64,000 nucleotides of DNA from the NCBI RefSeq assembly GCF_013404085.1, contig NZ_JABFHO010000001.1, positions 1,116,001 to 1,180,000 on the forward strand, read 5' to 3'. The notes beneath the pieces were generated by a model, which made no database searches, was not told the DNA's origin, and was given only the letters and a program-made list of their open reading frames with translations. Below are positions 1-64,000 of this stretch, one piece after another (positions within the stretch are counted from its first letter, which is position 1; each line of letters opens with the position of its first letter). This DNA is from Winogradskyella helgolandensis. Its GTDB lineage: Bacteria > Bacteroidota > Bacteroidia > Flavobacteriales > Flavobacteriaceae. A program made the position numbers and the translations under genes.

Positions 1-253
1 AATCGCTCATTTTCATGGTGGTATGCGCTTGATTAAAACCGTCTTTGTAGTGGACTGGTCTGTCATCGTAAAGCGGTACGGTTTTATCGCCAGCAATGTC
101 TTTGATGTAGTCTAAGTTCCATTTGGAATAGGCTGGCCAATCTTTAATGTACTGTTCTATCACCACGGGTTTTTGTGGTTTGAAGTAATGGGTTATAAAA
201 TCCTCTTTTGTAATGGTTTTTACGCGAGGAATATCTTGAAGGTTGAGTTTCAA
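1..253 (-). CDS. Cupin-like (JmjC/Cupin_8 type) domain protein, N-terminal part only
   Basis: The gene reads leftward and runs out of the window, so only about 84 N-terminal residues are visible. They include KPVVIEQYIKDWPAYSKW, the typical opening of bacterial cupin-like proteins related to FIH/JmjC oxygenases. The metal ligands (HxD...H) would lie outside the window and cannot be checked. An in-frame TAA lies two codons upstream of a TTG at 251-253 and no ATG falls between, so TTG is the chosen start. Family members are non-heme iron/2-oxoglutarate oxygenases, but no substrate can be proposed from this fragment. Confidence 0.7.
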   Translation of the reverse strand, partial: MKLNLQDIPRVKTITKEDFITHYFKPQKPVVIEQYIKDWPAYSKWNLDYIKDIAGDKTVPLYDDRPVHYKDGFNQAHTTMKMSD

Positions 254-303
254 ATGTTAGTAGCGTTTAGGATGCAAAGTTAAGGAAAGGTTTTAGATTT
301 AAT

Positions 304-330
304 GGATTCCTGCCTTCGCAGGAATGACAG
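304..330. repeat. Palindromic repeat copy (ATTCCTGC family)
   Basis: The core ATTCCTGC-CTTC-GCAGGAAT at 306-325 is a perfect 8-bp inverted repeat with a 4-nt loop, followed by GACAG. The bases just before it, GGTTTTAGATTTAAT, resemble the right end of the 145-bp unit at 596-740, so this is probably the right half of such a unit with its left half lost. It lies about 50 bp upstream of the cupin-like gene. Confidence 0.85.
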
Positions 331-380
331 TTGGTGTTTTTTTTAGGTGAGGTTGATGGTTGGTTCTTGATGGGGTTTTT

Positions 381-545
381 AAAAACTTCGTTTTGGTATC
401 TTCAATCAAAAATTATGTGACACCCCTAATGAGCTTCGCTCGGTAGCTTCAAAACAAAATGTATTTTGTTTCGCACTAATCCTCAAGGGGACAATCTACG
501 GATTAGACATTTTGGTTAGTACTAAAGTAGTTCTCGATTTGATGT
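381..545. other. Structured non-coding stretch between repeat copies
   Basis: No ORF is convincing here. The stretch holds a perfect inverted repeat, AAACAAAAT-GT-ATTTTGTTT at 452-471, a small GAGC-TTCG-CTC hairpin near 431-441, and a CCCCT / AGGGG pair at 423-427 and about 485-489 that could close around both. This could be a folded RNA or a remnant of a mobile element. I do not recognise a known family. Confidence 0.4.
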
Positions 546-595
546 TTGAGTTTATGATTGGTTCTTGATACGATTTTTGAAACTACGTATTGGTT

Positions 596-740
596 TGTCA
601 TTCCTGCGAAGGCAGGAATCCACTTTACTATTTCTCTTTTTCTTGTAGAGCTTTTGTATTAATTCAACAGGGACTTCTTAAAAATTAAATGGACTGAAAG
701 GTTTTTGATTTAATGGATTCCTGCTTTCGCAGGAATGACA
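596..740. repeat. 145-bp unit with inverted palindromic ends (unit 0)
   Basis: It begins TGTCATTCCTGCGAAGGCAGG and ends with the same element in the opposite orientation (GGATTCCTGCTTTCGCAGGA then ATGACA). Each end is a hairpin, and the two ends are inverted repeats of each other. The interior differs from the units at 3855-5392, yet the length equals that of three of them. The REPIN-like layout is seen directly; any mobility is inferred. Confidence 0.85.
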
Positions 741-833
741 GTTGGTGTTGTTTTTTAGGTAAGATTGAGGGTTGGTTCTCGATACGATTTTTTCATACTT
801 CAAAAATCACTCGAACTGACGTTTGTTTGGTTT

Positions 834-904
834 TATCATTCCTAAAAATTAAATGAAGTGAAACGTTTTATATCGAATAGATTCCTGCCTGCGCAGGAAA
901 GACC
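834..904. repeat. Truncated repeat unit, right half
   Basis: The stretch AAAAATTAAATG..ACTGAAA..GTTTT before the right-hand palindrome of unit 596-740 recurs here with a few changes, and is followed by ATTCCTGCCTGCGCAGGAAA at 881-900. The left palindrome is missing apart from TCATTCCT near 837. It ends about 12 bp from the stop codon of the gene at 917-1387. Confidence 0.75.
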
Positions 905-916
905 GTTGGTGTTGTT

Positions 917-1387
917 TTATAGCCATTTGGTGTCTCGTGATGTGGCGTCTAAGACATCGATGTTTAAGGCTGCAGCAATTTGTTTGGCCATATCAAAAGC
1001 CGTTTCTATATTGTCGGTTTCGTAGGCTTCAATTTTCTGATTGGTGTTATAGAATAGATTGACTTTGACCACAGTTTCCGTTACATTGGTGCTTGCTGTG
1101 GAGACCCAAACGCGTGTGGTTTGCGTGGTTTTAAATACGGAGACGTATTCTATTTGCGGGAAGTCTTTCCATTTTCCAAAAGTTAAACCAAATAGGTTGA
1201 TGGTGTTACGATATTTTTTAATGGTGAGGTCAATTTCAATGCCGTCGGTATAGAAAAAGAAGATACCTGCTCCTAAGAATAGGATACCAAAATAGGTATC
1301 GATACTCAGTATTCCTAATACGAAAAGACCAATACCGTAGATGAACTTTAGTTTTGGTATTGGTCTTTTGTAGCTAATTATATTCAA
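917..1387 (-). CDS. Small membrane protein of unknown function, third gene of the flotillin operon
   Basis: This is a 156-residue protein with two closely spaced hydrophobic segments at roughly residues 14-30 and 32-47, then a soluble domain. I do not recognise a named family. Its C-terminal part (YVSVF, VNLFYNTN, YETDN, LNIDVLDAT, KW) matches in order the protein encoded at 9300-9848 (YVSVF, VNLWYDNN, YEEDN, LNIDLLDAT, KW), so the two are paralogues. It starts 18 bp after the flotillin stop codon on the same strand and is probably co-transcribed. Function unknown; membrane association is inferred from the hydrophobic segments. Confidence 0.8.
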   Translation of the reverse strand: MNIISYKRPIPKLKFIYGIGLFVLGILSIDTYFGILFLGAGIFFFYTDGIEIDLTIKKYRNTINLFGLTFGKWKDFPQIEYVSVFKTTQTTRVWVSTASTNVTETVVKVNLFYNTNQKIEAYETDNIETAFDMAKQIAAALNIDVLDATSRDTKWL

Positions 1388-1405
1388 GAAAAGATGATTT
1401 TAATA

Positions 1406-2830
1406 TTATAACTTATCAATAGTAGCGTCATCTGCTTCAATGGTCTTTTTGTCTTTTCCTTTTAGGTATTCTGGTAAATCCATACCAGCCATATTAAACA
1501 TTTCTTGTAAAGGTGGTACTGATTTGTACATGCCAGATAAGAAGTTAGCCGTTGACGATTTTCCGTCTTCTCCACCGCTTCCATTATCCCAAACGGTTAC
1601 TTTATCAATTTTAATATTCTTAATCGCTTCCGATTGAATTTTCACCAATTCTGGTAATTTGTCTGCAATTAATAATAATACGGCATCTCTACTATTGTTA
1701 CCAGCCGCTTTTACAATTTGCTCCATACCCGCAGCTTGCTTGGTTAAGATTTCAAATTGTCCTTGTGCTTCGGCTTGTGCTTTAAATAATATGGCATCTG
1801 CTTCCCCTTTAGCACGTCTTCTAATACGTTCTGCATCTGCTTCGGCATCGATTTCAACTTTACGTTTATCAATTTCAGCTGGAATAATAACATCGGCCAT
1901 TTGAGATGAACGTTCACGTTCCGCTCTAGCTGTTTCTGCGATTTGCTCTGCCGCATATGATTCTGCTAAGGCGTTTGCAGACTGTACTTTTTCAGAGGCA
2001 TTTGCCACACGTTCTGCTTCCGCTTCACGTTGACGACGTAATGAATCTGAATTTGCAACGGCTATTTTCGCGGTGTTTTCACCTTCTACAGCTTGTGCAT
2101 TGGCTGCTGCTACTTGGGTTCTTTCATCTTGTACTGCATTTGCTTCACCAATAGATCCATCTCTGGTTTTCTCTGCAACCGATTTACGTGCTGCGTTAAT
2201 AGCATGTGCTGCCGCTTCTTTACCAAGAGCTTCGATATAACCAGACTCATCAACGATATCTGTAATGTTTACGTTGATTAGTTTTAGACCTACTTTCTTT
2301 AGTTCCGTTTCAACAGATTCTGAAATATTCGTTAAGAATTTATCTCTGTCATTATTAATTTCTTCAATATCCATTGAAGCCACCACTAAACGTAATTGTC
2401 CGAAAATAATTTCTTGTGCTAAATCTTGGATTTCATTTTGACCTAATCCTAGCAAACGCTCTGCTGCGTTTTGCATAATACCAGGTTCAGTAGAGACACC
2501 AATAGTAAAACGCGATGGCACATTGACACGAATGTTTTGTTTAGATAAGGCATTAACCAAATTTACTTCTATAGAGATAGGAGTTAATTCTAAGAATTCA
2601 TAATCTTGAATTACTGGCATTATAAAAGCCGCTCCACCATGAATACATTTAGCCGATTGTCCGCCACCAACTTTCCCATAGACGACTAAAATCCTGTCTG
2701 ATGGACAACGTTTGTAGCGTTTTATTAAAATAATTAAGGTGAGTACAACGAATAGGGCTACAAAAATTAGTAGCATTGGTCCGCCAAGGCTTTCCGCAGT
2801 AAAATTGTTTTGAATGGTTAGTAAATTCAT
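1406..2830 (-). CDS. Flotillin-like SPFH-domain membrane scaffold protein
   Basis: This 474-residue protein starts with a short extracytoplasmic stretch and one membrane helix (about residues 18-37), followed by an SPFH/band 7 domain to about 200. A long Ala/Glu/Arg-rich coiled coil follows (about 205-370, with repeated EAEAERV and AEADAERIRRRAKGEA heptads). The C-terminal region is proline- and methionine-containing and ends in a charged tail. Length and order match bacterial FloT/YqiK-type flotillins, which oligomerise in the inner membrane and organise microdomains. The upstream neighbour is an NfeD-like gene, the usual partner, 48 bp away on the same strand. Family assignment is firm; cargo and physiological role are not visible. 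Confidence 0.93.
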   Translation of the reverse strand: MNLLTIQNNFTAESLGGPMLLIFVALFVVLTLIILIKRYKRCPSDRILVVYGKVGGGQSAKCIHGGAAFIMPVIQDYEFLELTPISIEVNLVNALSKQNIRVNVPSRFTIGVSTEPGIMQNAAERLLGLGQNEIQDLAQEIIFGQLRLVVASMDIEEINNDRDKFLTNISESVETELKKVGLKLINVNITDIVDESGYIEALGKEAAAHAINAARKSVAEKTRDGSIGEANAVQDERTQVAAANAQAVEGENTAKIAVANSDSLRRQREAEAERVANASEKVQSANALAESYAAEQIAETARAERERSSQMADVIIPAEIDKRKVEIDAEADAERIRRRAKGEADAILFKAQAEAQGQFEILTKQAAGMEQIVKAAGNNSRDAVLLLIADKLPELVKIQSEAIKNIKIDKVTVWDNGSGGEDGKSSTANFLSGMYKSVPPLQEMFNMAGMDLPEYLKGKDKKTIEADDATIDKL

Positions 2831-2878
2831 GTGCTAATAGATTAGATTGGTTAATTATAGAATTAGTATTTGTTTGAA

Positions 2879-3517
2879 TTAATTTTCGATAAATCGGTCT
2901 TTCCCCTGAGGCAGTTCTTCATTATTACCTCTGGAAGCTTCAATGGGTTTGCGCGTTTGGTCAACGATGAGAATGCCGTTAGAAGTCACATCAACAACTT
3001 TTATGATTGTGCCTGTTTTTAAGGTTGTTAATGAATCGGTAAGTGCATCTAATTCTCTCATAGAACCTTGAACACTAACGGTTACTTTTCCCATTTTAGA
3101 ACGGTCAGAACCAATAGGTAAATAGACTTCACCAACAGCATCGAGCGCATTTTTATAATTTAAGGTGCCACTATCGGAAAGTTTACTAATGAAGTAGAAT
3201 AGTGCCGCCATAATAGCCATCATTAACAATCCACAAATCACTGAAATGATTATGGTTAATGGTGTTGAAAGTCCGGCGTCTATACAAGCAATACCACTCC
3301 AGCCAAAAATAGTAAAGAAGCCAACGAGATTTTTAAAGGATATGAATTGAAATCCTGCTCCATCAGCATCAATATCTGAGTCTAGGTCTCCAATATCATC
3401 CGCATCTCCGCCTACAAAAGCCAAAACCATAACGATGGAAAAAATGAGCGAACCTATAATAGCAACTAACCAATACATTTTGGATAGAAATTCTAAATTT
3501 GAAAACCATTCTGCCAT
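2879..3517 (-). CDS. NfeD/YuaF-like membrane partner of flotillin
   Basis: This 212-residue protein has three membrane segments (about 13-35, 62-82 and 87-110) separated by an Asp-rich stretch (GGDADDIGDLDSDIDADG), then a C-terminal OB-fold-like domain (about 125-195, with VGEVYLP...GKVTVSVQGSMRELDAL). This is the short NfeD form without a ClpP-like protease domain, as in Bacillus YuaF. It is the first gene of a leftward operon with the flotillin and a small membrane protein. NfeD proteins are thought to stabilise or localise the flotillin oligomer; that role is carried over from the family. Confidence 0.88.
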   Translation of the reverse strand: MAEWFSNLEFLSKMYWLVAIIGSLIFSIVMVLAFVGGDADDIGDLDSDIDADGAGFQFISFKNLVGFFTIFGWSGIACIDAGLSTPLTIIISVICGLLMMAIMAALFYFISKLSDSGTLNYKNALDAVGEVYLPIGSDRSKMGKVTVSVQGSMRELDALTDSLTTLKTGTIIKVVDVTSNGILIVDQTRKPIEASRGNNEELPQGKDRFIEN

Positions 3518-3854
3518 AAGATGCCGTTTAAATTTGAGTTAATAAAGATACGACCATTGTAAGACTATACAATCTTATTTTGAAAGTAAATTGGTCTCAT
3601 CAATACCATCTTTAAAGACTTTTAAAATCTTTAGTTTTTAATGACCTTAGGTTTGAACATAAACGATTCAAAGGTTGGAATGTCAATTGTATGTTGATGG
3701 TTTTTGAAGTACGGTCGTTTTTATACTTTTGGAGCCTCAAAATAGGGTTGAGTTTGGACCACTTTCAATATATAAGTAGTCATTGAAGGAATTTTGTTAC
3801 AAGGAATTTGGGAAATATTTTTTTGTGGGTTAGAAATGTGGGGATGGTGGGTGT
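3518..3854. other. Intergenic stretch upstream of the NfeD-like gene
   Basis: No gene or clear hairpin is seen. The leftward promoter of the nfeD-flotillin operon should lie here, but I found no perfect box on that strand. A rightward TACTTTTG at 3724-3731 matches the Bacteroidota -7 consensus but has no gene downstream of it. Confidence 0.5.
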
Positions 3855-3995
3855 TGTCATTCCTGCGTAGGCAGGAATCTGTTTGGTGTTATTAATGTTG
3901 ATTTAGTTCTAAAAAGAATTAGAGGATTTGAGAAATATAGTAATTGTTTTAAAGGTGTAGTGTTGTTGTGGATTCCTGCCTGCGCAGGAATGACA
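3855..3995. repeat. 141-bp unit with inverted palindromic ends (unit 1)
   Basis: The left end is TGTCATTCCTGCGTAGGCAG followed by GAATCT. The right end is the same palindrome inverted (GGATTCCTGCCTGCGCAGGA, then ATGACA). The interior GTTTGGTGTTATTAATGTTG and the stretch AGTAATTGTTTTAAAGGTGT are shared with units at 4664, 4925 and 5248. It is four bases shorter than those. Confidence 0.9.
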
Positions 3996-4040
3996 GAGTG
4001 TGTTGTTGTTTGTTGTGGGTTATCTGGATTTATCTAGAGA

Positions 4041-4130
4041 TTTGTCTGCTTTCGCAGGGATGAGAGTATTTTGTGGATTGGTTTAATGATGAAGTTTTGT
4101 TGTGGGTTCCTGCTTGCGCAGGAAAGACAA
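4041..4130. repeat. Degenerate palindrome copies and a shared 50-bp spacer
   Basis: A decayed palindrome copy (CTGCTTTCGCAGGGATGAGA, about 4046-4065) is followed by GTATTTTGTGGATTGGTTTA and ATGATGAAGTTT. The same order recurs at 5122-5172. A near-intact copy, GGGTTCCTGCTTGCGCAGGA, lies at 4104-4123. The spacers between units are therefore repeated too, which points to duplication of larger blocks. Confidence 0.75.
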
Positions 4131-4217
4131 AGTTCGTTGTTATTTGTAATGGCTTAGCTTGGATGTACTTGAAGGTTTGTCTGCTTTGGCAAGAATGACA
4201 AAGTGTGTTGTTATTTG

Positions 4218-4526
4218 TTATTGAAAATAAGTCCAGTCTTTGGATAAATCTTTCCAATTAGGATTCTCTTCTTCAATAAGATCTATCTTCCATTGACGTT
4301 TCCATTTTTTCATGTTCTTTTCTCTTTTAATGGCGTCATTGATATACTGATAGGTTTCAAAATATATTAGTCGATCCAGTCCATATTTTTTTGTAAATCC
4401 ATCGACTAACTTGTTTTTATGTTCAAACATTCTGCGCTCTAAATCGTTAGTAACACCAATGTATAAGGTACCGTTATACTTGTTAGATAGTATGTAGAGA
4501 TAATATTGATGTATGTTCTTGTACAT
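4218..4526 (-). CDS. Stand-alone GIY-YIG endonuclease-fold protein
   Basis: This 102-residue protein is a single GIY-YIG domain. YYLYILSNKYNGTLYIGVTN at residues 8-27 carries the two signature strands (Y-L-Y and Y-I-G), with ERR at 30-32 supplying the catalytic arginine region and a conserved-type EHKNKLVDGFTKKYGLDRL next. Length is normal for the YhbQ/URI-like group of small nuclease-fold proteins, and no core residue looks lost. It has no operon partner. It sits inside a field of palindromic repeats: units at 3855-3995 and 4664-5392 flank it, and a decayed palindrome at about 4543-4573 lies just before its start. DNA hairpin cleavage is an attractive role but is inferred from fold and context only. 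Confidence 0.9.
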   Translation of the reverse strand: MYKNIHQYYLYILSNKYNGTLYIGVTNDLERRMFEHKNKLVDGFTKKYGLDRLIYFETYQYINDAIKREKNMKKWKRQWKIDLIEEENPNWKDLSKDWTYFQ

Positions 4527-4542
4527 TCTTGTAATTGGTATA

Positions 4543-4573
4543 TCATCGTTTCCTGATTTTATAGGAATGATGA
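4543..4573. repeat. Decayed palindrome immediately upstream of the GIY-YIG gene
   Basis: TCATCGTTTCCT and AGGAATGATGA form an imperfect inverted repeat around GATTTTAT, 17 bp upstream of the nuclease start codon. It resembles the outer part (TCATTCCT / AGGAATGA) of the flanking palindromes, extended outward. It could be an old copy, a nuclease target or an autoregulatory site. Confidence 0.5.
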
Positions 4574-4663
4574 GGTGTAATTATTTAAAATATGTTGTGG
4601 AATGTTTTTAAAGTTATGAATTTTAGTGCATTAGTTTTTAATAAATAAGTGTTTTTTGTGTTC

Positions 4664-4808
4664 TGTCATTCCTGCGTAGGCAGGAATCTGTTTGGTGTTA
4701 TTAATGTTGATTTGATTAAGTATTATGAAGAATTAAGTGTGTTGAGCACATAGTAATTGTTTTAAGGGTAATGTGCTGTAGTGGGTTCCTGCTTGCGCAG
4801 GAAAGACA
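4664..4808. repeat. 145-bp unit with inverted palindromic ends (unit 2)
   Basis: The left palindrome is identical to that of the unit at 3855. The right end is GGGTTCCTGCTTGCGCAGGA then AAGACA, with two changes from consensus. The interior TGATTAAGTATTATGAAGAA is shared with the unit at 5248. Confidence 0.9.
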
Positions 4809-4924
4809 AAGTTCGTTGTTATTTGTAACGGCTTAGCTTGGATGTAGTTGAAGGTTTTTCTGCTTTGGCTGGGATGATAGAGCGTGTTGCATTTAGATTA
4901 TACTATTCATTGTTTTTAGTCTTC

Positions 4925-5069
4925 TGTCATTCCTGCGTAGGCAGGAATCTACTTTGTATAGTTGATGTTTGTTTGATTAAATATTTTGAAGAATTGAGAG
5001 GGTTGAACACCGAGTAATTGTTTTAAAGGTATTGTGCTGTTGTGGATTCCTGCCTACGCAGGAATGACA
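4925..5069. repeat. 145-bp unit with inverted palindromic ends (unit 3)
   Basis: Both ends are near-perfect (TGTCATTCCTGCGTAGGCAG ... CCTGCCTACGCAGGAATGAC). The interior keeps TTTGATTAAATATTTTGAAG and GAGTAATTGTTTTAAAGGTA. It is 116 bp from the previous unit. Confidence 0.9.
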
Positions 5070-5247
5070 AAGCGTGTTGTTTTTTATTGTGGCTTCAGTT
5101 GTGTGTATTTGAAGGTTTGCCTGCTTTCGCAGGGATGAGAGTATTTTGTGGATTGGTTTAATGATGAAGTTTGTGGGTTCCTGCTTTGGTTGGAATGACA
5201 AAGCGTGTTGAATTTAGATTATAGTATCAATTGTTTTTAGTGGGTGC

Positions 5248-5392
5248 TGTAATTCCTGCGTAGGCAGGAATCTACTTAGTGTTATTAATGTTGGTTTGAT
5301 TAAGTATTATGAAGAATTGAGTGGGTTGAACACGGAGTAATTCTTTTAAAGGTGTCTTGTTGTTGTGGATTCCTGCCTGCGCAGGAATGACA
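5248..5392. repeat. 145-bp unit with inverted palindromic ends (unit 4)
   Basis: The left end TGTAATTCCTGCGTAGGCAG has one change from the other copies; the right end CCTGCCTGCGCAGGAATGAC matches them. It finishes 5 bp before the stop codon of the leftward TonB receptor gene, so its hairpin may serve as that gene's transcript end. Between this unit and unit 3 lie two decayed copies near 5117-5140 and 5175-5199. Confidence 0.9.
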
Positions 5393-5397
5393 AATTA

Positions 5398-7230
5398 TTA
5401 AAAGAATTTGTAACGCATACCAAATAATACGTTGCTTGGTGGCATTGGAGTAAAGCCTGATTCTATATAGTCGGCATTAAAAATGTTGTTTGCGGTTATG
5501 GACAATTCAACTTGTTTTAGTTGGAACATAATTGAGGCATCCCAAACGTTATAGGTTTGTCCTGTGGTGCGTTCGGCATATTTGTAAATGATGCTTTGGC
5601 TCACGTTTTTGAGTAGTTGTGTGCTTAATCTGGTGGTGTAATGATGTTTTAAGGTATTTAAGGCATAACGTGATAGTTCTTCGTTTTGCTCTAAAATATC
5701 ATCGTCTAAATAGGCATATCCAAACGCTAGGGTTTGGTTGAAGCTGTTTATTTCAAAATTATAGGCCACGTCAACTTCTAGTCCTTTAGTATTGACTTCT
5801 GCAATGTTGGTGGCTGTAAAGATTTCTTCAACCGTGTTTGGTCTAACGTAATCTATTAAGTTTTTAGCATCGCGATTAAAAACGGATAGGCTTGCTCTAA
5901 ATTTTTGGTTGTTGAATTTAATCCCGATTTCTTGCGCAAAGGCTTCTTCGGGTTCTAAATCGGCGTTCCCATTGGTTCTTGGGTCTGTGTAATATAAATC
6001 GGTGTAGGTTGGTATTCTGTATGTGAATCCAATATTTCCATAAGCTTTTAGGTTGTTGGTGATATCGAAGCCTACATCTAATCCTGGGAATCCGTTAAAT
6101 TTAAAGTCCGAAAAATAGGTGACGGCAACACCAGGTGTAATGTCTAATCGGTTATCTATAAACTGAAAACGATGCTCTAAAAATACAGTGGTCATAAAAC
6201 GGTTACGATTCCCTAAGTTGTTACTTTTCAAATAGGTTTTAGAGAGGTCTATTCCAAATCCGGTGATTCCTAATTTAGACGTGTAGGAGGCATTGGCTTC
6301 GGCACCAATTTTATTAGACAGGTGGAAGTTTCTGAAAAATTCAGGTTCAAAACGTTTTAGAAGGAACATATCTTGGTTGCGTTTCCAATAGATACGCGGT
6401 TGAATTTTTAATTTTTCAGATTGAAACTTTGTGGTGAAGGCGATTAAACTGTTTTGGGTTTCTTCATATTCGTTATAAGCTTGATTGGTGGTGTAAAAAT
6501 TTTCGGCACCAAACTTACGTTCAGAAAATGTAGCAATCATTTCGATGGGTTGGTCTTTTTTATTGAAGACACTTTTTAGAAAGTAATTAGAATTATCATA
6601 ATCTGAATTATTGCGATAGCCTTCAGAGGTCATTTTGCCCACATGAAGGATGTGTGTTGAGTTTTTTAATTCATTACCAACAGTTACAGAACCATTAAGT
6701 TGACCAAAGGAACCGGTTTCAAGATTTGCAGAAACGGTATCGTCTAAACTCGATTTTGTTACAATATTAATCGCACCTGTAAAGGCGTTTTGACCAAAAA
6801 CACGTGCAGCAGGTCCTTTTATGACTTCTATGCGTTGAATAACTTCTAAAGGAAGCGCAGCATTTAAGGTATGGTGACCAGTTTGTGCATCGTCCATTTT
6901 GATACCATCGATTAATAAGAGGGTTTGATCGAAACCACCGCCTCTGATGAATAAATCGGCTTGACTGCCGCCCGTACCACGACGTCTAATATCGACTCCT
7001 GCGATTTGCTGTAACACATCTGAAATGGTCACAGCCGCACTACTTTTAATATCTGCTGAAGTGATTATGTTTATGGTTCTAGAATTTTCTTTGAAGGGTA
7101 GGTCGATACGTGTTGAGGTAATAATCACCTCTTTTAAAGAATCTGTTTTAATGATGGGCTCTGCTTCTTGTGCGTTGATTTGACAAGTGGCCATTAAACT
7201 GCATATAATGAGGGCGACTATAGTTTTCAT
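5398..7230 (-). CDS. TonB-dependent outer-membrane receptor, BtuB/FepA-like
   Basis: This 610-residue protein has a signal peptide (MKTIVALIICSLMATCQINA), a TonB-box-like stretch (LKEVIITSTR, about 32-41), a plug domain (about 45-160, with DVLQQIAGVDIRRRG, ADLFIRGGGFDQTLLLIDG and IEVIKGPAARVFGQNAF) and a C-terminal barrel ending in Phe. There is no carboxypeptidase-like N-terminal domain. At about 600 residues it is short for this class, similar to BtuB. Substrate cannot be read from sequence; a metal chelate or cofactor is likely. It is transcribed divergently from a MocR-type regulator with a 98-bp shared intergenic region, so that regulator may control it. Confidence 0.9.
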   Translation of the reverse strand: MKTIVALIICSLMATCQINAQEAEPIIKTDSLKEVIITSTRIDLPFKENSRTINIITSADIKSSAAVTISDVLQQIAGVDIRRRGTGGSQADLFIRGGGFDQTLLLIDGIKMDDAQTGHHTLNAALPLEVIQRIEVIKGPAARVFGQNAFTGAINIVTKSSLDDTVSANLETGSFGQLNGSVTVGNELKNSTHILHVGKMTSEGYRNNSDYDNSNYFLKSVFNKKDQPIEMIATFSERKFGAENFYTTNQAYNEYEETQNSLIAFTTKFQSEKLKIQPRIYWKRNQDMFLLKRFEPEFFRNFHLSNKIGAEANASYTSKLGITGFGIDLSKTYLKSNNLGNRNRFMTTVFLEHRFQFIDNRLDITPGVAVTYFSDFKFNGFPGLDVGFDITNNLKAYGNIGFTYRIPTYTDLYYTDPRTNGNADLEPEEAFAQEIGIKFNNQKFRASLSVFNRDAKNLIDYVRPNTVEEIFTATNIAEVNTKGLEVDVAYNFEINSFNQTLAFGYAYLDDDILEQNEELSRYALNTLKHHYTTRLSTQLLKNVSQSIIYKYAERTTGQTYNVWDASIMFQLKQVELSITANNIFNADYIESGFTPMPPSNVLFGMRYKFF

Positions 7231-7295
7231 TTATTTAGGTTTTGTAAACTTTGTTATTGTGATGTCTAATGTAAACACTACAAAAGTCGTAACTT

Positions 7296-7341
7296 TCCGG
7301 ACGATTAAAGTAGTCCAGTTTTAAAACAATGAATAGTCCGG
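7296..7341. promoter_or_regulatory. Candidate operator array for the divergent MocR-type regulator
   Basis: TAGTCCAG at 7311-7318 and TAGTCCGG at 7334-7341 are direct repeats 23 bp apart, about two helical turns. TCCGGAC at 7296-7302 is a related site in inverted sense. MocR regulators commonly bind direct repeats near their own start. The second repeat overlaps codons 2-5 of the regulator, which would suit autorepression. Confidence 0.45.
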
Positions 7342-8825
7342 TTAGTCAAATTCTAAAACAGCTTATCACATTCGATAAAACTATTGTGCAACCTGTGTAT
7401 GTTCAAGTTGCGCAACAAATCGTCAATGCCATACAACGTGGTTATTTAGACAAAGGTAGTAAGTTACCTGGAACTCGCGTTTTTAGTCAGTTGTTGGGCA
7501 TTCATCGTAACACGGCTGTAGCGATTTATGAAGAATTAGCATTACAAGGTTGGGTAGATATTATAGCCAATAAAGGCACTTTTGTTTTAGTACCAGAAGC
7601 ATCAACGGCAAAAATTAAGGCCACAACACAGCATCTACATCAAGCGTATGCGTATCCAGAAGTTGCAGGTTTTCCATTTGAAAAATCATTTCATTTGGCA
7701 TCAACAACACAAGAGACCACCGCTAAATATTATATTAATGATGGAAAACCCGATTTGCGTTTACATCCTGTGCACCAATTTTCGAGATGGTATAGTGCAG
7801 CTATGAAACGAAAGCCATTAATTACTAAATGGAATAGAACGTCTGCTTTAATACCATCGGTTTTTAGTACGCAACTTTGTAATTATTTAAACGCCACACG
7901 AGGCTTTCATATAAAGCCCACTAATTTAATAAACACGCGTAGCACAGAAATGAGTTTATTCATTGTTTCTCAGTTATTAATCAAACAAAATGATTTGGTG
8001 TTAGTAGGGCAGTTGAGTAATTACGCTGCCAACATGATTTTTCAGGAAGCAGGCGCGACTATTAGAACGATTCCTGTAGATGATGAAGGTTTGGATGTGG
8101 ATTATATAAAAACGCATTTTGTAAAGAAAAGCATTCGATGTGTGTATATCTGTGCGCATAGAGATTATCCGACAACGGTGACGTTGAGCGCTAAACGCCG
8201 TTTACAATTGTTGGAACTCGCCAAGACTTACGGGTTTGCTATTATAGAAGACGATTATGATTATGATTTTCAATTTGAAGGTTCGGCCATGTTACCTATG
8301 GCAAGTGCTGATGCTGGAGGTATGGTTATTTATCTCGGTAAGTTAGGGCAATCGTTATTTCCTAGTTTTCATACTGGGTTTGTGGTGGCTCCCGGAAATT
8401 TTATTTCTGAAGCTAAAAATTACTTGCAGCTATTAGATCAGCAAGGAGATTTAATACAAGAACAAATGCTTGCCGAACTCATTTCTGAAGGGGAAATTTA
8501 TAGATTGAAGAAAAAAAATATTGTGACTTATAAGCAACGTCTCGATAGTTTGTGTCTGTATTTGAATGCGTATTTTGAAGGTATTGTCACTTGGGAAAAA
8601 CCTTTGGGTGGTTTAGCGTTATGGTTACGGTTTATAGATAATATTTCGTTAGTTAAATTAGCTGAAGAAGCTGAGAAGCTCGATTTGTTTCTGCCAAAAA
8701 CTATTTTATATCAAGATAAAACCACTTGTGCTATTCGTTTTGGTTTTGGCCATTTAAATGAAGCCGAACTCGAAATCGTGATTAAAAAGCTGAAACGTGC
8801 TTATAATAAAGTGACTAATTTTTGA
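7329..8825 (+). CDS. MocR-family GntR/aminotransferase-fold regulator with altered PLP site
   Basis: This 498-residue protein has an N-terminal GntR winged helix-turn-helix (about 15-85: GSKLPGTRVFSQLLGIHRNT, VAIYEELALQGWV) and a C-terminal fold-type I aminotransferase domain (about 130-490). The PLP-binding EDDYDYDF is present near residue 310. Where family members have the Schiff-base lysine (typical pattern Y-x-G-T-F-S-K-T-L-F-P), this protein reads YLGKLGQSLFPSFHTGF: Gln341 replaces the lysine, and His replaces the usual Arg a few residues on. Lys338 lies three residues earlier. It may bind PLP weakly, non-covalently or not at all. Divergent from the TonB receptor gene, the likely target. 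The last 11 bp overlap the convergent gene at 8815-9231. Confidence 0.9.
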   Translation: MNSPVSQILKQLITFDKTIVQPVYVQVAQQIVNAIQRGYLDKGSKLPGTRVFSQLLGIHRNTAVAIYEELALQGWVDIIANKGTFVLVPEASTAKIKATTQHLHQAYAYPEVAGFPFEKSFHLASTTQETTAKYYINDGKPDLRLHPVHQFSRWYSAAMKRKPLITKWNRTSALIPSVFSTQLCNYLNATRGFHIKPTNLINTRSTEMSLFIVSQLLIKQNDLVLVGQLSNYAANMIFQEAGATIRTIPVDDEGLDVDYIKTHFVKKSIRCVYICAHRDYPTTVTLSAKRRLQLLELAKTYGFAIIEDDYDYDFQFEGSAMLPMASADAGGMVIYLGKLGQSLFPSFHTGFVVAPGNFISEAKNYLQLLDQQGDLIQEQMLAELISEGEIYRLKKKNIVTYKQRLDSLCLYLNAYFEGIVTWEKPLGGLALWLRFIDNISLVKLAEEAEKLDLFLPKTILYQDKTTCAIRFGFGHLNEAELEIVIKKLKRAYNKVTNF

Positions 8826-9231
8826 TCGGAAATTCAGTCTTGCAATCTTCACATTTATATTGGTAGCGTGTGCTAAACGGTAAGGTAAAGAATAGGAGGC
8901 CAATTAGAAACGACATCAAGGATTTTAAATTAGTAATGGTGGTGTACATTTCAATGTGTTCCCCTTTACAATTGGGACACACAATAGGGTTGCCTTCATC
9001 ATCTACAGAATAAGCTTTAATAGATTGTAAAATGGCTCGTGCTTGTTCTTCGTCCTTGGCAAGTACTTTTAGTTTTACACCTCCAATAGCTTGACTCACT
9101 AAAGGATCTGTATCAATGGTGAGATTATCTCTTAGAAAGACTTCGATACCATCGGATTCTAAGCGTCCTTTAGCAATTTGTGCTTCTGTAGAATAGGGAA
9201 ATCGGGCTATGGTAACGAAGGTGTCTTGCAT
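8815..9231 (-). CDS. DUF2007-type protein with C-terminal zinc-ribbon-like part
   Basis: This 138-residue protein has an N-terminal DUF2007 domain (about 1-70: FVTIARFPYSTEAQIAKGRL, ESDGIEVFLRDN, GGVKLKVLAKDEEQARAIL), a fold often described as a putative signal-transducing domain. A CPNCKGEH motif at about 84-91 pairs with CEDC near 127-130, and between them lies a hydrophobic stretch (about 102-118) that could be a membrane hairpin. The two CxxC pairs suggest a zinc ribbon split by the membrane segment. Function is unknown. It follows the gene at 9300-9848 on the same strand with a 68-bp gap. Confidence 0.8.
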   Translation of the reverse strand: MQDTFVTIARFPYSTEAQIAKGRLESDGIEVFLRDNLTIDTDPLVSQAIGGVKLKVLAKDEEQARAILQSIKAYSVDDEGNPIVCPNCKGEHIEMYTTITNLKSLMSFLIGLLFFTLPFSTRYQYKCEDCKTEFPIKN

Positions 9232-9269
9232 GTGGTAAAGGTACTATATTCTTGTAGAGCGCTGATAGT

Positions 9270-9291
9270 TTTTTAAAACCTGATAGGTCTA
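9270..9291. repeat. Half copy of the AAAACCT-AGGTCT hairpin repeat
   Basis: TTTTTTAAAACCTGATAGGTCT matches the right half of the palindrome at 9962-9995 with GAT in place of GCT; the left half is decayed (GCTGATAG). It lies in the 68-bp gap between two leftward genes. Confidence 0.6.
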
Positions 9292-9299
9292 AAGAGAAG

Positions 9300-9848
9300 T
9301 TATTCAATGTTGCCAGATGCCATCTTAGCTTTCCATTCGTCTTTATCGATCCATTTAAAGTCGTTAGGCACTGTAGCATCTAGCAAATCGATGTTGAGTT
9401 GTTCTGAAAGTTCGTAACCGATGAGAAAGGCTTCTTTATAATTGTCTTCTTCGTACAATTCAAAATGCTTGTTGTTATCGTACCACAGATTGACTTCAAA
9501 TATATAATCACCACCGACAATGGGTTGATGGAACACGGAAACATATTGGTAGTTTTTAATGGTTTGCCATGAACCCAATTTTACAGGGCCAACTTCTATG
9601 GTTGGTCTAAATCTGGAATTAGGAATGTCTATATGGATGCGTTTTTTGGAACAAAAACTGGCACCAATACCTGTGAAATAAATAACACCTTCAAAATCTA
9701 ATAACCGTATGCCTAGCGGTTGGTTGGTTGTTGCCCATAGAAAAACTTTATAACCCATAATTCCGAAAGCCATGGTAAAGAATAGGGCAGCAATGGGTAT
9801 TTGCCAAATAGGTCTTGCGCTTTCTGAAATGATGATGTTGGGTTTCAT
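9300..9848 (-). CDS. Membrane protein of unknown function, paralogue of the gene at 917-1387
   Basis: This 182-residue protein has two hydrophobic segments (about 15-35 and 50-65) and a soluble C-terminal domain. It shares with the 156-residue protein at 917-1387 the ordered blocks YVSVF, VNLWYDNN, YEEDN, LNIDLLDAT and a Trp near the end, but carries about 15 extra C-terminal residues (IDKDEWKAKMASGNIE). No named family is recognised. The two copies lie 8 kb apart on the same strand. Confidence 0.75.
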   Translation of the reverse strand: MKPNIIISESARPIWQIPIAALFFTMAFGIMGYKVFLWATTNQPLGIRLLDFEGVIYFTGIGASFCSKKRIHIDIPNSRFRPTIEVGPVKLGSWQTIKNYQYVSVFHQPIVGGDYIFEVNLWYDNNKHFELYEEDNYKEAFLIGYELSEQLNIDLLDATVPNDFKWIDKDEWKAKMASGNIE

Positions 9849-9961
9849 GTGTTTATATGCATTGTTTTTTATCGGTCACATGGTACATCCATTTTATCAT
9901 TCCCTTGGATATCAAAAGCTAGTTATGGATGTTTCATATTCATGTTTCAAATATATGAAAA

Positions 9962-9995
9962 AGACCTGCTAGGTTTTTAAAACCTGCTAGGTCTA
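9962..9995. repeat. AT-centred palindromic repeat (AGACCT...AGGTCT)
   Basis: AGACCT-GCT-AGGTTTT and AAAACCT-GCT-AGGTCT form a long inverted repeat broken only by the GCT blocks. A half copy is at 9270-9291 and a related AAACC-GGCC-AGGTTT at 56513-56527. It is a dispersed intergenic hairpin family unrelated to the ATTCCTGC one. Confidence 0.75.
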
Positions 9996-10023
9996 CTATT
10001 GAAATCATCTTTTTAGTAATAAA

Positions 10024-10071
10024 TTATCGTTTATCAATAATTTTTATATATTTGTTATCGTAAAACGATAA
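10024..10071 (+). promoter_or_regulatory. Promoter with operator-like inverted repeat for the DUF2975/XRE cassette
   Basis: TATATTTG at 10047-10054 is a perfect match to the Bacteroidota -7 box TAnnTTTG. Directly after it, TTATCGT-AAA-ACGATAA at 10055-10071 is a perfect 7-bp inverted repeat that would cover the transcription start and ends two bases before the ATG. An imperfect second copy, TTATCGT-TTA-TCAATAA, at 10024-10040 covers the -33 region. Two sites flanking the promoter core suggest repression by the XRE protein at the end of the operon; that link is inferred. Confidence 0.7.
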
Positions 10072-10073
10072 TT

Positions 10074-10583
10074 ATGAATTCTGCAAAAACACTTTATGCA
10101 ATACTAAATGTTATTATTTTCCTTATTCTAATGAGCATTGGTATAGGGATTTTCATATTAGCAATGATTCTCTTTGGCATGAAACAAGATTTTATAGGTA
10201 TAAGTGAAGAGTTAAAAAGTTTTAAAATAGAGACGATGCTTTATGTTTTTACTTTTTTAATGCTAGGAATTTATGCTGTTTTTGTTATTGCACTTTGGAA
10301 ATTAAGAAAGGCGACAAAATTGTTATTAGAAAAAGATTTTTATAATACTGAACTTACAAATGGCATGTTCAATTCGGGAAAACTTATGGTTTTGTCGTCA
10401 GTTTCTTTATGGTTTATAGATGGGATTAGCAATATGTTTTTTAAAATAAATGTTATAATAGGTTTAAGTGAAAAAACATTGGTCTATCTATTAATAATTG
10501 CCATGGGATTGTTTTTAATGCTAATGAGTACTGTACTAAGAGATACTAAGGTTATAAAAGAAGAAAACGATTTAACGATATGA
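10074..10583 (+). CDS. DUF2975-type four-helix membrane protein (first of three)
   Basis: This 169-residue protein has four predicted membrane helices (about 10-34, 52-76, 100-122 and 132-152) and little loop sequence. The C-terminus KVIKEENDLTI matches the ends of the proteins at 11886-12428 (EIQEENDLTI) and 12431-13018 (NLRAENDLTI). This layout and tail are typical of DUF2975 proteins, which usually sit just before a small YozG-like XRE regulator. The ATG follows the operator-like palindrome by two bases. The stop overlaps the next start (ATGA), so translation is probably coupled. The family is thought to control the partner regulator from the membrane; this is not proven. Confidence 0.82.
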   Translation: MNSAKTLYAILNVIIFLILMSIGIGIFILAMILFGMKQDFIGISEELKSFKIETMLYVFTFLMLGIYAVFVIALWKLRKATKLLLEKDFYNTELTNGMFNSGKLMVLSSVSLWFIDGISNMFFKINVIIGLSEKTLVYLLIIAMGLFLMLMSTVLRDTKVIKEENDLTI

Positions 10584-11851
10584 AAAATAAGAAACGAAGG
10601 TTTTTTAAAATTATAAAGTGGATCGTCATCTGTATCTGTGGGTATTGGTTCTTATCGACTTTGGTTTTAGGTCATACAGATCTCGATTCAAAAACAGGCA
10701 TTCAAAGTTTTGGATGGTCTGGTCTCGATGCTTTGTTTTCTAATCAAGAATTTGGTTTTTTTAAAAACGAACCATACAAGACCAATTTAAAAGGGGCTGA
10801 TGGTCCTTATGTTTTTTCGGATACTAAGTTTTGGGTTAACAATGATAATATTATGTTGAAAGAAAATTTCAAAAGAAGCGATCCAATAGATGTTTCCGTA
10901 AATAACGACGACAAAGACAAATTTGAAATCACATTAAAAAACATAAATCATCAAGAGCCAGAATTCTATGACTCACCTACAAAGCTCATTGCCATCTCAG
11001 ATATTGAAGGTAATTATAATGCATTATATAGTTTTTTAGTAAATAATAAAGTAATTGATAAGGATTACAATTGGATTTTTGGTAATGGTCATTTGGTTTT
11101 AAATGGAGATTTCTTTGATAGAGGAACAAATGTCACTCAAGTTTTATGGCTTATTTATTCATTAGAAGAAAAGGCAGAAGACCAAGACGGTAAAGTTCAT
11201 TTTATAAATGGAAACCACGAAATAATGAATTTATATGGTGATATTTCTTATGCTGATTTTAAATATGTTGAAGCCGCTAAACAAATAAGTAACACCACAC
11301 ATTGGGAAGCTTCTGCCCAATTCCTTTATTCCGAAAAATCCGAATTAGGAAAATGGCTTAGGACCAAAAATGTTGTAGAGAAGATTGGGGACTATATTTT
11401 TGTTCATGGAGGCTTAAATAAATCACTTGTTGATGCCAATTTTGATATTCATGAAATCAACGCAATAGCAAAGGCATATTATGGTAGAAAATTTCAAGAA
11501 CATAGTGATAACTCACGAGAAAAGTTAATAGTAAAATCTCAAAGTGGCCCTTATTGGGATAGAAGTTTAGCGATGAATCTAATGTATAAAACCGTATTTT
11601 TTTTGAATGGTGCTTCAGCGAAAAAAACTTCAGAATCCGAGTTAGATGAGGTTTTGGAATATTACAATGCAAAAAAAATAGTTATTGGTCATTCTGTTGT
11701 GGACGATGTTACTTCAGATTACAACGGAAAAGTAATTAAAATAGACGTTAAACACGGTACGGAAAAAAACAGTAAAAATACACAAGGACTTTTAATAGAA
11801 CGTGGAGTTGAATATAAAATAGATGCTTTAGGAACAAGAGAAAAGTTGTAA
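10580..11851 (+). CDS. Membrane-anchored metallophosphoesterase (PPP-like fold)
   Basis: This 423-residue protein has a single N-terminal membrane helix (about 11-30), so the catalytic part probably faces the periplasm. Metal-binding motifs appear in order: SDIEGN at 140-145 (in place of the usual GDxHG), GDFFDRG at 176-182, GNHE at 211-214, VHGG near 285, and GHS near 370. The spacing resembles Shewanella-like protein phosphatases of the PPP superfamily. Substrate, protein or small molecule, cannot be told. It overlaps the preceding DUF2975 gene by 4 bp and splits an array of three DUF2975 genes, which looks like an insertion into the cassette or a functional partnership. Confidence 0.85.
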   Translation: MKNKKRRFFKIIKWIVICICGYWFLSTLVLGHTDLDSKTGIQSFGWSGLDALFSNQEFGFFKNEPYKTNLKGADGPYVFSDTKFWVNNDNIMLKENFKRSDPIDVSVNNDDKDKFEITLKNINHQEPEFYDSPTKLIAISDIEGNYNALYSFLVNNKVIDKDYNWIFGNGHLVLNGDFFDRGTNVTQVLWLIYSLEEKAEDQDGKVHFINGNHEIMNLYGDISYADFKYVEAAKQISNTTHWEASAQFLYSEKSELGKWLRTKNVVEKIGDYIFVHGGLNKSLVDANFDIHEINAIAKAYYGRKFQEHSDNSREKLIVKSQSGPYWDRSLAMNLMYKTVFFLNGASAKKTSESELDEVLEYYNAKKIVIGHSVVDDVTSDYNGKVIKIDVKHGTEKNSKNTQGLLIERGVEYKIDALGTREKL

Positions 11852-11885
11852 GAATTCAATCAAAAAACGAATTAATAATTTAATT

Positions 11886-12428
11886 ATGAAAAAAATAATA
11901 TTCATTTTATCCAAAGGGCTTTTCTATGTATTTGCTGTATTCTTTGTGTTCATTTTTATATTTTCAATATTAGCATTTGTAGAATATCAGTTGGGTTGGG
12001 ATATTCTTTTTGTAGAAATAACAGAGCGAATAAGTGATACTTATGCTGCGATAAACTTTCCTTTTTTAGATATGCATGTGGGCTTTATATTTACCTTAAC
12101 TGTTGTTTTTGCCATGTGGATTGGTATTTTATTTTATGTCATCTATTTCTATACGTTAAAGGAATTTTTCAAAGTATTTATTGAAGCTCAAGTTTTTAAT
12201 GCAAAATCTCTAAAACGTTTAAGAATCTTTTTTTACATCAACCTTATTCCCTTGGTTTATGCTGTAGTGTTAACTATTTATCAGGTTTTACAAAATGGAA
12301 AATTTAAGTTTGAAGAAGATCAAGGCATTGCTATGTTCCATTTATTTATAGTCTTCTTGGTGTATTTATATATGGATATTATTAAGAAAGGAAATGAAAT
12401 TCAAGAAGAAAACGATTTAACGATATAA
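11886..12428 (+). CDS. DUF2975-type membrane protein (second of three)
   Basis: This 180-residue protein has four predicted helices (about 10-35, 60-85, 112-135 and 145-163). The tail EIQEENDLTI is nearly identical to that of the first copy, and the DNA at the ends is also alike (GAAGAAAACGATTTAACGAT in both), which suggests duplication or gene conversion. The next gene begins two bases after the stop codon. The 34-bp gap after the phosphatase gene holds no terminator, so all five genes from 10074 to 13227 are probably one transcript. Confidence 0.8.
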   Translation: MKKIIFILSKGLFYVFAVFFVFIFIFSILAFVEYQLGWDILFVEITERISDTYAAINFPFLDMHVGFIFTLTVVFAMWIGILFYVIYFYTLKEFFKVFIEAQVFNAKSLKRLRIFFYINLIPLVYAVVLTIYQVLQNGKFKFEEDQGIAMFHLFIVFLVYLYMDIIKKGNEIQEENDLTI

Positions 12429-12430
12429 TT

Positions 12431-13018
12431 ATGACTAAAAACACACTTTTAAATACCGCGATTTGGGTGACGAGGCTATTGAAAATCACATTGATCATTG
12501 CTACCATAGGTATTACGAGCTTATTTATATATGCTCAAATTGATAAAGATACTTTTGCAGATCAAGAGATTGTATTAAAGGTTAATCCAGGTATTATAGG
12601 TTTTTCAACAATTGGTTCATCGGTTTGGAAGTATGATACGAAGGATACTAATTATGATTTAATACCATATACTTTTGGAAAAGTAAAAACTGTATCCTTG
12701 TATATCAATTATTTTAAAGTCATTTTTATTGCGTTGTTAATATTTCTTATACTTAGGGCTTTCGAGACCATTATGTTATCTGTTAAAACATTACATACCT
12801 TTAGTAGTCGTAATGCAAAGCTGTTTAGGAAGATTGGGGTCTATATAATTGTGATTACAATTCTTATAAGTTATACGGTATTTCGATTTGAAAGTGGAGA
12901 CCAAACAGTATTGCAAATATCATTAACTCCCATAGTTTATACACTTTTGGCATTTATAATGGCAGAGATTTTTAAAGAAGGTGAGAATCTGAGAGCTGAA
13001 AACGATTTAACCATATAA
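12431..13018 (+). CDS. DUF2975-type membrane protein (third of three)
   Basis: This 195-residue protein has helices at about 12-35, 93-115, 135-152 and 158-180, with a longer first loop (about 36-92) than the other two copies. The tail NLRAENDLTI ends two bases before the XRE gene, the normal position for a DUF2975 gene, so this copy is probably the ancestral partner of the regulator. The long first loop is predicted to lie outside the cytoplasm and could be a sensing region; that is an inference. Confidence 0.8.
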   Translation: MTKNTLLNTAIWVTRLLKITLIIATIGITSLFIYAQIDKDTFADQEIVLKVNPGIIGFSTIGSSVWKYDTKDTNYDLIPYTFGKVKTVSLYINYFKVIFIALLIFLILRAFETIMLSVKTLHTFSSRNAKLFRKIGVYIIVITILISYTVFRFESGDQTVLQISLTPIVYTLLAFIMAEIFKEGENLRAENDLTI

Positions 13019-13020
13019 CC

Positions 13021-13227
13021 ATGCCCATAATAGTCAACTTAGACATCATATTAGCCCAACGTGGCATGAAGAGTAACGAGCTTGCTGAAATCGTAGGGAT
13101 CACAACCGCCAACCTTTCTATTTTAAAAACAGGAAAGGCTAAGGCTATTCGGTTTTCAACTTTGGAAGCTATTTGTAAAGCTTTGGACTGTCAGCCTAGC
13201 GATATTTTAGAGTATGTAGAAGACTAA
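13021..13227 (+). CDS. Small XRE-family (YozG-like) helix-turn-helix regulator
   Basis: This 68-residue protein is essentially one Cro/CI-type helix-turn-helix. MKSNELAEIVGITTANLSIL contains the two DNA-binding helices, followed by KTGKAKAIRFSTLEAICKAL and CQPSDILEY, the usual third-to-fifth helix pattern. There is no ligand domain. It is last in the DUF2975 operon, with two bases between the stop and start codons. The perfect inverted repeat at 10055-10071 is the most likely binding site. Confidence 0.9.
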   Translation: MPIIVNLDIILAQRGMKSNELAEIVGITTANLSILKTGKAKAIRFSTLEAICKALDCQPSDILEYVED

Positions 13228-13251
13228 CAGTAATCTAAAAAATAATTTATT

Positions 13252-13689
13252 ATGAAACATTTATTTTTCATTTTTTTACTAGCGGTAACATCATTAAGCT
13301 TAGCGCAATCAATTCCTAATGATATTAAGAACGCATTAAAATCTGATGACGCGACTGCATTTTCAAAATTAGTAACAGTAGAGAATATTAAGGTGTGTTA
13401 TGAAGCAGGTAATTCTAATTACTCTTTATTGGCGCTTAGTATTAAGCTTAAGGCTGAGAAATGTTTTGAGACATTATTGTCTAAAAAAGCAGATTTAGAG
13501 CAAGCGTGTTCTAGTAAAACTCCATTGATGTACGCTGTTAAATATGGCCATTTAGAGATGGTAAAAGCTTTAGTGAAAGCAGGAGCAGATTATAAAGCAG
13601 AGAATAACAGTGGACGTACGGCAACAGATTATGCAAAAAAGTATGAACAAAAAGAAATCTATGATTATTTAAAGGAGCTTAAAAAATAG
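13252..13689 (+). CDS. Exported ankyrin-repeat protein
   Basis: This 145-residue protein has a signal peptide (MKHLFFIFLLAVTSLSLAQS) and about three ankyrin-type repeats. The best is KTPLMYAVKYGHLEMVKALV then KAGADYKAENNSGRTATDYA. The two cysteines at about 44 and 60 could pair in the periplasm. It begins 24 bp after the XRE stop codon and 27 bp ahead of the M61 protease gene, so it may be read through from either. Ankyrin proteins mediate protein contacts; the partner is unknown. Confidence 0.85.
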   Translation: MKHLFFIFLLAVTSLSLAQSIPNDIKNALKSDDATAFSKLVTVENIKVCYEAGNSNYSLLALSIKLKAEKCFETLLSKKADLEQACSSKTPLMYAVKYGHLEMVKALVKAGADYKAENNSGRTATDYAKKYEQKEIYDYLKELKK

Positions 13690-13716
13690 TACCTTGGGTT
13701 TTTAAAATTATTATAG

Positions 13717-15513
13717 ATGCGAAGCCTAATTTTATTACTGTCATTTTTATGTTTAGTGAATTGTAAAGATGATACAACTTCTGAAACAGAATCAACAACT
13801 ACAGGAAGTTCAAGTTATACCATTTCATTTGAAAATGCAATGCATCATGAAGCTGAAATCACGGCTACGTTCAAAGGTTTAAAATCAGGAGAAGCCACAT
13901 TTAGAATGTCGAGAAGTTCACCAGGACGCTATGCTATTCACGAATTTGCTAAGAATGTTTACAATGTAAAGGTGACAGATGGGAAGGGTAATGTTTTAGA
14001 AACGACACGTCCAGATCCGTATTCTTGGAACGTCAACAATCACGATGGCACTATAATAGTCAATTATACCTTATACGCTAACCATGGTGATGGCACGTAT
14101 GCGCAAATAGACGAAACGCATGCGCATCTTAATATGCCAGCGACCTTTATGTATGCTCCGCGTTTGGAGAATGACTCCTTCAATATTGAATTTAAACCAC
14201 GCGAAGATTTAGGCTGGAAAGTGGCGACACAGTTAAAACACTTAAAAGATAATAGCTATTCCGCTGATAACTTACAGTATTTTATGGATAGTCCAACTGA
14301 GATCAGTGACCATATGGTCCGTTCATTTGAGGTGGATGGTCAAAAAATCAATTTTGCTTTACATCATAATGGCACCGTCGAAGAATTTGATGATTATTTT
14401 GAAAAGGTTAAAAAAACAATCTTACAACAGAAAGCAGTTTTTGGCGAATTACCAACTTTCGATTACGGCGAATACACGTTTTTAGGTTGTTATATTCCTA
14501 ATGCTACAGGTGATGGTATGGAACACCGGAATTCTACCATCGTCACCAGCACACGAAGTTTAGCTGATGGAGCCGATCGAAATATAGGAACAGTATCTCA
14601 TGAGTTTTTCCATTGCTGGAATGTAGAACGGATACGACCAGAAAGTTTAGAGCCTTTTAATTTTGAAGAAGCTAATATGAGTGGTGAGCTTTGGTTTGCA
14701 GAAGGCTTTACCAGTTATTATGATGATTTAACCTTAACCAGAGCTGGACTTATAGCACAGGAAGATTATATAAAAGGGCTGACAGGAACGTTTAATTACG
14801 TTTGGAATTCTCCAGGACGACAGTTTTTTAATCCTATTGAGATGAGCTACCAAGCTCCGTTTGTAGATGCCGCACGTTCGGTGGATGATATCAATCGCGA
14901 TAATACGTTTATCTCTTATTATTCTTATGGAAGTATGTTAGGTCTGGCTTTAGATTTATCACTTAGGGCAGAAAACTTGAATCTAGACGATTATATGACA
15001 TTGGTTTGGAGCGCCTACGGAAAAACGGAAACCTATTATACCATTGCGGATTTACAGCAAACCTTAAACGACTATGCTGGTGCTGAATTTGGTGACGATT
15101 TTTTCAATAATTACATCTATAAAAGCGGCATGCCCGATTTTGAAACCTTATTTAAAACGGTTGGTGTTCAGTTACAACAAAACACAGAACAGCCTGCTTT
15201 TGGATTGCGTTTAAAGAATCAAGTGATTACAAGTAATACAATGGTCGGTTCTGGCGCTTATGCCGCAGGACTCGAAAAAGGAGATAAATTACTTAAAATT
15301 GATGGTGTTGCACTCAATGAAACATCAGACATAAATAAAATTTTAGGCACTGTAAAACCGAATCAAACCGTTGATGTAGTTTTTGAGCGCTTCGGAAAGC
15401 AACGCACTGTAAAACTCACTTTAGATGCTGATACGTCTTATGCTATTTCAAGTTTAGATGATTTATCTGAAGGAGAGAAAGCTAATCGTGAGGCTTGGTT
15501 GGGTGCGAAGTAA
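13717..15513 (+). CDS. M61-family metallopeptidase lipoprotein with PDZ domain
   Basis: This 598-residue protein has a lipoprotein signal (LCLVNC, lipid Cys16) followed by KDD, which fits the Bacteroidota surface-export signal. An N-terminal M61 domain is followed by the catalytic thermolysin-like core: zinc motif HEFFH at 295-299, running into CWNVERIRP, and the third ligand in ELWFAEGFTSYYDD about 30 residues on. A PDZ domain follows (about 500-575, with GSGAYAAGLEKGDKLLKIDG). This matches glycyl aminopeptidase-like M61 enzymes. Length is normal for the family and all key residues are present. It is convergent with dinB, with only two bases between stop codons. Confidence 0.92.
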   Translation: MRSLILLLSFLCLVNCKDDTTSETESTTTGSSSYTISFENAMHHEAEITATFKGLKSGEATFRMSRSSPGRYAIHEFAKNVYNVKVTDGKGNVLETTRPDPYSWNVNNHDGTIIVNYTLYANHGDGTYAQIDETHAHLNMPATFMYAPRLENDSFNIEFKPREDLGWKVATQLKHLKDNSYSADNLQYFMDSPTEISDHMVRSFEVDGQKINFALHHNGTVEEFDDYFEKVKKTILQQKAVFGELPTFDYGEYTFLGCYIPNATGDGMEHRNSTIVTSTRSLADGADRNIGTVSHEFFHCWNVERIRPESLEPFNFEEANMSGELWFAEGFTSYYDDLTLTRAGLIAQEDYIKGLTGTFNYVWNSPGRQFFNPIEMSYQAPFVDAARSVDDINRDNTFISYYSYGSMLGLALDLSLRAENLNLDDYMTLVWSAYGKTETYYTIADLQQTLNDYAGAEFGDDFFNNYIYKSGMPDFETLFKTVGVQLQQNTEQPAFGLRLKNQVITSNTMVGSGAYAAGLEKGDKLLKIDGVALNETSDINKILGTVKPNQTVDVVFERFGKQRTVKLTLDADTSYAISSLDDLSEGEKANREAWLGAK

Positions 15514-15515
15514 AA

Positions 15516-16733
15516 TTATTGACGTCGATTAGCCAATAAAGGAGGAGGTTCTCCATTAAAAGGATTAAAACGGCTAATGGTTTTAGCTTCTAATCCTGCA
15601 GCACTCATAACGACTCTATCTCCATAACGTTCGCGCATTTTGTCCATAGCATTGCTGAGGTTAAGGTGTTTTTCATTGTCTTCAAACAGGTTTACTTGAT
15701 GGCCACCTTCTACCAAATGACTAAATTTTACACCAATTAACCGTACTAAAAGTCTACGATGGTATAGTTTTTTAAACAAATCTAAGACCACAGGAATAAG
15801 CATATGGTCCATAGCACTATATGGAATGCGTTGTTGTTGTGTGTAGGTCTGAAAATCTGAATACCGAATTTTAAAGGTGACGCAAGCCGTTAATTTATGA
15901 CCACGACGGAGTTGGTAAGCTAAGTTTTCTGCCATAGCAACAATCATCCCTTTTAATTTGGCAACATCTGTGGTATCTTGATTAAACGTACGTTCTGTAG
16001 AAATGGATTTACGCTCTTGGTATTGCACTACTGGCGAATTGTCTATGCCATTGGCTTTTTTCCAAATAACAAGGCCATTTTTGCCCAATACTTTATGCAT
16101 GAGTTCCATGGGCATTTCTTGTATGGTATGAATGCGTTTGACGCCCAAATCACACAAGGCTTTGTAAGTGACATTGCCAACCATTGGAATCTTTTTAACC
16201 GACAGTGGTGCTAGAAATGGTTTTTCATCACCAGAGAGAATACGAATCTCGTTATTAGGTTTGGCTTCTCCGGTGGCAATTTTAGACACCGTTTTGTTAA
16301 GTGATAAGCCAAAGGAAATAGGTAAACCTGTTTCTCTAATAATTTTCTGACGTAATTCTGAAGCCAGTTTATGACAACCAAAAAATTTATCCATTCCGGT
16401 GAGGTCCATATAAAATTCATCGATTGATGTTTTTTCATAAAGCGGCACACTTTCTTTAATCACATCGGTAACGTCATTTGAAAATTTAGTGTAAATCCCA
16501 GAGTTGCCTCTAAGCACAATGGCTTCTGGGCACAATTGTTTGGCCATACGCATTGGCATGGCAGAATGCACACCAAAGGTGCGCGCTTCGTAACTGCAAG
16601 ATGCTACAACGCCTCTGTCGCTTGTGCCACCAATGAGAATCGGTTTTCCATTGAGACTACTATCCATGTGTCTTTCACAGGACACAAAAAAGGTGTCGAG
16701 ATCCATGTGTACGATGCTGCGGTTTTTGTTCAT
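15516..16733 (-). CDS. dinB: DNA polymerase IV (Y-family translesion polymerase)
   Basis: This 405-residue protein carries HMDLDTFFVSCE at 9-20 with catalytic Asp11 and SIDEFYMD with catalytic Asp105/Glu106, then helix-hairpin-helix (IPMVGNVTYKALCDLGV, about 182-198) and little-finger domains. QVNLF at 346-350 matches the beta-clamp binding motif QxxLF and is internal, with about 55 residues after it. Start ATG at 16731-16733. It is read after the dnaE gene at 16780-19803 on the same strand, 46 bp downstream of that stop. That gap is largely filled by a 20-bp palindrome, so the two polymerases are probably co-transcribed but could be differentially expressed. Confidence 0.95.
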   Translation of the reverse strand: MNKNRSIVHMDLDTFFVSCERHMDSSLNGKPILIGGTSDRGVVASCSYEARTFGVHSAMPMRMAKQLCPEAIVLRGNSGIYTKFSNDVTDVIKESVPLYEKTSIDEFYMDLTGMDKFFGCHKLASELRQKIIRETGLPISFGLSLNKTVSKIATGEAKPNNEIRILSGDEKPFLAPLSVKKIPMVGNVTYKALCDLGVKRIHTIQEMPMELMHKVLGKNGLVIWKKANGIDNSPVVQYQERKSISTERTFNQDTTDVAKLKGMIVAMAENLAYQLRRGHKLTACVTFKIRYSDFQTYTQQQRIPYSAMDHMLIPVVLDLFKKLYHRRLLVRLIGVKFSHLVEGGHQVNLFEDNEKHLNLSNAMDKMRERYGDRVVMSAAGLEAKTISRFNPFNGEPPPLLANRRQ

Positions 16734-16759
16734 GCTTGATTTGGGATAATTCGCGGCAC

Positions 16760-16779
16760 GGACAAGTCGCGACTTGTCC
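16760..16779. repeat. Perfect 20-bp palindrome between dnaE and dinB
   Basis: GGACAAGTCGCGACTTGTCC is a perfect palindrome directly abutting the TAG stop of the dnaE gene, flanked by CAC and CTAC. It is GC-rich in an AT-rich setting and resembles a dispersed REP-like element. It would form a 10-bp stem with no proper loop in RNA, or a cruciform in DNA. It lacks a T-run in the direction of transcription, so it is not a classical terminator. Confidence 0.75.
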
Positions 16780-19700
16780 CTACTGAGCGATGGCTCTTTT
16801 GTGCTCTTGAAAACTTTTTTTATTCTGAAATGTTGGATTCAAAGATTTTATTGAATAACGCGGATCTTCAATAATTGCCAAGCGTTCCATTTTTGAAACT
16901 TCAATCGTAACACAATCAAACTCTACCATGACTTTGCCTATGATGCTATAAATCCCTTTTCCTCTAAATGGATATTTGGCTACAGTAGGAGGGAAATGAA
17001 CCGTGTCTAAAAAATCACCATCACGATCTAAGAACGTTCCAAAATGCATTATTTTACCGTTCGATGTTTTGGTATTTTTGGTGGTAATCAAGTAGCCTTC
17101 AATGCTAATGAGTTTGTTTTCTAGCTGTGTTAAGTGTTTAGCGCGTAACTTACTAATCGAATGGTTTTCTAGTAAATAAAATGGATTACAAATGGGAAAT
17201 CCTAATAATTCAATTGAATCGAAAGCATTTTCTAAGTCTGTACTTGGTAATTCTGGTGTATTATAGTTAATCCGTTGGGTTTTAAATAGTGTTATCACCT
17301 CGTCTTGTACTACCGTTTTACTAATTTTTAAATGGGCTTCCCAAAGCAATTCGCGTTTATTAATATGTGTAAACCGAAAGGCATTGATTTTAATTAAAAT
17401 AGAAACCTGTTCAATGGAAATTGGCACACGTTCTATAAAATCATCTAGCGATTGAAAGTGGCCATTTTTTTTGCGTTCATTTAGTATACGATTGATGGTT
17501 TTAGATTCTAAAGATTGTAAAAACATAAAGCCTAAATAAATGGTTTTCTCTTTTATAATCGCTTGATGAAAGGAGTGATTAATACAAGGAGCTTCAATGA
17601 TGCCGTTGTGCATTCTGGCTTCGTGCACATAGAGTTCTGTGTTGTAAAATCCCCCAAAATTATTAATAGTTGCGGTCATGTATTCTAAAGGGTAGTAAGC
17701 TTTTAAAAATAAGCTTTGATAGCTTTCAACAGCATAAGAAGCTGAATGCCCTTTAGCAAAGGCATAGCCTGCAAAACTTTCAATTTGTCGCCAAATATCG
17801 GTCACTAAAGCTTCGGGTTTACCATCGTTTATACAATTGTCAAAGAATTTTTGTTTCACTTTATCAAACTCGTCTCGCGATCTAAATTTTCCAGACATAC
17901 CACGACGCAACATATCCGATTCGCCTAAATCTAAACCACCAAAAAGGTGTGCGACTTTAATGACATCTTCTTGATAGACCATAATACCGTAGGTTTCGGG
18001 CATGATTTTCTGCAAAATAGGATGGGCTTCTTTTCGTTTTTCGGGATAACGATAACGCAAAATATATTCGCGCATCATGCCACTTTTAGCCACACCAGGT
18101 CTAATGATAGAACTTGCCGCGACTAAGCCCAAATAATTATCGACTTGTAACTTTTTTAAGAGCATGCGCATGGCTGGTGATTCTACGTAAAAACAGCCAA
18201 TCGCTTTGGCATGTCGTAGTAAATCCTTTATCCGTTCGTCTTTTTTAAACCCTTTTATATCATGAATATCAATAGGCGGTTGATCGCTGTAATTTTCGTC
18301 AATAATTTCTACCGCTTCTTTTATTTTTCCTAAGCCACGTTGACTCAGAATATCGAATTTATATAAGCCAATATCTTCAGCAACCACCATATCGAATTGT
18401 GTGGTGGCAAACCCTTTTGGAGGCATAAATGTGGCACAATAGCAATGAATGGGTTGTTCTGAAATTAAAATACCACCAGCATGAATCCCTAAATAATTGG
18501 GAAAACCTTGAATGTACTGAGCATATTTAATAACCAATTGCGAGAGTTTATCGAGTTGATTAATGTTATATTTTCCTCGGGTTAATTTGTCCATTTCAGC
18601 TTTTGGTAAGCCAAAAACTTTCCCTAATTCACGTACCGAAGCTTTAAATTTAAAGGTGTTATAAACCGCAATAAGCGCTGTATGTTTAAAGGTTTTGAAA
18701 ATATAATTGGTGATATCATCTCTGTCTCGCCAAGAAAAATCGAGATCAAAATCTGGTGGATTCTGACGGAAGAGATTAATAAAACGTTCAAAATACAAAT
18801 CGAGCTCAATAGGATCTACATCTGTAATTCGCAATAAATAGGCAATAATACTATTGGCACCACTGCCACGACCAACGTAGTAATAGTCGTTGCTTCGCGC
18901 GTATTCTAAGATTTTCCAGTTGATAAGAAAATAAGACACAAAGTTTTGTTGTTTTATAATGCTAAGTTCCTTTTCAATGCGGTCATACACTTTTTGTTCT
19001 ACGTCAGTGCCATAACGATACGGAATGCCATCGTAAGTCAATTGTTTTAAGAGTTTATAATCTGAAGTTTCATTTTCAGTGAGGCATTTTTGATTTTTGG
19101 GTGTGGTATTTTCAAAATCAAACGTTGTGGTACAATCCTCTAAAAGCTTCTCAGTATTACTGATAAGCTTGGGGAATTCTGAGTAGGTTTCGCACAGGTC
19201 GTTATAAGGAAGCATTCTGTCGTGTTCGTTGCCTTCTTCAGACTTTGGAAGTTTGCTTAACAAGGTGTTATTTGCAATAGCACGTAATAAACGGTGTGTG
19301 TTAAATCCTTTTTTATTTTGAAAGGACACTGTTTTTAACACCACGAGCTTATGTTTGAATTGATTCCATTTTGAAAATTTAAGTCGATTAAGGTCTTGAG
19401 GTGTAATGCCTAAAAACTCATTAGGTTTTAATTCGAAATCTATGTCGTTTTGATATGGATAAATCACGAAACAATCGTCTAAATTTTCATTTGGTCGTTC
19501 GGGAATTTGCAAATCATGATTATGCAGAAATTTAGACAGATACGCATTGATGTTTTGAAAGCCTTTATTGTTTTTAGCAATAAGAATAAATTGCTGCTGC
19601 GCACCATTTCTAAAATCGACTCCTAGCACTGGTTTTATTTTATATTTTTTTGATAAACGCATCACATCTAAACATGCGGATGTACTATTAATGTCTGTTA

Positions 19701-19803
19701 ATGCAAGGGTTTGAACACCGTTTTCGGATGCAATAGCAAGGAGTTGTTCTGGTTTTATGGTTCCATAACGAAGGCTGTAATACGTGTGACAATTTAAATA
19801 CAT
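16780..19803 (-). CDS. dnaE: Short C-family DNA polymerase III alpha subunit (DnaE2-like)
   Basis: At 1007 residues this is well below the 1150-1500 of replicative Bacteroidota DnaE. An N-terminal PHP domain (1-about 250) begins MYLNCHTYYSLRYGTIKPEQ and lacks the full HxH...DG metal pattern, so a proofreading role is doubtful. The polymerase core has GRGSGANS at 311-318 and DFDLD at 351-355 with the catalytic aspartates, then helix-hairpin-helix (about 790-850) and an OB domain (about 890-960). Pairing with dinB and a divergent LexA-like gene suggests a damage-inducible error-prone polymerase analogous to the ImuB-DnaE2 mutasome. No imuA- or imuB-like gene is seen here. Primary replication cannot be excluded without knowing whether a second dnaE exists. 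Confidence 0.88.
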   Translation of the reverse strand: MYLNCHTYYSLRYGTIKPEQLLAIASENGVQTLALTDINSTSACLDVMRLSKKYKIKPVLGVDFRNGAQQQFILIAKNNKGFQNINAYLSKFLHNHDLQIPERPNENLDDCFVIYPYQNDIDFELKPNEFLGITPQDLNRLKFSKWNQFKHKLVVLKTVSFQNKKGFNTHRLLRAIANNTLLSKLPKSEEGNEHDRMLPYNDLCETYSEFPKLISNTEKLLEDCTTTFDFENTTPKNQKCLTENETSDYKLLKQLTYDGIPYRYGTDVEQKVYDRIEKELSIIKQQNFVSYFLINWKILEYARSNDYYYVGRGSGANSIIAYLLRITDVDPIELDLYFERFINLFRQNPPDFDLDFSWRDRDDITNYIFKTFKHTALIAVYNTFKFKASVRELGKVFGLPKAEMDKLTRGKYNINQLDKLSQLVIKYAQYIQGFPNYLGIHAGGILISEQPIHCYCATFMPPKGFATTQFDMVVAEDIGLYKFDILSQRGLGKIKEAVEIIDENYSDQPPIDIHDIKGFKKDERIKDLLRHAKAIGCFYVESPAMRMLLKKLQVDNYLGLVAASSIIRPGVAKSGMMREYILRYRYPEKRKEAHPILQKIMPETYGIMVYQEDVIKVAHLFGGLDLGESDMLRRGMSGKFRSRDEFDKVKQKFFDNCINDGKPEALVTDIWRQIESFAGYAFAKGHSASYAVESYQSLFLKAYYPLEYMTATINNFGGFYNTELYVHEARMHNGIIEAPCINHSFHQAIIKEKTIYLGFMFLQSLESKTINRILNERKKNGHFQSLDDFIERVPISIEQVSILIKINAFRFTHINKRELLWEAHLKISKTVVQDEVITLFKTQRINYNTPELPSTDLENAFDSIELLGFPICNPFYLLENHSISKLRAKHLTQLENKLISIEGYLITTKNTKTSNGKIMHFGTFLDRDGDFLDTVHFPPTVAKYPFRGKGIYSIIGKVMVEFDCVTIEVSKMERLAIIEDPRYSIKSLNPTFQNKKSFQEHKRAIAQ

Positions 19804-19830
19804 AATAAAAAAGCTAGACTGTAAAATTAG

Positions 19831-19862
19831 CTACTATATGTAGTTTGTATTGCTTATATTTG
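19831..19862. promoter_or_regulatory. Shared control region of dnaE-dinB and the S24 repressor gene
   Basis: CTAC-TATAT-GTAG at 19831-19843 is an inverted repeat with a 5-nt centre, and TTTGTAGTA at 19859-19867 repeats one arm. TATATTTG at 19855-19862 is a perfect rightward -7 box for the repressor gene. The repeat would sit over or near its -33 region and close to the leftward dnaE promoter. It is a candidate SOS-like operator for the product of 19984-20751. Confidence 0.5.
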
Positions 19863-19867
19863 TAGTA

Positions 19868-19924
19868 ATGTTTAAAAAAAGTAAAATAGTGAATAGTGAG
19901 GATGGAAGAGAATATGAGTTGTAA
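19868..19924 (+). CDS. Possible 18-codon leader ORF upstream of the S24 repressor gene
   Basis: ATG at 19868 opens a frame encoding MFKKSKIVNSEDGREYEL before TAA. It begins six bases after the -7 box at 19855-19862, so the mRNA would be nearly leaderless for it, and it leaves 59 bases before the repressor start. The strongly charged composition is protein-like, but a frame this short can occur by chance. Confidence 0.25.
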   Translation: MFKKSKIVNSEDGREYEL

Positions 19925-19983
19925 GGGCTTGTGCTGTTAGTATGACACTTTTAAAAAAATAATTAATAAAAATAAAATTTTAA

Positions 19984-20751
19984 ATGAAACCAATTCAAGT
20001 TAACATAAAGCATCTTCGGGCGTTAAAAAAGATGTCTCAAGAGCGTTTTGCAGACGAACTTGGCTGGACGCGTTCTGTTGTTGGATCTTACGAAGAAGGT
20101 CGCTCTGAGCCACCCATAGACCGTTTAATAGACTTGTCTAATTTCTTTGATATTCCGATTGATATCTTAGTGAAAAACGATTTGCGTAAAGCCAAAAACA
20201 CCTCATTTATAGAAGTAGGGAACAAGCGCGTATTATTTCCTGTAACCGTAAATGAAGATAACGAAGATTTAATTGAAATTATACCTACAAAAGCATCAGC
20301 AGGTTATTTATCTGGTTACGATGATCCGGAATATATAGAGCAACTTCAAAAAATTAAATTGCCTTTTTTGCCCACAGGGACACACCGCGCATTTCCTATT
20401 AAAGGCGATTCTATGTTACCTGTAAAAGATGGTGCTTTTATTGTTGCGAAGTTTTTGGAAGATATTAGGGATATTAAAAACGGACGTACTTATATCATAT
20501 TAACTAAAGATGATGGTTTGGTGTATAAACGCATTTATGTACCTGAAGGAGATACAACAAGTTTATTATTAAGCTCAGATAACAAAAGCTATCAACCGTA
20601 TTTAATTGCACGTGAAACTGTTTTGGAGATTTGGGAATTTACCTGTTGTATTAATACGCAAGAATATGATGAAAAGGAATTGAAATTAAGTAGTATTATG
20701 ACCATGTTTCAAGAACTTAAAGTAGAACTTGAAGCCATAAAACAATTATAA
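19984..20751 (+). CDS. LexA/CI-like repressor: XRE helix-turn-helix plus S24 autoprotease
   Basis: This 255-residue protein has an N-terminal XRE domain (about 5-65: MSQERFADELGWTRSVVGSY) and a C-terminal S24 peptidase domain. The scissile Ala-Gly lies in KASAGY (A106-G107), the catalytic serine is Ser143 in GDSMLPVKDGAF, and the general base is Lys182 in VYKRIY. All parts needed for RecA-stimulated self-cleavage are present. It is divergent from dnaE-dinB and therefore the likely repressor of that unit. It differs from true LexA in having an XRE rather than a winged-helix DNA-binding domain. The downstream oxidoreductase starts six bases after the stop. Confidence 0.92.
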   Translation: MKPIQVNIKHLRALKKMSQERFADELGWTRSVVGSYEEGRSEPPIDRLIDLSNFFDIPIDILVKNDLRKAKNTSFIEVGNKRVLFPVTVNEDNEDLIEIIPTKASAGYLSGYDDPEYIEQLQKIKLPFLPTGTHRAFPIKGDSMLPVKDGAFIVAKFLEDIRDIKNGRTYIILTKDDGLVYKRIYVPEGDTTSLLLSSDNKSYQPYLIARETVLEIWEFTCCINTQEYDEKELKLSSIMTMFQELKVELEAIKQL

Positions 20752-20757
20752 TAAGCT

Positions 20758-21732
20758 ATGGATAAAACTATAAAATGGGGAATTATTGGTTGTGGTGATG
20801 TTACCGAAGTTAAAAGTGGTCCTGCCTACAGTTTAGTTAATGGTTTTGAGCTTGTCGCAGTAATGCGCAGACGATTAGAATTAGCTAAAGATTATGCGCA
20901 ACGCCATGGTGTAAAAACGTATTATGATGATGCCGATGCACTTATAAATGATAAAAATGTTGATGCCGTTTATATCGCTACTCCTCCAGATAGTCATCAT
21001 TTATATGCCTTAAAGGTTGCTAAAGCCGGAAAAATTTGCTGTATAGAGAAACCAATGGCGCCAAGCTATAAAGAATGTAAAGAAATATATACAGCTTTCG
21101 CAGATCAAAATATACCATTATTTATAGCGTACTATCGGCGATCTCTACCAAGATTTGATAAAGTAAAATCACTAATAGATAATAATGCTATAGGAGTTAT
21201 AAGATATGTGAATTGGAACTTAGCAAGGACTGCTAGTCCTACAGATTTGTCTGATGATTATAATTGGAGAACCGATGTTAAAATTGCACCAGCTGGTTAT
21301 TTTGATGACTTAGCAAGTCACGGGTTAGATTTATGTATTTACTTATTGGGAGGTATTAAGGAGGCTAGTGGTGTGAGTTTAAATCAACAACAATTATATA
21401 CTGCTAAAGATGCTATTTCTGGTTCGTGGTTCCATGATTCTGGTGTTATTGGTTCTGCATCCTGGAATTTTGGTGCTTATAAAAGAGAAGATAGCGTTAG
21501 AATTGTCGGAAGTGAAGGTGAGTTGCGTTTTTCTGTTTTTGGAGATGATCCTATTGAATTAATTAGAGATAATAACCATGAAACATTCTTAATAGATAAT
21601 CCTAATCCTATACAATTGTACCATGTTGACCATATGCAAAAACATATTAGTGGGATTTCACAGCATCCATCAACAGGGGAAAGTGGACTACACACAGCTT
21701 GGGTTATGGATAAGATATTAGGTAAGTTATAA
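20758..21732 (+). CDS. Gfo/Idh/MocA-family NAD(P)-dependent oxidoreductase
   Basis: This 324-residue protein has an N-terminal Rossmann fold with WGIIGCGDVTEVKSGPAYSL (residues 6-25) and the cofactor-site motif EKPMAPSY near 99-106, where Lys is the usual catalytic residue. The C-terminal alpha/beta domain contains DLASHGLDLCIYLLGG, whose His is typical of the active site. The family oxidises or reduces sugars, inositols and related compounds; substrate is not visible. It follows the S24 repressor by six bases and could share its transcript, though a metabolic link to DNA damage is not obvious. Confidence 0.9.
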   Translation: MDKTIKWGIIGCGDVTEVKSGPAYSLVNGFELVAVMRRRLELAKDYAQRHGVKTYYDDADALINDKNVDAVYIATPPDSHHLYALKVAKAGKICCIEKPMAPSYKECKEIYTAFADQNIPLFIAYYRRSLPRFDKVKSLIDNNAIGVIRYVNWNLARTASPTDLSDDYNWRTDVKIAPAGYFDDLASHGLDLCIYLLGGIKEASGVSLNQQQLYTAKDAISGSWFHDSGVIGSASWNFGAYKREDSVRIVGSEGELRFSVFGDDPIELIRDNNHETFLIDNPNPIQLYHVDHMQKHISGISQHPSTGESGLHTAWVMDKILGKL

Positions 21733-21740
21733 AACAAAAA

Positions 21741-21772
21741 AAGCGCGAAATGAAATATTTCGCGCTTATATA
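21741..21772. terminator. Bidirectional terminator between convergent genes
   Basis: AAGCGCGAAAT (21741-21751) and ATTTCGCGCTT (21757-21767) form an 11-bp stem with loop GAAAT. An A-run precedes it, giving a U-run on the leftward transcript. It separates the oxidoreductase gene from atpC. Confidence 0.85.
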
Positions 21773-21791
21773 ATTTATATAATGATAGGTG

Positions 21792-22067
21792 TTAATCCGC
21801 TAAAATAATTAGCTTATTATCTTTCATTTCAAGTGTTCCAGAATTGATAGCTAACCAAACTCCTTTATCGGATTTTGTAAATTTAGCTTCAACCTCTTTT
21901 TCTAATTGAATATTACCTTCAACTTTCACATGGCCTTCTTTAAGAATAGAGACAATAGGAGCGTGGTTATTCAACATTTGAAATTCACCGTTTATTCCAG
22001 GAACCGTTACCGAAGTAACTTCTCCGCCAAATAATGTGGCTTCTGGAGATACAATTTCTAAATACAT
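21792..22067 (-). CDS. atpC: F1-ATP synthase epsilon subunit
   Basis: Residues MYLEIVSPEATLFGGEVTSV open the usual beta-sandwich, followed by PGINGEFQMLNNHAPIVSIL. At 91 residues it has only the N-terminal domain, without the C-terminal helical hairpin, as is usual in Bacteroidota. The frame extends 14 codons further upstream, but those codons come from a CAGTnnn heptamer repeat and not from the family, so the ATG at 22067 is chosen. It follows atpD by 76 bp. It links rotor to catalytic head in the membrane-bound F1Fo complex. Confidence 0.93.
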   Translation of the reverse strand: MYLEIVSPEATLFGGEVTSVTVPGINGEFQMLNNHAPIVSILKEGHVKVEGNIQLEKEVEAKFTKSDKGVWLAINSGTLEMKDNKLIILAD

Positions 22068-22081
22068 ATTCTTTGAGTTTG

Positions 22082-22140
22082 CAGTCGGCAGTTGGCAGTT
22101 TACAGTCACATTGAGGACTGAACACTGATTACTGCTTACT
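22082..22140. repeat. CAGTnnn heptamer repeat in the atpD-atpC gap
   Basis: CAGTCGG-CAGTTGG-CAGTTTA-CAGTCAC at 22082-22109 is four tandem 7-mers. It continues as looser copies (GGACTGAACACTGATTACTG) to about 22140. The tract fills most of the space between atpD and atpC and would be transcribed in the operon. Confidence 0.8.
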
Positions 22141-22143
22141 GAT

Positions 22144-25465
<3,322 letters not shown>

Positions 25466-25476
25466 TTTGCTATTTT

Positions 25477-28209
25477 TTATAAGTTATTAATTGTCCAAGA
25501 GGCATAATACATTGAGCCTATATAACCTGATCCAAATACAGTGAAATATTCCTTACCTCCAATGTTTGTACCACCTATCTTAATTGTAGATTTCAATGCA
25601 GGAATCTTATAATTAATCTGTGCATCTACAGTATGGAATTCTGGTACTATACCATCTCCAAAAGTTGCTTCCCAGAAATAATCATCACTAAATCTATAGG
25701 CTACATTAAATCCAAAGTTTTTAAATAGCTCTGTATTACCAAAATGAGCTTTGAATTTGTGCTCTGGTGTATTAAAGTTAGTTTCGAAATTAGGATTTGC
25801 AGCTTGGTCAAAATCTTGTTTAGTGAATGTATAACTTCCGCCTAAATCAAAATCGCCCATTACTTTAGTTGATACTCCTAATGAAGCTCCATAAGAATTA
25901 ACATCTACATCTGAATTTGTGTAAGCACTATAGGTTGTGAAATCACTACTAGCTATAGCTGCTACTGCAGAACCATCTGCTACAGATCCGTATAGTGGTG
26001 CAATTACCACTTCTGATGAAATGAAATCTTGGTATTTGTTATAATAGGTACTAAAATCAATAATAACTTTATTGATTTTTCCTCTATATCCTACTTCTAT
26101 AGAAGATACTTTTTCTGGAGAAACAAGGTTTGGATTAGCGATTTCTAAAACAGAAGGGTCACCAGTTGCGGCTAATTGTTGTACAGAAGATGCTGTATAA
26201 GAATTATTATAAGCAGCACCACCGGTTTGAGTATATACAGTTCCATTACTTGCTGTAAAATCTCTAGTATAACGGTCTAAATTGTCTGGGGCAGAACCCA
26301 CTAGTATTGCTCTACCAGCATCTAACCCAATAAATAAATCTTGCGTTGTAGGATTTCTGAAACCTGTTTGTGCAGAAGCTCTAATGTTGTGATTTTCGTT
26401 TAGTGTTAACCCTAATGATAATCTTGGTGAAATAAACCCGTCGAAAAACTCTGATTTATCATAACGTGCAGAAGCCGTTATTTTTAATTTCATTTCTTCA
26501 CTAAGTTCTAAATCTTTTTGAACTTGAGTGTATACACCAAATTCACTATAATCAATTGGTCCATCATAATCTGTATAAATTGAACCAAAAGAGTTTAAAT
26601 TATAACGTCTATATGATCCACCAACTTGAATGTCTGCAATATCAGTCAAATGACTAAAATTGTAATTACCATCTGCGTGATAGTATTTAGATGCATCACG
26701 GAATTGTGACCCTGTTGCTAAATCTGGATCTTGAATAATTCTATCGAATGCATTGTTAAATTCAGCCGATCCTGGTTCAAATCTTCCTGTTTCAGCAGCA
26801 GCTCTTGCAGCAGCATGTGCTTGTGTATCTGTAGCGCCACCACCTAATGTTGCAGCTACGTAAGTATTGATGTAATCACCGAACCAATCAGCATCACTTT
26901 TCCAAGCTCTGTTAATATTAATTCCAGTAAATACCATATCATAAGAATCACCAGCTTTATCGGCTACGACATAACCTCTTACGAAAAAGTTGTCATTTTT
27001 AAGTTCTATTTTATGTTGTTCTTGAAAGAATCCGTCAATATTATATCTGTTAGTCCCTTGGTAAATTGTAGTACCTGTACCAACTTTACCTACATATTGG
27101 ATTTCAAAATTACTATCTTCTATTGGACGGTAATATAATCCCCAATCGGCTTTGATACTTTGGGCTTTATATTCTGTTAAATCACGTTCGTTATATCCTG
27201 TTCTACTAACAAAAACGTCTGGTACGATTCCTGTTCCTCCAGCTAAATCATTAATGTTAGCAGATACTTCATCTCCATAAACATTTATACCGTTATAGTT
27301 TAAGTTGTTAGCTCTTGTGCCACCAAGCATATCACTATCTACTTCGCTAGTTGCTGCCCAATCTGTACCGTTTAAATAACCGAAGTTAACTTTTGCTGCA
27401 AATTTATCGCTAAATTTATAAGCCATGCTAATACCTATATCAGTATACTCATTGTCCCCTGCTGCTTTTTGAGAGGTAATACCTTTTTTAACAACAGCGC
27501 TTATACCTTGATGATCAAATGGGTTTTTACTTCGCATAAATAAAATACCGTTAAAAGCATTTGCTCCGTATAAAGCTGAAGAAGCTCCAGGTAATAATTC
27601 AACACTATGTACATCTGTTTCAACCATACCAACAAGGTTTCCAATAGGGAAATTTAAAGCTGGAGTTGAATTATCCATACCATCAACTAATTGCATAAAG
27701 CGCGTATTGGCTGTAGTTGCAAAACCTCTAGTGTTTACAGATTTAAACGTTAAACTACTGGTGTTTACATCCACACCTTTTAAGCTTTCTAAACCTCCGT
27801 AAAAATCTGCAGATGCCGTATTTTTGATTTCTTTCAAACCAAAACGTTCTACGGTTACTGGTGATTCGAAAATTCGTTCTGGAGTACGTGAAGCAGAAAT
27901 TACAACTTCATCAAGTGAATTGCCTTCTGCTAAAGTAACATCGACAGTTTGATTGTTAGTAGTAATTTCAATGGTTTGAGGTTCAAAACCAGCGTAACTT
28001 ACTCGGATTGAAAATGGTGGTTCTTGGTTCACCGATAGTGCGTAGTTTCCATCAAAGTCAGATACTGTACCTGTGCTGGTTCCTACAACGACTATGTTTG
28101 CACCAGGCAATGGTAGCCCAGTATTGTCATTAATTGTACCTTTTATAGTGGTTTGAGCAAAAGATGCCACACAAAAAAGCATAGTGAAAAGCTTTAAGAT
28201 TGTCTTCAT
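25477..28209 (-). CDS. TonB-dependent receptor with carboxypeptidase-like N-terminal domain
   Basis: This 910-residue protein has a signal peptide (MKTILKLFTMLFCVASFAQT), a carboxypeptidase D regulatory-like domain (about 20-100: TIKGTINDNTGLPLPGANIV), a plug (about 110-225, with SVELLPGASSALYGANAFNG) and a 22-strand-type barrel ending in YYASWTINNL. The first residues after the signal match the receptor class used with lipoprotein partners. The partner here is the SGNH lipoprotein directly downstream, not SusD. Ligand not visible; fatty-acid or ester-containing substrates are a guess from the partner. Confidence 0.9.
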   Translation of the reverse strand: MKTILKLFTMLFCVASFAQTTIKGTINDNTGLPLPGANIVVVGTSTGTVSDFDGNYALSVNQEPPFSIRVSYAGFEPQTIEITTNNQTVDVTLAEGNSLDEVVISASRTPERIFESPVTVERFGLKEIKNTASADFYGGLESLKGVDVNTSSLTFKSVNTRGFATTANTRFMQLVDGMDNSTPALNFPIGNLVGMVETDVHSVELLPGASSALYGANAFNGILFMRSKNPFDHQGISAVVKKGITSQKAAGDNEYTDIGISMAYKFSDKFAAKVNFGYLNGTDWAATSEVDSDMLGGTRANNLNYNGINVYGDEVSANINDLAGGTGIVPDVFVSRTGYNERDLTEYKAQSIKADWGLYYRPIEDSNFEIQYVGKVGTGTTIYQGTNRYNIDGFFQEQHKIELKNDNFFVRGYVVADKAGDSYDMVFTGININRAWKSDADWFGDYINTYVAATLGGGATDTQAHAAARAAAETGRFEPGSAEFNNAFDRIIQDPDLATGSQFRDASKYYHADGNYNFSHLTDIADIQVGGSYRRYNLNSFGSIYTDYDGPIDYSEFGVYTQVQKDLELSEEMKLKITASARYDKSEFFDGFISPRLSLGLTLNENHNIRASAQTGFRNPTTQDLFIGLDAGRAILVGSAPDNLDRYTRDFTASNGTVYTQTGGAAYNNSYTASSVQQLAATGDPSVLEIANPNLVSPEKVSSIEVGYRGKINKVIIDFSTYYNKYQDFISSEVVIAPLYGSVADGSAVAAIASSDFTTYSAYTNSDVDVNSYGASLGVSTKVMGDFDLGGSYTFTKQDFDQAANPNFETNFNTPEHKFKAHFGNTELFKNFGFNVAYRFSDDYFWEATFGDGIVPEFHTVDAQINYKIPALKSTIKIGGTNIGGKEYFTVFGSGYIGSMYYASWTINNL

Positions 28210-28554
28210 GTTAGAGAGTTAGTTAATTTATTAGTTTAGCAATTTAATTAAATATATGAGAATTCATGAATAAATTCTCAAAAATTATGCACGCATAGCA
28301 TTATATTGTCAATATTTAACCTAAAAATTATGCAATATTTAATTATAGCGCTGTAAAAATATGATTTTTATAACGGATTTTGAAGTTTTATTTGTCGAAC
28401 TTGGCTATATCAAAGGGTTAAGAGCATTTTTTGTTTAAATATGAATTTTAATATGTTAAAAATCAGACTTAGAAGTATTTGAATAAAAAAACGGCTTAAA
28501 GCTGAATATTATTCAACTATAGGCCGTTTTTGTCTTCTTTTTTTTAGTTTTTAA
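28210..28554. other. Intergenic region upstream of the receptor operon
   Basis: There is no gene. It contains AAAAATTATGCA as a direct repeat at 28280-28291 and 28323-28334, spaced 43 bp (about four helical turns), which could be a regulator site for the receptor gene. The right end carries the glmS terminator at 28486-28531. Confidence 0.5.
28486..28533 (-). terminator. Terminator downstream of glmS
   Basis: AAAAACGGC and GCCGTTTTT form the stem around a 22-nt AT-rich loop (AGCTGAATATTATTCAAC part self-pairs as GAATATTATTC). The A-run on the plus strand gives a U-run on the leftward transcript. Confidence 0.7.
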
Positions 28555-30402
28555 CTATTCTACAGTAACTGATTTAGCTAGATTACGAGGTTGATCTACA
28601 TTTTTATCTAACATTACAGCAATATGGTAAGATAATAACTGTAGCGGTATCGTAGTTAATAATGGTGTTAGGCATTCTAATGTTTCTGGTACTTCAATCA
28701 CGTGATCTGCTAATTCCTTTACACTTGTATCACCTTTTGTAACAATGCCTATAATTTTACCTTTTCGAGCTTTAATTTCTTGAATGTTACTCACTACTTT
28801 TTCGTAATGTCCCATTTTAGTAGCAATAACGATAACTGGCATATGCTCATCAATAAGAGCAATAGGTCCATGTTTCATTTCTGCTGCAGGATACCCTTCG
28901 GCATGTATATAAGAAATTTCTTTAAGTTTTAAAGCTCCTTCTAAAGCTACAGGGAAGTTAAATCCTCTACCTAAATACAAACAGTTTTTTGAGTCTTTAT
29001 AGATCTCAGCAACCGTTTTTACATAAGCATCCGACTTTAAAGCTTCTTCAACTTTTCCTGGAATAGTTTCAAGTTCAATAAGGTGATGTCTGAATTCGGA
29101 ACTAGACATGGTGCCTTTAGCTCTTGCTAAACGTAACGCCATTAGCGTTAATACAGTAATCTGTGTTGTAAATGCTTTAGTTGATGCCACTCCAATTTCT
29201 GGACCAGCATGCGTATATGCACCTGCGTCTGTCTCTCTTGCTATGGTTGACCCAACAACATTACATACGCCAAAAACAAAAGCTCCTTTAGATTTAGCTA
29301 ATTTAATAGCCGCTAAAGTATCTGCTGTTTCACCAGATTGAGAAATAGCAATTACGATATCTTTTTCTGTAATAACAGGGTTTCTATATCTAAATTCTGA
29401 AGCATATTCTACTTCAACAGGAATTCTTGCTAAATCTTCAAAAATATATTCTGCAACTAAACCTGCATGCCAAGATGTACCACATGCTACGATGATGATT
29501 CGGTCAGCTGCTAAGAATTTTTTCATGTTATCCTCAACACCTGCTAATTTAATCAAAGCTTCATTACTTAATAAACGACCTCTAAAGGTATCTAATATAG
29601 CACTTGGCTGTTCATAGATCTCTTTAAGCATAAAATGATCGTAACCACCTTTTTCAATTTGCTCTAAATTAATTTGAAGTTCTTGTACATAAGGATCTAC
29701 TAAAACGTCATTCTTTATTTTTCGGACTTTTATGTTTTTTCCTCTTCTAATGATTGCCATTTCTTCATCTTCAAGGTAAATGGCATTTTTAGTGTATTCA
29801 ATAAAAGGAGACGCGTCACTAGCTATGAAAAACTCATCATCACCAATACCTATTGCTAATGGGCTTCCGAGTTTTGCAACAACTATTTCGTTAGGTTTGT
29901 TTTTATCAAAAACGGCAATAGCATAAGCTCCTACAACTTGGTTTAAAGCAATTTGAACGGCTTTACCTAATTTTAGATTGTCGTTTTTCTGTACCTCTTC
30001 AATAAGATTAATTAATACTTCTGTATCTGTGTCTGATTGAAAGGTGTAACCACGTTTTATTAATTCTTTTTTTAAGGAATCATAATTCTCAATTATCCCA
30101 TTATGAATAATTACCAAATCGCCAGAGTTGGAATAGTGTGGGTGAGAATTGACATCATTTGGTACACCATGTGTAGCCCAACGTGTATGTCCAATGCCTA
30201 GAGTTCCATCTGTAGAGATTTCATTCTCTATTTTATTTTTAAGGTCAGAAACTTTGCCTTTGGTTTTTGATAGCTTAATATCTGTTCCGTCATATAAGGC
30301 AATACCAGCACTATCATAACCTCTATATTCTAATCTTTGAAGCCCTTTAATAACAATAGGATAAGCCTCTCTATGGCCAATATATCCAACAATTCCACAC
30401 AT
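28555..30402 (-). CDS. glmS: Glutamine-fructose-6-phosphate aminotransferase
   Basis: This 615-residue enzyme starts MCGIVGYIGHREAYPIVIKG, with nucleophilic Cys2 exposed after Met removal, then LEYRGYDSAGIAL and HTRWATHG of the Ntn amidotransferase domain (1-about 240). Two SIS isomerase domains follow (SQSGETADTLAA near 360), and the tail LAKSVTVE is the classic GlmS end. It makes glucosamine-6-phosphate from fructose-6-phosphate and glutamine, the first step to UDP-GlcNAc for peptidoglycan and LPS. It is read 13 bp after a DUF4270 gene. No glmS ribozyme structure is apparent in that gap. Confidence 0.97.
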   Translation of the reverse strand: MCGIVGYIGHREAYPIVIKGLQRLEYRGYDSAGIALYDGTDIKLSKTKGKVSDLKNKIENEISTDGTLGIGHTRWATHGVPNDVNSHPHYSNSGDLVIIHNGIIENYDSLKKELIKRGYTFQSDTDTEVLINLIEEVQKNDNLKLGKAVQIALNQVVGAYAIAVFDKNKPNEIVVAKLGSPLAIGIGDDEFFIASDASPFIEYTKNAIYLEDEEMAIIRRGKNIKVRKIKNDVLVDPYVQELQINLEQIEKGGYDHFMLKEIYEQPSAILDTFRGRLLSNEALIKLAGVEDNMKKFLAADRIIIVACGTSWHAGLVAEYIFEDLARIPVEVEYASEFRYRNPVITEKDIVIAISQSGETADTLAAIKLAKSKGAFVFGVCNVVGSTIARETDAGAYTHAGPEIGVASTKAFTTQITVLTLMALRLARAKGTMSSSEFRHHLIELETIPGKVEEALKSDAYVKTVAEIYKDSKNCLYLGRGFNFPVALEGALKLKEISYIHAEGYPAAEMKHGPIALIDEHMPVIVIATKMGHYEKVVSNIQEIKARKGKIIGIVTKGDTSVKELADHVIEVPETLECLTPLLTTIPLQLLSYHIAVMLDKNVDQPRNLAKSVTVE

Positions 30403-30415
30403 AGGTTGTTTTTTT

Positions 30416-32146
30416 TTAGTAATTTGGTTCTGTATAATGTATTTCTAAATACACACGTTTACTTTCATCAGATTCGGGTGTGTTATTACCATACAATATT
30501 GTTCCTCTAGGTGTTAGGATAGAACTTACAGGGACTGTTAAATCTAAATCGTCAACAGTTTGTACTTTGTTCTGCGAAAAACTAACACTTGGATCTTCAA
30601 TATTTACGTTTAGAGAAACCGCTAAACCAAGTTCAACATTTGTAGAATCTCTTAATAATAAATTATTGATATGTTCCGTGATTTTCAATTTGTATTTTAC
30701 ACCTTTATTACCTGGCTCATCATCTACACGTTGTAAAGCGCCAAGATGTCTTAACTTAGAAAACGAAGGTAAATTGGAATTAGTAACATCTAAATAATAA
30801 TCGATTAACGGTTCTTTATTTACCGCATCATACAAATATAAGCGATTAGGTTCGTTGTCTGGGTCTTCATTTAATATATCTAATTGATCTCTATCTACAT
30901 AGAAAACAAGATTAGCTTCGTTAACTAATCGTTTAGAACTACTGAATTTATTATCTTCTAAGTTGACATAATCATTTCTGAATTTGTCATAATTACTCAT
31001 GCCAGCTTCATCATTATAACCTTCAAATAATTTAATACCAGCAATAGCACCTTGTCCACCTTTTAAGTAAATTTTACTATCACCTGCGTCAGAATCTCCA
31101 TCATCTATTGGTAATGTAAAATCATTTTCAAGAAAATTAATTTTATTTGAGCCAAAGTTAAGAACATATGTTGAGCTATCTCTAACATCGTCTCCATCTG
31201 TAGTTGAAGCTGTTAATTTTGAGTAATAAATTGTTACATTGGCATTATTTGCGCTTCCTGTGTTTAATATAAGAAAACTGCCATCATCGTCTATAGTTTC
31301 AGCTCTAAAATAAAGACCTCTAAAATAATCTGTAAAATTATTTAAGTTACTTAAAACAACATCTCCTTCTTTAGCTAATATTTTATTTTCCCAAAAAGTT
31401 GGGTCTAGCATAATTCTTATACCTGGAGATTGATTTGATAATAAGGTCTTATCACCATTTTCATCTAATTCGTTAACGTCCTTTAGACTATAACCTTTAT
31501 CGTTTATGTCAATTTCATTGTCTACAACGGTCATAATACTACCCGTAGTGTCGTCGTAATCTACAAAAATAAGTTCTGAACCTTCTAGAGCGGTCGTTGA
31601 AATGCTCTCTGATGATGAAGCTGTTTGATTTGAAAAATATGCTTGATCTTCACTAAAACTACCACTTGGATCAAAATCTCTAATAAAATAGTTGTTTTCA
31701 AAGATTCTTAACTTTATGTTTTTGTAATCCTCTCCCTTAGATATCACTGAATCTAGGGTGTAAGTAATGTTGCCATCATCGTCAGTTCCTGTAGCAGTAC
31801 TAAAATATGGAAGGTTAACAACAACAGAATCAATCTTTGCTTCATCTCCAAAAGTTGGACTGTATGTAACAGGTGTTAGCTGTGTTACAAAACTAGAAGT
31901 TGTTCTGCCATAAGCATCATCATATATACCTAATGTTGTTAAGCCTAGTTGATTAGTTTGTACTGGAGCTAGAGCTTTAGTGTAAGCAATGACGTCGAAT
32001 TTGTCTGTGTCTGTATCGAAATTTGTGGCAATACCACTATTAATAAGGTCAGACTCTAGGGTTGCAAAATCATCGTCACAAGCAATAAAACTTAGAATAA
32101 TAAGGCCAAATGATATGATTTGAAGGGCAATTCTATTTTTTTTCAT
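30416..32146 (-). CDS. DUF4270 lipoprotein
   Basis: This 576-residue protein has a lipoprotein signal (LIILSFIAC, lipid Cys23) followed by DDD. YDDAYGRTTSSFVTQL and AKIDSVVVNLPYF are typical of DUF4270, a large exported family confined to Bacteroidota. No catalytic motif is seen; the protein is predicted to be mostly beta-structured. It lies between a short GT5 protein and glmS on the same strand. Its function is not known to me; the context of sugar-nucleotide and glucan genes suggests the cell envelope. Confidence 0.87.
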   Translation of the reverse strand: MKKNRIALQIISFGLIILSFIACDDDFATLESDLINSGIATNFDTDTDKFDVIAYTKALAPVQTNQLGLTTLGIYDDAYGRTTSSFVTQLTPVTYSPTFGDEAKIDSVVVNLPYFSTATGTDDDGNITYTLDSVISKGEDYKNIKLRIFENNYFIRDFDPSGSFSEDQAYFSNQTASSSESISTTALEGSELIFVDYDDTTGSIMTVVDNEIDINDKGYSLKDVNELDENGDKTLLSNQSPGIRIMLDPTFWENKILAKEGDVVLSNLNNFTDYFRGLYFRAETIDDDGSFLILNTGSANNANVTIYYSKLTASTTDGDDVRDSSTYVLNFGSNKINFLENDFTLPIDDGDSDAGDSKIYLKGGQGAIAGIKLFEGYNDEAGMSNYDKFRNDYVNLEDNKFSSSKRLVNEANLVFYVDRDQLDILNEDPDNEPNRLYLYDAVNKEPLIDYYLDVTNSNLPSFSKLRHLGALQRVDDEPGNKGVKYKLKITEHINNLLLRDSTNVELGLAVSLNVNIEDPSVSFSQNKVQTVDDLDLTVPVSSILTPRGTILYGNNTPESDESKRVYLEIHYTEPNY

Positions 32147-32245
32147 GTATTTGTATTTATTGTCTCTATTAAGGACACATGCTGTTCGCTATCAATCATT
32201 TCTAAAAATGATAAAACTTTGAACCCGCTCGTTTCATAGGTGATA

Positions 32246-33058
32246 TTAACTGTTTAATACAGTGTTATTATAAAACTCTGTGTATGGATCTGCAAATTCT
32301 TCAATTGAATAATAATCTAATACAGGTTTTGTTAAATCGTTTAAGTACGCGTCTAATTCTTCAGGTAATTCTTCAGAGCCTCTAATGATGGCGTCAGAGT
32401 TGTCAATAGCAACTTTCATTAAATTAATATAATCGGGTTGCTTTAGTAATTCTGTTGTTGCTGCATCTAATCCATCAAAATTAACTTTAGAGATCATGTC
32501 TTTATCTAACGTGCCTTCAAAGTTTTGATTGTATACAGAGGTTACTATTTTACTTTCGGTAAATAAAGGTTCTGTTTTATAAAACTCCTTTAAGTATAGT
32601 GGTAATAGAGATGCTAACCAACCATTAACGTGAATGATATCTGGAGCCCAATTTAATTTTTTAACTGTTTCTATAACACCTTTTGCAAAGAAAATGGCGC
32701 GTTCGTCGTTATCTGAAAATAATTTGCCGTCCTCATCTGTTAAGGTTGCTTTTCTTTTAAAATAATCTTCATTATCTATAAAGTAAACTTGGATACGTTC
32801 TTTAGGAATAGACGCTACCTTTATAATCAATGGCATATCTAAATCGTTAATCACTAAATTAATACCTGAAAGTCTAATAACTTCGTGTAGCTGATGTCTT
32901 CTTTCATTAATATTTCCAAAGCGAGGCATAAATATTCTAATTTGACCTCCTTGTTTGTTTACCATTCTAGGTGCCTCAAAGGACATTGAAGAAATTTCAG
33001 TTTCTGGTAAATATGGAACAACTTCCGAGGACACATATAATATTCGTTTATCTTTCAT
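32246..33058 (-). CDS. Glycogen/starch synthase-like protein, N-terminal (GT5) domain only
   Basis: This 270-residue protein begins MKDKRILYVSSEVVPYLPET and has the Rossmann-like GT5 start, with PDIIHVNGWLASLLPLYLKE matching the H-x-W-x-x-x-L region of GlgA. True GlgA is about 480 residues; the whole second domain with its ADP-glucose-binding loop is missing. The canonical KTGGL near the start is also replaced (PETEISSM). The coding frame is intact and has a normal start and terminator spacing, so it looks like a stable short protein rather than a pseudogene. It probably lacks glucan synthase activity. An earlier in-frame ATG, 12 codons upstream, is less likely because it would overlap the promoter box at 33096-33103. 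Confidence 0.85.
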   Translation of the reverse strand: MKDKRILYVSSEVVPYLPETEISSMSFEAPRMVNKQGGQIRIFMPRFGNINERRHQLHEVIRLSGINLVINDLDMPLIIKVASIPKERIQVYFIDNEDYFKRKATLTDEDGKLFSDNDERAIFFAKGVIETVKKLNWAPDIIHVNGWLASLLPLYLKEFYKTEPLFTESKIVTSVYNQNFEGTLDKDMISKVNFDGLDAATTELLKQPDYINLMKVAIDNSDAIIRGSEELPEELDAYLNDLTKPVLDYYSIEEFADPYTEFYNNTVLNS

Positions 33059-33095
33059 AAATCTACTGCTTTTGATATTAATAGTAAAAAACATG

Positions 33096-33103
33096 CAAAA
33101 TTA
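33096..33103 (-). promoter_or_regulatory. Leftward -7 box for the GT5-like gene
   Basis: CAAAATTA on the plus strand is TAATTTTG on the minus strand, a perfect TAnnTTTG. It lies 37 bp before the chosen start at 33058. Confidence 0.5.
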
Positions 33104-33108
33104 CAAAA

Positions 33109-33142
33109 TTTTGGGCAGATTGCTAGTATTATATTATGTTTG
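33109..33142 (+). promoter_or_regulatory. Promoter of panC
   Basis: TTTTG (33109-33113) and TATGTTTG (33135-33142) are spaced 21 bp and match the Bacteroidota -33/-7 pattern. The predicted start is about 20 bases before the TTG codon of panC. The region is shared with the leftward GT5-like gene. Confidence 0.6.
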
Positions 33143-33167
33143 CATGCGTTAAACTTTTGTTACGGCA

Positions 33168-34019
33168 TTGAAAAACTTTCAGAATAAAGCAGAATTATCA
33201 ACTTATATTGGTGTATTAAAAGCCAATGGAAGTACTATTGGATTTGTACCCACAATGGGAGCATTACACCAAGGGCATTTGTCATTGGTTAATAATGGAT
33301 TAAGTGAAAACGACCTTGTAGTTGTCAGTATTTTTGTTAATCCTACCCAGTTTGATAATAAAGAAGATTTAGTTAAATACCCAAGAACTTTAGAAGAGGA
33401 TATTTCACTCTTAAAAACAGTGAGTAGTGATCGTATCATTGTTTACTCTCCTACAGTCGATGATATTTATGGAAACCATATTGAGTCGCGAACCTTTACT
33501 TTTGATGGTTTAGAGCATGAGATGGAAGGTGCTTTTAGAAAAGGACATTTTGATGGAGTCGGTACTATTGTAAAGCGTTTGTTTGAGATTGTGAACCCAG
33601 ATCGTGCTTATTTTGGAGAAAAAGATTTTCAGCAATTACAAATTATTAGAAAGCTCGTAGAACTACATCAATTGCCTGTTGAGATTATTGGCTGCCCAAT
33701 TCACAGAGCAGCGGATGGTTTAGCTATGAGTTCTAGAAATGCAAGGTTATCATCAGAGCATAGGATTGTTTCACCATTCATATATAAAACACTTATAGCT
33801 GCCAAAACACAGTTTGGCACAAAAAGTGCACAAGCAGTAACGGAATGGGTCAATAAGGAATTTAAAAACCAACCGCTCTTTGAGCTAGAGTATTTTATAA
33901 TTGCTGATATATCGACCTTAAAACCGGTAAAACGAAAATCAACAAAAAAGTCATATAGAGCATTTATTGCTGTTTATGCAGGCGATATAAGATTGATAGA
34001 TAATATCGCTTTAAATTAA
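33168..34019 (+). CDS. panC: Pantothenate synthetase
   Basis: This 283-residue enzyme carries [14 protein letters not shown] at 28-41 with the HxGH nucleotide-binding motif, [16 protein letters not shown] (about 145-160) and SSRNARLS (about 184). It joins pantoate and beta-alanine with ATP to make pantothenate. The start is TTG at 33168: upstream in the frame no ATG is available, and the nearest ATG (33144) meets a stop at once. panD, which makes the beta-alanine, follows 13 bp downstream, so substrate supply and use are coupled. Confidence 0.95.
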
Positions 34020-34032
34020 TTATCTTTGTCGT

Positions 34033-34383
34033 ATGCAAATACAAGTTGTAAAATCTAAAATTCATCGTGTAAGGGTTACAGGTGCCAAACTTAATTATAT
34101 TGGTAGTATAACTATTGATGAAGATTTAATGGAAGCCGCTAATATTATACAAGGCGAAAAAGTTCAGATTGTTAATAATGACAATGGTGAACGTCTAGAA
34201 ACGTATTGTATTCCAGGACCTCGTAACAGTGGTGAAATTACGCTTAATGGAGCCGCAGCACGTAAAGTGGCTGTTGGAGATACGCTTATTCTTATTACAT
34301 ACGCATTTATGGATATTGAAGAGGCGAAAGTCTTTAAGCCTTCATTGGTATTTCCAGACGAAGCTACGAACCTCCTAAAATAG
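34033..34383 (+). CDS. panD: Aspartate 1-decarboxylase proenzyme
   Basis: This 116-residue protein begins [20 protein letters not shown]. The self-cleavage site is Gly24-Ser25 in NYIGSITID; cleavage gives the pyruvoyl cofactor. [12 protein letters not shown] is the typical late motif. It decarboxylates aspartate to beta-alanine for PanC, encoded just upstream. Length is normal for the family. Confidence 0.96.
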
Positions 34384-34387
34384 ATAG

Positions 34388-35347
34388 GTGGCTAAAGCTA
34401 AATCCATTCTAAAAGTTGTTTTACCATTACTCTTAGGAGTTGGATTGGTATGGTATTCTTTATCTAAAATCTCCATTCCTACTTTAGTCCAGTATTTTAA
34501 AGATGCTGATTATACTTGGATAGTTCTTGGTGTTAGTCTAGGTATTTTGAGTCATATGTCTAGGGCATACCGTTGGCTATTTATGGTAGAACCCTTGGGG
34601 TTTAAACCAAAATTTGGAAATAGCTTAATGGCTGTATATTCGGCTTATCTCATTAATTTTACGATTCCACGTGCTGGCGAAGTTGCTAGAGCTACGATTT
34701 TAAAGAATTATGAAGAAATTCCTTTTGATAAAGGGTTTGGGACTATAGTTGCAGAGCGTATAGCAGATACTATTATGTTGCTTTCGATAGTGGCAATAGC
34801 GTTTTTTTTGGAATTTGAATTTATATTTAATTTTTTTGCAGATAAATTTGATCCAACTTCTTTGTTTTTAGGTAGTGCAATAGTGCTTTTAGGGGCTTTA
34901 TTGTTATTTCTTTTTATAAAGAATGGCAAATCTCAATTCGCATTAAAAGTAAAAGGATTTATAGTAGGACTTTTAGAAGGAGCACTTAGCATTTTTAAAA
35001 TGAAGAAAAAGTGGGCTTTTATAGGCCATACTTTGTTTATTTGGACAATGTATGTACTTATGTTTTATGTAACTACATTTGCTTTACCAGAATTACAAGA
35101 CATAACATTAGCAGCTGTACTTATAGGATTTATCCTTTCTAGTTTTAGTATTGCAGCCACAAATGGAGGAATTGGTTCATTTCCCGAAGCAGTAGTTATT
35201 GCTTTTTCATTATTTGGAATGGCCGCAGATCCGAGTAGAGCATTTGGATGGATAGTGTGGTCAACGCAAACGTTAGTTATTATAGTAATAGGTGGCTTAT
35301 CATTGTTATATTTACCTATTTACAACAGAAAGAAACCAACAGTATAA
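34388..35347 (+). CDS. Flippase-like integral membrane protein (UPF0104/LPG synthase TM domain)
   Basis: This 319-residue protein has about eight membrane helices. NFTIPRAGEVARATILKNYE (about 98-117) carries the R-x-G-E-x-x-R motif of the AglD/MprF-like transmembrane family, and VAERIADTIMLL follows. It lacks the soluble lysyl-transferase domain of MprF. It starts with GTG at 34388, four bases after the panD stop, so it is probably in the pan operon. The family is thought to move or modify lipids; no specific role is supported. Confidence 0.87.
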   Translation: MAKAKSILKVVLPLLLGVGLVWYSLSKISIPTLVQYFKDADYTWIVLGVSLGILSHMSRAYRWLFMVEPLGFKPKFGNSLMAVYSAYLINFTIPRAGEVARATILKNYEEIPFDKGFGTIVAERIADTIMLLSIVAIAFFLEFEFIFNFFADKFDPTSLFLGSAIVLLGALLLFLFIKNGKSQFALKVKGFIVGLLEGALSIFKMKKKWAFIGHTLFIWTMYVLMFYVTTFALPELQDITLAAVLIGFILSSFSIAATNGGIGSFPEAVVIAFSLFGMAADPSRAFGWIVWSTQTLVIIVIGGLSLLYLPIYNRKKPTV

Positions 35348-35390
35348 AAAATATTTTTTACCTTACTTTAAATTTTTAATCATGCATAAT

Positions 35391-36539
35391 ATGAAGAATT
35401 TTCACGTATTGCTTATAGCTCTTTTTATCGGCTTAAATATTCAGTCTCAAGCAATTTATAAAACGATTGATTCTTATAAGCTCGAAGGAACACGCGAATT
35501 GAAAATTCAATTGCCAAGAAATTATAATCCTGAAGAAAAACGTACGTATCCATTAATTATCGTTTTAGATGGTGATTATTTATTTGAGCCAGTTGCTGGT
35601 AATATAGATTATCAATCGTATTGGGAAGATATTCCAGACTGTATTGTTGTTGGGATTAATCAAGCGAATACAAGGGTAGATGATTTCTATTATGATAATG
35701 AATCTTATTTCCCATCACATAATGGAGCTTCATTTTACGAATTTATGGCGGCCGAGTTATTACCGTTTATTGAAGAAAATTATAATGCCTCAAATTTCAG
35801 AATCATTATTGGGCACGATTTAAGTGCTAATTTCGTAAATTATTATTTATTTAAAGATGAACCTATTTTTAGAGCATACGTGGCCTTAAGTCCAGATTTT
35901 GCTCCAGAAATGATAAATAGGTTACGGCAGCGAGTCTCTATATTACAGCAAGAGATCTTTTATTATATGGCTACTGCTGATGCTGATATAAAAGCGATTA
36001 GGGCTTCTGTTTTAGAAGGAGATTCTGTTCTTTCTGTTACAGAAAATGAAAATTTCCTCTATAAGTTTGATGATTTTGAAGATGCTAATCATTATTCACT
36101 AGTTGGTAGAGGTATTCCAAAAGCATTAAATCAAATTTTTACACCTTTTAAACCTATAAATGCTAAAGAATATTCCGAAAAGGTACTCACTTTTGAAGGT
36201 TCTCCTTTCGAATATTTGGTTAAAAAGTATGAAGATATAGAGCATTTTTATGGTTTTGAAAAAACATTGATTGAAAATGATATTAGAGCTATTGCAGCTG
36301 CGAGTAATAAAAAGGATGATATAGAATCATTAGAAAAACTATCAAAATTAGTGAGTAAAAATTTCCCTAAATCAATGTTAAGTGCTTATTATTCAGGGAT
36401 GTATAATGAGAAAGAGGGCAATTTAAAAAGAGCCCTACAGCGTTATAAATCTGGATTATTATTAGAGCCTTCTCAATATATAGATAAAGAAATGATGCTA
36501 GATAAAATGTATGAAATACAAGATAAAATGAAAGAATAG
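35391..36539 (+). CDS. Secreted esterase-D-fold protein with altered nucleophile (first of tandem pair)
   Basis: This 382-residue protein has a signal peptide (MKNFHVLLIALFIGLNIQSQ), an esterase-D-like alpha/beta hydrolase domain (about 25-270) and a TPR-like helical end (MLSAYYSGMYNEKEGNLKRA, about 325-345). The nucleophile elbow reads IIIGHDLSANF, with Asp143 where esterases have Ser in GHSxGG. The next gene has the same change at the same position. Either these are non-catalytic or the Asp acts as nucleophile, as in some other alpha/beta hydrolases. ATG at 35382 is an alternative start, three codons earlier. It ends 75 bp before its paralogue. Confidence 0.82.
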   Translation: MKNFHVLLIALFIGLNIQSQAIYKTIDSYKLEGTRELKIQLPRNYNPEEKRTYPLIIVLDGDYLFEPVAGNIDYQSYWEDIPDCIVVGINQANTRVDDFYYDNESYFPSHNGASFYEFMAAELLPFIEENYNASNFRIIIGHDLSANFVNYYLFKDEPIFRAYVALSPDFAPEMINRLRQRVSILQQEIFYYMATADADIKAIRASVLEGDSVLSVTENENFLYKFDDFEDANHYSLVGRGIPKALNQIFTPFKPINAKEYSEKVLTFEGSPFEYLVKKYEDIEHFYGFEKTLIENDIRAIAAASNKKDDIESLEKLSKLVSKNFPKSMLSAYYSGMYNEKEGNLKRALQRYKSGLLLEPSQYIDKEMMLDKMYEIQDKMKE

Positions 36540-36557
36540 TGCATTTCATCGAAAAAA

Positions 36558-36589
36558 ATTGACAAGTTGACGATAATTGAGTATGTTTG
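36558..36589 (+). promoter_or_regulatory. Promoter of the second esterase-fold gene
   Basis: TTG at 36559-36561 and TATGTTTG at 36582-36589 are 20 bp apart, matching the Bacteroidota -33/-7 arrangement. The ATG follows about 25 bp after the box. Confidence 0.6.
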
Positions 36590-36614
36590 AAGTCCCAAAC
36601 CAAACCTACTTACC

Positions 36615-37799
36615 ATGAGAAAAACTATTTATGTTGTTCTTGCGTGTTTAATTTGTGTATCATCTTTTGCGCAAACAACCTACAAGGAAATATCCTCGGC
36701 TAAACTTAATGCCGTGCGAAAGCTAAAAATTAAACTTCCTAAGGATTACGATGCCGATGCTGATGAAAAGTATCCTGTAATTATTGTTTTTGATGGAGAC
36801 TATCTATTTGAACCTGTAGTAGGTCAAGTCGATTTTCAAACCTATTTTGACAATATGCCAGGTTCTATAGTTGTTGGTATTATGCAAGGGGAAAACCGTT
36901 TTTATGATGGATATTACGATCCAGCAACAGGATTACCGACAGAATCGGGACTTAGATTTCACAATTTTGTTTCAGACGAATTATTACCTTTCATAGACAA
37001 AAATTACAACACAAGTAAATTTAAAGTCGCTGTAGGTCATGATAATATGGGGAACTTCATTAATTCTTATTTATTTAAAGAAGCTCTAGAGTTTCAGGCT
37101 TATGTTTGTATTAGTCCAGATTTTATAGGGTCATTAAATAATTTTATCTCCAAACGTTTAGCGTTATACAAAAAGGATGTGTTTTATTATTTAGCAACTG
37201 CAGAAAAAGATATACCTCAAATAAGGGAAAGTGTATTGTCTACAAATGCACAAATAAAGGAAGTTGATAACCAAAACGTGACTTATTATTTTGATGATTT
37301 TAAAGATGAAACGCATTATACATTAGTCACAAGTGCTTTGGCTAGATCATTTGAAAAGATCTTTGATATCTACAATCCGCTTAGAGAGAAAGAGCTAGAG
37401 GAAAAAGTATTACCTTATGAAGGTACTTTGGATAATTATTTAACGGACAGGTATAAGAGGATCGAAAAATTATTCGGTATTAAAAAGGAAATTAGTGAAG
37501 ATGAAATAGAGAAGGTGGTTAAAGTTGCAGAACAACGCGAAGATTTAAAATCACTTGGTAAATTAGGAGAATTAGCGAATAAACTTCATCCAGAATCTTT
37601 AATGGGAACCTATTATTTAGCACAATCTGCAGAAAAACTAGGCAAAACAAAAAAAGCAAAAAAATTATATGAGTCTGCCTTAACATTAAATGATGTAAGT
37701 CATATTAATAGAGATTTTATCTTTTCTAAGATTGATGAGTTAACCGTAGTAGATTTAGATGAAGAGATTGATGATAATGAGGAGGATGAAGACAACTAG
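36615..37799 (+). CDS. Secreted esterase-D-fold protein with altered nucleophile (second of tandem pair)
   Basis: This 394-residue protein has a signal peptide (MRKTIYVVLACLICVSSFAQ) and the same architecture as its neighbour. Shared blocks are FDGDYLFEPV, ELLPFIDKNYNTSKF and CISPDF. The elbow is VAVGHDNMGNF with Asp143 at the exact place of Asp143 in the paralogue. The C-terminus adds a TPR-like segment (LAQSAEKLGKTKKAKKLYES) and a strongly acidic tail. Tandem duplication is clear, but the proteins are well diverged, so it is old. It has its own promoter. The end overlaps the start of a 50-residue ORF. Confidence 0.82.
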   Translation: MRKTIYVVLACLICVSSFAQTTYKEISSAKLNAVRKLKIKLPKDYDADADEKYPVIIVFDGDYLFEPVVGQVDFQTYFDNMPGSIVVGIMQGENRFYDGYYDPATGLPTESGLRFHNFVSDELLPFIDKNYNTSKFKVAVGHDNMGNFINSYLFKEALEFQAYVCISPDFIGSLNNFISKRLALYKKDVFYYLATAEKDIPQIRESVLSTNAQIKEVDNQNVTYYFDDFKDETHYTLVTSALARSFEKIFDIYNPLREKELEEKVLPYEGTLDNYLTDRYKRIEKLFGIKKEISEDEIEKVVKVAEQREDLKSLGKLGELANKLHPESLMGTYYLAQSAEKLGKTKKAKKLYESALTLNDVSHINRDFIFSKIDELTVVDLDEEIDDNEEDEDN

Positions 37800-37938
37800 A
37801 AAATATAGACTATCATCAGATGATTTCTTTGAATCATTATACAACAAAGCAAAAGTATATGTGTTTTCAGATTTACCTGCAAAATTAGCAACACTTAAAG
37901 TTTTAGCTATTATGAGTTGGTTTAGAGACATCAACTAA
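37786..37938 (+). CDS. Small protein of 50 residues, unknown function
   Basis: ATG at 37786 directly follows GGAGG (37781-37785), an unusually strong ribosome binding site for this genome, and overlaps the last 14 bases of the esterase-fold gene in another frame. The product begins MKTTRKYRLSSDDFFESLYN and ends VLAIMSWFRDIN. It is basic at the start, has an amphipathic middle and no signal peptide. Codon use is ordinary for the window. I do not recognise the family; overlap and binding site argue for translation coupled to the upstream gene. Confidence 0.5.
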   Translation: MKTTRKYRLSSDDFFESLYNKAKVYVFSDLPAKLATLKVLAIMSWFRDIN

Positions 37939-37999
37939 AATTGTTTTAATTTTGCCATATTTATAATTAAAGAGATTTCTGTTTTCTCGAAAAATAAAT

Positions 38000-39358
38000 A
38001 TGGCTAAAGTAAAAACAACGTTTTTTTGTCAGAATTGTGGTAGTCAATATGCCAAATGGCAAGGACAATGTACCTCTTGTAAGGAGTGGAATACCATTAC
38101 CGAAGAAGTGATTCAAAAACCCGAAAAGAGTGATTGGAAAACACCAACCACAGCGTCAAAGCGGGTTTCAAAACCATTGTTAATCAACGAAATTGATACC
38201 TCCAAAGAAGCGCGTTTAGATATGCGCGATGGAGAATTTAATCGTGTATTAGGTGGTGGCATGGTACATGGCTCTTTAACCTTACTAGGAGGAGAACCAG
38301 GTATTGGAAAGAGTACACTTTTACTTCAAATTGCATTAAATTTAGAATATAAAACGCTTTATGTTTCCGGTGAAGAAAGTCAGAAACAGATAAAAATGCG
38401 TGCAGAACGTATTCAGCCTAATAGTAATAACTGCTATATTCTTACCGAAACTAAAACTCAGAATATATTTAAGCAAATTGAAGCTTTAGAACCTGATATA
38501 GTTGTAATAGACTCTATTCAGACCTTACATAGTGATTATATAGAATCTTCTGCAGGTAGTATCTCCCAAATAAAAGAATGCACATCTGAACTTATTAAAT
38601 TTGCAAAAGAAACAGCAACTCCTGTTTTGTTAATAGGTCATATCACTAAAGATGGTAACATAGCTGGTCCAAAAATCTTAGAACACATGGTTGATACGGT
38701 TCTTCAATTTGAAGGCGATCGAAATCATGTATTCAGGATTCTAAGAGCTAACAAAAACCGATTCGGTTCTACAAACGAATTAGGGATATATGAAATGCAA
38801 GGTTCAGGTTTGCGAGAAGTTTCTAATCCATCCGAAATATTAATTTCTGAAAAAGATGGCGAATTGTCTGGTAATGCAGTCGCTGCTACTTTAGAAGGTA
38901 TGCGACCTTTAATGATAGAAGTGCAAGCTTTGGTTAGTACCGCTGTTTATGGAACTCCACAAAGATCTGCTACAGGGTTTAATGCCAAACGACTAAACAT
39001 GTTGCTGGCGGTTTTAGAAAAACGCGCAGGTTTTCGCTTAGGAGCAAAGGATGTGTTTTTAAATATTACAGGAGGCATCACTGTAGATGATCCTGCAATA
39101 GATTTAGCCGTTGTCGCTGCTATTCTTTCATCTAACGAAGATGTGGCATTGCAAAGTGATTTCTGTTTTGCTGCAGAAGTAGGACTTTCTGGAGAAATTA
39201 GACCAGTACAACGTGTAGAACAGCGCATTCTAGAAGCTGAAAAGTTAGGTTTTTCTACCATTTTTGTATCTAAATACAATAAAATAGCTTTAAAAAATAC
39301 AGTAATTAAAATTAAATTGATTTCTAAAATTGAAGATTTAGTTGGGTTTCTAGTCTGA
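38000..39358 (+). CDS. radA: DNA repair protein RadA
   Basis: This 452-residue protein has an N-terminal zinc finger with Cys10, Cys13, Cys24 and Cys27, Walker A GEPGIGKST at 98-106, the RadA-specific KNRFG (about 251-255) and a C-terminal Lon-protease-like domain (about 290-452). It is a RecA-related branch-migration helicase acting on recombination intermediates. All motifs are intact and length is normal. It lies about 60 bp after the small ORF at 37786-37938 and is probably independently transcribed. Confidence 0.96.
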   Translation: MAKVKTTFFCQNCGSQYAKWQGQCTSCKEWNTITEEVIQKPEKSDWKTPTTASKRVSKPLLINEIDTSKEARLDMRDGEFNRVLGGGMVHGSLTLLGGEPGIGKSTLLLQIALNLEYKTLYVSGEESQKQIKMRAERIQPNSNNCYILTETKTQNIFKQIEALEPDIVVIDSIQTLHSDYIESSAGSISQIKECTSELIKFAKETATPVLLIGHITKDGNIAGPKILEHMVDTVLQFEGDRNHVFRILRANKNRFGSTNELGIYEMQGSGLREVSNPSEILISEKDGELSGNAVAATLEGMRPLMIEVQALVSTAVYGTPQRSATGFNAKRLNMLLAVLEKRAGFRLGAKDVFLNITGGITVDDPAIDLAVVAAILSSNEDVALQSDFCFAAEVGLSGEIRPVQRVEQRILEAEKLGFSTIFVSKYNKIALKNTVIKIKLISKIEDLVGFLV

Positions 39359-39461
39359 TTTTCAAAGTTTTCCATTTTCAAAATAGTAAGTAAAAACCTT
39401 ACAAAAATACACTTAAACGTGAAAATATGCATTTTATCGTATTTTTTGCGTTTTTTTGTCC

Positions 39462-39469
39462 TATGTTTG
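39462..39469 (+). promoter_or_regulatory. -7 box upstream of the large T9SS protein gene
   Basis: TATGTTTG matches TAnnTTTG perfectly; I see no good -33 TTG at the right spacing. It would give a 5' leader of about 55 bases before the ATG at 39529. Confidence 0.45.
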
Positions 39470-39528
39470 CCTCAATAAATATTGAGATTTCTTAACATAT
39501 TGATAACTAGTGTTTGAAGTAATTTGCT

Positions 39529-42500
39529 ATGATGATAAAAAATAATTTGAAATTATTACTTATAATAATTTTTATATCCTTCCAGGGTTATGCGCAGTAT
39601 TGTGAACCTGCTCAAATTAATACGGGATATGATTGGACGTTCCACATTTCTGAAGTAGAATTAGGTGATATTCAAAATGAAAGTTCGGGGTCTTTAGGTG
39701 ATTATACTTATTACTCAGAGGTTTCTCCAACAGATATTGTGGCAGGTGAAACTGTAAATGGTAACATAACTGTTACTATGGATGGGTGGAACAGACAGGG
39801 ACATACTATTGCAGTATGGTTTAATTTCAATGAAATTGACGATGATTTTGATGATGATGGAGAGCGATTCCTTTTTACATTTCAAGATAATAATAATGTT
39901 GGTGGTACTAAAACAGTACAAGTACCTATCAGTATCCCAATACCTTCCAATGCTCAGAATGGACTTGCCAGAATGCGTGTTGGTTTAATAAATGGAAATG
40001 TAGATAGTGTTACAGCTTGTGATTATCATTATAAAACAGGTGAAGTTGAGGATTATTTAGTTAACTTCTTGTCGGATAATGATGGTAATCCAGGAGAAAG
40101 TGAGCCTAATTTTTGTGAAACGGAAAATATTCAAAGCGGTAATATTTTATTTATTTCTAACGTTTCTTTTGCAGGAATAGAGAATAGCAGTACAGGAGCA
40201 ACAGGTGGTTTTACTAATTATTCTTCTTTTTCTGAAGATAATGTTCCTATTGGTCAAGTCCTTGAAGGTACCATTAGTGTCTCGTTAAATGGGTGGAATA
40301 CCAATGAAAACACAGTAGTAATTTGGATTAACCTCAATGAAAGCTTGGATGATGATTTTGACGATACGGGTGAACGTTTTTTATTCACCTTTAGAGATGA
40401 CAGAAATATAGGGGGAACCAAAGTCGTGGACGTGCCAATTAATATCACTTTACCCAACACTACAGATGAAGCGCTTTCTAATGTGCGTATTGGTGTTAGA
40501 GGTGGTACTAGTATAAATTTTACGTCTTGTGATTATAATTATAGCAATGGAGAAGTAGAAAATTACCTCATTAATATTGGTGGAGAACTAGACGCTCCAG
40601 ATATGGATGGAGATGGAATTGCAGACAATGCAGATATTGATAGTGATAACGATGGTATACTAGATATTAATGAAGGTTCTGTATGTAATGTAATTAGTAA
40701 TAGTCTGACGTATGAGTTTTATGATCTCAGTGTCTCACCAAGCGTAGACAATATTCCAACGACTGGTGCCACAGCAACAGGGAGTGTCTCTGAAATCGAT
40801 GTAGATGCACTTTGGACTTCTATTACACCAGGTGATCACGAGAATTTTGCAATACGTTATAGTGGTTTTATCAAGATTAATACAACAGAAACATATACAT
40901 TTTATACAAGTTCAGATGATGGTTCTAAATTATTTATCGACGGAAACGAGGTCGTTGATAACGATGGTTTACATGATATACTAGAAACTTCTGGAACTAT
41001 AGCGCTTAATCAAGGCATTTATCCAATCACGATTCTATTTTTTGAAAGAACTGGAGGTGAGTTCTTAAGTATGTCATATTCTAGCGCAACTATTTCTAAG
41101 ACAGTAATTCCTTTTTCCGTATTATCAGAAAATACTTGTACAGATACAGATTATGATGGGATCCCAGATTATTTAGATTTAGATTCAGACAATGATGGTA
41201 TCTACGATGTAGAAGAAGCTGGTAACGGAAGTTTAGATACCAACAACGATGGAGTGTTAGATAGTAATGATGCAGGGTTTAATGATAGTAACAATAATGG
41301 TGCAGACGATACTGCAGAAACTACAACACCAATTGACACTTCTGGGGATGGTAATTTCGACTTTCAAAATACAGATAGTGATAGTGATGGCTGTAATGAT
41401 GTCACAGAAGCTGGCCATGCAGATAGCGATGCAGACGGACAAGTAGATGGTACAGGTATTAGCGCTAGTGGTTTAGTTACAGGTACTTCAACGGCATACA
41501 CAGGCACAACTACAAATGTGACTACAGCAACAGAAACTACAGTAGATGCTACAGCTTTGGTCGATCAGTTAGTTGTAACAGGTGGAGCTGCAAGCTTTAC
41601 TATAACTAGTGCAACAGCCACAAGCACAACCGCGTTTTCAACGGGAGGTGTGCCGAATTATTCAAGTAGCTCTACTGATGTAAGTACAGCCTTAAATTAT
41701 CAATGGCAATTAAATGGCACAAACCTAACTAATGGAGGTATTTATACAGGTGTAACATCAGATACTTTGAATATTTCCGATGTTACAGGATTAGACGGTA
41801 GTGTATATACTTTAATCGTAACACATTCAGATAATTTGTGCACTCAAATAGAAAACAGTGTAACCCTTACTTTAGATTCAGATATGGATGGCGATGGTAT
41901 AGGTGATACTACAGATTTAGATAGTGATAATGATGGTATACTAAATGTAAATGAAGGTGCGGTATGCGATGAAATTAATCATATTCTCTCGTATGAGTTT
42001 TATGATATAAATGTCTCGCCAAGCGTAGACAATATTCCAACTACAGGAGCCACAGCAACAGGTAGTGTATCTGAAATCGATGTAGATGCTCTTTGGGGTA
42101 TGATTACACCTGGAGATCACGATACTTTTGCTATTCGATATACTGGTTTTATTACTATAAATACAGAAGAAACATATAGATTTTATACGAGTTCAGATGA
42201 TGGTTCTAAAGTGTTAATAGATGGCAATGAAATAGTTGATAATGATGGGGATCATGCTACACAAGAGAGATCTGGTACTATTGCGCTAACTCCGGGTATT
42301 TACCCAATTACTATATTATTTTATGAAAGAACAGGACTAGAATCTTTAAGCGTGTCTTATTCTAGTCCAACTATTTCTAAAACATTGATTCCTTTTTCCG
42401 TATTGTCAGACAATATTTGTACAGATACTGATAATGATGGGATTCAAGATTATTTAGATATAGATTCAGATAATGACGGTATACCAGATAATGTAGAGGC

Positions 42501-45500
42501 ACAATCCACAAATGGTTATATTTCTCCGAGTGGTAGTGGAGCAACAATGGTAGATTTAAACAACGATGGTGTAGACGATAATTACGGATCTGGTTTAGCT
42601 AGCCTAGAAGATACTGATGGAGATAGTATTCCAGATTATATAGATTCAGATAGTGACAATGATGGCACTCCAGATATTCAAGAAAATGGAATGGCTAATA
42701 CGCTATCAGGAAATGATGCCGATGGAGATGGTTTAGACGATAACTTCGAAACAACAAATATTAATGATGCAGTTTTAGATATTAATGAAGATATTGATAA
42801 TCCATTAGACTTGTCTATTTTACCCGATACTGATGGCGATTTATCTCTAGGAGGAGAATTAGATTATAGAGATGATATTGATGTTTATTTTTCTTCAGGA
42901 TCAGTAGATTTTGATGGTTTAGATGATTACTTAGACACACCTTCTTTTATTGAAGATTGGAATGAAGGAACCATAATGGCTTGGGTAAAAATTAATGCTA
43001 ATACTGCAACAGGGAATTTAAGTTCTGTTTATAGTATTGCAGGTCAAGAAAACATGCGTTTGACTATAACGAAAGGAAGAAAACCAGCATTTGTTGTTTA
43101 TACTCAAGAACAAGTCACTGCTTCTAGTAACTATCCAAGTAGCAGTCTTAATGTAGAACAACTGCCTACGGATAACAGAAAAATGGAAAATGATGTATGG
43201 TACCATGTCACTGGTGTTTTTGATTCCACAACAAACTCTTTAAAAGTATATCTTAATGGAGAGCTGTTAAATACTGAAACGGATACTAATTTGAATTCAA
43301 CGTTACTTACAACAAATTATAATGGTACTGATCACATTTATTCAAGTAGACCATTTACAATAGGGCGTTATCCAACAAATACAAGTCCAGCTGGATCTGC
43401 CCATTTTAATGGAACTATAGATGAAGTAAGAATTTTTGAAGATGCTCTTTCTGCGCAACAAATACAACAAATGATGTGTCAAGAGATTGAAGATAATGAA
43501 GGTATTGTAAGAGGTAATATTATACCTAAGAACATTCAAGATTCACAAACTTTAGAGCGTGTAGATTGGGGTAATCTTAAGGCTTATTATCCTATGTCTA
43601 ATATTCTTAAATCAGAATTGTTAGACGAATCAGCAAATTCACACGATTTAAAAATGCATAATATTAATACGGTAAAGCCGCAAACAGCACCTTTGCCTTA
43701 CGTCACTAGTGCAGATGGAGATTGGTCAAGTCCAGAATCATGGTTACATGGTGATGTTTGGGATGTTTCAGACGAGATATTTGAAAAAGATTGGTCAATT
43801 GTGCATATCAAAAATAATATCACCTCTACAACTTCTCATACAAGACTTGGACTTATAGTAGATGCTGATAAAACACTTACTATTGATGGAGAAAATGAAA
43901 TTAATAATACCTGGTATTTAGAACTTAATGGAGTCTTAGACTTAAAAAACGATTCTCAATTAATACAAGGAGTTAATAGTGATTTAGTGACGTCCGCAAC
44001 AGGTAAAATCTTAAGACGCCAAACAGGAACATCCAATTCATTTCGATATAATTATTTTTCTTCTCCAATTGGAGCAGTAGGAGCAACAACACTTTTAGAT
44101 AATAATACAACCTTTAATAATGCTAACAATTCTACTTTTGGTATTAATACATTAAAAGAAGGAAATGCTAATGCCGTTGAATTTACATCAGCATACAATG
44201 AAACAGGGAAAATCAGTACGCGTTGGATGTACACCTTCTTAAATGGGGTTACTTATTACGATTGGGAAAGCTATTCACCAACGACTCAATTAAATCCTGG
44301 AGTAGGTTATATTCATAAAGGAACTGGTAATGCAGGAGCAACGCAAGACTATATATTTGAAGGAAAACCAAATAACGGCACTATTTTAATAGCTGCAGAT
44401 GATGTTGATGGAGACGCTGCTAACGAGAGTGAACCAGATGTAACGCTTACAACAACATTGGTAGGTAATCCTTATCCTTCTGCTATAGATGCACATCAAT
44501 TTATTGATGATAATGCAGGTGTTATTGATGGTACATTATATCTGTGGGAGCAATGGGCTGGTAACTCACATTACATAAGTGAATACGAAGGTGGTTATGC
44601 TATTATCAATAAAATGGCAAAAATTAAAGCTTATCAGTTTGAAGGTTTAAGCGGTGGAAACAATGGTTCTCAAGATGGAACACTAACACCTACTCAGTAT
44701 ATTAGTGTTGGTCAGGCTTTTTTCACAGAAGTCATAAATGATGGTCATATTGAATTTAATAACGGTCAACGTATTTATAAGAAACAATCTACCGGAGAGA
44801 GTGTCTTTTTTAGAACAGCCAATACCGAAACAGAAGACTACGATAATGCAGAAAATGTTGAAGATGTAATGCAAAAACTTCATTTAAAATTTGAAGCAGA
44901 TAACGGATTTAGTAGAGAGATGGTTATTGGTTTTAGTGATTTTACCTCAGAAGGTTTTGATTATAGTTATGATGGAAAAATGACGGATGTGCAAGCAAAT
45001 GATTTTTATACGTTGTTTGAAGGAAGTTCAATGGTTACACAAGCGTATTCATCTATAGCTTCTGATAAAGTAGTGCCATTAATCTATAAATCGTCCGAAC
45101 AACAGATATGTACTATTTCGGCAACAGATTTTGAAGATTTTGAGAGTTCTCAAGCTGTTTATTTAAGAGATAATTACGAAAATAGTTATACAGATATTAG
45201 AAATTCAGATTATAGTTTTGTTAGTGAGCCAGGTTCTTTTACAAATCGATTTGATATCGTGTTCCAAAATGAATATGCACTTAGTATTTCAGAGTCTCAA
45301 TTAAACGATGTTCAAGTATATCTAAGTAATAAAGAACGAAAATTGTTTATTAATGGACTTGTAAGCGGAGCAAAATCTGTAAGTATCATTAATATGTTAG
45401 GGCAAACCATTAGTCAATATCATAACCTAGACCAACAAGAATTGAGTAATGGTATTGATATTTCTAAAGTATCTACCGGAACTTATATTGTAAAAGTAGA

Positions 45501-45552
45501 GAATCAAAACAATCAATGGATTACTAAAAAAGTAATCGTTAATATGAAATAA
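39529..45552 (+). CDS. Giant multidomain surface protein with T9SS sorting domain
   Basis: This 2007-residue protein has a signal peptide (to about residue 22: LLLIIIFISFQGYAQ). Two GEVEDY-type domains follow (about 25-190 and 197-350, each ending GEVEDYLVNF or GEVENYLINI). Asp-rich thrombospondin type 3 calcium repeats (DSDNDGI and variants) are at about 355-385, 535-645, 785-810 and 960-1107. Two PA14 domains lie at about 387-534 and 814-960, an Ig-like segment at about 670-784, a LamG/concanavalin-like domain at about 1120-1310, and a C-terminal type A sorting domain at about 1920-2007 ending ITKKVIVNMK. It is exported by T9SS to the surface or medium. PA14 and LamG suggest glycan binding; it is probably an adhesin. 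It is flanked by its own promoter and terminator. Confidence 0.93.
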   Translation: MMIKNNLKLLLIIIFISFQGYAQYCEPAQINTGYDWTFHISEVELGDIQNESSGSLGDYTYYSEVSPTDIVAGETVNGNITVTMDGWNRQGHTIAVWFNFNEIDDDFDDDGERFLFTFQDNNNVGGTKTVQVPISIPIPSNAQNGLARMRVGLINGNVDSVTACDYHYKTGEVEDYLVNFLSDNDGNPGESEPNFCETENIQSGNILFISNVSFAGIENSSTGATGGFTNYSSFSEDNVPIGQVLEGTISVSLNGWNTNENTVVIWINLNESLDDDFDDTGERFLFTFRDDRNIGGTKVVDVPINITLPNTTDEALSNVRIGVRGGTSINFTSCDYNYSNGEVENYLINIGGELDAPDMDGDGIADNADIDSDNDGILDINEGSVCNVISNSLTYEFYDLSVSPSVDNIPTTGATATGSVSEIDVDALWTSITPGDHENFAIRYSGFIKINTTETYTFYTSSDDGSKLFIDGNEVVDNDGLHDILETSGTIALNQGIYPITILFFERTGGEFLSMSYSSATISKTVIPFSVLSENTCTDTDYDGIPDYLDLDSDNDGIYDVEEAGNGSLDTNNDGVLDSNDAGFNDSNNNGADDTAETTTPIDTSGDGNFDFQNTDSDSDGCNDVTEAGHADSDADGQVDGTGISASGLVTGTSTAYTGTTTNVTTATETTVDATALVDQLVVTGGAASFTITSATATSTTAFSTGGVPNYSSSSTDVSTALNYQWQLNGTNLTNGGIYTGVTSDTLNISDVTGLDGSVYTLIVTHSDNLCTQIENSVTLTLDSDMDGDGIGDTTDLDSDNDGILNVNEGAVCDEINHILSYEFYDINVSPSVDNIPTTGATATGSVSEIDVDALWGMITPGDHDTFAIRYTGFITINTEETYRFYTSSDDGSKVLIDGNEIVDNDGDHATQERSGTIALTPGIYPITILFYERTGLESLSVSYSSPTISKTLIPFSVLSDNICTDTDNDGIQDYLDIDSDNDGIPDNVEAQSTNGYISPSGSGATMVDLNNDGVDDNYGSGLASLEDTDGDSIPDYIDSDSDNDGTPDIQENGMANTLSGNDADGDGLDDNFETTNINDAVLDINEDIDNPLDLSILPDTDGDLSLGGELDYRDDIDVYFSSGSVDFDGLDDYLDTPSFIEDWNEGTIMAWVKINANTATGNLSSVYSIAGQENMRLTITKGRKPAFVVYTQEQVTASSNYPSSSLNVEQLPTDNRKMENDVWYHVTGVFDSTTNSLKVYLNGELLNTETDTNLNSTLLTTNYNGTDHIYSSRPFTIGRYPTNTSPAGSAHFNGTIDEVRIFEDALSAQQIQQMMCQEIEDNEGIVRGNIIPKNIQDSQTLERVDWGNLKAYYPMSNILKSELLDESANSHDLKMHNINTVKPQTAPLPYVTSADGDWSSPESWLHGDVWDVSDEIFEKDWSIVHIKNNITSTTSHTRLGLIVDADKTLTIDGENEINNTWYLELNGVLDLKNDSQLIQGVNSDLVTSATGKILRRQTGTSNSFRYNYFSSPIGAVGATTLLDNNTTFNNANNSTFGINTLKEGNANAVEFTSAYNETGKISTRWMYTFLNGVTYYDWESYSPTTQLNPGVGYIHKGTGNAGATQDYIFEGKPNNGTILIAADDVDGDAANESEPDVTLTTTLVGNPYPSAIDAHQFIDDNAGVIDGTLYLWEQWAGNSHYISEYEGGYAIINKMAKIKAYQFEGLSGGNNGSQDGTLTPTQYISVGQAFFTEVINDGHIEFNNGQRIYKKQSTGESVFFRTANTETEDYDNAENVEDVMQKLHLKFEADNGFSREMVIGFSDFTSEGFDYSYDGKMTDVQANDFYTLFEGSSMVTQAYSSIASDKVVPLIYKSSEQQICTISATDFEDFESSQAVYLRDNYENSYTDIRNSDYSFVSEPGSFTNRFDIVFQNEYALSISESQLNDVQVYLSNKERKLFINGLVSGAKSVSIINMLGQTISQYHNLDQQELSNGIDISKVSTGTYIVKVENQNNQWITKKVIVNMK
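40598..41175 (+). repeat. Internal duplication in the T9SS protein gene, first copy
   Basis: This TSP3-PA14 block recurs 1281 bp (427 codons) downstream at about 41879-42455. Stretches such as AGCGTAGACAATATTCCAAC and TCTGAAATCGATGTAGATGC are identical in both copies while synonymous changes are scattered between, so the duplication is fairly recent or homogenised. Confidence 0.85.
41879..42455 (+). repeat. Internal duplication in the T9SS protein gene, second copy
   Basis: It pairs with 40598-41175. The copies differ in the PA14 insert (DHENFAIRYSG against DHDTFAIRYTG) and in the preceding TSP3 repeat. Being direct repeats in frame, they could expand or be lost by recombination without breaking the gene. 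Confidence 0.85.
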
Positions 45553-45562
45553 ACTAAAGATC

Positions 45563-45598
45563 AAAAGGTCAGTGTAATTATATACTGGCCTTTTCTCT
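45563..45598 (+). terminator. Terminator of the T9SS protein gene
   Basis: AAAAGGTCAGT (45563-45573) pairs with ACTGGCCTTTT, with one mismatch or G-U, around an AT loop. A T-rich tail (CTCTTTT) follows. It lies 11 bp after the stop codon. Confidence 0.8.
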
Positions 45599-45706
45599 TT
45601 TACTAATATAAAAAAGAGAGTAGTTCAAATTTAATGGGCTAGAAATTCACAGAAACACATTTCCTCTTTTGCATTAATTACAATATATTATTTCCTTAAA
45701 ATTCGC

Positions 45707-45714
45707 TATTTTCG
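45707..45714 (+). promoter_or_regulatory. Possible -7 box of ileS
   Basis: TATTTTCG differs from TAnnTTTG at one base and lies 23 bp before the ATG. No T-box or other leader structure was recognised in the short leader. Confidence 0.35.
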
Positions 45715-45737
45715 CTGCTCGTAAATAAAACAGAATA

Positions 45738-48700
45738 ATGAGTACAAAGTTCCCTGAATACAAAGGACTTAACTTGCCAAACGTTGCAGATGAAATCGGT
45801 AACTATTGGGAAGCTAACGACATCTTCGATAAAAGTGTAACCACAAGAGAAGGAAAACCACCTTTTGTGTTTTTTGAAGGACCACCTTCTGCAAACGGTT
45901 TACCAGGTGTACACCACGTTTTAGCGCGTGCGATTAAAGATATTTTTCCGCGTTACAAAACCATGAAAGGTTTTCAGGTGAAGCGTAAAGCAGGTTGGGA
46001 TACACACGGTTTACCAGTGGAACTTGGTGTAGAGAAAGAACTCGGTATTACCAAAGAAGATATTGGTAAGAAAATTACGGTTGAAGATTACAACGAAGCG
46101 TGTAAAAAAACCGTAATGCGTTATACAGATACATGGAACGACCTTACTAAAAAAATGGGGTATTGGGTAGATATGGACGATCCGTACATTACCTACAAAT
46201 CCAAATACATGGAAACGGTTTGGTGGTTACTAAAGCAGATTTACGAAAAAGATTTAATATACAAAGGTTATACTATTCAGCCTTATTCACCAAAGGCTGG
46301 TACAGGTTTAAGTTCTCATGAGTTAAATCAACCAGGAGCATATCAAGATGTTACCGATACAACGGTTGTGGCTCAGTTTAAAGCGAATGCAGATTCGTTG
46401 CCAGATTTTTTACAAAATGAAGGTGATATTTTCTTTTTAGCATGGACGACGACACCTTGGACGTTACCGAGTAATACAGCACTAACAGTTGGACCAAAGA
46501 TTGAATACGTTTTAGTTGAAACCTATAATCAATACACGTTTAAACCCATGAATGTGATTTTGGCTAAGAATTTAGTCAACAAACAATTTGATGGTAAATT
46601 TAAACGCGTTGAAGCTAAATCAGAATTAATAGAATATAAGGAAGGCGATAAAAAGATTCCTTATTTTGTAGTAAAAGATTTTATCGGTAAAGATTTAGTT
46701 GGTATCACATACGAGCAACTTTTACCATATGCGTTACCAAATGATAATCCTGAAAATGCTTTTAGAGTTATTTCTGGAGATTTTGTAACGGTTGAAGACG
46801 GAACAGGTATTGTACACACAGCACCAACATTTGGAGCAGATGATGCCTTAGTTGCAAAACAAGCATCGCCAGAAATCCCACCACTTTTAGTAAAAGATGA
46901 GAATGGTAATTTAGTGCCTTTAGTAGATTTACAAGGAAAGTTTAGACCAGAAATGGGAGAATATGCTGGTAAATATGTTAAGAACGAATATTATGATGAT
47001 GGTGAAGCACCAGAACGTTCTGTAGATGTAGAACTTGCTATTCAATTAAAAACAGAAAATAAAGCCTTTAAGGTTGAAAAATATAAGCACAGTTACCCAA
47101 ATTGCTGGAGAACTGATAAGCCAATTTTATACTATCCATTAGATTCGTGGTTTATTAAAATCACAGATGTAAAAGGGAGAATGCATGAGTTAAATACTGG
47201 AATTAACTGGAAACCTGAATCTACAGGAACTGGTCGTTTTGGTAATTGGTTAGCAAATGCAAACGACTGGAATTTATCAAGATCTCGTTTTTGGGGTATT
47301 CCATTACCAATTTGGAGAACCGAAGATGGTAAAGAAGTCATCTGTATTGGTTCTGTAAAAGAATTAAAAGCTGAAATGCAACTTGCCGTTGAGGCAGGTA
47401 TGATGAAGGAAGATATCTTCAAGAGCTTTGAAGTCGATAATATGTCTGAAGACAACTATGACAAAATCGATTTACATAAAAACGTAGTAGATAATATCGT
47501 CTTGGTTTCAAAATCAGGTCAACCAATGCATCGCGAAAGTGATTTAATTGATGTGTGGTTCGATTCTGGTTCTATGCCTTATGCACAATGGCATTATCCA
47601 TTTGAAAATAAAGCAAAAGTTGATGATACCTGGAGAAAAGCAGATTTCATCGCAGAAGGTGTTGACCAAACGAGAGGTTGGTTCTATACACTTCATGCTA
47701 TTGCTACTATGATTTTTGATGATGTTGCTTATAAAAATGTCGTTTCAAACGGATTAGTGTTAGATAAAAACGGACAGAAAATGTCTAAGCGTTTAGGGAA
47801 TGCAGTAGATCCTTTTGAAACCTTGTCAAAGTATGGAGCTGATGCTACGCGTTGGTACATGATTAGTAATGCAAATCCTTGGGATAATTTAAAGTTTGAT
47901 AGCGAAGGTATTGCTGAGGTGAGCAGAAAGTTCTTCGGAACACTTTATAATACCTATTCATTCTTCACGCTTTATACTAATATTGATGGTTTTGATTATA
48001 GTGAAGCTGATATTCCATTAGAAGAACGACCAGAAATTGACCGTTGGGTTTTATCTGAATTAAATACCTTGATTCAGAAAGTAGATAAATTCTACGAAGC
48101 GTATGAGCCAACGAGAGCTGCGCGAGCAATTTCAGACTTTACACAAGATTATTTAAGTAACTGGTACGTGCGTTTAAGTAGAAGACGTTTCTGGAAAGGT
48201 GATTACCAAACTGATAAAATTTCGGCATACCAAACACTTTATACCTGTATGGAAACCATTGCAAAGTTAGGCGCACCAATTGCACCTTTCTTTATGGATC
48301 GTTTGTATTTAGATTTAAATGCAGTGACTAAAAAGGAAACTTTTGAAAGTGTACATTTAGCAGATTTTCCTATTGCAGATACTAGCATTATTGATAAAGT
48401 ATTAGAGCGAAAAATGGAAAGTGCACAAACCATATGTTCGTTAGTTTTATCGTTGAGAGCAAAAGAGAAGATTAAAGTACGTCAGCCACTTCAAAAAATT
48501 ATGATTCCAGTTGATAATCAACAACAAAAGGAAGAGATTGAAGCAGTTGCAGATTTAATAAAGCATGAAGTAAATATCAAAGAAATTGAACTCTTAGAAG
48601 ACGCTTCAGACATCTTAGTCAAACAAATTAAGCCTAATTTTAAGACTTTAGGGCCCAAGTTTGGAAAGGATATGAAGTTGATTGCTAGTGTGATAGCTGC

Positions 48701-49139
48701 TTTTGGTGCTGATGATATTAAAAACATTGAGCAAAATGGTACTATTGAAGTTGAAATTAACGGGAAAAAGATTAATTTAGGACTTGAAGATGTAGAGATA
48801 ACATCGCAAGATATTGAAGGATGGCTTGTAGCAAATGAAGGTGCTTTAACAGTGGCTTTAGATGTTACCATCAACGAAGATTTACGTAAAGAAGGGATTG
48901 CAAGAGAGCTTGTAAATCGTATTCAAAACTTGCGTAAAGATTCAGGATTTGAGGTTACGGACAGAATAGACGTGCAACTTCAAAAAGATGACCAAATAGT
49001 AAAGGCTATTTCTTCAAATGAAGCGTATATTAAATCAGAAACCTTAACCGAAGAATTACATATTATGGACACCGTAAATAATGGTATAGAAATTGTATTT
49101 GATGAGGTCAATACCAAATTATTTATTCAAAAACATTAA
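45738..49139 (+). CDS. ileS: Isoleucine-tRNA ligase
   Basis: This 1133-residue class I synthetase has the HIGH signature as HHVL within GLPGVHHVLARAIKD (about 55-69), a large CP1 editing domain (about 200-420, TWTLPSNTAL region), KMSKRLGN near 685 and an anticodon-binding C-terminal half. Length is typical of the longer ileS type found in Bacteroidota and eukaryotes, which usually lacks the C-terminal zinc finger of the E. coli enzyme; no such finger is seen here. This type is often less sensitive to mupirocin, but that is not testable here. The next gene starts four bases after the stop. Confidence 0.97.
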   Translation: MSTKFPEYKGLNLPNVADEIGNYWEANDIFDKSVTTREGKPPFVFFEGPPSANGLPGVHHVLARAIKDIFPRYKTMKGFQVKRKAGWDTHGLPVELGVEKELGITKEDIGKKITVEDYNEACKKTVMRYTDTWNDLTKKMGYWVDMDDPYITYKSKYMETVWWLLKQIYEKDLIYKGYTIQPYSPKAGTGLSSHELNQPGAYQDVTDTTVVAQFKANADSLPDFLQNEGDIFFLAWTTTPWTLPSNTALTVGPKIEYVLVETYNQYTFKPMNVILAKNLVNKQFDGKFKRVEAKSELIEYKEGDKKIPYFVVKDFIGKDLVGITYEQLLPYALPNDNPENAFRVISGDFVTVEDGTGIVHTAPTFGADDALVAKQASPEIPPLLVKDENGNLVPLVDLQGKFRPEMGEYAGKYVKNEYYDDGEAPERSVDVELAIQLKTENKAFKVEKYKHSYPNCWRTDKPILYYPLDSWFIKITDVKGRMHELNTGINWKPESTGTGRFGNWLANANDWNLSRSRFWGIPLPIWRTEDGKEVICIGSVKELKAEMQLAVEAGMMKEDIFKSFEVDNMSEDNYDKIDLHKNVVDNIVLVSKSGQPMHRESDLIDVWFDSGSMPYAQWHYPFENKAKVDDTWRKADFIAEGVDQTRGWFYTLHAIATMIFDDVAYKNVVSNGLVLDKNGQKMSKRLGNAVDPFETLSKYGADATRWYMISNANPWDNLKFDSEGIAEVSRKFFGTLYNTYSFFTLYTNIDGFDYSEADIPLEERPEIDRWVLSELNTLIQKVDKFYEAYEPTRAARAISDFTQDYLSNWYVRLSRRRFWKGDYQTDKISAYQTLYTCMETIAKLGAPIAPFFMDRLYLDLNAVTKKETFESVHLADFPIADTSIIDKVLERKMESAQTICSLVLSLRAKEKIKVRQPLQKIMIPVDNQQQKEEIEAVADLIKHEVNIKEIELLEDASDILVKQIKPNFKTLGPKFGKDMKLIASVIAAFGADDIKNIEQNGTIEVEINGKKINLGLEDVEITSQDIEGWLVANEGALTVALDVTINEDLRKEGIARELVNRIQNLRKDSGFEVTDRIDVQLQKDDQIVKAISSNEAYIKSETLTEELHIMDTVNNGIEIVFDEVNTKLFIQKH

Positions 49140-49143
49140 CATT

Positions 49144-49527
49144 ATGAGTACAGAAACCAACAACAGATATGCTGATAAAGATTTAGCTGAATTCAGAGCT
49201 ATACTTCAAGAAAAAATTAAAAAAGCAGAGCATGATTTAGAGCTCATAAAAAGTGCTTACATGAATGACTTTGATAACGGGACGGATGATACATCACCAA
49301 CGTTTAAAGCCTTTGAAGAAGGAAGTGCAACAATGAGTAAAGAAGCGAATTCAGCATTAGCTATTCGTCAAGAAAAATTTATTCGCGATTTAAAAAACGC
49401 TATTATCCGAATTGAGAATAAAACATATGGAGTATGTCGTGTAACAGGAAAATTAATTGCTAAAGAGCGTTTAAAATTAGTTCCTCATGCGACTTTGAGT
49501 ATTGAAGCTAAGAATATGCAAGCCTAA
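49144..49527 (+). CDS. TraR/DksA-like protein without a complete zinc site
   Basis: This 127-residue protein (MSTETNNRYADKDLAEFRAI) has the DksA-type coiled coil (about 12-90) and the C-terminal region YGVCRVTGKLIAKERLKLVP. Only Cys98 remains of the four cysteines that bind zinc in classical DksA. Such Cys-poor forms are known among DksA homologues and can be zinc-independent. The tip of the coiled coil, where DksA has acidic residues acting on RNA polymerase, reads NDFDNGTDD. It begins four bases after ileS and precedes the lspA region, so co-transcription is likely. An upstream extension of 17 codons overlapping ileS is possible but less likely. Confidence 0.87.
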   Translation: MSTETNNRYADKDLAEFRAILQEKIKKAEHDLELIKSAYMNDFDNGTDDTSPTFKAFEEGSATMSKEANSALAIRQEKFIRDLKNAIIRIENKTYGVCRVTGKLIAKERLKLVPHATLSIEAKNMQA

Positions 49528-49530
49528 TAA

Positions 49531-49573
49531 ATTCCTGTGACTTGTGCTGAACTTGTTTTAGTAAAGTAGGAAT
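49531..49573. repeat. Hairpin repeat CTGAACTTGTTTTAG, first copy
   Basis: ATTCCT ... AGGAAT at the edges enclose ACTTGTGCTGAACTTGTTTT and AGTAAAGT, an imperfect palindrome directly after the stop of the TraR-like gene. The same core (ACTTGTACTGAATATGTTTC then AGTAAGGC) follows the PL6 gene at 63509-63550. Confidence 0.6.
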
Positions 49574-49595
49574 ATCATTAAAATGGGATTACATT

Positions 49596-50258
49596 TTGAA
49601 TAGAAACAAAATCATAAAGCCATGGAATTTTAATTTCATGGCCTTTTTTGTGTTGTGTGTTTTCATTTTAAATACACTAATTGTCAAAGCTCAAAATATA
49701 TTAGAAAAGGAAATTACAGCTGAAAAAATTGATACCATTTCGATTAATGCTAATCAAATTTTTAAAATTTCAGTATCTACATCACAAACGGATAAGATTA
49801 AAGTGCGTTCTACGTTAGATGGTGAATATCAAAATGACTTTCAGGTAGTAATTCTTGAAAATAATCACACACTTAATTTACATTTAGAGCATTTATCATT
49901 TACAGAAATCCCAGATGATAAGCGAAATGCCCAAAAAGTTGTTGCTGCAACATTACATTTGGAAATTCCTGAAGACCTCTCTTTAGATATAATAAGTGAT
50001 ATTGGTTCGGTGGATTTAAAAGGAGATTTTAATACGTTGTATATTCAATTATTACAAGGGCATTTCTATATTATAGGAGACACAAAAACAGCAACTATAA
50101 ATACGTTTGATGGAGATATTCACGTGGTCACCAAAAGTGCAGCTGTTGTTGCTAATTCTAATCATGGAAAAATTACTACAGATGAATTTTCTAAGGCAAT
50201 TCCAATTTGGAAACTGAAATCCATTAACGGAAATATTACCGTTGTAAAGCCAGATTAA
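49596..50258 (+). CDS. Exported beta-rich protein, DUF4097-like
   Basis: This 220-residue protein has a hydrophobic signal (MAFFVLCVFILNTLIVKAQN) and a body of short alternating strands (LSLDIISDIGSVDLKGDFNT, SNHGKITTDEFS) like the DUF4097 putative adhesin beta-helix. No catalytic motif is seen. A TTG at 49596 is used, with ATG at 49638 as the alternative; the latter gives a conventional signal peptide and may be the true start. Between the TraR-like gene and this one lies a hairpin repeat. lspA follows 66 bp downstream. Confidence 0.75.
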   Translation: MNRNKIIKPWNFNFMAFFVLCVFILNTLIVKAQNILEKEITAEKIDTISINANQIFKISVSTSQTDKIKVRSTLDGEYQNDFQVVILENNHTLNLHLEHLSFTEIPDDKRNAQKVVAATLHLEIPEDLSLDIISDIGSVDLKGDFNTLYIQLLQGHFYIIGDTKTATINTFDGDIHVVTKSAAVVANSNHGKITTDEFSKAIPIWKLKSINGNITVVKPD

Positions 50259-50324
50259 ACACTTATTTTTGTTTCAATACGATTATTTAACCTAAAACAG
50301 ATTCTCACTTTAGTGGGAAAAATT

Positions 50325-50942
50325 ATGTCTTTAAAGAAATCCTCACTTGTTATTTTTATTATTCTACTGATAGATCAGATCAGTAAAATTTACATAAAAA
50401 CCCATTTTGAATTAGGTGAAGATGTTACTGTCTTTTCATGGTTTCATATTGCGTTTGTTGAAAATGACGGTATGGCTTGGGGGACAAAACTAAGCGATTT
50501 TACTACCTTAATTTCTGATGAATCAGCCAAGCTAATTTTAACTTTATTTAGAATTGTTGCGGTTACCGGAATTGCATTTTGGTTAGTGGACGTCACCAAA
50601 AAGAAGAAATCTAAAATCCTAATTTTTGCTATTTCTATTATTTTCGCAGGCGCTTTAGGCAATATTTTAGATTCTGTTTTTTACGGTATTTTGTTTAATG
50701 ATAGTGTAATGCAAGTCGCTTCATTTTTACCGGAAGAAGGGGGTTATGCGGGTGTGTTTTATGGTAATGTAGTAGATATGTTGCATTTTCCTATATGGAA
50801 TGGTGTGTTACCAGAGTGGTTACCATTTATTAACGGAAAACAGTTTTCGTTTTTCGATCCTGTTTTTAATATTGCTGATATGGCCATAAGTACGGGAATT
50901 GGCATTTTAATTGTGTTTAATAAGAAGGCTTTTGAAAATTAA
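50325..50942 (+). CDS. lspA: Lipoprotein signal peptidase
   Basis: This 205-residue protein has four membrane helices, with the catalytic aspartates in GNVVDMLHF and FNIADMAIS and the conserved GALGNILD. It is longer than E. coli LspA (164) because of an extracytoplasmic insertion (about 120-155), common in Bacteroidota. It cleaves the signal of prolipoproteins at the lipidated cysteine; many such proteins are encoded in this window. ATG at 50325 is preferred to a GTG four codons earlier. Confidence 0.95.
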   Translation: MSLKKSSLVIFIILLIDQISKIYIKTHFELGEDVTVFSWFHIAFVENDGMAWGTKLSDFTTLISDESAKLILTLFRIVAVTGIAFWLVDVTKKKKSKILIFAISIIFAGALGNILDSVFYGILFNDSVMQVASFLPEEGGYAGVFYGNVVDMLHFPIWNGVLPEWLPFINGKQFSFFDPVFNIADMAISTGIGILIVFNKKAFEN

Positions 50943-50973
50943 TATACTATTTTAGTTACCTTATATAAGAATT

Positions 50974-51771
50974 ATGAAATACAAAATAACATTTCTTTGC
51001 TTCATGTTCTATTTGATTACTAATTGTGGTTCTAGCGATAGTAATGATGATAACGTAGAATCAAACTTTGAGATAGAATTATTTTATACTGAAACGGTTT
51101 CTATTGATGAATTAGTTGAGGTTACAATAGTTGGAAATGAGGATTTAAAAAGTGCTGAAGCATCTAACGATGCAAGTTTTGATAACAACACTGGTATATC
51201 TTTTTTATTAGAGTTACAACCTTCAATTGTGCGTTATTTTACGTTTGATAAACTTGGATTAAATACCGTTTATATCAGAGGATACAATGCGGACGGCATA
51301 GTGTCGGTTAAAGAACTTAATGTTAATGTTGTGAGAGGAAATGCTATAAAAATTAATGCTATAGAAATTGTGTCTTTCTCAGGAATAAATAACACATGGG
51401 ATGATGAGTTTGCCGAAACAGACATTAATCGTTTAGCCGATGTTTTCTTTTTACTGCGTAAGACTAAGGCTTTTTTTAGTGATGGAGAGTATAATTTTAA
51501 TAGGGATTGGTTTAGATCGGAAGTTCTAGAAAACCAAGGTAATTTAACATGGGATTTATCTGATGAAGCGTTGTTTGTCGGTCCAGGATTTCCGGTGAAT
51601 TTTTTGGCTGCAGATATGGATGATGAGGGTTATGTAGGTGACTTAATGTTAGGTAGGTATTATTATTCTATAGGTTTTTCTGAAGATGAGGGCTCTCAAC
51701 CAGAAGCATTCACTTTCAATTTTCCAGATATTGATTTAGAGCTTTTAGTTTCGGTAGAATGGCCTAATTAA
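50974..51771 (+). CDS. Lipoprotein of unknown function
   Basis: This 265-residue protein begins with a lipoprotein signal (MKYKITFLCFMFYLITNC, lipid Cys18) followed by GSSDSNDDN. The body has a beta-sandwich feel in its first half (FEIELFYTETVSIDELVEVT) and an acidic second half, but no family is recognised. It follows lspA by 31 bp, so it is a plausible operon member and LspA substrate. Its stop is 17 bp from the stop of the convergent cyclo-ligase gene, with no terminator visible. Confidence 0.75.
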   Translation: MKYKITFLCFMFYLITNCGSSDSNDDNVESNFEIELFYTETVSIDELVEVTIVGNEDLKSAEASNDASFDNNTGISFLLELQPSIVRYFTFDKLGLNTVYIRGYNADGIVSVKELNVNVVRGNAIKINAIEIVSFSGINNTWDDEFAETDINRLADVFFLLRKTKAFFSDGEYNFNRDWFRSEVLENQGNLTWDLSDEALFVGPGFPVNFLAADMDDEGYVGDLMLGRYYYSIGFSEDEGSQPEAFTFNFPDIDLELLVSVEWPN

Positions 51772-51788
51772 GAGCTAAATAAAAATGT

Positions 51789-52355
51789 TTATATAAAAGA
51801 GTAGATGCCATTTGGAGTCACACAATAATCTAGTTTAATATCATCTTCGGAAGCTTCAATAGTTTCATCCTCAGCTTCAAAAAACGATAAACCAATTTTT
51901 AAAGTTTCTGGTTTACAATGGTCTAAAAATCGATCATAAAATCCTTTTCCGTAACCAACTCTATTTCCGGTTTTGTCAAAAGCTAAAAGTGGAATAAATA
52001 CCACTTCTAATTGAGATGGTTGTATTTCTATACCATCAACAGGCTCGGGAACATTATACGTGCTTTTTTTAAGCGTTGTGTTGTCGGTTAACAGAAAATG
52101 CGTCATACTGTAATCTTTAAGATCACTTTTAGAAATGATGATATTTTTATCCTTTCCTGCTAAAATATTAAGGATATAATCTGTGTTGATTTCTTTTTGT
52201 TCTTCAATAGTTAAAAAGACATGATAGAAGGATTTGTCCCAAATATCTAGCTTTAACAACTGGTTGGCGATTGCTAAGCTGTAATCATCAACTTGAGTAT
52301 GCGATAATTGTTGACGTAAATTTTTATATTTTTTTCTTAATAATGATTTATTCAT
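51789..52355 (-). CDS. 5-formyltetrahydrofolate cyclo-ligase
   Basis: This 188-residue protein starts MNKSLLRKKYKNLRQQLSHT, with the N-terminal basic ATP site, and carries FIPLLAFDKTGNRVGYGKGFYDRFL (about 118-142), the signature of the family. It converts 5-formyl-THF with ATP into 5,10-methenyl-THF. It overlaps the preceding AstE-like gene by 4 bp and is the last gene of a four-gene leftward operon. A functional link to the Rim genes upstream is not known. Confidence 0.93.
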   Translation of the reverse strand: MNKSLLRKKYKNLRQQLSHTQVDDYSLAIANQLLKLDIWDKSFYHVFLTIEEQKEINTDYILNILAGKDKNIIISKSDLKDYSMTHFLLTDNTTLKKSTYNVPEPVDGIEIQPSQLEVVFIPLLAFDKTGNRVGYGKGFYDRFLDHCKPETLKIGLSFFEAEDETIEASEDDIKLDYCVTPNGIYSFI

Positions 52356-53320
52356 GAGTTTTCAATCTCAGTTGAAATATGGAAAATAGCATCACCTTGA
52401 TAAATTATTGGAGACTCATTAACGTTAAAAATATAACCTGCATTTGGTGCCTTTACAAAAAAGTTGAAGCTGCCATAAGGATCTGTAATATTTCCTAAAA
52501 CGTCCCCTTTATTTACCAAAGTATTAATGGTTACGGTGGCTTTAAACATTCCAGAATATTTAGCTCTTATCCATTTGCTTTCTTCGATAATTACTGCATT
52601 TACTTTGGGTCTAGAGACCTTATACTTGGTACGCAACATTCCTAAATGGTGTAATACACGTTTGGCTCCATTAACACCAGTATTGGTAATATTAGTGTCT
52701 ATATTAAAGGATTTTCCTCCTTCAAATAAAAGCATAGGTATGCCTGCATTATCACAGGCATTCCTATAAGACTTGTTTAAATTTTGAGAATAGTATATAA
52801 AAGGAGCTCCAAAAACATGCGCTAATTCTTTAAGCTTTGGATTATCCTTTACAATTCTAATTTGAGCGGCATTAAACCGTCCAGCTCCTCCGGTATGGAA
52901 ATCCATCGCAAAATCTACATGTGGTACCAATTCGGTCATAACAAAATTTGCTACTCTACTCGCTAAAGAACCTTTGGAGTTTCCAGGAAAAACACGATTA
53001 AGGTCGCGACCATCAGGAAAGAGCCGATCCATATTTAAAAAACCAAATACATTAATTACGGGAACACAAATAATGGTACCTATCTTCGGCTTATTAATGC
53101 CTTTTGCAATGATTTGTCTAACAATTTCTACACCATTAACTTCATCACCATGAATGCCTGCAGTCATTAAAATAGTTGGGCCAGGTTTTTTAGAACGTTC
53201 AATTATAATAGGGACTTCTAATGTATTTCTGGTGTGTAATTTTGCAACTTCAAAGGTTACTGTAACACTTTTACCAGGAGCTACTTCGACTCCTAAAATA
53301 TTTAAAATATCTTTTGGCAT
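52352..53320 (-). CDS. Succinylglutamate desuccinylase/aspartoacylase-family (AstE-like) zinc hydrolase
   Basis: This 322-residue M14-like protein has zinc ligands His57 and Glu60 in TAGIHGDEVNG, a third ligand at His142 in DFAMDFHTGG, and RDLNRVFPG (105-113), the substrate-binding region. A C-terminal beta domain (about 240-315) is present. The family hydrolyses amide bonds of N-acyl aspartate or glutamate. It sits directly after a RimK-type glutamate ligase (3-bp gap) and before the cyclo-ligase (4-bp overlap). It could remove or trim what the ligase adds; this is an inference from context. Confidence 0.9.
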   Translation of the reverse strand: MPKDILNILGVEVAPGKSVTVTFEVAKLHTRNTLEVPIIIERSKKPGPTILMTAGIHGDEVNGVEIVRQIIAKGINKPKIGTIICVPVINVFGFLNMDRLFPDGRDLNRVFPGNSKGSLASRVANFVMTELVPHVDFAMDFHTGGAGRFNAAQIRIVKDNPKLKELAHVFGAPFIYYSQNLNKSYRNACDNAGIPMLLFEGGKSFNIDTNITNTGVNGAKRVLHHLGMLRTKYKVSRPKVNAVIIEESKWIRAKYSGMFKATVTINTLVNKGDVLGNITDPYGSFNFFVKAPNAGYIFNVNESPIIYQGDAIFHISTEIENS

Positions 53321-53323
53321 GTT

Positions 53324-54199
53324 TTATTTTCTGTTTCGTTCAATAAAAGTGATAATAGCTTTTGCAATATTTTTGTGAGTTGCAGCTTCTATTCCTTCGA
53401 GTCCAGGAGTAGAGTTTACCTCTAATAATAAAGGCCCTCTTGATGATTGCAACATATCTACACCACAAACAGGTAGCTTTAAAACCTTAGCAGCTTTCAT
53501 TGCTAAATTAAGTTCGTCTTCATCTAATTTTATGATATTGGCAGAACCTCCACGATGTAAATTAGATCTAAATTCTCCTTCTTTACCTTGTCGTTTCATG
53601 GCTCCAACCACTTGGCCATCCACAACTAAAGCTCTTAAATCAGCACCTTTTGCTTCTTTAATAAACTCTTGTACAATAACTCTTGCTTGCAACCCATTAA
53701 AAGCTTCTAATACAGATTCAGCTGCATTTTTTGTTTCAGCTAAAACCACACCAAGTCCTTGTGTGCCTTCTAGTAATTTTATAATTACAGGTGTACCACC
53801 AACATAGCTAATTACTTCTTCTACGTCTCTAGAATAATTAGTGAATACCGTTTTAGGCATGCCAATTCCAGCTTTACTTAAGCGTTGTAAGCTTCTCAAT
53901 TTATCGCGAGAACGGGTTATGGCATCAGATGGAGCAATGGTAAAAACTCCCATTTCTTCAAATTGTCTAACCACAGCACAACCGTAAAACGTAATTGATG
54001 CTCCAATTCTTGGAATTATAGCATCTACATAATCCAAATAGCGATCCTTATAGTAAATGGTTGGTTTTTCCTTTTCAATAATAATATCGCATTTTAATGG
54101 GTCTATGATTTCAACGGAATGACCTCTTTTTTGAGCTTCATCAACTAGTCGTTGAGTAGAATAGAGTTCTGCATTACGTGAAAGAATTACTATGTTCAT
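53324..54199 (-). CDS. rimK: RimK-family ATP-grasp alpha-L-glutamate ligase
   Basis: This 291-residue protein begins [20 protein letters not shown]. The ATP-grasp core has [20 protein letters not shown] (about 136-155), [20 protein letters not shown] (about 193-212), [22 protein letters not shown] at the metal site (about 252-273) and no RimK-type C-terminal extension beyond about 290. In E. coli RimK adds glutamates to ribosomal protein S6. It overlaps the upstream protease-like gene by 4 bp (ATGA), so the two are translationally coupled. The true target in this organism is unknown. Confidence 0.92.
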
Positions 54200-54624
54200 T
54201 TAATTATGTTTTGTTTATAGGATTGATTTACTAAGTCGACATCGACTAAGAATTTATGCTTTAAAAATTGTCGACCAATTAATACAGGGAATCTCATGTC
54301 GTCTCTGGTGCTTAAAGTTAAGTTAATCTTATAGCTTTTTCCAAAGAATACAACGGTTGTTTTAATTTTGTAGCGATTTTCTTTATGTCCATTACTGCTT
54401 TTTACATCTGTATACGTGTAAGTATCAAAAGCGACTTCTTCACTTTTAAAATTAGGATGCCCTTTACTTTCAAAAATACAATAGAGTTTATTGTTTTCTT
54501 CTCTAATTTTAGAGCAATGAATAGCAGATGTATAAGCGCCTGTATCGATTTTTACATCAATAGTGTTTAGTTTTAATTCAGGAAAGTCAATTTTATCAAC
54601 ACGTCCTAAAATTTTTTTTGTCAT
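54196..54624 (-). CDS. RimB-like retropepsin-type protease
   Basis: This 142-residue protein has [12 protein letters not shown] (26-37), with the aspartic-protease signature DTGA, and [17 protein letters not shown] near the end, matching the Zn-protease/RimB family (retropepsin-like fold). In Pseudomonas rimB stands beside rimK and is reported to counter its glutamate-adding action. Here it is first in the operon, followed by the rimK-like gene. There is 89 bp to the divergent uvrC. Confidence 0.87.
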
Positions 54625-54700
54625 AAGTTAAATATATAAAAAAGAGGAGCAAGGTAATGATAAAGTGTATTAAATATACATGAATATTTTTACGAATTAT

Positions 54701-54708
54701 TACCTTTG
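54701..54708 (+). promoter_or_regulatory. -7 box of uvrC, very close to the start codon
   Basis: TACCTTTG matches TAnnTTTG perfectly. Its last base is five bases before the uvrC ATG at 54714, so the transcript would begin at or within a base or two of the start codon. Confidence 0.5.
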
Positions 54709-54713
54709 GTTAA

Positions 54714-56507
54714 ATGCCAGAATCTACCTTAGACATACAGATAAAAACGCTTCCTCATCAACCTGGTGTCTATCAGTATTTTGATGCAGACGAACATTTA
54801 ATCTACGTCGGAAAAGCTAAAGATATAAAAAAACGGGTGAGTAGTTATTTTACCAAGCATCACGACTATGGTAAAACCCGCGTTTTGGTTAAAAATATCG
54901 CTTCGGTAAAACATATTGTTGTAGAGACCGAAAATGATGCCTTGCTGCTTGAGAATAACCTCATTAAGAAATATAAACCTAAGTACAACGTATTATTAAA
55001 GGATGATAAATCGTACCCGTGGATTTGTATTAAAAAGGAGCGTTTTCCAAGAGTATTTCCCACACGTCGTATTATTAAGGATGGTTCAGAATATTTTGGA
55101 CCTTACACGAGCATGAAAACGGTGAAAACACTTTTGGGACTCATAAAAGGATTGTACCAATTACGAACGTGTAATTATGATTTGTCCGAATCTAAAATTG
55201 AAGCCGGAAAATATAAGGTATGCTTAGAATACCATTTAGGGAACTGTAAAGGTCCTTGTGAAGGTTATGAATCCGAAGAAGAATATCAGGCTAATATAGT
55301 TGCTATAAGAGAAATTCTAAAAGGAAATTTTAAAGATTCCTTACAACAATTTAGAATTCAAATGAGGCATCATGCGGAAGCGATGCAGTTTGAAGATGCT
55401 CAGAAAATAAAAGAAAAGTTAGAGGTTTTAGAAAATTACCAAGCAAAATCTACTATTGTAAATCCTAAGATTAGTAATGTAGATGTGTTTTCAATAGTTA
55501 GTGATGAATCGTATGCTTATGTCAATTTTTTACAATTAAGCTATGGCTCTATTATTAGGTCTCATACATTAGAATTGAAGAAAAAACTACAAGAAACAGA
55601 TTTACAATTATTAGAACTAGCCATTACCGAAATTAGACAACGTTTCAATTCAAATTCAAAAGAAATTTATGTACCTTTTAAAGTGAATTTAGGAGACGAT
55701 ATTAAAGTAACAATACCTAAGCTTGGTGATAAAAAGAACATTCTAGATTTATCAATTAGAAATGCAAAGTATTTCAGAATGGATAAATTTAAACAGGTAA
55801 AACTTGTAGATCCAGATCGGCATGCCAACAGAATTATGGCACAAATGAAAGCCGATTTGCGTTTAAGTGAAGAGCCAAGACATATTGAGTGTTTTGATAA
55901 CTCTAATATTCAAGGTACAAACCCAGTGGCTGCTTGTGTGGTTTTTAAAAATGGAAAACCGAGTAAAAAGGATTACCGTCATTTTAATATTAAAACTGTA
56001 GTTGGTCCGGATGATTTTGCCTCTATGGAAGAAGTGGTTTATAGACGTTACAAACGTTTGTTAGAGGAAGACCAACCCCTACCGCAACTTATTATTATAG
56101 ATGGAGGAAAAGGACAGTTGTCGTCCTCATTAAAAAGTTTGAATGTCTTAGGGTTACGTGGAAAAATCGCTATTATTGGTATAGCAAAACGTTTGGAAGA
56201 ATTGTTTTACCCAGATGATCCAATTCCATTATATTTAGATAAAAAAAGTGAGACCTTAAAAATCATACAACAATTACGAAATGAAGCACATCGCTTCGGA
56301 ATAGAACATCATAGAAATCGAAGAAGTAAAGGAGCTTTGACCACGGAGTTAGAAAATATAGCAGGAGTAGGAGAGCAAACCATTGTAGATTTAATGAAAC
56401 AATTTAAAACTGTAAAACGCATTGCTAATGCCAAGTTAGATGAGCTTGAAGCAGTTGTAGGAGTTTCTAGAGCAAATAAAGTATATAATTATTACCATAA
56501 AGAATAA
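54714..56507 (+). CDS. uvrC: Excinuclease ABC subunit C
   Basis: This 597-residue protein has an N-terminal GIY-YIG nuclease domain (about 12-95: QPGVYQYFDADEHLIYVGKA), a UVR domain (about 205-240: AMQFEDAQKIKEKLEVLENY), an RNase H-like endonuclease domain (about 380-540, with ECFDNSNIQGTNPVAACVVF and IIDGGKGQLSS) and a C-terminal helix-hairpin-helix (about 545-597). It makes both incisions in nucleotide excision repair with UvrA/UvrB. All domains are intact. The patatin-like gene follows 23 bp downstream. Confidence 0.97.
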   Translation: MPESTLDIQIKTLPHQPGVYQYFDADEHLIYVGKAKDIKKRVSSYFTKHHDYGKTRVLVKNIASVKHIVVETENDALLLENNLIKKYKPKYNVLLKDDKSYPWICIKKERFPRVFPTRRIIKDGSEYFGPYTSMKTVKTLLGLIKGLYQLRTCNYDLSESKIEAGKYKVCLEYHLGNCKGPCEGYESEEEYQANIVAIREILKGNFKDSLQQFRIQMRHHAEAMQFEDAQKIKEKLEVLENYQAKSTIVNPKISNVDVFSIVSDESYAYVNFLQLSYGSIIRSHTLELKKKLQETDLQLLELAITEIRQRFNSNSKEIYVPFKVNLGDDIKVTIPKLGDKKNILDLSIRNAKYFRMDKFKQVKLVDPDRHANRIMAQMKADLRLSEEPRHIECFDNSNIQGTNPVAACVVFKNGKPSKKDYRHFNIKTVVGPDDFASMEEVVYRRYKRLLEEDQPLPQLIIIDGGKGQLSSSLKSLNVLGLRGKIAIIGIAKRLEELFYPDDPIPLYLDKKSETLKIIQQLRNEAHRFGIEHHRNRRSKGALTTELENIAGVGEQTIVDLMKQFKTVKRIANAKLDELEAVVGVSRANKVYNYYHKE

Positions 56508-56512
56508 TTTAA

Positions 56513-56527
56513 AAACCGGCCAGGTTT
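56513..56527. repeat. AAACC-AGGTTT hairpin in the uvrC-patatin gap
   Basis: AAACCGGC-CAGGTTT is a short inverted repeat filling the gap. It resembles the arms of the palindrome at 9962-9995 (AAAACCT / AGGTTTT). The base composition of the centre differs. Confidence 0.45.
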
Positions 56528-56530
56528 ATA

Positions 56531-58768
56531 ATGAGATTGAAAAACATCATACTAATCGTATTTATAATTACGCTTTTCCCTATAACAGCGCAGAATACCA
56601 CAACTAATCCTGAGCCAAAAGTAGGTTTGGTATTAAGTGGAGGTGGAGCTAAAGGTTTTGCTCATATAGGAGTTCTGAAAGTTATAGATAGTTTAAATAT
56701 AAAAATAGATTATGTTGCTGGTACAAGTATGGGAGCCATTATTGGGTCTTTATATGCTTCTGGCTATTCAGGGAAACAGTTAGAAGTCTTGTTCCGAGAA
56801 CAAGATTTTAATGTGTTAATCAATGATGAGTTTTCTAGAGCTTCTAAATCATTTTATGAGCGCGAAAATACTGAGAAGTATGTCATTAATTTACCCTTTG
56901 AAAATTTTAAAATTTCGTTGCCTTCTGCCTTGTCTCGTGGTCAAAACGTTTATAATTTGTTGTATTATTTAATGCTTCCTGTAAATGATATTAGGGATTT
57001 TAGTAAACTACCAATTCCATTTTTTTGTATTGCGACTAATATAGAAACAGGTGAATCTTTAGTTATGGACAAAGGTAGGTTGGCAGAAGCTGTTACAGCA
57101 AGTGGAGCATTACCTTCATTATTTCAACCTGTTATTATTGATGGAGATATTTTAATTGATGGAGGTGTTACTAATAACTTTCCTGTTGAAGAATTGCGAG
57201 CAAAAGGCATGGATGTTATTATAGGAGTTGATGTTCAAGATGCGTTAAAAGATCGTGAATCTTTAAAATCTGCTCCAGATATTTTGATGCAGATTAATAA
57301 TTTCCGGACTATAAATGCCATGAAAAATAAGTCCGAATTAACCGATATTTATATAAAACCAGACATTAGTGATTATTCTGTTATTTCGTTTGATGAAGGG
57401 AAGGATATTATTGAGCACGGTCAAATTGCAGCAAGAACTCAACTTTCTAAACTAGAAGACTTAAAAATAAACCAGCCAAATTATAAAGGGAGAGAAGAAG
57501 TAAAACTATTAGATAGTCTAAGTATTAACAATGTTAATATTAAAGGGAATGAACGCTATACCCGAGCCTTTATGATTGGTAAACTAAAACTTAAAGACGA
57601 TGAAAAAATAAGCTATGCAGATTTTAGGCAGGGCATAAATAACCTTATTGCAACTAATAATTTTGATGCGTTCAGATATTATTTAGAACCTACAGATAAG
57701 GACACGGAATTTAATCTAATAGGTAATATTAAGGAATCTGAAACCACGACGTTTCTTAGGTTAGGTATTCACTACGACAGACTGTATAAAAGTGCATTAC
57801 TAGCTAATCTTACCAAAAAGAAACTATTATTTAGTAATGATATAGCTTCGTTAGATGTTATTTTAGGTGACAATCCCAGATATAATTTTGATTATTTTAT
57901 TGATAAAGGATTTTATATCAGTTTAGGAATTAAATCACGAATCAATAAGTTTAACAAAAATGTGAATCCTAGATTAGCTTTAGAAGAAGATTCACCTTTA
58001 CTGTCTGGTTTGAATAAAATTGATGCTAAAATTTCAGATTTTACTAATCAAGTGTATATACAAACCATATTTAGGAAAGATTTTGCTTTAAGGTTAGGAG
58101 TAGAACATAAGCGTTTAAAAATAACATCGGAAACTATTTTAGATGATGATGACGAAAATAGATTTGTTTTCGAAAACACTGACTACTTAAGTGTTTTTGC
58201 TAATTTGAAATTTGATAATTACGACAATTTTCATTTTCCGAAAAAGGGATTTTATTTTAACGGGAATTTTCATTTGTATTTAAAAGCTTCAGATTTCAAT
58301 GCTGACTTCCAAGAATTTTCAATTGCTAAAGCCGATTTAGGTTATGTATTTAGTATTAGTGATAAACTTGCTTTAAAAACAGAAGCAAATGGTGGTTTTA
58401 AAATAGGAGAGGTTTCCACTAACTCTTTAGGGTTTGCAATTGGAGGTTATGGAGCGAATTTTATAAATAATTTTTATTCGTTTTATGGCTATGATTATTT
58501 AACCTTAACAGGTGATAGTTTTCTTAAAGCAACATTTACGTTAGATTATGAAGTTTATAAAAAACATCATATTCTATTAGCTGCAAATTTTGCCAATATT
58601 GAGGATGGTCTTTTTGAATCTGGAGAGTTCTTTGCAACTTCAAGATATAATGGTTATGCATTAGGTTATTCTTTAGAAACATTCTTGGGACCCTTAGAAG
58701 GTAAGTATACATATTCGCCAGATACAGGGAACAGTTATTGGTTTCTAAATCTTGGGTTTTGGTTTTAA
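56531..58768 (+). CDS. Patatin-like phospholipase fused to a POTRA/outer-membrane barrel
   Basis: This 745-residue protein has a signal peptide (to Ala20), then a patatin domain (about 30-290) with oxyanion loop SGGGAKGFAHIG (36-47), nucleophile Ser66 in GTSMG and catalytic Asp210 in IDGGVTNNFP. A POTRA-like segment (about 330-395, NNVNIKGNERYTRAFM) and a BamA/Omp85-like barrel ending in Phe follow. This is the PlpD-type type V secretion layout. The lipase domain is placed across or outside the outer membrane. The catalytic dyad is intact. Confidence 0.92.
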   Translation: MRLKNIILIVFIITLFPITAQNTTTNPEPKVGLVLSGGGAKGFAHIGVLKVIDSLNIKIDYVAGTSMGAIIGSLYASGYSGKQLEVLFREQDFNVLINDEFSRASKSFYERENTEKYVINLPFENFKISLPSALSRGQNVYNLLYYLMLPVNDIRDFSKLPIPFFCIATNIETGESLVMDKGRLAEAVTASGALPSLFQPVIIDGDILIDGGVTNNFPVEELRAKGMDVIIGVDVQDALKDRESLKSAPDILMQINNFRTINAMKNKSELTDIYIKPDISDYSVISFDEGKDIIEHGQIAARTQLSKLEDLKINQPNYKGREEVKLLDSLSINNVNIKGNERYTRAFMIGKLKLKDDEKISYADFRQGINNLIATNNFDAFRYYLEPTDKDTEFNLIGNIKESETTTFLRLGIHYDRLYKSALLANLTKKKLLFSNDIASLDVILGDNPRYNFDYFIDKGFYISLGIKSRINKFNKNVNPRLALEEDSPLLSGLNKIDAKISDFTNQVYIQTIFRKDFALRLGVEHKRLKITSETILDDDDENRFVFENTDYLSVFANLKFDNYDNFHFPKKGFYFNGNFHLYLKASDFNADFQEFSIAKADLGYVFSISDKLALKTEANGGFKIGEVSTNSLGFAIGGYGANFINNFYSFYGYDYLTLTGDSFLKATFTLDYEVYKKHHILLAANFANIEDGLFESGEFFATSRYNGYALGYSLETFLGPLEGKYTYSPDTGNSYWFLNLGFWF

Positions 58769-58787
58769 TGTATTAAAAACATTGCAA

Positions 58788-58826
58788 AAAAAAGAGACTA
58801 TCTTTTCAGATAGTCTCTTTTTATAT
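58788..58826. terminator. Bidirectional terminator between the patatin-like gene and rplY
   Basis: AAAAGAGACTATC (58790-58802) and GATAGTCTCTTTT (58809-58821) pair perfectly around TTTTCA, with A-run before and T-run after. Confidence 0.9.
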
Positions 58827-58841
58827 TTAAAATAGTTTTAT

Positions 58842-59477
58842 CTATTCTTGTGTTGCTTCAGCAGCTGTTGCATCAGTTCCTTCTGCTCCTTCACCATCTT
58901 CTTCATCCTCATCATCAGCATCTACTACAGCTAATCTACTACGTCTTACTTGACAAACAACAGTGTTATCTGGGTGTAAGAATTTGTAATCATCGTTTGC
59001 TAATTCCGTAATATAGAATTTGCTTCCAATTTTTAATGGAGTAATATCAATCTCAACAAAATCTGGTAATTTTGAAGGGATAGCTTTTACTCTTAGTTTA
59101 CGGTATGGCATTCTTAAGTTACCGCCATTCATTACACCTCTAGAAGAACCTATTGTTTGAACAGGAATTTCCATAGAAATTTCCTTGTCCTCGAAAATTT
59201 GGTAAAAATCTACGTGTGTAATCTTGTCAGTTACTGGGTGAAATTGAATATCTTGCATAACTGCATTGTATTCTTCACCATTATCTAAGACAATCACAAC
59301 TGTATGTGCGCTAGCAGTATATACAAGTTTTGAGAAAGCTAATTCTGGTGCTGAGAAATGGAATGCTTTGTCTCCTCCGTACATAACGCAAGGAACCTGA
59401 CCAGCATTACGTAAGGCTTTAGTAGCTTTTTTGCCTACGCTTTCTCTTTGAGATCCGTTAATTGTAATTGATTTCAT
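58842..59477 (-). CDS. rplY: 50S ribosomal protein L25, long (CTC) form
   Basis: This 211-residue protein starts [20 protein letters not shown], the 5S rRNA-binding N-domain (about 1-95: [13 protein letters not shown]), followed by the C-terminal beta domain of the CTC type (about 100-180: [24 protein letters not shown]) and an acidic tail ([13 protein letters not shown]). It binds 5S rRNA in the large subunit. Its neighbour prs lies upstream on the same strand; this order, prs then rplY/ctc, is widespread. The leader contains a small CCCTC-ATTTT-GAGGG hairpin at 59510-59524 that could influence its expression. Confidence 0.96.
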
Positions 59478-59509
59478 TTTTGAAATGTTTGTTTATTAAA
59501 TTTTTAATT

Positions 59510-59524
59510 CCCTCATTTTGAGGG
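59510..59524 (-). promoter_or_regulatory. Small hairpin in the rplY leader
   Basis: CCCTC-ATTTT-GAGGG lies 33 bp upstream of the rplY start, inside the prs-rplY gap. It is followed by an A/T-rich tract (AATTAAAAA on the transcript). It may be a weak attenuator or an mRNA end for prs. Confidence 0.4.
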
Positions 59525-59646
59525 CTGCAAATTTAGAAATTTTATATGAGAATACTAGTATTAGAGGACTATTTTTTAAAACACCCGTTATTATTGAGTT
59601 GTAGCCCTTAATTCAATCTTAAAAAAGTAAATAATACGATGGTTAA

Positions 59647-60588
59647 TTACATTACAAATTTATTGCTAATAGACTCGTTGTGATGTACATTATACATGAC
59701 ATCCGCAAATAAATCAGAACAACTTAATACTCTTATTTTTTTGCTTTCTTGTTTTAAAGGGATAGAATTGGTTACAATTAGTTCTTCGAGTTTAGAATTT
59801 TCTATTTTTTCGTAAGCATTTCCAGATAAAATAGGATGTGTACAAATAGCTCTTACACTTAATGCTCCGCGTTCCATCATTAAGTCTGCGGCTTTAGTTA
59901 GTGTACCAGCAGTATCAACCATATCATCTACTAAAACAACATTTTTACCAGTAACGTCTCCAATTAATTCCATATGTGAGATCACATTAGCTTTAGCGCG
60001 TTGTTTGTAACAGATTACAACATCGCTTTTTAAAGCTTTAGAATATGCATAAGCACGTTTTGAACCTCCCATATCAGGTGAAGCTATAGTTAAGTTGTCT
60101 AAGTTTAAGCTTTTTAAATACGGTAAAAATATAGTTGATGCAAATAGATGATCTACAGGTTTCTCAAAGAACCCTTGAATTTGATCAGCATGTAAATCCA
60201 TAGTAATAATCCGTGTTGCTCCGGCAGCTTCTAGCATTTTTGCTACCAATTTTGCAGCAATAGGAACTCTAGGTTTGTCTTTTCTATCTTGTCTTGCCCA
60301 ACCAAAATATGGCATAACAGCAGTAATATGTCTTGCCGATGCACGTTTTGCTGCATCTATCATTAATAACATTTCCATCAAATTTTTTGGGCCAGGATGT
60401 GTTGATCCTATGATAAAAATCCGTTTACCTCTAATAGATTCTTCGTAAGATGGCTGAAATTCTCCATCGCTGTAAGTAGATGTAATTACTTTACCTAGTT
60501 TAACTCCGTAAGTTGCTGCTATTTTTTCTGCAAGGTAGGTGCTTTGTGAACAGGCGAAAATTTTGGCTTCAGGCATTTCGTATGGCAT
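59647..60588 (-). CDS. prs: Ribose-phosphate pyrophosphokinase
   Basis: This 313-residue enzyme has the PRPP-binding loop VVLVDDMVDTAGTLTKAADL (about 216-235), the catalytic-flexible region DLHADQIQGFF (about 131-141) and FGWARQDRKDKPR with the flexible loop (about 95-107). It makes PRPP from ribose-5-phosphate and ATP for nucleotide, His and Trp synthesis. Length and motifs fit the class I enzyme. It starts 142 bp from the tRNA-Leu gene, which reads the other way. Confidence 0.97.
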   Translation of the reverse strand: MPYEMPEAKIFACSQSTYLAEKIAATYGVKLGKVITSTYSDGEFQPSYEESIRGKRIFIIGSTHPGPKNLMEMLLMIDAAKRASARHITAVMPYFGWARQDRKDKPRVPIAAKLVAKMLEAAGATRIITMDLHADQIQGFFEKPVDHLFASTIFLPYLKSLNLDNLTIASPDMGGSKRAYAYSKALKSDVVICYKQRAKANVISHMELIGDVTGKNVVLVDDMVDTAGTLTKAADLMMERGALSVRAICTHPILSGNAYEKIENSKLEELIVTNSIPLKQESKKIRVLSCSDLFADVMYNVHHNESISNKFVM

Positions 60589-60730
60589 TTGATATCAGTT
60601 GTTTAGTTAGTGTAGTGATAGAATTTTTATGCACTTCAAATTTAGAAAATTATTTTACTACAAAAAGGATAAAACCTACTAATTTTAATAGTTTGACAGA
60701 AATATTTTTATATTTTTGCAATCCGAAATC

Positions 60731-60812
60731 GCTCAAGTGGTGGAATTGGTAGACACGTTGGATTCAAAATCCAATGTCGCAAGACGTGCGGGTTCGATTC
60801 CCGCCTTGAGTA
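60731..60812 (+). tRNA. tRNA-Leu, anticodon CAA
   Basis: The acceptor stem is GCTCAAG with CTTGAGT (first pair G-U). The D arm is GGTGGAATTGGTAGACAC, the anticodon stem TTGGA/TCCAA with loop TTCAAAA (anticodon CAA, codon UUG). A variable arm (TGTCGCAAGACG) of class II size, and T arm GCGGG-TTCGATT-CCCGC, complete it. The discriminator is A at 60812. CCA is not encoded. Confidence 0.95.
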
Positions 60813-60819
60813 CTGAGTT

Positions 60820-60861
60820 AAGCTGTAATAATCTATTTAATAGGTTGTTGCAGCTTTTTGT
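60820..60861 (+). terminator. Terminator of the tRNA-Leu gene
   Basis: AAGCTGTAATAATCTATT pairs with AATAGGTTGTTGCAGCTT through two G-U-rich stretches to form an 18-bp hairpin, followed by TTTTTG. It lies 7 bp downstream of the tRNA. Confidence 0.75.
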
Positions 60862-61187
60862 TTTTATGCTTATTTGGGCACTTAAGAAGCGTTTAAATAA
60901 GTAAACAAAATTAATAATGGCTATTTCTGGTTTAATAGCTCAACCTCATCTTTCTCTTTGATTTCTGTTTATGCTCTTATCATAGTTTATAGCTAATCTT
61001 AGTTGTAATACCTGTTTTAGTTTATATATTAACCTTATTATATGTAGAATTAACTCAATTAGATTTCGTAATCTGAAAAATTATATTATTTTTGGTTAAC
61101 CAGATTGGTTAACCAGTTTTGGGTCTGACTTTTTAAAGTGGCATATTCAGAACTTAAAATTAGGTTTAAATTTAAAAGTATCAATAA
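60862..61187. other. Intergenic region between tRNA-Leu and the alginate lyase gene
   Basis: There is no gene or RNA that I recognise. The right third holds two TGGTTAACCA palindromes (61093-61115) and probably the promoter of the PL6 gene. No perfect TAnnTTTG box is present; TAGGTTTA at 61161-61168 is the closest. The AT-rich left part lacks notable hairpins. Confidence 0.5.
61093..61115. promoter_or_regulatory. Two tandem TGGTTAACCA palindromes before the alginate lyase genes
   Basis: TGGTTAACCA at 61093-61102 and again at 61106-61115 are perfect 10-bp palindromes 13 bp apart centre to centre. TGGT...ACCA half-sites are typical of GntR/FadR-type regulators of sugar-acid catabolism. The pair lies 73 bp ahead of the PL6 start, so it is a probable operator for the alginate lyases. 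The regulator is not in the window. Confidence 0.6.
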
Positions 61188-63503
61188 ATGAAAAAATATC
61201 TATTAGTTTTTGCTTTAGTATTCTCGTTGTTTTCGTGCGGTGAAAAAACAGGTGCAAAGCCAGAATCAAGCCAGATGATTTCTAATGAAACGGAATTAGA
61301 AGAAGCAATAAAAAATGCACAGCCAGGCGATGATATTGTTTTAAAAAATGGTACTTATAAAGATTTAGAAATTAAGTTTGTTGGAAACGGTACTGAAGAT
61401 AACCCTATAATATTACGCGCAGAAACTCCTGGTGAGGTTTTTATAGAAGGCGTTTCTAATTTAGAAATTAGTGGAGATTACTTAGAAGTAAGTGGTTTGT
61501 ATTTTAGAAACGGACATTCTCCTACAGAAAATGTTATTGCATTTAGAACTAGCAAAAAAGATGTTGCAAATTATTCTAAAGTTACAAACTGTGTCATTTT
61601 AGATTATAATAACCTAGAGCGCGATCAAGATAATCTTTGGGTTCAATTTTACGGAAAACATAACGAACTAAGTAATTGTTATATTGCTGGAAAAACGAAT
61701 GGAGGACCTACAGTAAGAGTTGATTTAAAAGGGAATCAAAGTATAAGAAATTATCATAAAATAGTTAATAATCATTTTGGGCCAAGACCAAGAAAAGGAG
61801 GTGCAAGAGGTGAAACGATTCAATTAGGGAGCAGCTTTACTTCTATGTCTCCAAGCAATACCATTATTGCAAATAATTTATTCGAAGAATGTAATGGTGA
61901 AGTCGAAATTATATCAAGTAAAACGAATTTTAACATTATTAAAAATAATGTGTTTTATAAAAGTGAAGGTTCTGTAGTAACACGTCATGGAAATTATGTG
62001 ACTATTGATGGCAACTACTTTATAGGTGATGGTGTAAACGAACAATATGGAGGGATTAGAATAATTAATACGGGTCATTGGGTTATTAACAACCTTTTTT
62101 ACAAATTAAAAGGAAAGAATTTTAGAAGCCCTTTAGCAGTAATGAATGGAATTCCAAAGTCACCATTAAACCGATATAATCAGGTTACTGATGTGGTTGT
62201 TGCTTACAACACCTATGTAGATTCTAGTGCGCCTTGGCAATTTGGAGTAGGAACAAACATTTCGCAATCCGAAGTTTTACCTAAATCCGAAATTCGTTCT
62301 GCAAGACCTTTAAGAACCGAAGTTGTTAATAATGTTATTTATAATTCTGTAGGTGACCCCAATCCTATTATTGAACATGATAAAGCTGATGGAGTGACGT
62401 TTGCTAGCAACGTTATTGATAATAATGGTGTAGAATTTGCAAGTAGAGAAGGACTAACACCTAAAGAATTAGAGTTAACTGATATAGGATCAGATATCGC
62501 TGTGCCAATCTCAGGGTTCGATGATGTTGAGGTTTATAACGGATTTGATTTTGAAAGCATTACCGAAGATATATTAGGGAACTCTAGAAGCAAGTCTAAC
62601 CAAATAGGGGCGATTTTAAATTCTGGAACTATTACGTTAGATATATTAGATAAAACTAAATATGGTGCTGATTGGTATTCTAATGAAGTTGAGCCTAAAG
62701 AAGCAAAAACACATACGGTATCCAATGCTGCGGAATTAAAAGCTAAACTACAAGACGCTGAAAGTGGAGATGTTCTACAATTGAATGACGGTGTCTTCCA
62801 AATTTCAGAATCATTGGTTATTAATAAATCCATTACGATTCAATCTAAAGGAAATTCAGAGATTCTATACAATGGAGCTGCTGAAACACCTGCCTTAGAA
62901 TTGCATCCTTATGGAAAACTGACCTTGAAAAATATTAAATTAAAAGGCACCAATTCTCAATATGCTTTTGCAAGTTTAAAAGAGCATATGTCTAACCATT
63001 TTGGGTTAGAGGTTTTAGATTCTGAAATCAGTAATTTTAACTATGCTTTAAAAGTCTACAAACAATCATTTTCTGAAGAAATTACGTTTAAAAACACATC
63101 AATTTCTAATTGTGAAAACGGCATAGAACTTTCGGAAGAAACAAATGATAGAGGAGATTATAACACCGAATATTTAACCATAGACAACTGTCAATTCACA
63201 AACGTACAACAAAACGTTGTTGATTATTACAGAGGTGGCTATGATGAGTCTACTATTGGAGGGAATCTTCTAGTAGCCAATAGCACCTTTATCAATTGTG
63301 GAGCTAAAGAAAAAAACAAGCGACTTTTAAATCATAACGGCATTGTAAATGTAAACATTACCAATAATACATTTAAGAATAATCCGGTTCAGTTTGTTTC
63401 AATTTTGTGGGGCGCGAAAAACAACGTGGCATCAGAAAACACTATAGTTAATTCAGGTCAAATTAAGACGGAAGAAAACTTAGTCATGACATTAATGTAT
63501 TAA
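61188..63503 (+). CDS. PL6-family alginate lyase lipoprotein, two-domain
   Basis: This 771-residue protein has a lipoprotein signal (VFSLFSC, lipid Cys17). An N-terminal parallel beta-helix of the PL6 (chondroitinase B-like) type spans about 30-400, and a second beta-helix domain about 515-765. In the catalytic helix, Glu238, Glu240 and Lys245 (EVEIISSK) and Arg266 (TRHGNY) keep the exact spacing of the calcium ligands Glu213/Glu215, base Lys220 and acid Arg241 of Glaciecola AlyGC. It cleaves alginate by beta-elimination at the cell surface or periplasm. The next gene is a PL7 lyase, so an alginate utilisation locus begins here and continues beyond the window. Confidence 0.93.
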   Translation: MKKYLLVFALVFSLFSCGEKTGAKPESSQMISNETELEEAIKNAQPGDDIVLKNGTYKDLEIKFVGNGTEDNPIILRAETPGEVFIEGVSNLEISGDYLEVSGLYFRNGHSPTENVIAFRTSKKDVANYSKVTNCVILDYNNLERDQDNLWVQFYGKHNELSNCYIAGKTNGGPTVRVDLKGNQSIRNYHKIVNNHFGPRPRKGGARGETIQLGSSFTSMSPSNTIIANNLFEECNGEVEIISSKTNFNIIKNNVFYKSEGSVVTRHGNYVTIDGNYFIGDGVNEQYGGIRIINTGHWVINNLFYKLKGKNFRSPLAVMNGIPKSPLNRYNQVTDVVVAYNTYVDSSAPWQFGVGTNISQSEVLPKSEIRSARPLRTEVVNNVIYNSVGDPNPIIEHDKADGVTFASNVIDNNGVEFASREGLTPKELELTDIGSDIAVPISGFDDVEVYNGFDFESITEDILGNSRSKSNQIGAILNSGTITLDILDKTKYGADWYSNEVEPKEAKTHTVSNAAELKAKLQDAESGDVLQLNDGVFQISESLVINKSITIQSKGNSEILYNGAAETPALELHPYGKLTLKNIKLKGTNSQYAFASLKEHMSNHFGLEVLDSEISNFNYALKVYKQSFSEEITFKNTSISNCENGIELSEETNDRGDYNTEYLTIDNCQFTNVQQNVVDYYRGGYDESTIGGNLLVANSTFINCGAKEKNKRLLNHNGIVNVNITNNTFKNNPVQFVSILWGAKNNVASENTIVNSGQIKTEENLVMTLMY

Positions 63504-63508
63504 AGTTG

Positions 63509-63550
63509 TTTCTACTACTTGTACTGAATATGTTTCAGTAAGGCAGAAAT
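63509..63550. repeat. Hairpin repeat CTGAATATGTTTCAG, second copy
   Basis: TACTGAA (63522-63528) and TTCAGTA (63534-63540) form the core, extended by TTTCT/AGAAA at the edges. It matches the element at 49531-49573 and likewise starts just after a stop codon. Confidence 0.65.
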
Positions 63551-63584
63551 TTCAAGATTGGTACGCAGATATAAAATATACATA

Positions 63585-64000
63585 ATGAAGAAGTTTGCAC
63601 TAACATTAATGTCATTTTTAGTCATAGTAGCTTGTAAAAACAATGCAGAAACACCTTCTGAACCTGTTGAAGGCGTAGTTTCAGTAAAGGAAAAAACAGC
63701 TAAATATCCAAGCGATGTTATTCCGTTTATGGATGATTGGAAAATTCTTTTAGGAGACGGCACAAGTATAAAAGAGCTCGTCAATTATGAGAAGGAAAAT
63801 TTTTTCTATGTTGAAAATGAAAGTGATACGGATTGGGTAGTGTATAAAACACCAAACTCAGGAATTACGTCGCGTACATCAAGCAATACAAGAACAGAAT
63901 TAGGCCAAAAAGAATATTGGATCCCAGAAGTTGGAGGCAAATTAACAGGGATTTTAAAAGTGGAACATGTTTCTACGTCGGGTGATGCAAGAGTTGCAGC
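63585..64000 (+). CDS. PL7-family alginate lyase lipoprotein, N-terminal part
   Basis: The first 138 codons are visible; the gene runs out of the window. It has a lipoprotein signal (LVIVAC, lipid Cys17), a short linker and the start of an alginate lyase 2 beta-jelly-roll: YPSDVIPFMDDWKILLG, then SNTRTELGQKEYW, whose RTEL corresponds to the conserved R-x-E-L active-site strand of PL7. It follows the PL6 gene by 81 bp with a hairpin repeat between. PL7 enzymes usually act endolytically and would complement the PL6 enzyme. Confidence 0.88.
   Translation, partial: MKKFALTLMSFLVIVACKNNAETPSEPVEGVVSVKEKTAKYPSDVIPFMDDWKILLGDGTSIKELVNYEKENFFYVENESDTDWVVYKTPNSGITSRTSSNTRTELGQKEYWIPEVGGKLTGILKVEHVSTSGDARVA

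Follow-up and report, generated by a model that had tools for sequence, protein, structure and literature searches.

Small solitary proteins of the GIY-YIG superfamily, the site-specific single-stranded nucleases (Ssn), are said to have been described by Chenal et al. 2025 in Nature Communications; in Neisseria they reportedly act together with a repeated genomic target, which is said to vary between homologues, and a nuclease–repeat link has probably already been published for that genus. Among repeats, the superfamily of CGTC-tagged REPs, with the family CGTC-1, was surveyed by Di Nocera, De Gregorio and Rocco (2013, PMC3733652), the sections of which used here give hosts that include Bacteroidetes, a stem of 8–9 bp, a loop of 4–5 bases and a short, mostly CCA tail, and state that CGTC units flank no RAYT gene. 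The NIME of Neisseria are elements of 70–200 bp that occur in arrays of 200–2700 bp (PMC9778887, PMC3898611, in the parts consulted). In REPtrons, according to the relevant passages of PMC6006769, an enzyme gene is flanked by the REP type that it processes, and enzyme and repeat type co-evolve.

The window analysed here is a stretch of 64,000 bp from a Winogradskyella genome of 4.6 Mb, in which 11 copies (7 exact) of the palindrome ATTCCTGC-N4-GCAGGAAT surround a gene for a small GIY-YIG nuclease (Table 1). We give a probability of roughly 0.66 to the reading that this locus is an expanded mobile cassette, i.e., a solitary GIY-YIG gene within an outward-tagged pair of CGTC REPs that would serve as its recognition sequence. 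Judged by their sequence, the window repeats are CGTC-tagged REPs, as they have the TGTC/CGTC tag, the 8-bp stem opening with A-T pairs, the 4-base loop, the short C–C/T–A tail and the mostly head-to-head dimers described for CGTC-1 (PMC3733652, in part); whereas CGTC REPs apparently lack a dedicated transposase in the sections of that survey used here, a GIY-YIG nuclease gene is enclosed in this case.

The 145-bp units also resemble NIME/dRS3, in which 20-bp inverted palindromes flank an interior of 50–150 bp (PMC9778887, PMC3898611, in the parts consulted): units measure 145 bp with a spacing of 117, about 97 bp lie between the palindromes, and the array spans 1.5 kb. The Nf1-type dRS3 ATTCCCRCCTRCGCGGRAAK, as given in the same parts, shares its CTRC loop with the window palindrome, and the two are set apart chiefly by a single paired base change, while the general dRS3 form, ATTCCC-N8-GGGAAT, is replaced here by ATTCCT-N8-AGGAAT, in another phylum and in far fewer copies. 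The original prediction knew of no description of such a system, which was wrong for parts of it, since NIME/dRS3 arrays and CGTC REPs have been published (PMC9778887, PMC3898611, PMC3733652, in the portions seen). In contrast to REPtrons, which have an HUH/Y1 enzyme and a GTAG tag and are said not to move as a unit (PMC6006769, same passages), the present locus has a predicted GIY-YIG hydrolase and a CGTC tag, and the cassette appears to move as one. The anatomy of a palindrome-flanked nuclease cassette was not found in the literature searched; judged by title and start of abstract, none of the matches listed tied GIY-YIG to CGTC repeats, and term searches of PMC1564403, PMC12306157, PMC9778887, PMC3898611 and PMC6006769, within the text available for each, gave no nuclease–CGTC link.

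Palindromes, units and the nuclease gene in the window

Allowing ≤ 3 mismatches, 16 palindrome sites (10 exact) were found in the window, compared with a mean of 0.22 and a maximum of 2 in 100 dinucleotide shuffles; 15 of them fall within the first 5.4 kb, and the lone site at 53391 is probably due to chance. The four predicted units were confirmed at their places, with lengths of 141, 145, 145 and 145 bp, and the palindrome claimed for each unit end is an exact 20-bp copy at seven of the eight ends, the right end of unit 2 (GTTCCTGC-N4-GCAGGAAA) carrying two mismatches. Further copies, absent from the original prediction, start at 306, 600, 717, 881 and 4106, with decayed ones at 5117 and 5177. 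Folded as DNA in silico, positions 3855–3883 form a hairpin of −7.7 kcal/mol (z −5.4); an Rfam scan of positions 1–8000 returned no match at gathering scores.

Table 1. Features of the window around the GIY-YIG nuclease gene
Feature	Position	Strand	Remarks
Single palindrome	306..325		beyond the SPFH gene
Further head-to-head pair	600..736		palindromes 600–619 and 717–736, spacing 117 bp
Single palindrome	881..900		1 mismatch
SPFH/Band 7 protein gene	1406..2830	minus	next gene
Flanking gene, 212 aa	2879..3517	minus	without Pfam match; conserved at the site
Unit 1	3855..3995		141 bp; two CGTC-type REPs, head to head
Half-unit palindrome	4106..4125		2 mismatches; nearest downstream of the GIY-YIG gene; GACA tag outward
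GIY-YIG nuclease gene	4218..4526	minus	102 aa; PF01541, E 4.3e-15
Unit 2	4664..4808		head-to-head pair; upstream of the GIY-YIG gene, no exact palindrome lies closer than the left one of this unit
Unit 3	4925..5069		head-to-head pair, 145 bp
Decayed palindrome	5117..5136		3 mismatches
Decayed palindrome	5177..5196		3 mismatches
Unit 4	5248..5392		145 bp, inverted pair; tag on the left TGTA, not TGTC
TonB-dependent receptor gene	5398..7230	minus	flanking; served to locate the same site in relatives

The units are homologous, as predicted (79–88% identity over their full length, palindromes counted in). Inter-unit homology extends past the unit ends (4857–5071 vs. 5178–5394, 217 bp, 86%; 3855–4132 vs. 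4925–5203, 285 bp, 81%), and the 145-bp units are therefore products of local duplication; separate insertion of the four units was rejected on the same grounds, and their independent, REPIN-like spread was not supported. The pair at 600..736 is 61–64% like units 1–4, and two related genomes (G210 and G200) have a unit of spacing 116–117 in the same region.

Across the 4.6-Mb genome, 40 exact palindrome sites were counted, compared with 0 for the reversed-pattern control, and the TGTC/GACA tag is present at many of the sites, not at all of them. The genome-wide 145-bp spacing peak anticipated by the original prediction did not appear when neighbouring palindrome pairs were tabulated for the 56 of 61 sites that were typed (the other five being three sites with 3 mismatches and two on a second contig). 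Among these, neighbours < 300 bp apart formed nine outward-tagged and two inward-tagged pairs; four of the outward pairs, none of them beyond the window's first 5.4 kb, are spaced 113–117; the remaining five are spaced 42, 46, 46, 69, and 230. Strict identity with REPINs was rejected, as there is no Y1 enzyme beside the repeats and the tag is TGTC/GACA, not GTAG.

The nuclease gene itself proved to be real (Table 1). Residues Y11, Y22, R32, H36, E69, and N88 are invariant across 17 aligned nuclease sequences, and Y11, Y22, R32, and E69 are presumably the catalytic Tyr, Arg, and Glu of PF01541. An NCBIfam search with the window protein gave only a sub-threshold intron-endonuclease match, and a sequence search of solved structures gave UPF0213 proteins at weak E-values and two matches with values above 0.1.

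Association and pairing of nuclease and palindrome

The link between nuclease and hairpin was examined in a first set of 118 loci, which comprises high-ranking search matches (60 of them hand-picked down the lists, weaker matches left out), and in a named set of 80 loci from many phyla; nine records of the named set duplicate first-set genes, which leaves 189 distinct loci out of 198. A palindrome was present within 90 bp at 167 of the 189 loci of this nuclease kind and absent at 22, at most three of these for lack of sequence; as perfect stems of at least 7 bp were required, decayed palindromes are missed in these hairpin counts. In the first set, 76 of 116 loci had a palindrome ≤ 70 bp upstream, 75 had one ≤ 80 bp downstream and 53 had both (shuffles: 0.75, 0.75, and 0.05; windows 500 bp off: 6, 2, and 1 of 115), and a same-stem pair ≤ 300 bp on both sides was found at 49 of 118 loci and in none of five shuffles. 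For the named set, the counts within 90 bp were 59 upstream, 64 downstream and 48 on both sides (shuffles: 0.85, 1.05, and 0; 600 bp away: 4, 6, and 0 of 70). The predicted connection between nuclease and hairpin is thus upheld by an association far above shuffled controls, in many phyla and with type-specific pairing.

Over the 189 loci, the tags point outward vs. inward in 84 vs. 6 cases upstream and 92 vs. 6 downstream, the tag being unrecognisable on 45 upstream and 34 downstream palindromes; both tags point outward at 63 of the 100 loci with palindromes on both sides, and both point inward at one. In some cassettes the two sides carry different palindromes.

Pairing was assessed after dropping 10 of the 189 loci (stops or short frame) and 20 more that had no palindrome. 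When proteins at the same site shared < 55% identity, none of 94 pairs, all from just two sites, had the palindrome arm in common, and at ≥ 80% identity the arm was common to 67 of 77 same-site pairs and to 209 of 225 pairs from different sites; between different sites at 45–55% identity it was common to 1081 of 6185 pairs. Of the 1775 different-site pairs with ≥ 65% identity, 986 share the arm, compared with 464 (sd 50, max 619) in 200 permutations. In these comparisons, palindrome type tracks the nuclease and not the insertion site, and recognition by the nuclease of its own palindrome is well supported. The orientation and pairing contrasts were the same before and after stricter duplicate removal (192 to 189 loci). 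Given this pairing, the target of many homologues can be predicted with nothing but their sequence, and if it is as tight as the data suggest, the family would also supply a large number of nucleases whose site specificity can be foretold.

These patterns bear on two other explanations. That the palindromes are host transcription or mRNA hairpins between genes, next to which small nuclease genes land by accident, would suit the intergenic position of the cassettes at the sites examined and the co-directional genes at trpB-trpA, but the outward tags, the type-specific pairing, the enclosure from two sides and the mostly hairpin-free regions 500–600 bp off make it very improbable. We find it hardly credible that an HUH/Y1 (RAYT-type) transposase encoded elsewhere moves the palindromes as in true REPINs, with the GIY-YIG gene as a passenger: the genome does yield one borderline Y1_Tnp match, whose reading frame also encodes a coproporphyrinogen oxidase domain, yet no hairpin lies within ~ 270 bp of that gene and, over the 11 kb read, no ATTCCTGC-type site (≤ 4 mismatches) comes nearer than ~ 3.9 kb. 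Moreover, the tags are TGTC/CGTC instead of GTAG, palindrome type tracks GIY-YIG type, and RAYT genes are never flanked by CGTC units in the sections of PMC3733652 used here.

Cassette edges and proposed exchange at one site

In cassettes at unrelated sites (loci L102 and L104), the match ends at TGTC and GACA. Across 12 unlinked loci on each side, conservation drops outside the tags: TGTC outside the upstream palindrome is conserved at 0.67–0.83 per base, and the corresponding values for GACA beyond the downstream palindrome are 0.92–1.00, while inside the upstream palindrome the tail reads C, C/T, A (commonest base 0.92, 0.50, and 0.75). As cassettes with edges at the tags occupy unrelated sites, some way of insertion is needed.

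At the trpB-trpA junction, 30 of 56 trpB loci were examined, with 10 having no trpA adjoining in the stretch. Among 20 Winogradskyella loci, there are five junctions of 1–3 bp and seven palindrome-free ones of 84–99 bp, two ATTCCTGC cassettes, three cassettes of another type, and three with a palindrome or decayed palindrome only; in other genera, a further cassette type occurs at nine loci. Comparison of these sequences establishes the cassette anatomy, the type-specific pairing, cassette ends that coincide with the tags or lie close to them, and the variety of cassettes at one intergenic site, and trpB-trpA, with natural target swaps at one site, makes the enzyme question testable.

The T4 Seg enzymes spread by gene conversion as free-standing homing endonucleases. 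A cassette of this kind, cutting palindromes or junctions of cassette-free alleles, would account for a single site holding different cassettes in some genomes and an empty junction in others, has the GIY-YIG domain in its favour, and agrees with third codon positions that match at 71–75% in the nuclease gene vs. 56–67% in the flanking genes (three genomes). We nevertheless regard it as unlikely, since homing enzymes cut uninterrupted targets only (PMC1564403, in the part consulted), whereas here the presumed target is intact on both sides of the cassette, and the palindrome is absent from 12 of 15 cassette-free trpB-trpA junctions.

For the mobile cassette with its own recognition sequence, we infer single-strand cutting, as reported for Ssn, and mobilisation by the nuclease: the enzyme would bind and cut its own palindrome, likeliest as a single-stranded hairpin or strand, cassettes could pass between strains when the genes on either side recombine, and cutting at the palindromes may bias this exchange and seed spare REP copies, the 145-bp units having formed afterwards by local duplication between repeats.

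Repeat numbers and the presence of the nuclease

Genomes with a close homologue of the nuclease contain more repeats, as had been proposed, both within the genus (median 25 sites, n = 15, vs. 7 without, n = 44; p = 7e−5) and within the family (median 6.5, n = 18, vs. 0, n = 180; p = 4e−8), relatedness being ignored and gene-flanking sites included in both tests. A second palindrome type, ATGCTGAA, is commoner in 11 genomes, picked because a nuclease with that flanking palindrome had been seen in them, than in 49 others (p = 4e−4; p = 0.011 after removing two sites per genome), and its counts show no correlation with those of ATTCCTGC (rho −0.06).

Many repeat-rich genomes have no close homologue (up to 56 sites, G215), and in some of these ATTCCTGC palindromes flank a nuclease that is less closely related. 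Abundant repeats without the nuclease, which the original prediction had named as evidence against itself, were seen in part: eight genomes that were checked, with 16–28 sites, lack a close homologue. All 29 small-frame GIY-YIG matches of these eight were inspected, and in seven genomes no ATTCCTGC palindrome (≤ 3 mismatches) lies within ~ 300 bp of any of them, while in the eighth, G233, one stands beside a broken GIY-YIG gene; an intact nuclease is therefore unnecessary for keeping the repeats. Strict dependence of the repeats on an intact nuclease was rejected, the eight repeat-rich genomes having no intact matching one. The original prediction is partly supported: the association and the copy numbers agree with it, and independent spread of the units and a 145-bp spacing across the genome find no support.

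It is possible, although we rather doubt it, that the nuclease serves in transformation control only, cutting incoming single-stranded DNA at palindromes, as Ssn reportedly does, and so shaping import, while repeats multiply by ordinary recombination and duplication. Genomes that are rich in repeats but have no intact nuclease to match, a cassette with unamplified palindromes and the local duplication of the units all fit this explanation; against it, copy number goes with the close homologue, and an insertion route is needed for cassettes that end at the tags and occupy unrelated sites.

Nuclease genes with matching edge repeats occur in many bacteria, which makes the nuclease a good candidate partner of a common repeat family. 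The 2013 survey, in the sections used here, left the enzyme question of CGTC REPs open (PMC3733652), and the nuclease–palindrome pairing names a candidate. More tentatively, and with somewhat less than even confidence, the CGTC REP superfamily as a whole may have its missing enzyme in GIY-YIG nucleases of this kind, with cassettes that insert between the genes of operons and are swapped there for others, and with dispersed CGTC REPs, including NIME/dRS3, as non-autonomous by-products; if so, the cross-phylum cassette would be a hydrolytic counterpart of the RAYT REPtrons.

Two further GIY-YIG genes of the host genome complete the comparison. The window locus resembles what is reported for Ssn, with a solitary GIY-YIG gene and its cognate repeated target nearby; in contrast, the second cassette, in a paa-type operon, has genome-wide only its own two palindromes, so nuclease presence does not bring amplification. 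Another solitary GIY-YIG gene (C1:903051) has no perfect palindrome; the one just upstream of it is imperfect, with 7 of 8 pairs.

The repeat array and its known relatives

Between its two border genes (see the table), a 1.9-kb stretch of the window holds a 102-aa GIY-YIG nuclease gene and eleven ATTCCTGC-N4-GCAGGAAT palindromes (≤ 3 mismatches), seven of which are exact copies; the 4.6-Mb Winogradskyella helgolandensis genome (G000) has 40 exact palindromes. The four palindrome-bounded units of the original prediction are real, with one of their eight ends imperfect, and since the homology between units continues past their ends, they were multiplied inside larger local duplications. Their spacing, for which the prediction required a genome-wide peak, does not extend beyond the window's first 5.4 kb: among 61 G000 sites (≤ 3 mismatches, stretches read), a spacing of 113–117 bp was found only there, and the tagged outward pairs elsewhere are 42–69 bp apart, with one at 230 bp.

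The window repeats fit the CGTC-tagged REPs described by Di Nocera et al. (2013; PMC3733652) in the TGTC tag, an 8-bp stem starting with A-T pairs, a 4-base loop, a short tail and head-to-head dimers. The units also share the anatomy of the intergenic mosaic elements (NIMEs) of Neisseria, characterized in PMC9778887 and PMC3898611 as 50–150 bp cores between inverted dRS3 repeats, in arrays of 200–2700 bp.

A different intergenic repeat near the start of the window has stretches 88–91% alike near receptor and SPFH genes of two relatives (G210, G200) and a shorter 85% version in a third (G234). A second GIY-YIG domain in the window lies inside a 597-aa frame which, judging by its length, is probably UvrC.

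Coordinates of the features in the window and elsewhere in G000 (contig C1)
Feature	Window	G000:C1	Remarks
Intergenic repeat	393-517		different from the array repeats
Conserved gene, 212 aa	2879-3517		border of the array stretch
Unit 1	3855-3995
GIY-YIG gene	4218-4526		minus strand
Unit 2	4664-4808
Unit 3	4925-5069
Unit 4	5248-5392
TonB-dependent receptor gene	5398-7230		border of the array stretch
Second GIY-YIG domain	54762-54989	1170762-1170989
487-aa frame		959171-960634	L056:4172-5635, minus strand
Stretch through and around a phenylacetate-type operon		1602110-1614615	L054

Palindromes around the nuclease gene

Among 118 homologous loci from the family and genus, 116 had sufficient flank for a hairpin count, which found one within 70 bp upstream at 76 loci, within 80 bp downstream at 75 and on both sides at 53, compared with 0.75, 0.75 and 0.05 in shuffled flanks and 6, 2 and 1 of 115 loci in windows 500 bp off. 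A named set of 80 loci, whose record titles range over Flavobacteriia, Bradyrhizobium, Deltaproteobacteria, Planctomycetes, Cloacimonadota and Parcubacteria (a large part being MAG contigs, for which individual assignments may be in error), had a palindrome within 90 bp upstream in 59, downstream in 64 and on both sides in 48 (shuffles: 0.85, 1.05 and 0; at 600 bp: 4, 6 and 0 of 70). The sets have nine genes in common, and 167 of the 189 distinct loci carried at least one palindrome. Upstream tags pointed away from the gene in 84 cases and the opposite way in 6 (45 without a recognisable tag), downstream tags in 92 and 6 (34 without), and the 100 loci with palindromes on both sides comprised 63 outward/outward, 1 inward/inward and 36 mixed or untagged. 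The nuclease gene therefore typically sits inside a head-to-head CGTC pair, an arrangement hereafter called a cassette.

The stems vary with the type of nuclease (ATTCCTGC, ATTCCGCA, ATTCTGCG, ATGCTGAA, ATTTCCGC, AATGCGCA and more). At the same chromosomal site (homologous flanks on both sides), a palindrome arm was common to 67 of 77 pairs of nucleases ≥ 80% identical and to 0 of 94 pairs < 55% identical, the latter all from two sites, trpB-trpA and a phenylacetate-type operon. At different sites (no flank homology), an arm was shared by 209/225 pairs at ≥ 80% identity, 777/1550 at 65–80%, 994/3523 at 55–65%, 1081/6185 at 45–55% and 32/695 below 45%; these pairs are not independent, and the shares are contrasts rather than probabilities. 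Of the 1775 different-site pairs with ≥ 65% identity, 986 shared an arm; 200 permutations averaged 464 (sd 50, maximum 619). The palindrome goes with the nuclease type, not with the chromosomal site. Three loci (L036, L109, L165) have two different palindrome types, one per side of the gene; an enzyme may tolerate more than a single recognition sequence, or these cassettes may be recombinant.

Cassettes at shared and unrelated sites

Both trpB and trpA were present in 20 of the 30 Winogradskyella loci examined. The gap was 1–3 bp in five of them and 84–99 bp without a palindrome in seven; two held a ATTCCTGC cassette, three a cassette whose palindromes are ATGCTGAA and ACCCTGAA (nuclease 52–55% identical to the nearest query), and three palindromes without a nuclease, one set being decayed. 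In other genera, nine loci carried yet another cassette type at trpB-trpA, flanked by ATTTCCGC or ATTCCCTC; one has a broken nuclease gene. Judged by eye, cassette-free spacers of 84–99 bp in four genomes (G222, G238, G199, G241; L189, L190, L193, L201) seem to contain another inverted repeat, imperfect and of the GATGTGAGA/TCTCATATCTC type, which has no relation to the CGTC palindromes. Several cassettes also share sites between phenylacetate-type operon genes and beside a dut-like gene (names from reading neighbour proteins, partly checked by Pfam).

In the clearest pair from unrelated sites (L102 and L104), the match spans TGTC to GACA and no further; that of L123 and L178 ends at untagged palindromes, and conservation drops outside the tags at 12 unlinked loci. 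G000, G249, G227 and G201 have the nuclease at the site of the window, as does G252 judging by contig ends, and others lack it; G231 has a palindrome pair alone, where the array begins. Third codon positions of the nuclease gene are 71–75% identical between G000 and three genomes, and those of the flanking genes 56–67%; in two of the three, the excess over the receptor gene alone had p-values of 0.009 and 0.003 (counts rounded). This suggests transfer, while constraint could be an alternative. To judge from these comparisons, the cassette appears to be mobile.

Assembly contigs of three relatives (G252:C17, G228:C206, G212:C57) break off near the receptor gene at this site, at most a few hundred bases away, as expected from a repeat array. 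The window nuclease has 17 matches in a single 3-Mb genome (G174), where one contig carries three of them inside 7 kb.

Copy number and the predicted role of the nuclease

The nuclease had been proposed to help spread or maintain the repeats. Of the 59 other Winogradskyella genomes, the 15 that have a close homologue (matching the window protein at E 1e-44 or better) hold a median of 25 exact sites, against 7 in the 44 without; in 198 family genomes the median was 6.5 (n = 18) against 0 (n = 180), with no site in 2 of the 18 and at least one in 68 of the 180. ATGCTGAA palindromes were likewise more numerous in 11 genomes whose nuclease is flanked by ATGCTGAA than in 49 others (p = 4e-4; weaker, p = 0.011, after subtracting two sites per genome), and their counts had no relation to ATTCCTGC counts. 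The association stood, but not a strict dependence: of eight genomes checked that have 16–28 sites and lack a close homologue, seven show no ATTCCTGC palindrome near any small GIY-YIG match (29 matches) and one (G233) has it 131 bp from a broken gene. In G210 (16 sites) nothing matched the window protein at E 1e-3, the second G000 cassette, in the paa-type operon, has another palindrome type with only two genome copies, its own pair, and a further solitary GIY-YIG gene in G000 has only an imperfect palindrome. All of these count against a causal reading; having the nuclease does not suffice to amplify the repeats, and they can persist without it. Nuclease loss would explain the repeat-rich genomes without a matching nuclease.

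Through and around the operon with the second cassette, which has different flanks, run five palindromes of the same orientation, four tagged TGTC and one whose tag is altered, as well as a pair.

Because of the nuclease-palindrome pairing, the palindrome is very likely the recognition target of the nuclease. All 17 aligned nuclease sequences agree in the presumed catalytic residues. Ssn, a GIY-YIG protein of Neisseria, reportedly influences transformation and cuts single-stranded DNA at a repeated sequence; its homologues are said to cut their own corresponding sequences. This makes cutting of single-stranded palindromes the likeliest predicted activity. The enzyme would recognise a palindrome of its own type and cut its single-stranded form; cassettes would be swapped through recombination in flanking genes, and breaks at the palindromes would both steer these swaps and give rise to spare repeats. 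That the enzyme only filters incoming DNA is, with the data at hand, nearly as good an explanation.

The locus in the window belongs to a kind of system with known components. Among the literature matches listed, none reported that outward-tagged CGTC pairs enclose the gene in many phyla and that fixed sites in operons hold different cassettes; the Ssn paper may cover some of this anatomy.

In the 487-aa frame of G000, an N-terminal part resembling Y1 transposases is fused to a complete coproporphyrinogen III oxidase domain; the former was a borderline PF01797 match in the genome search and fell below the Pfam scan listing at E 1e-3.
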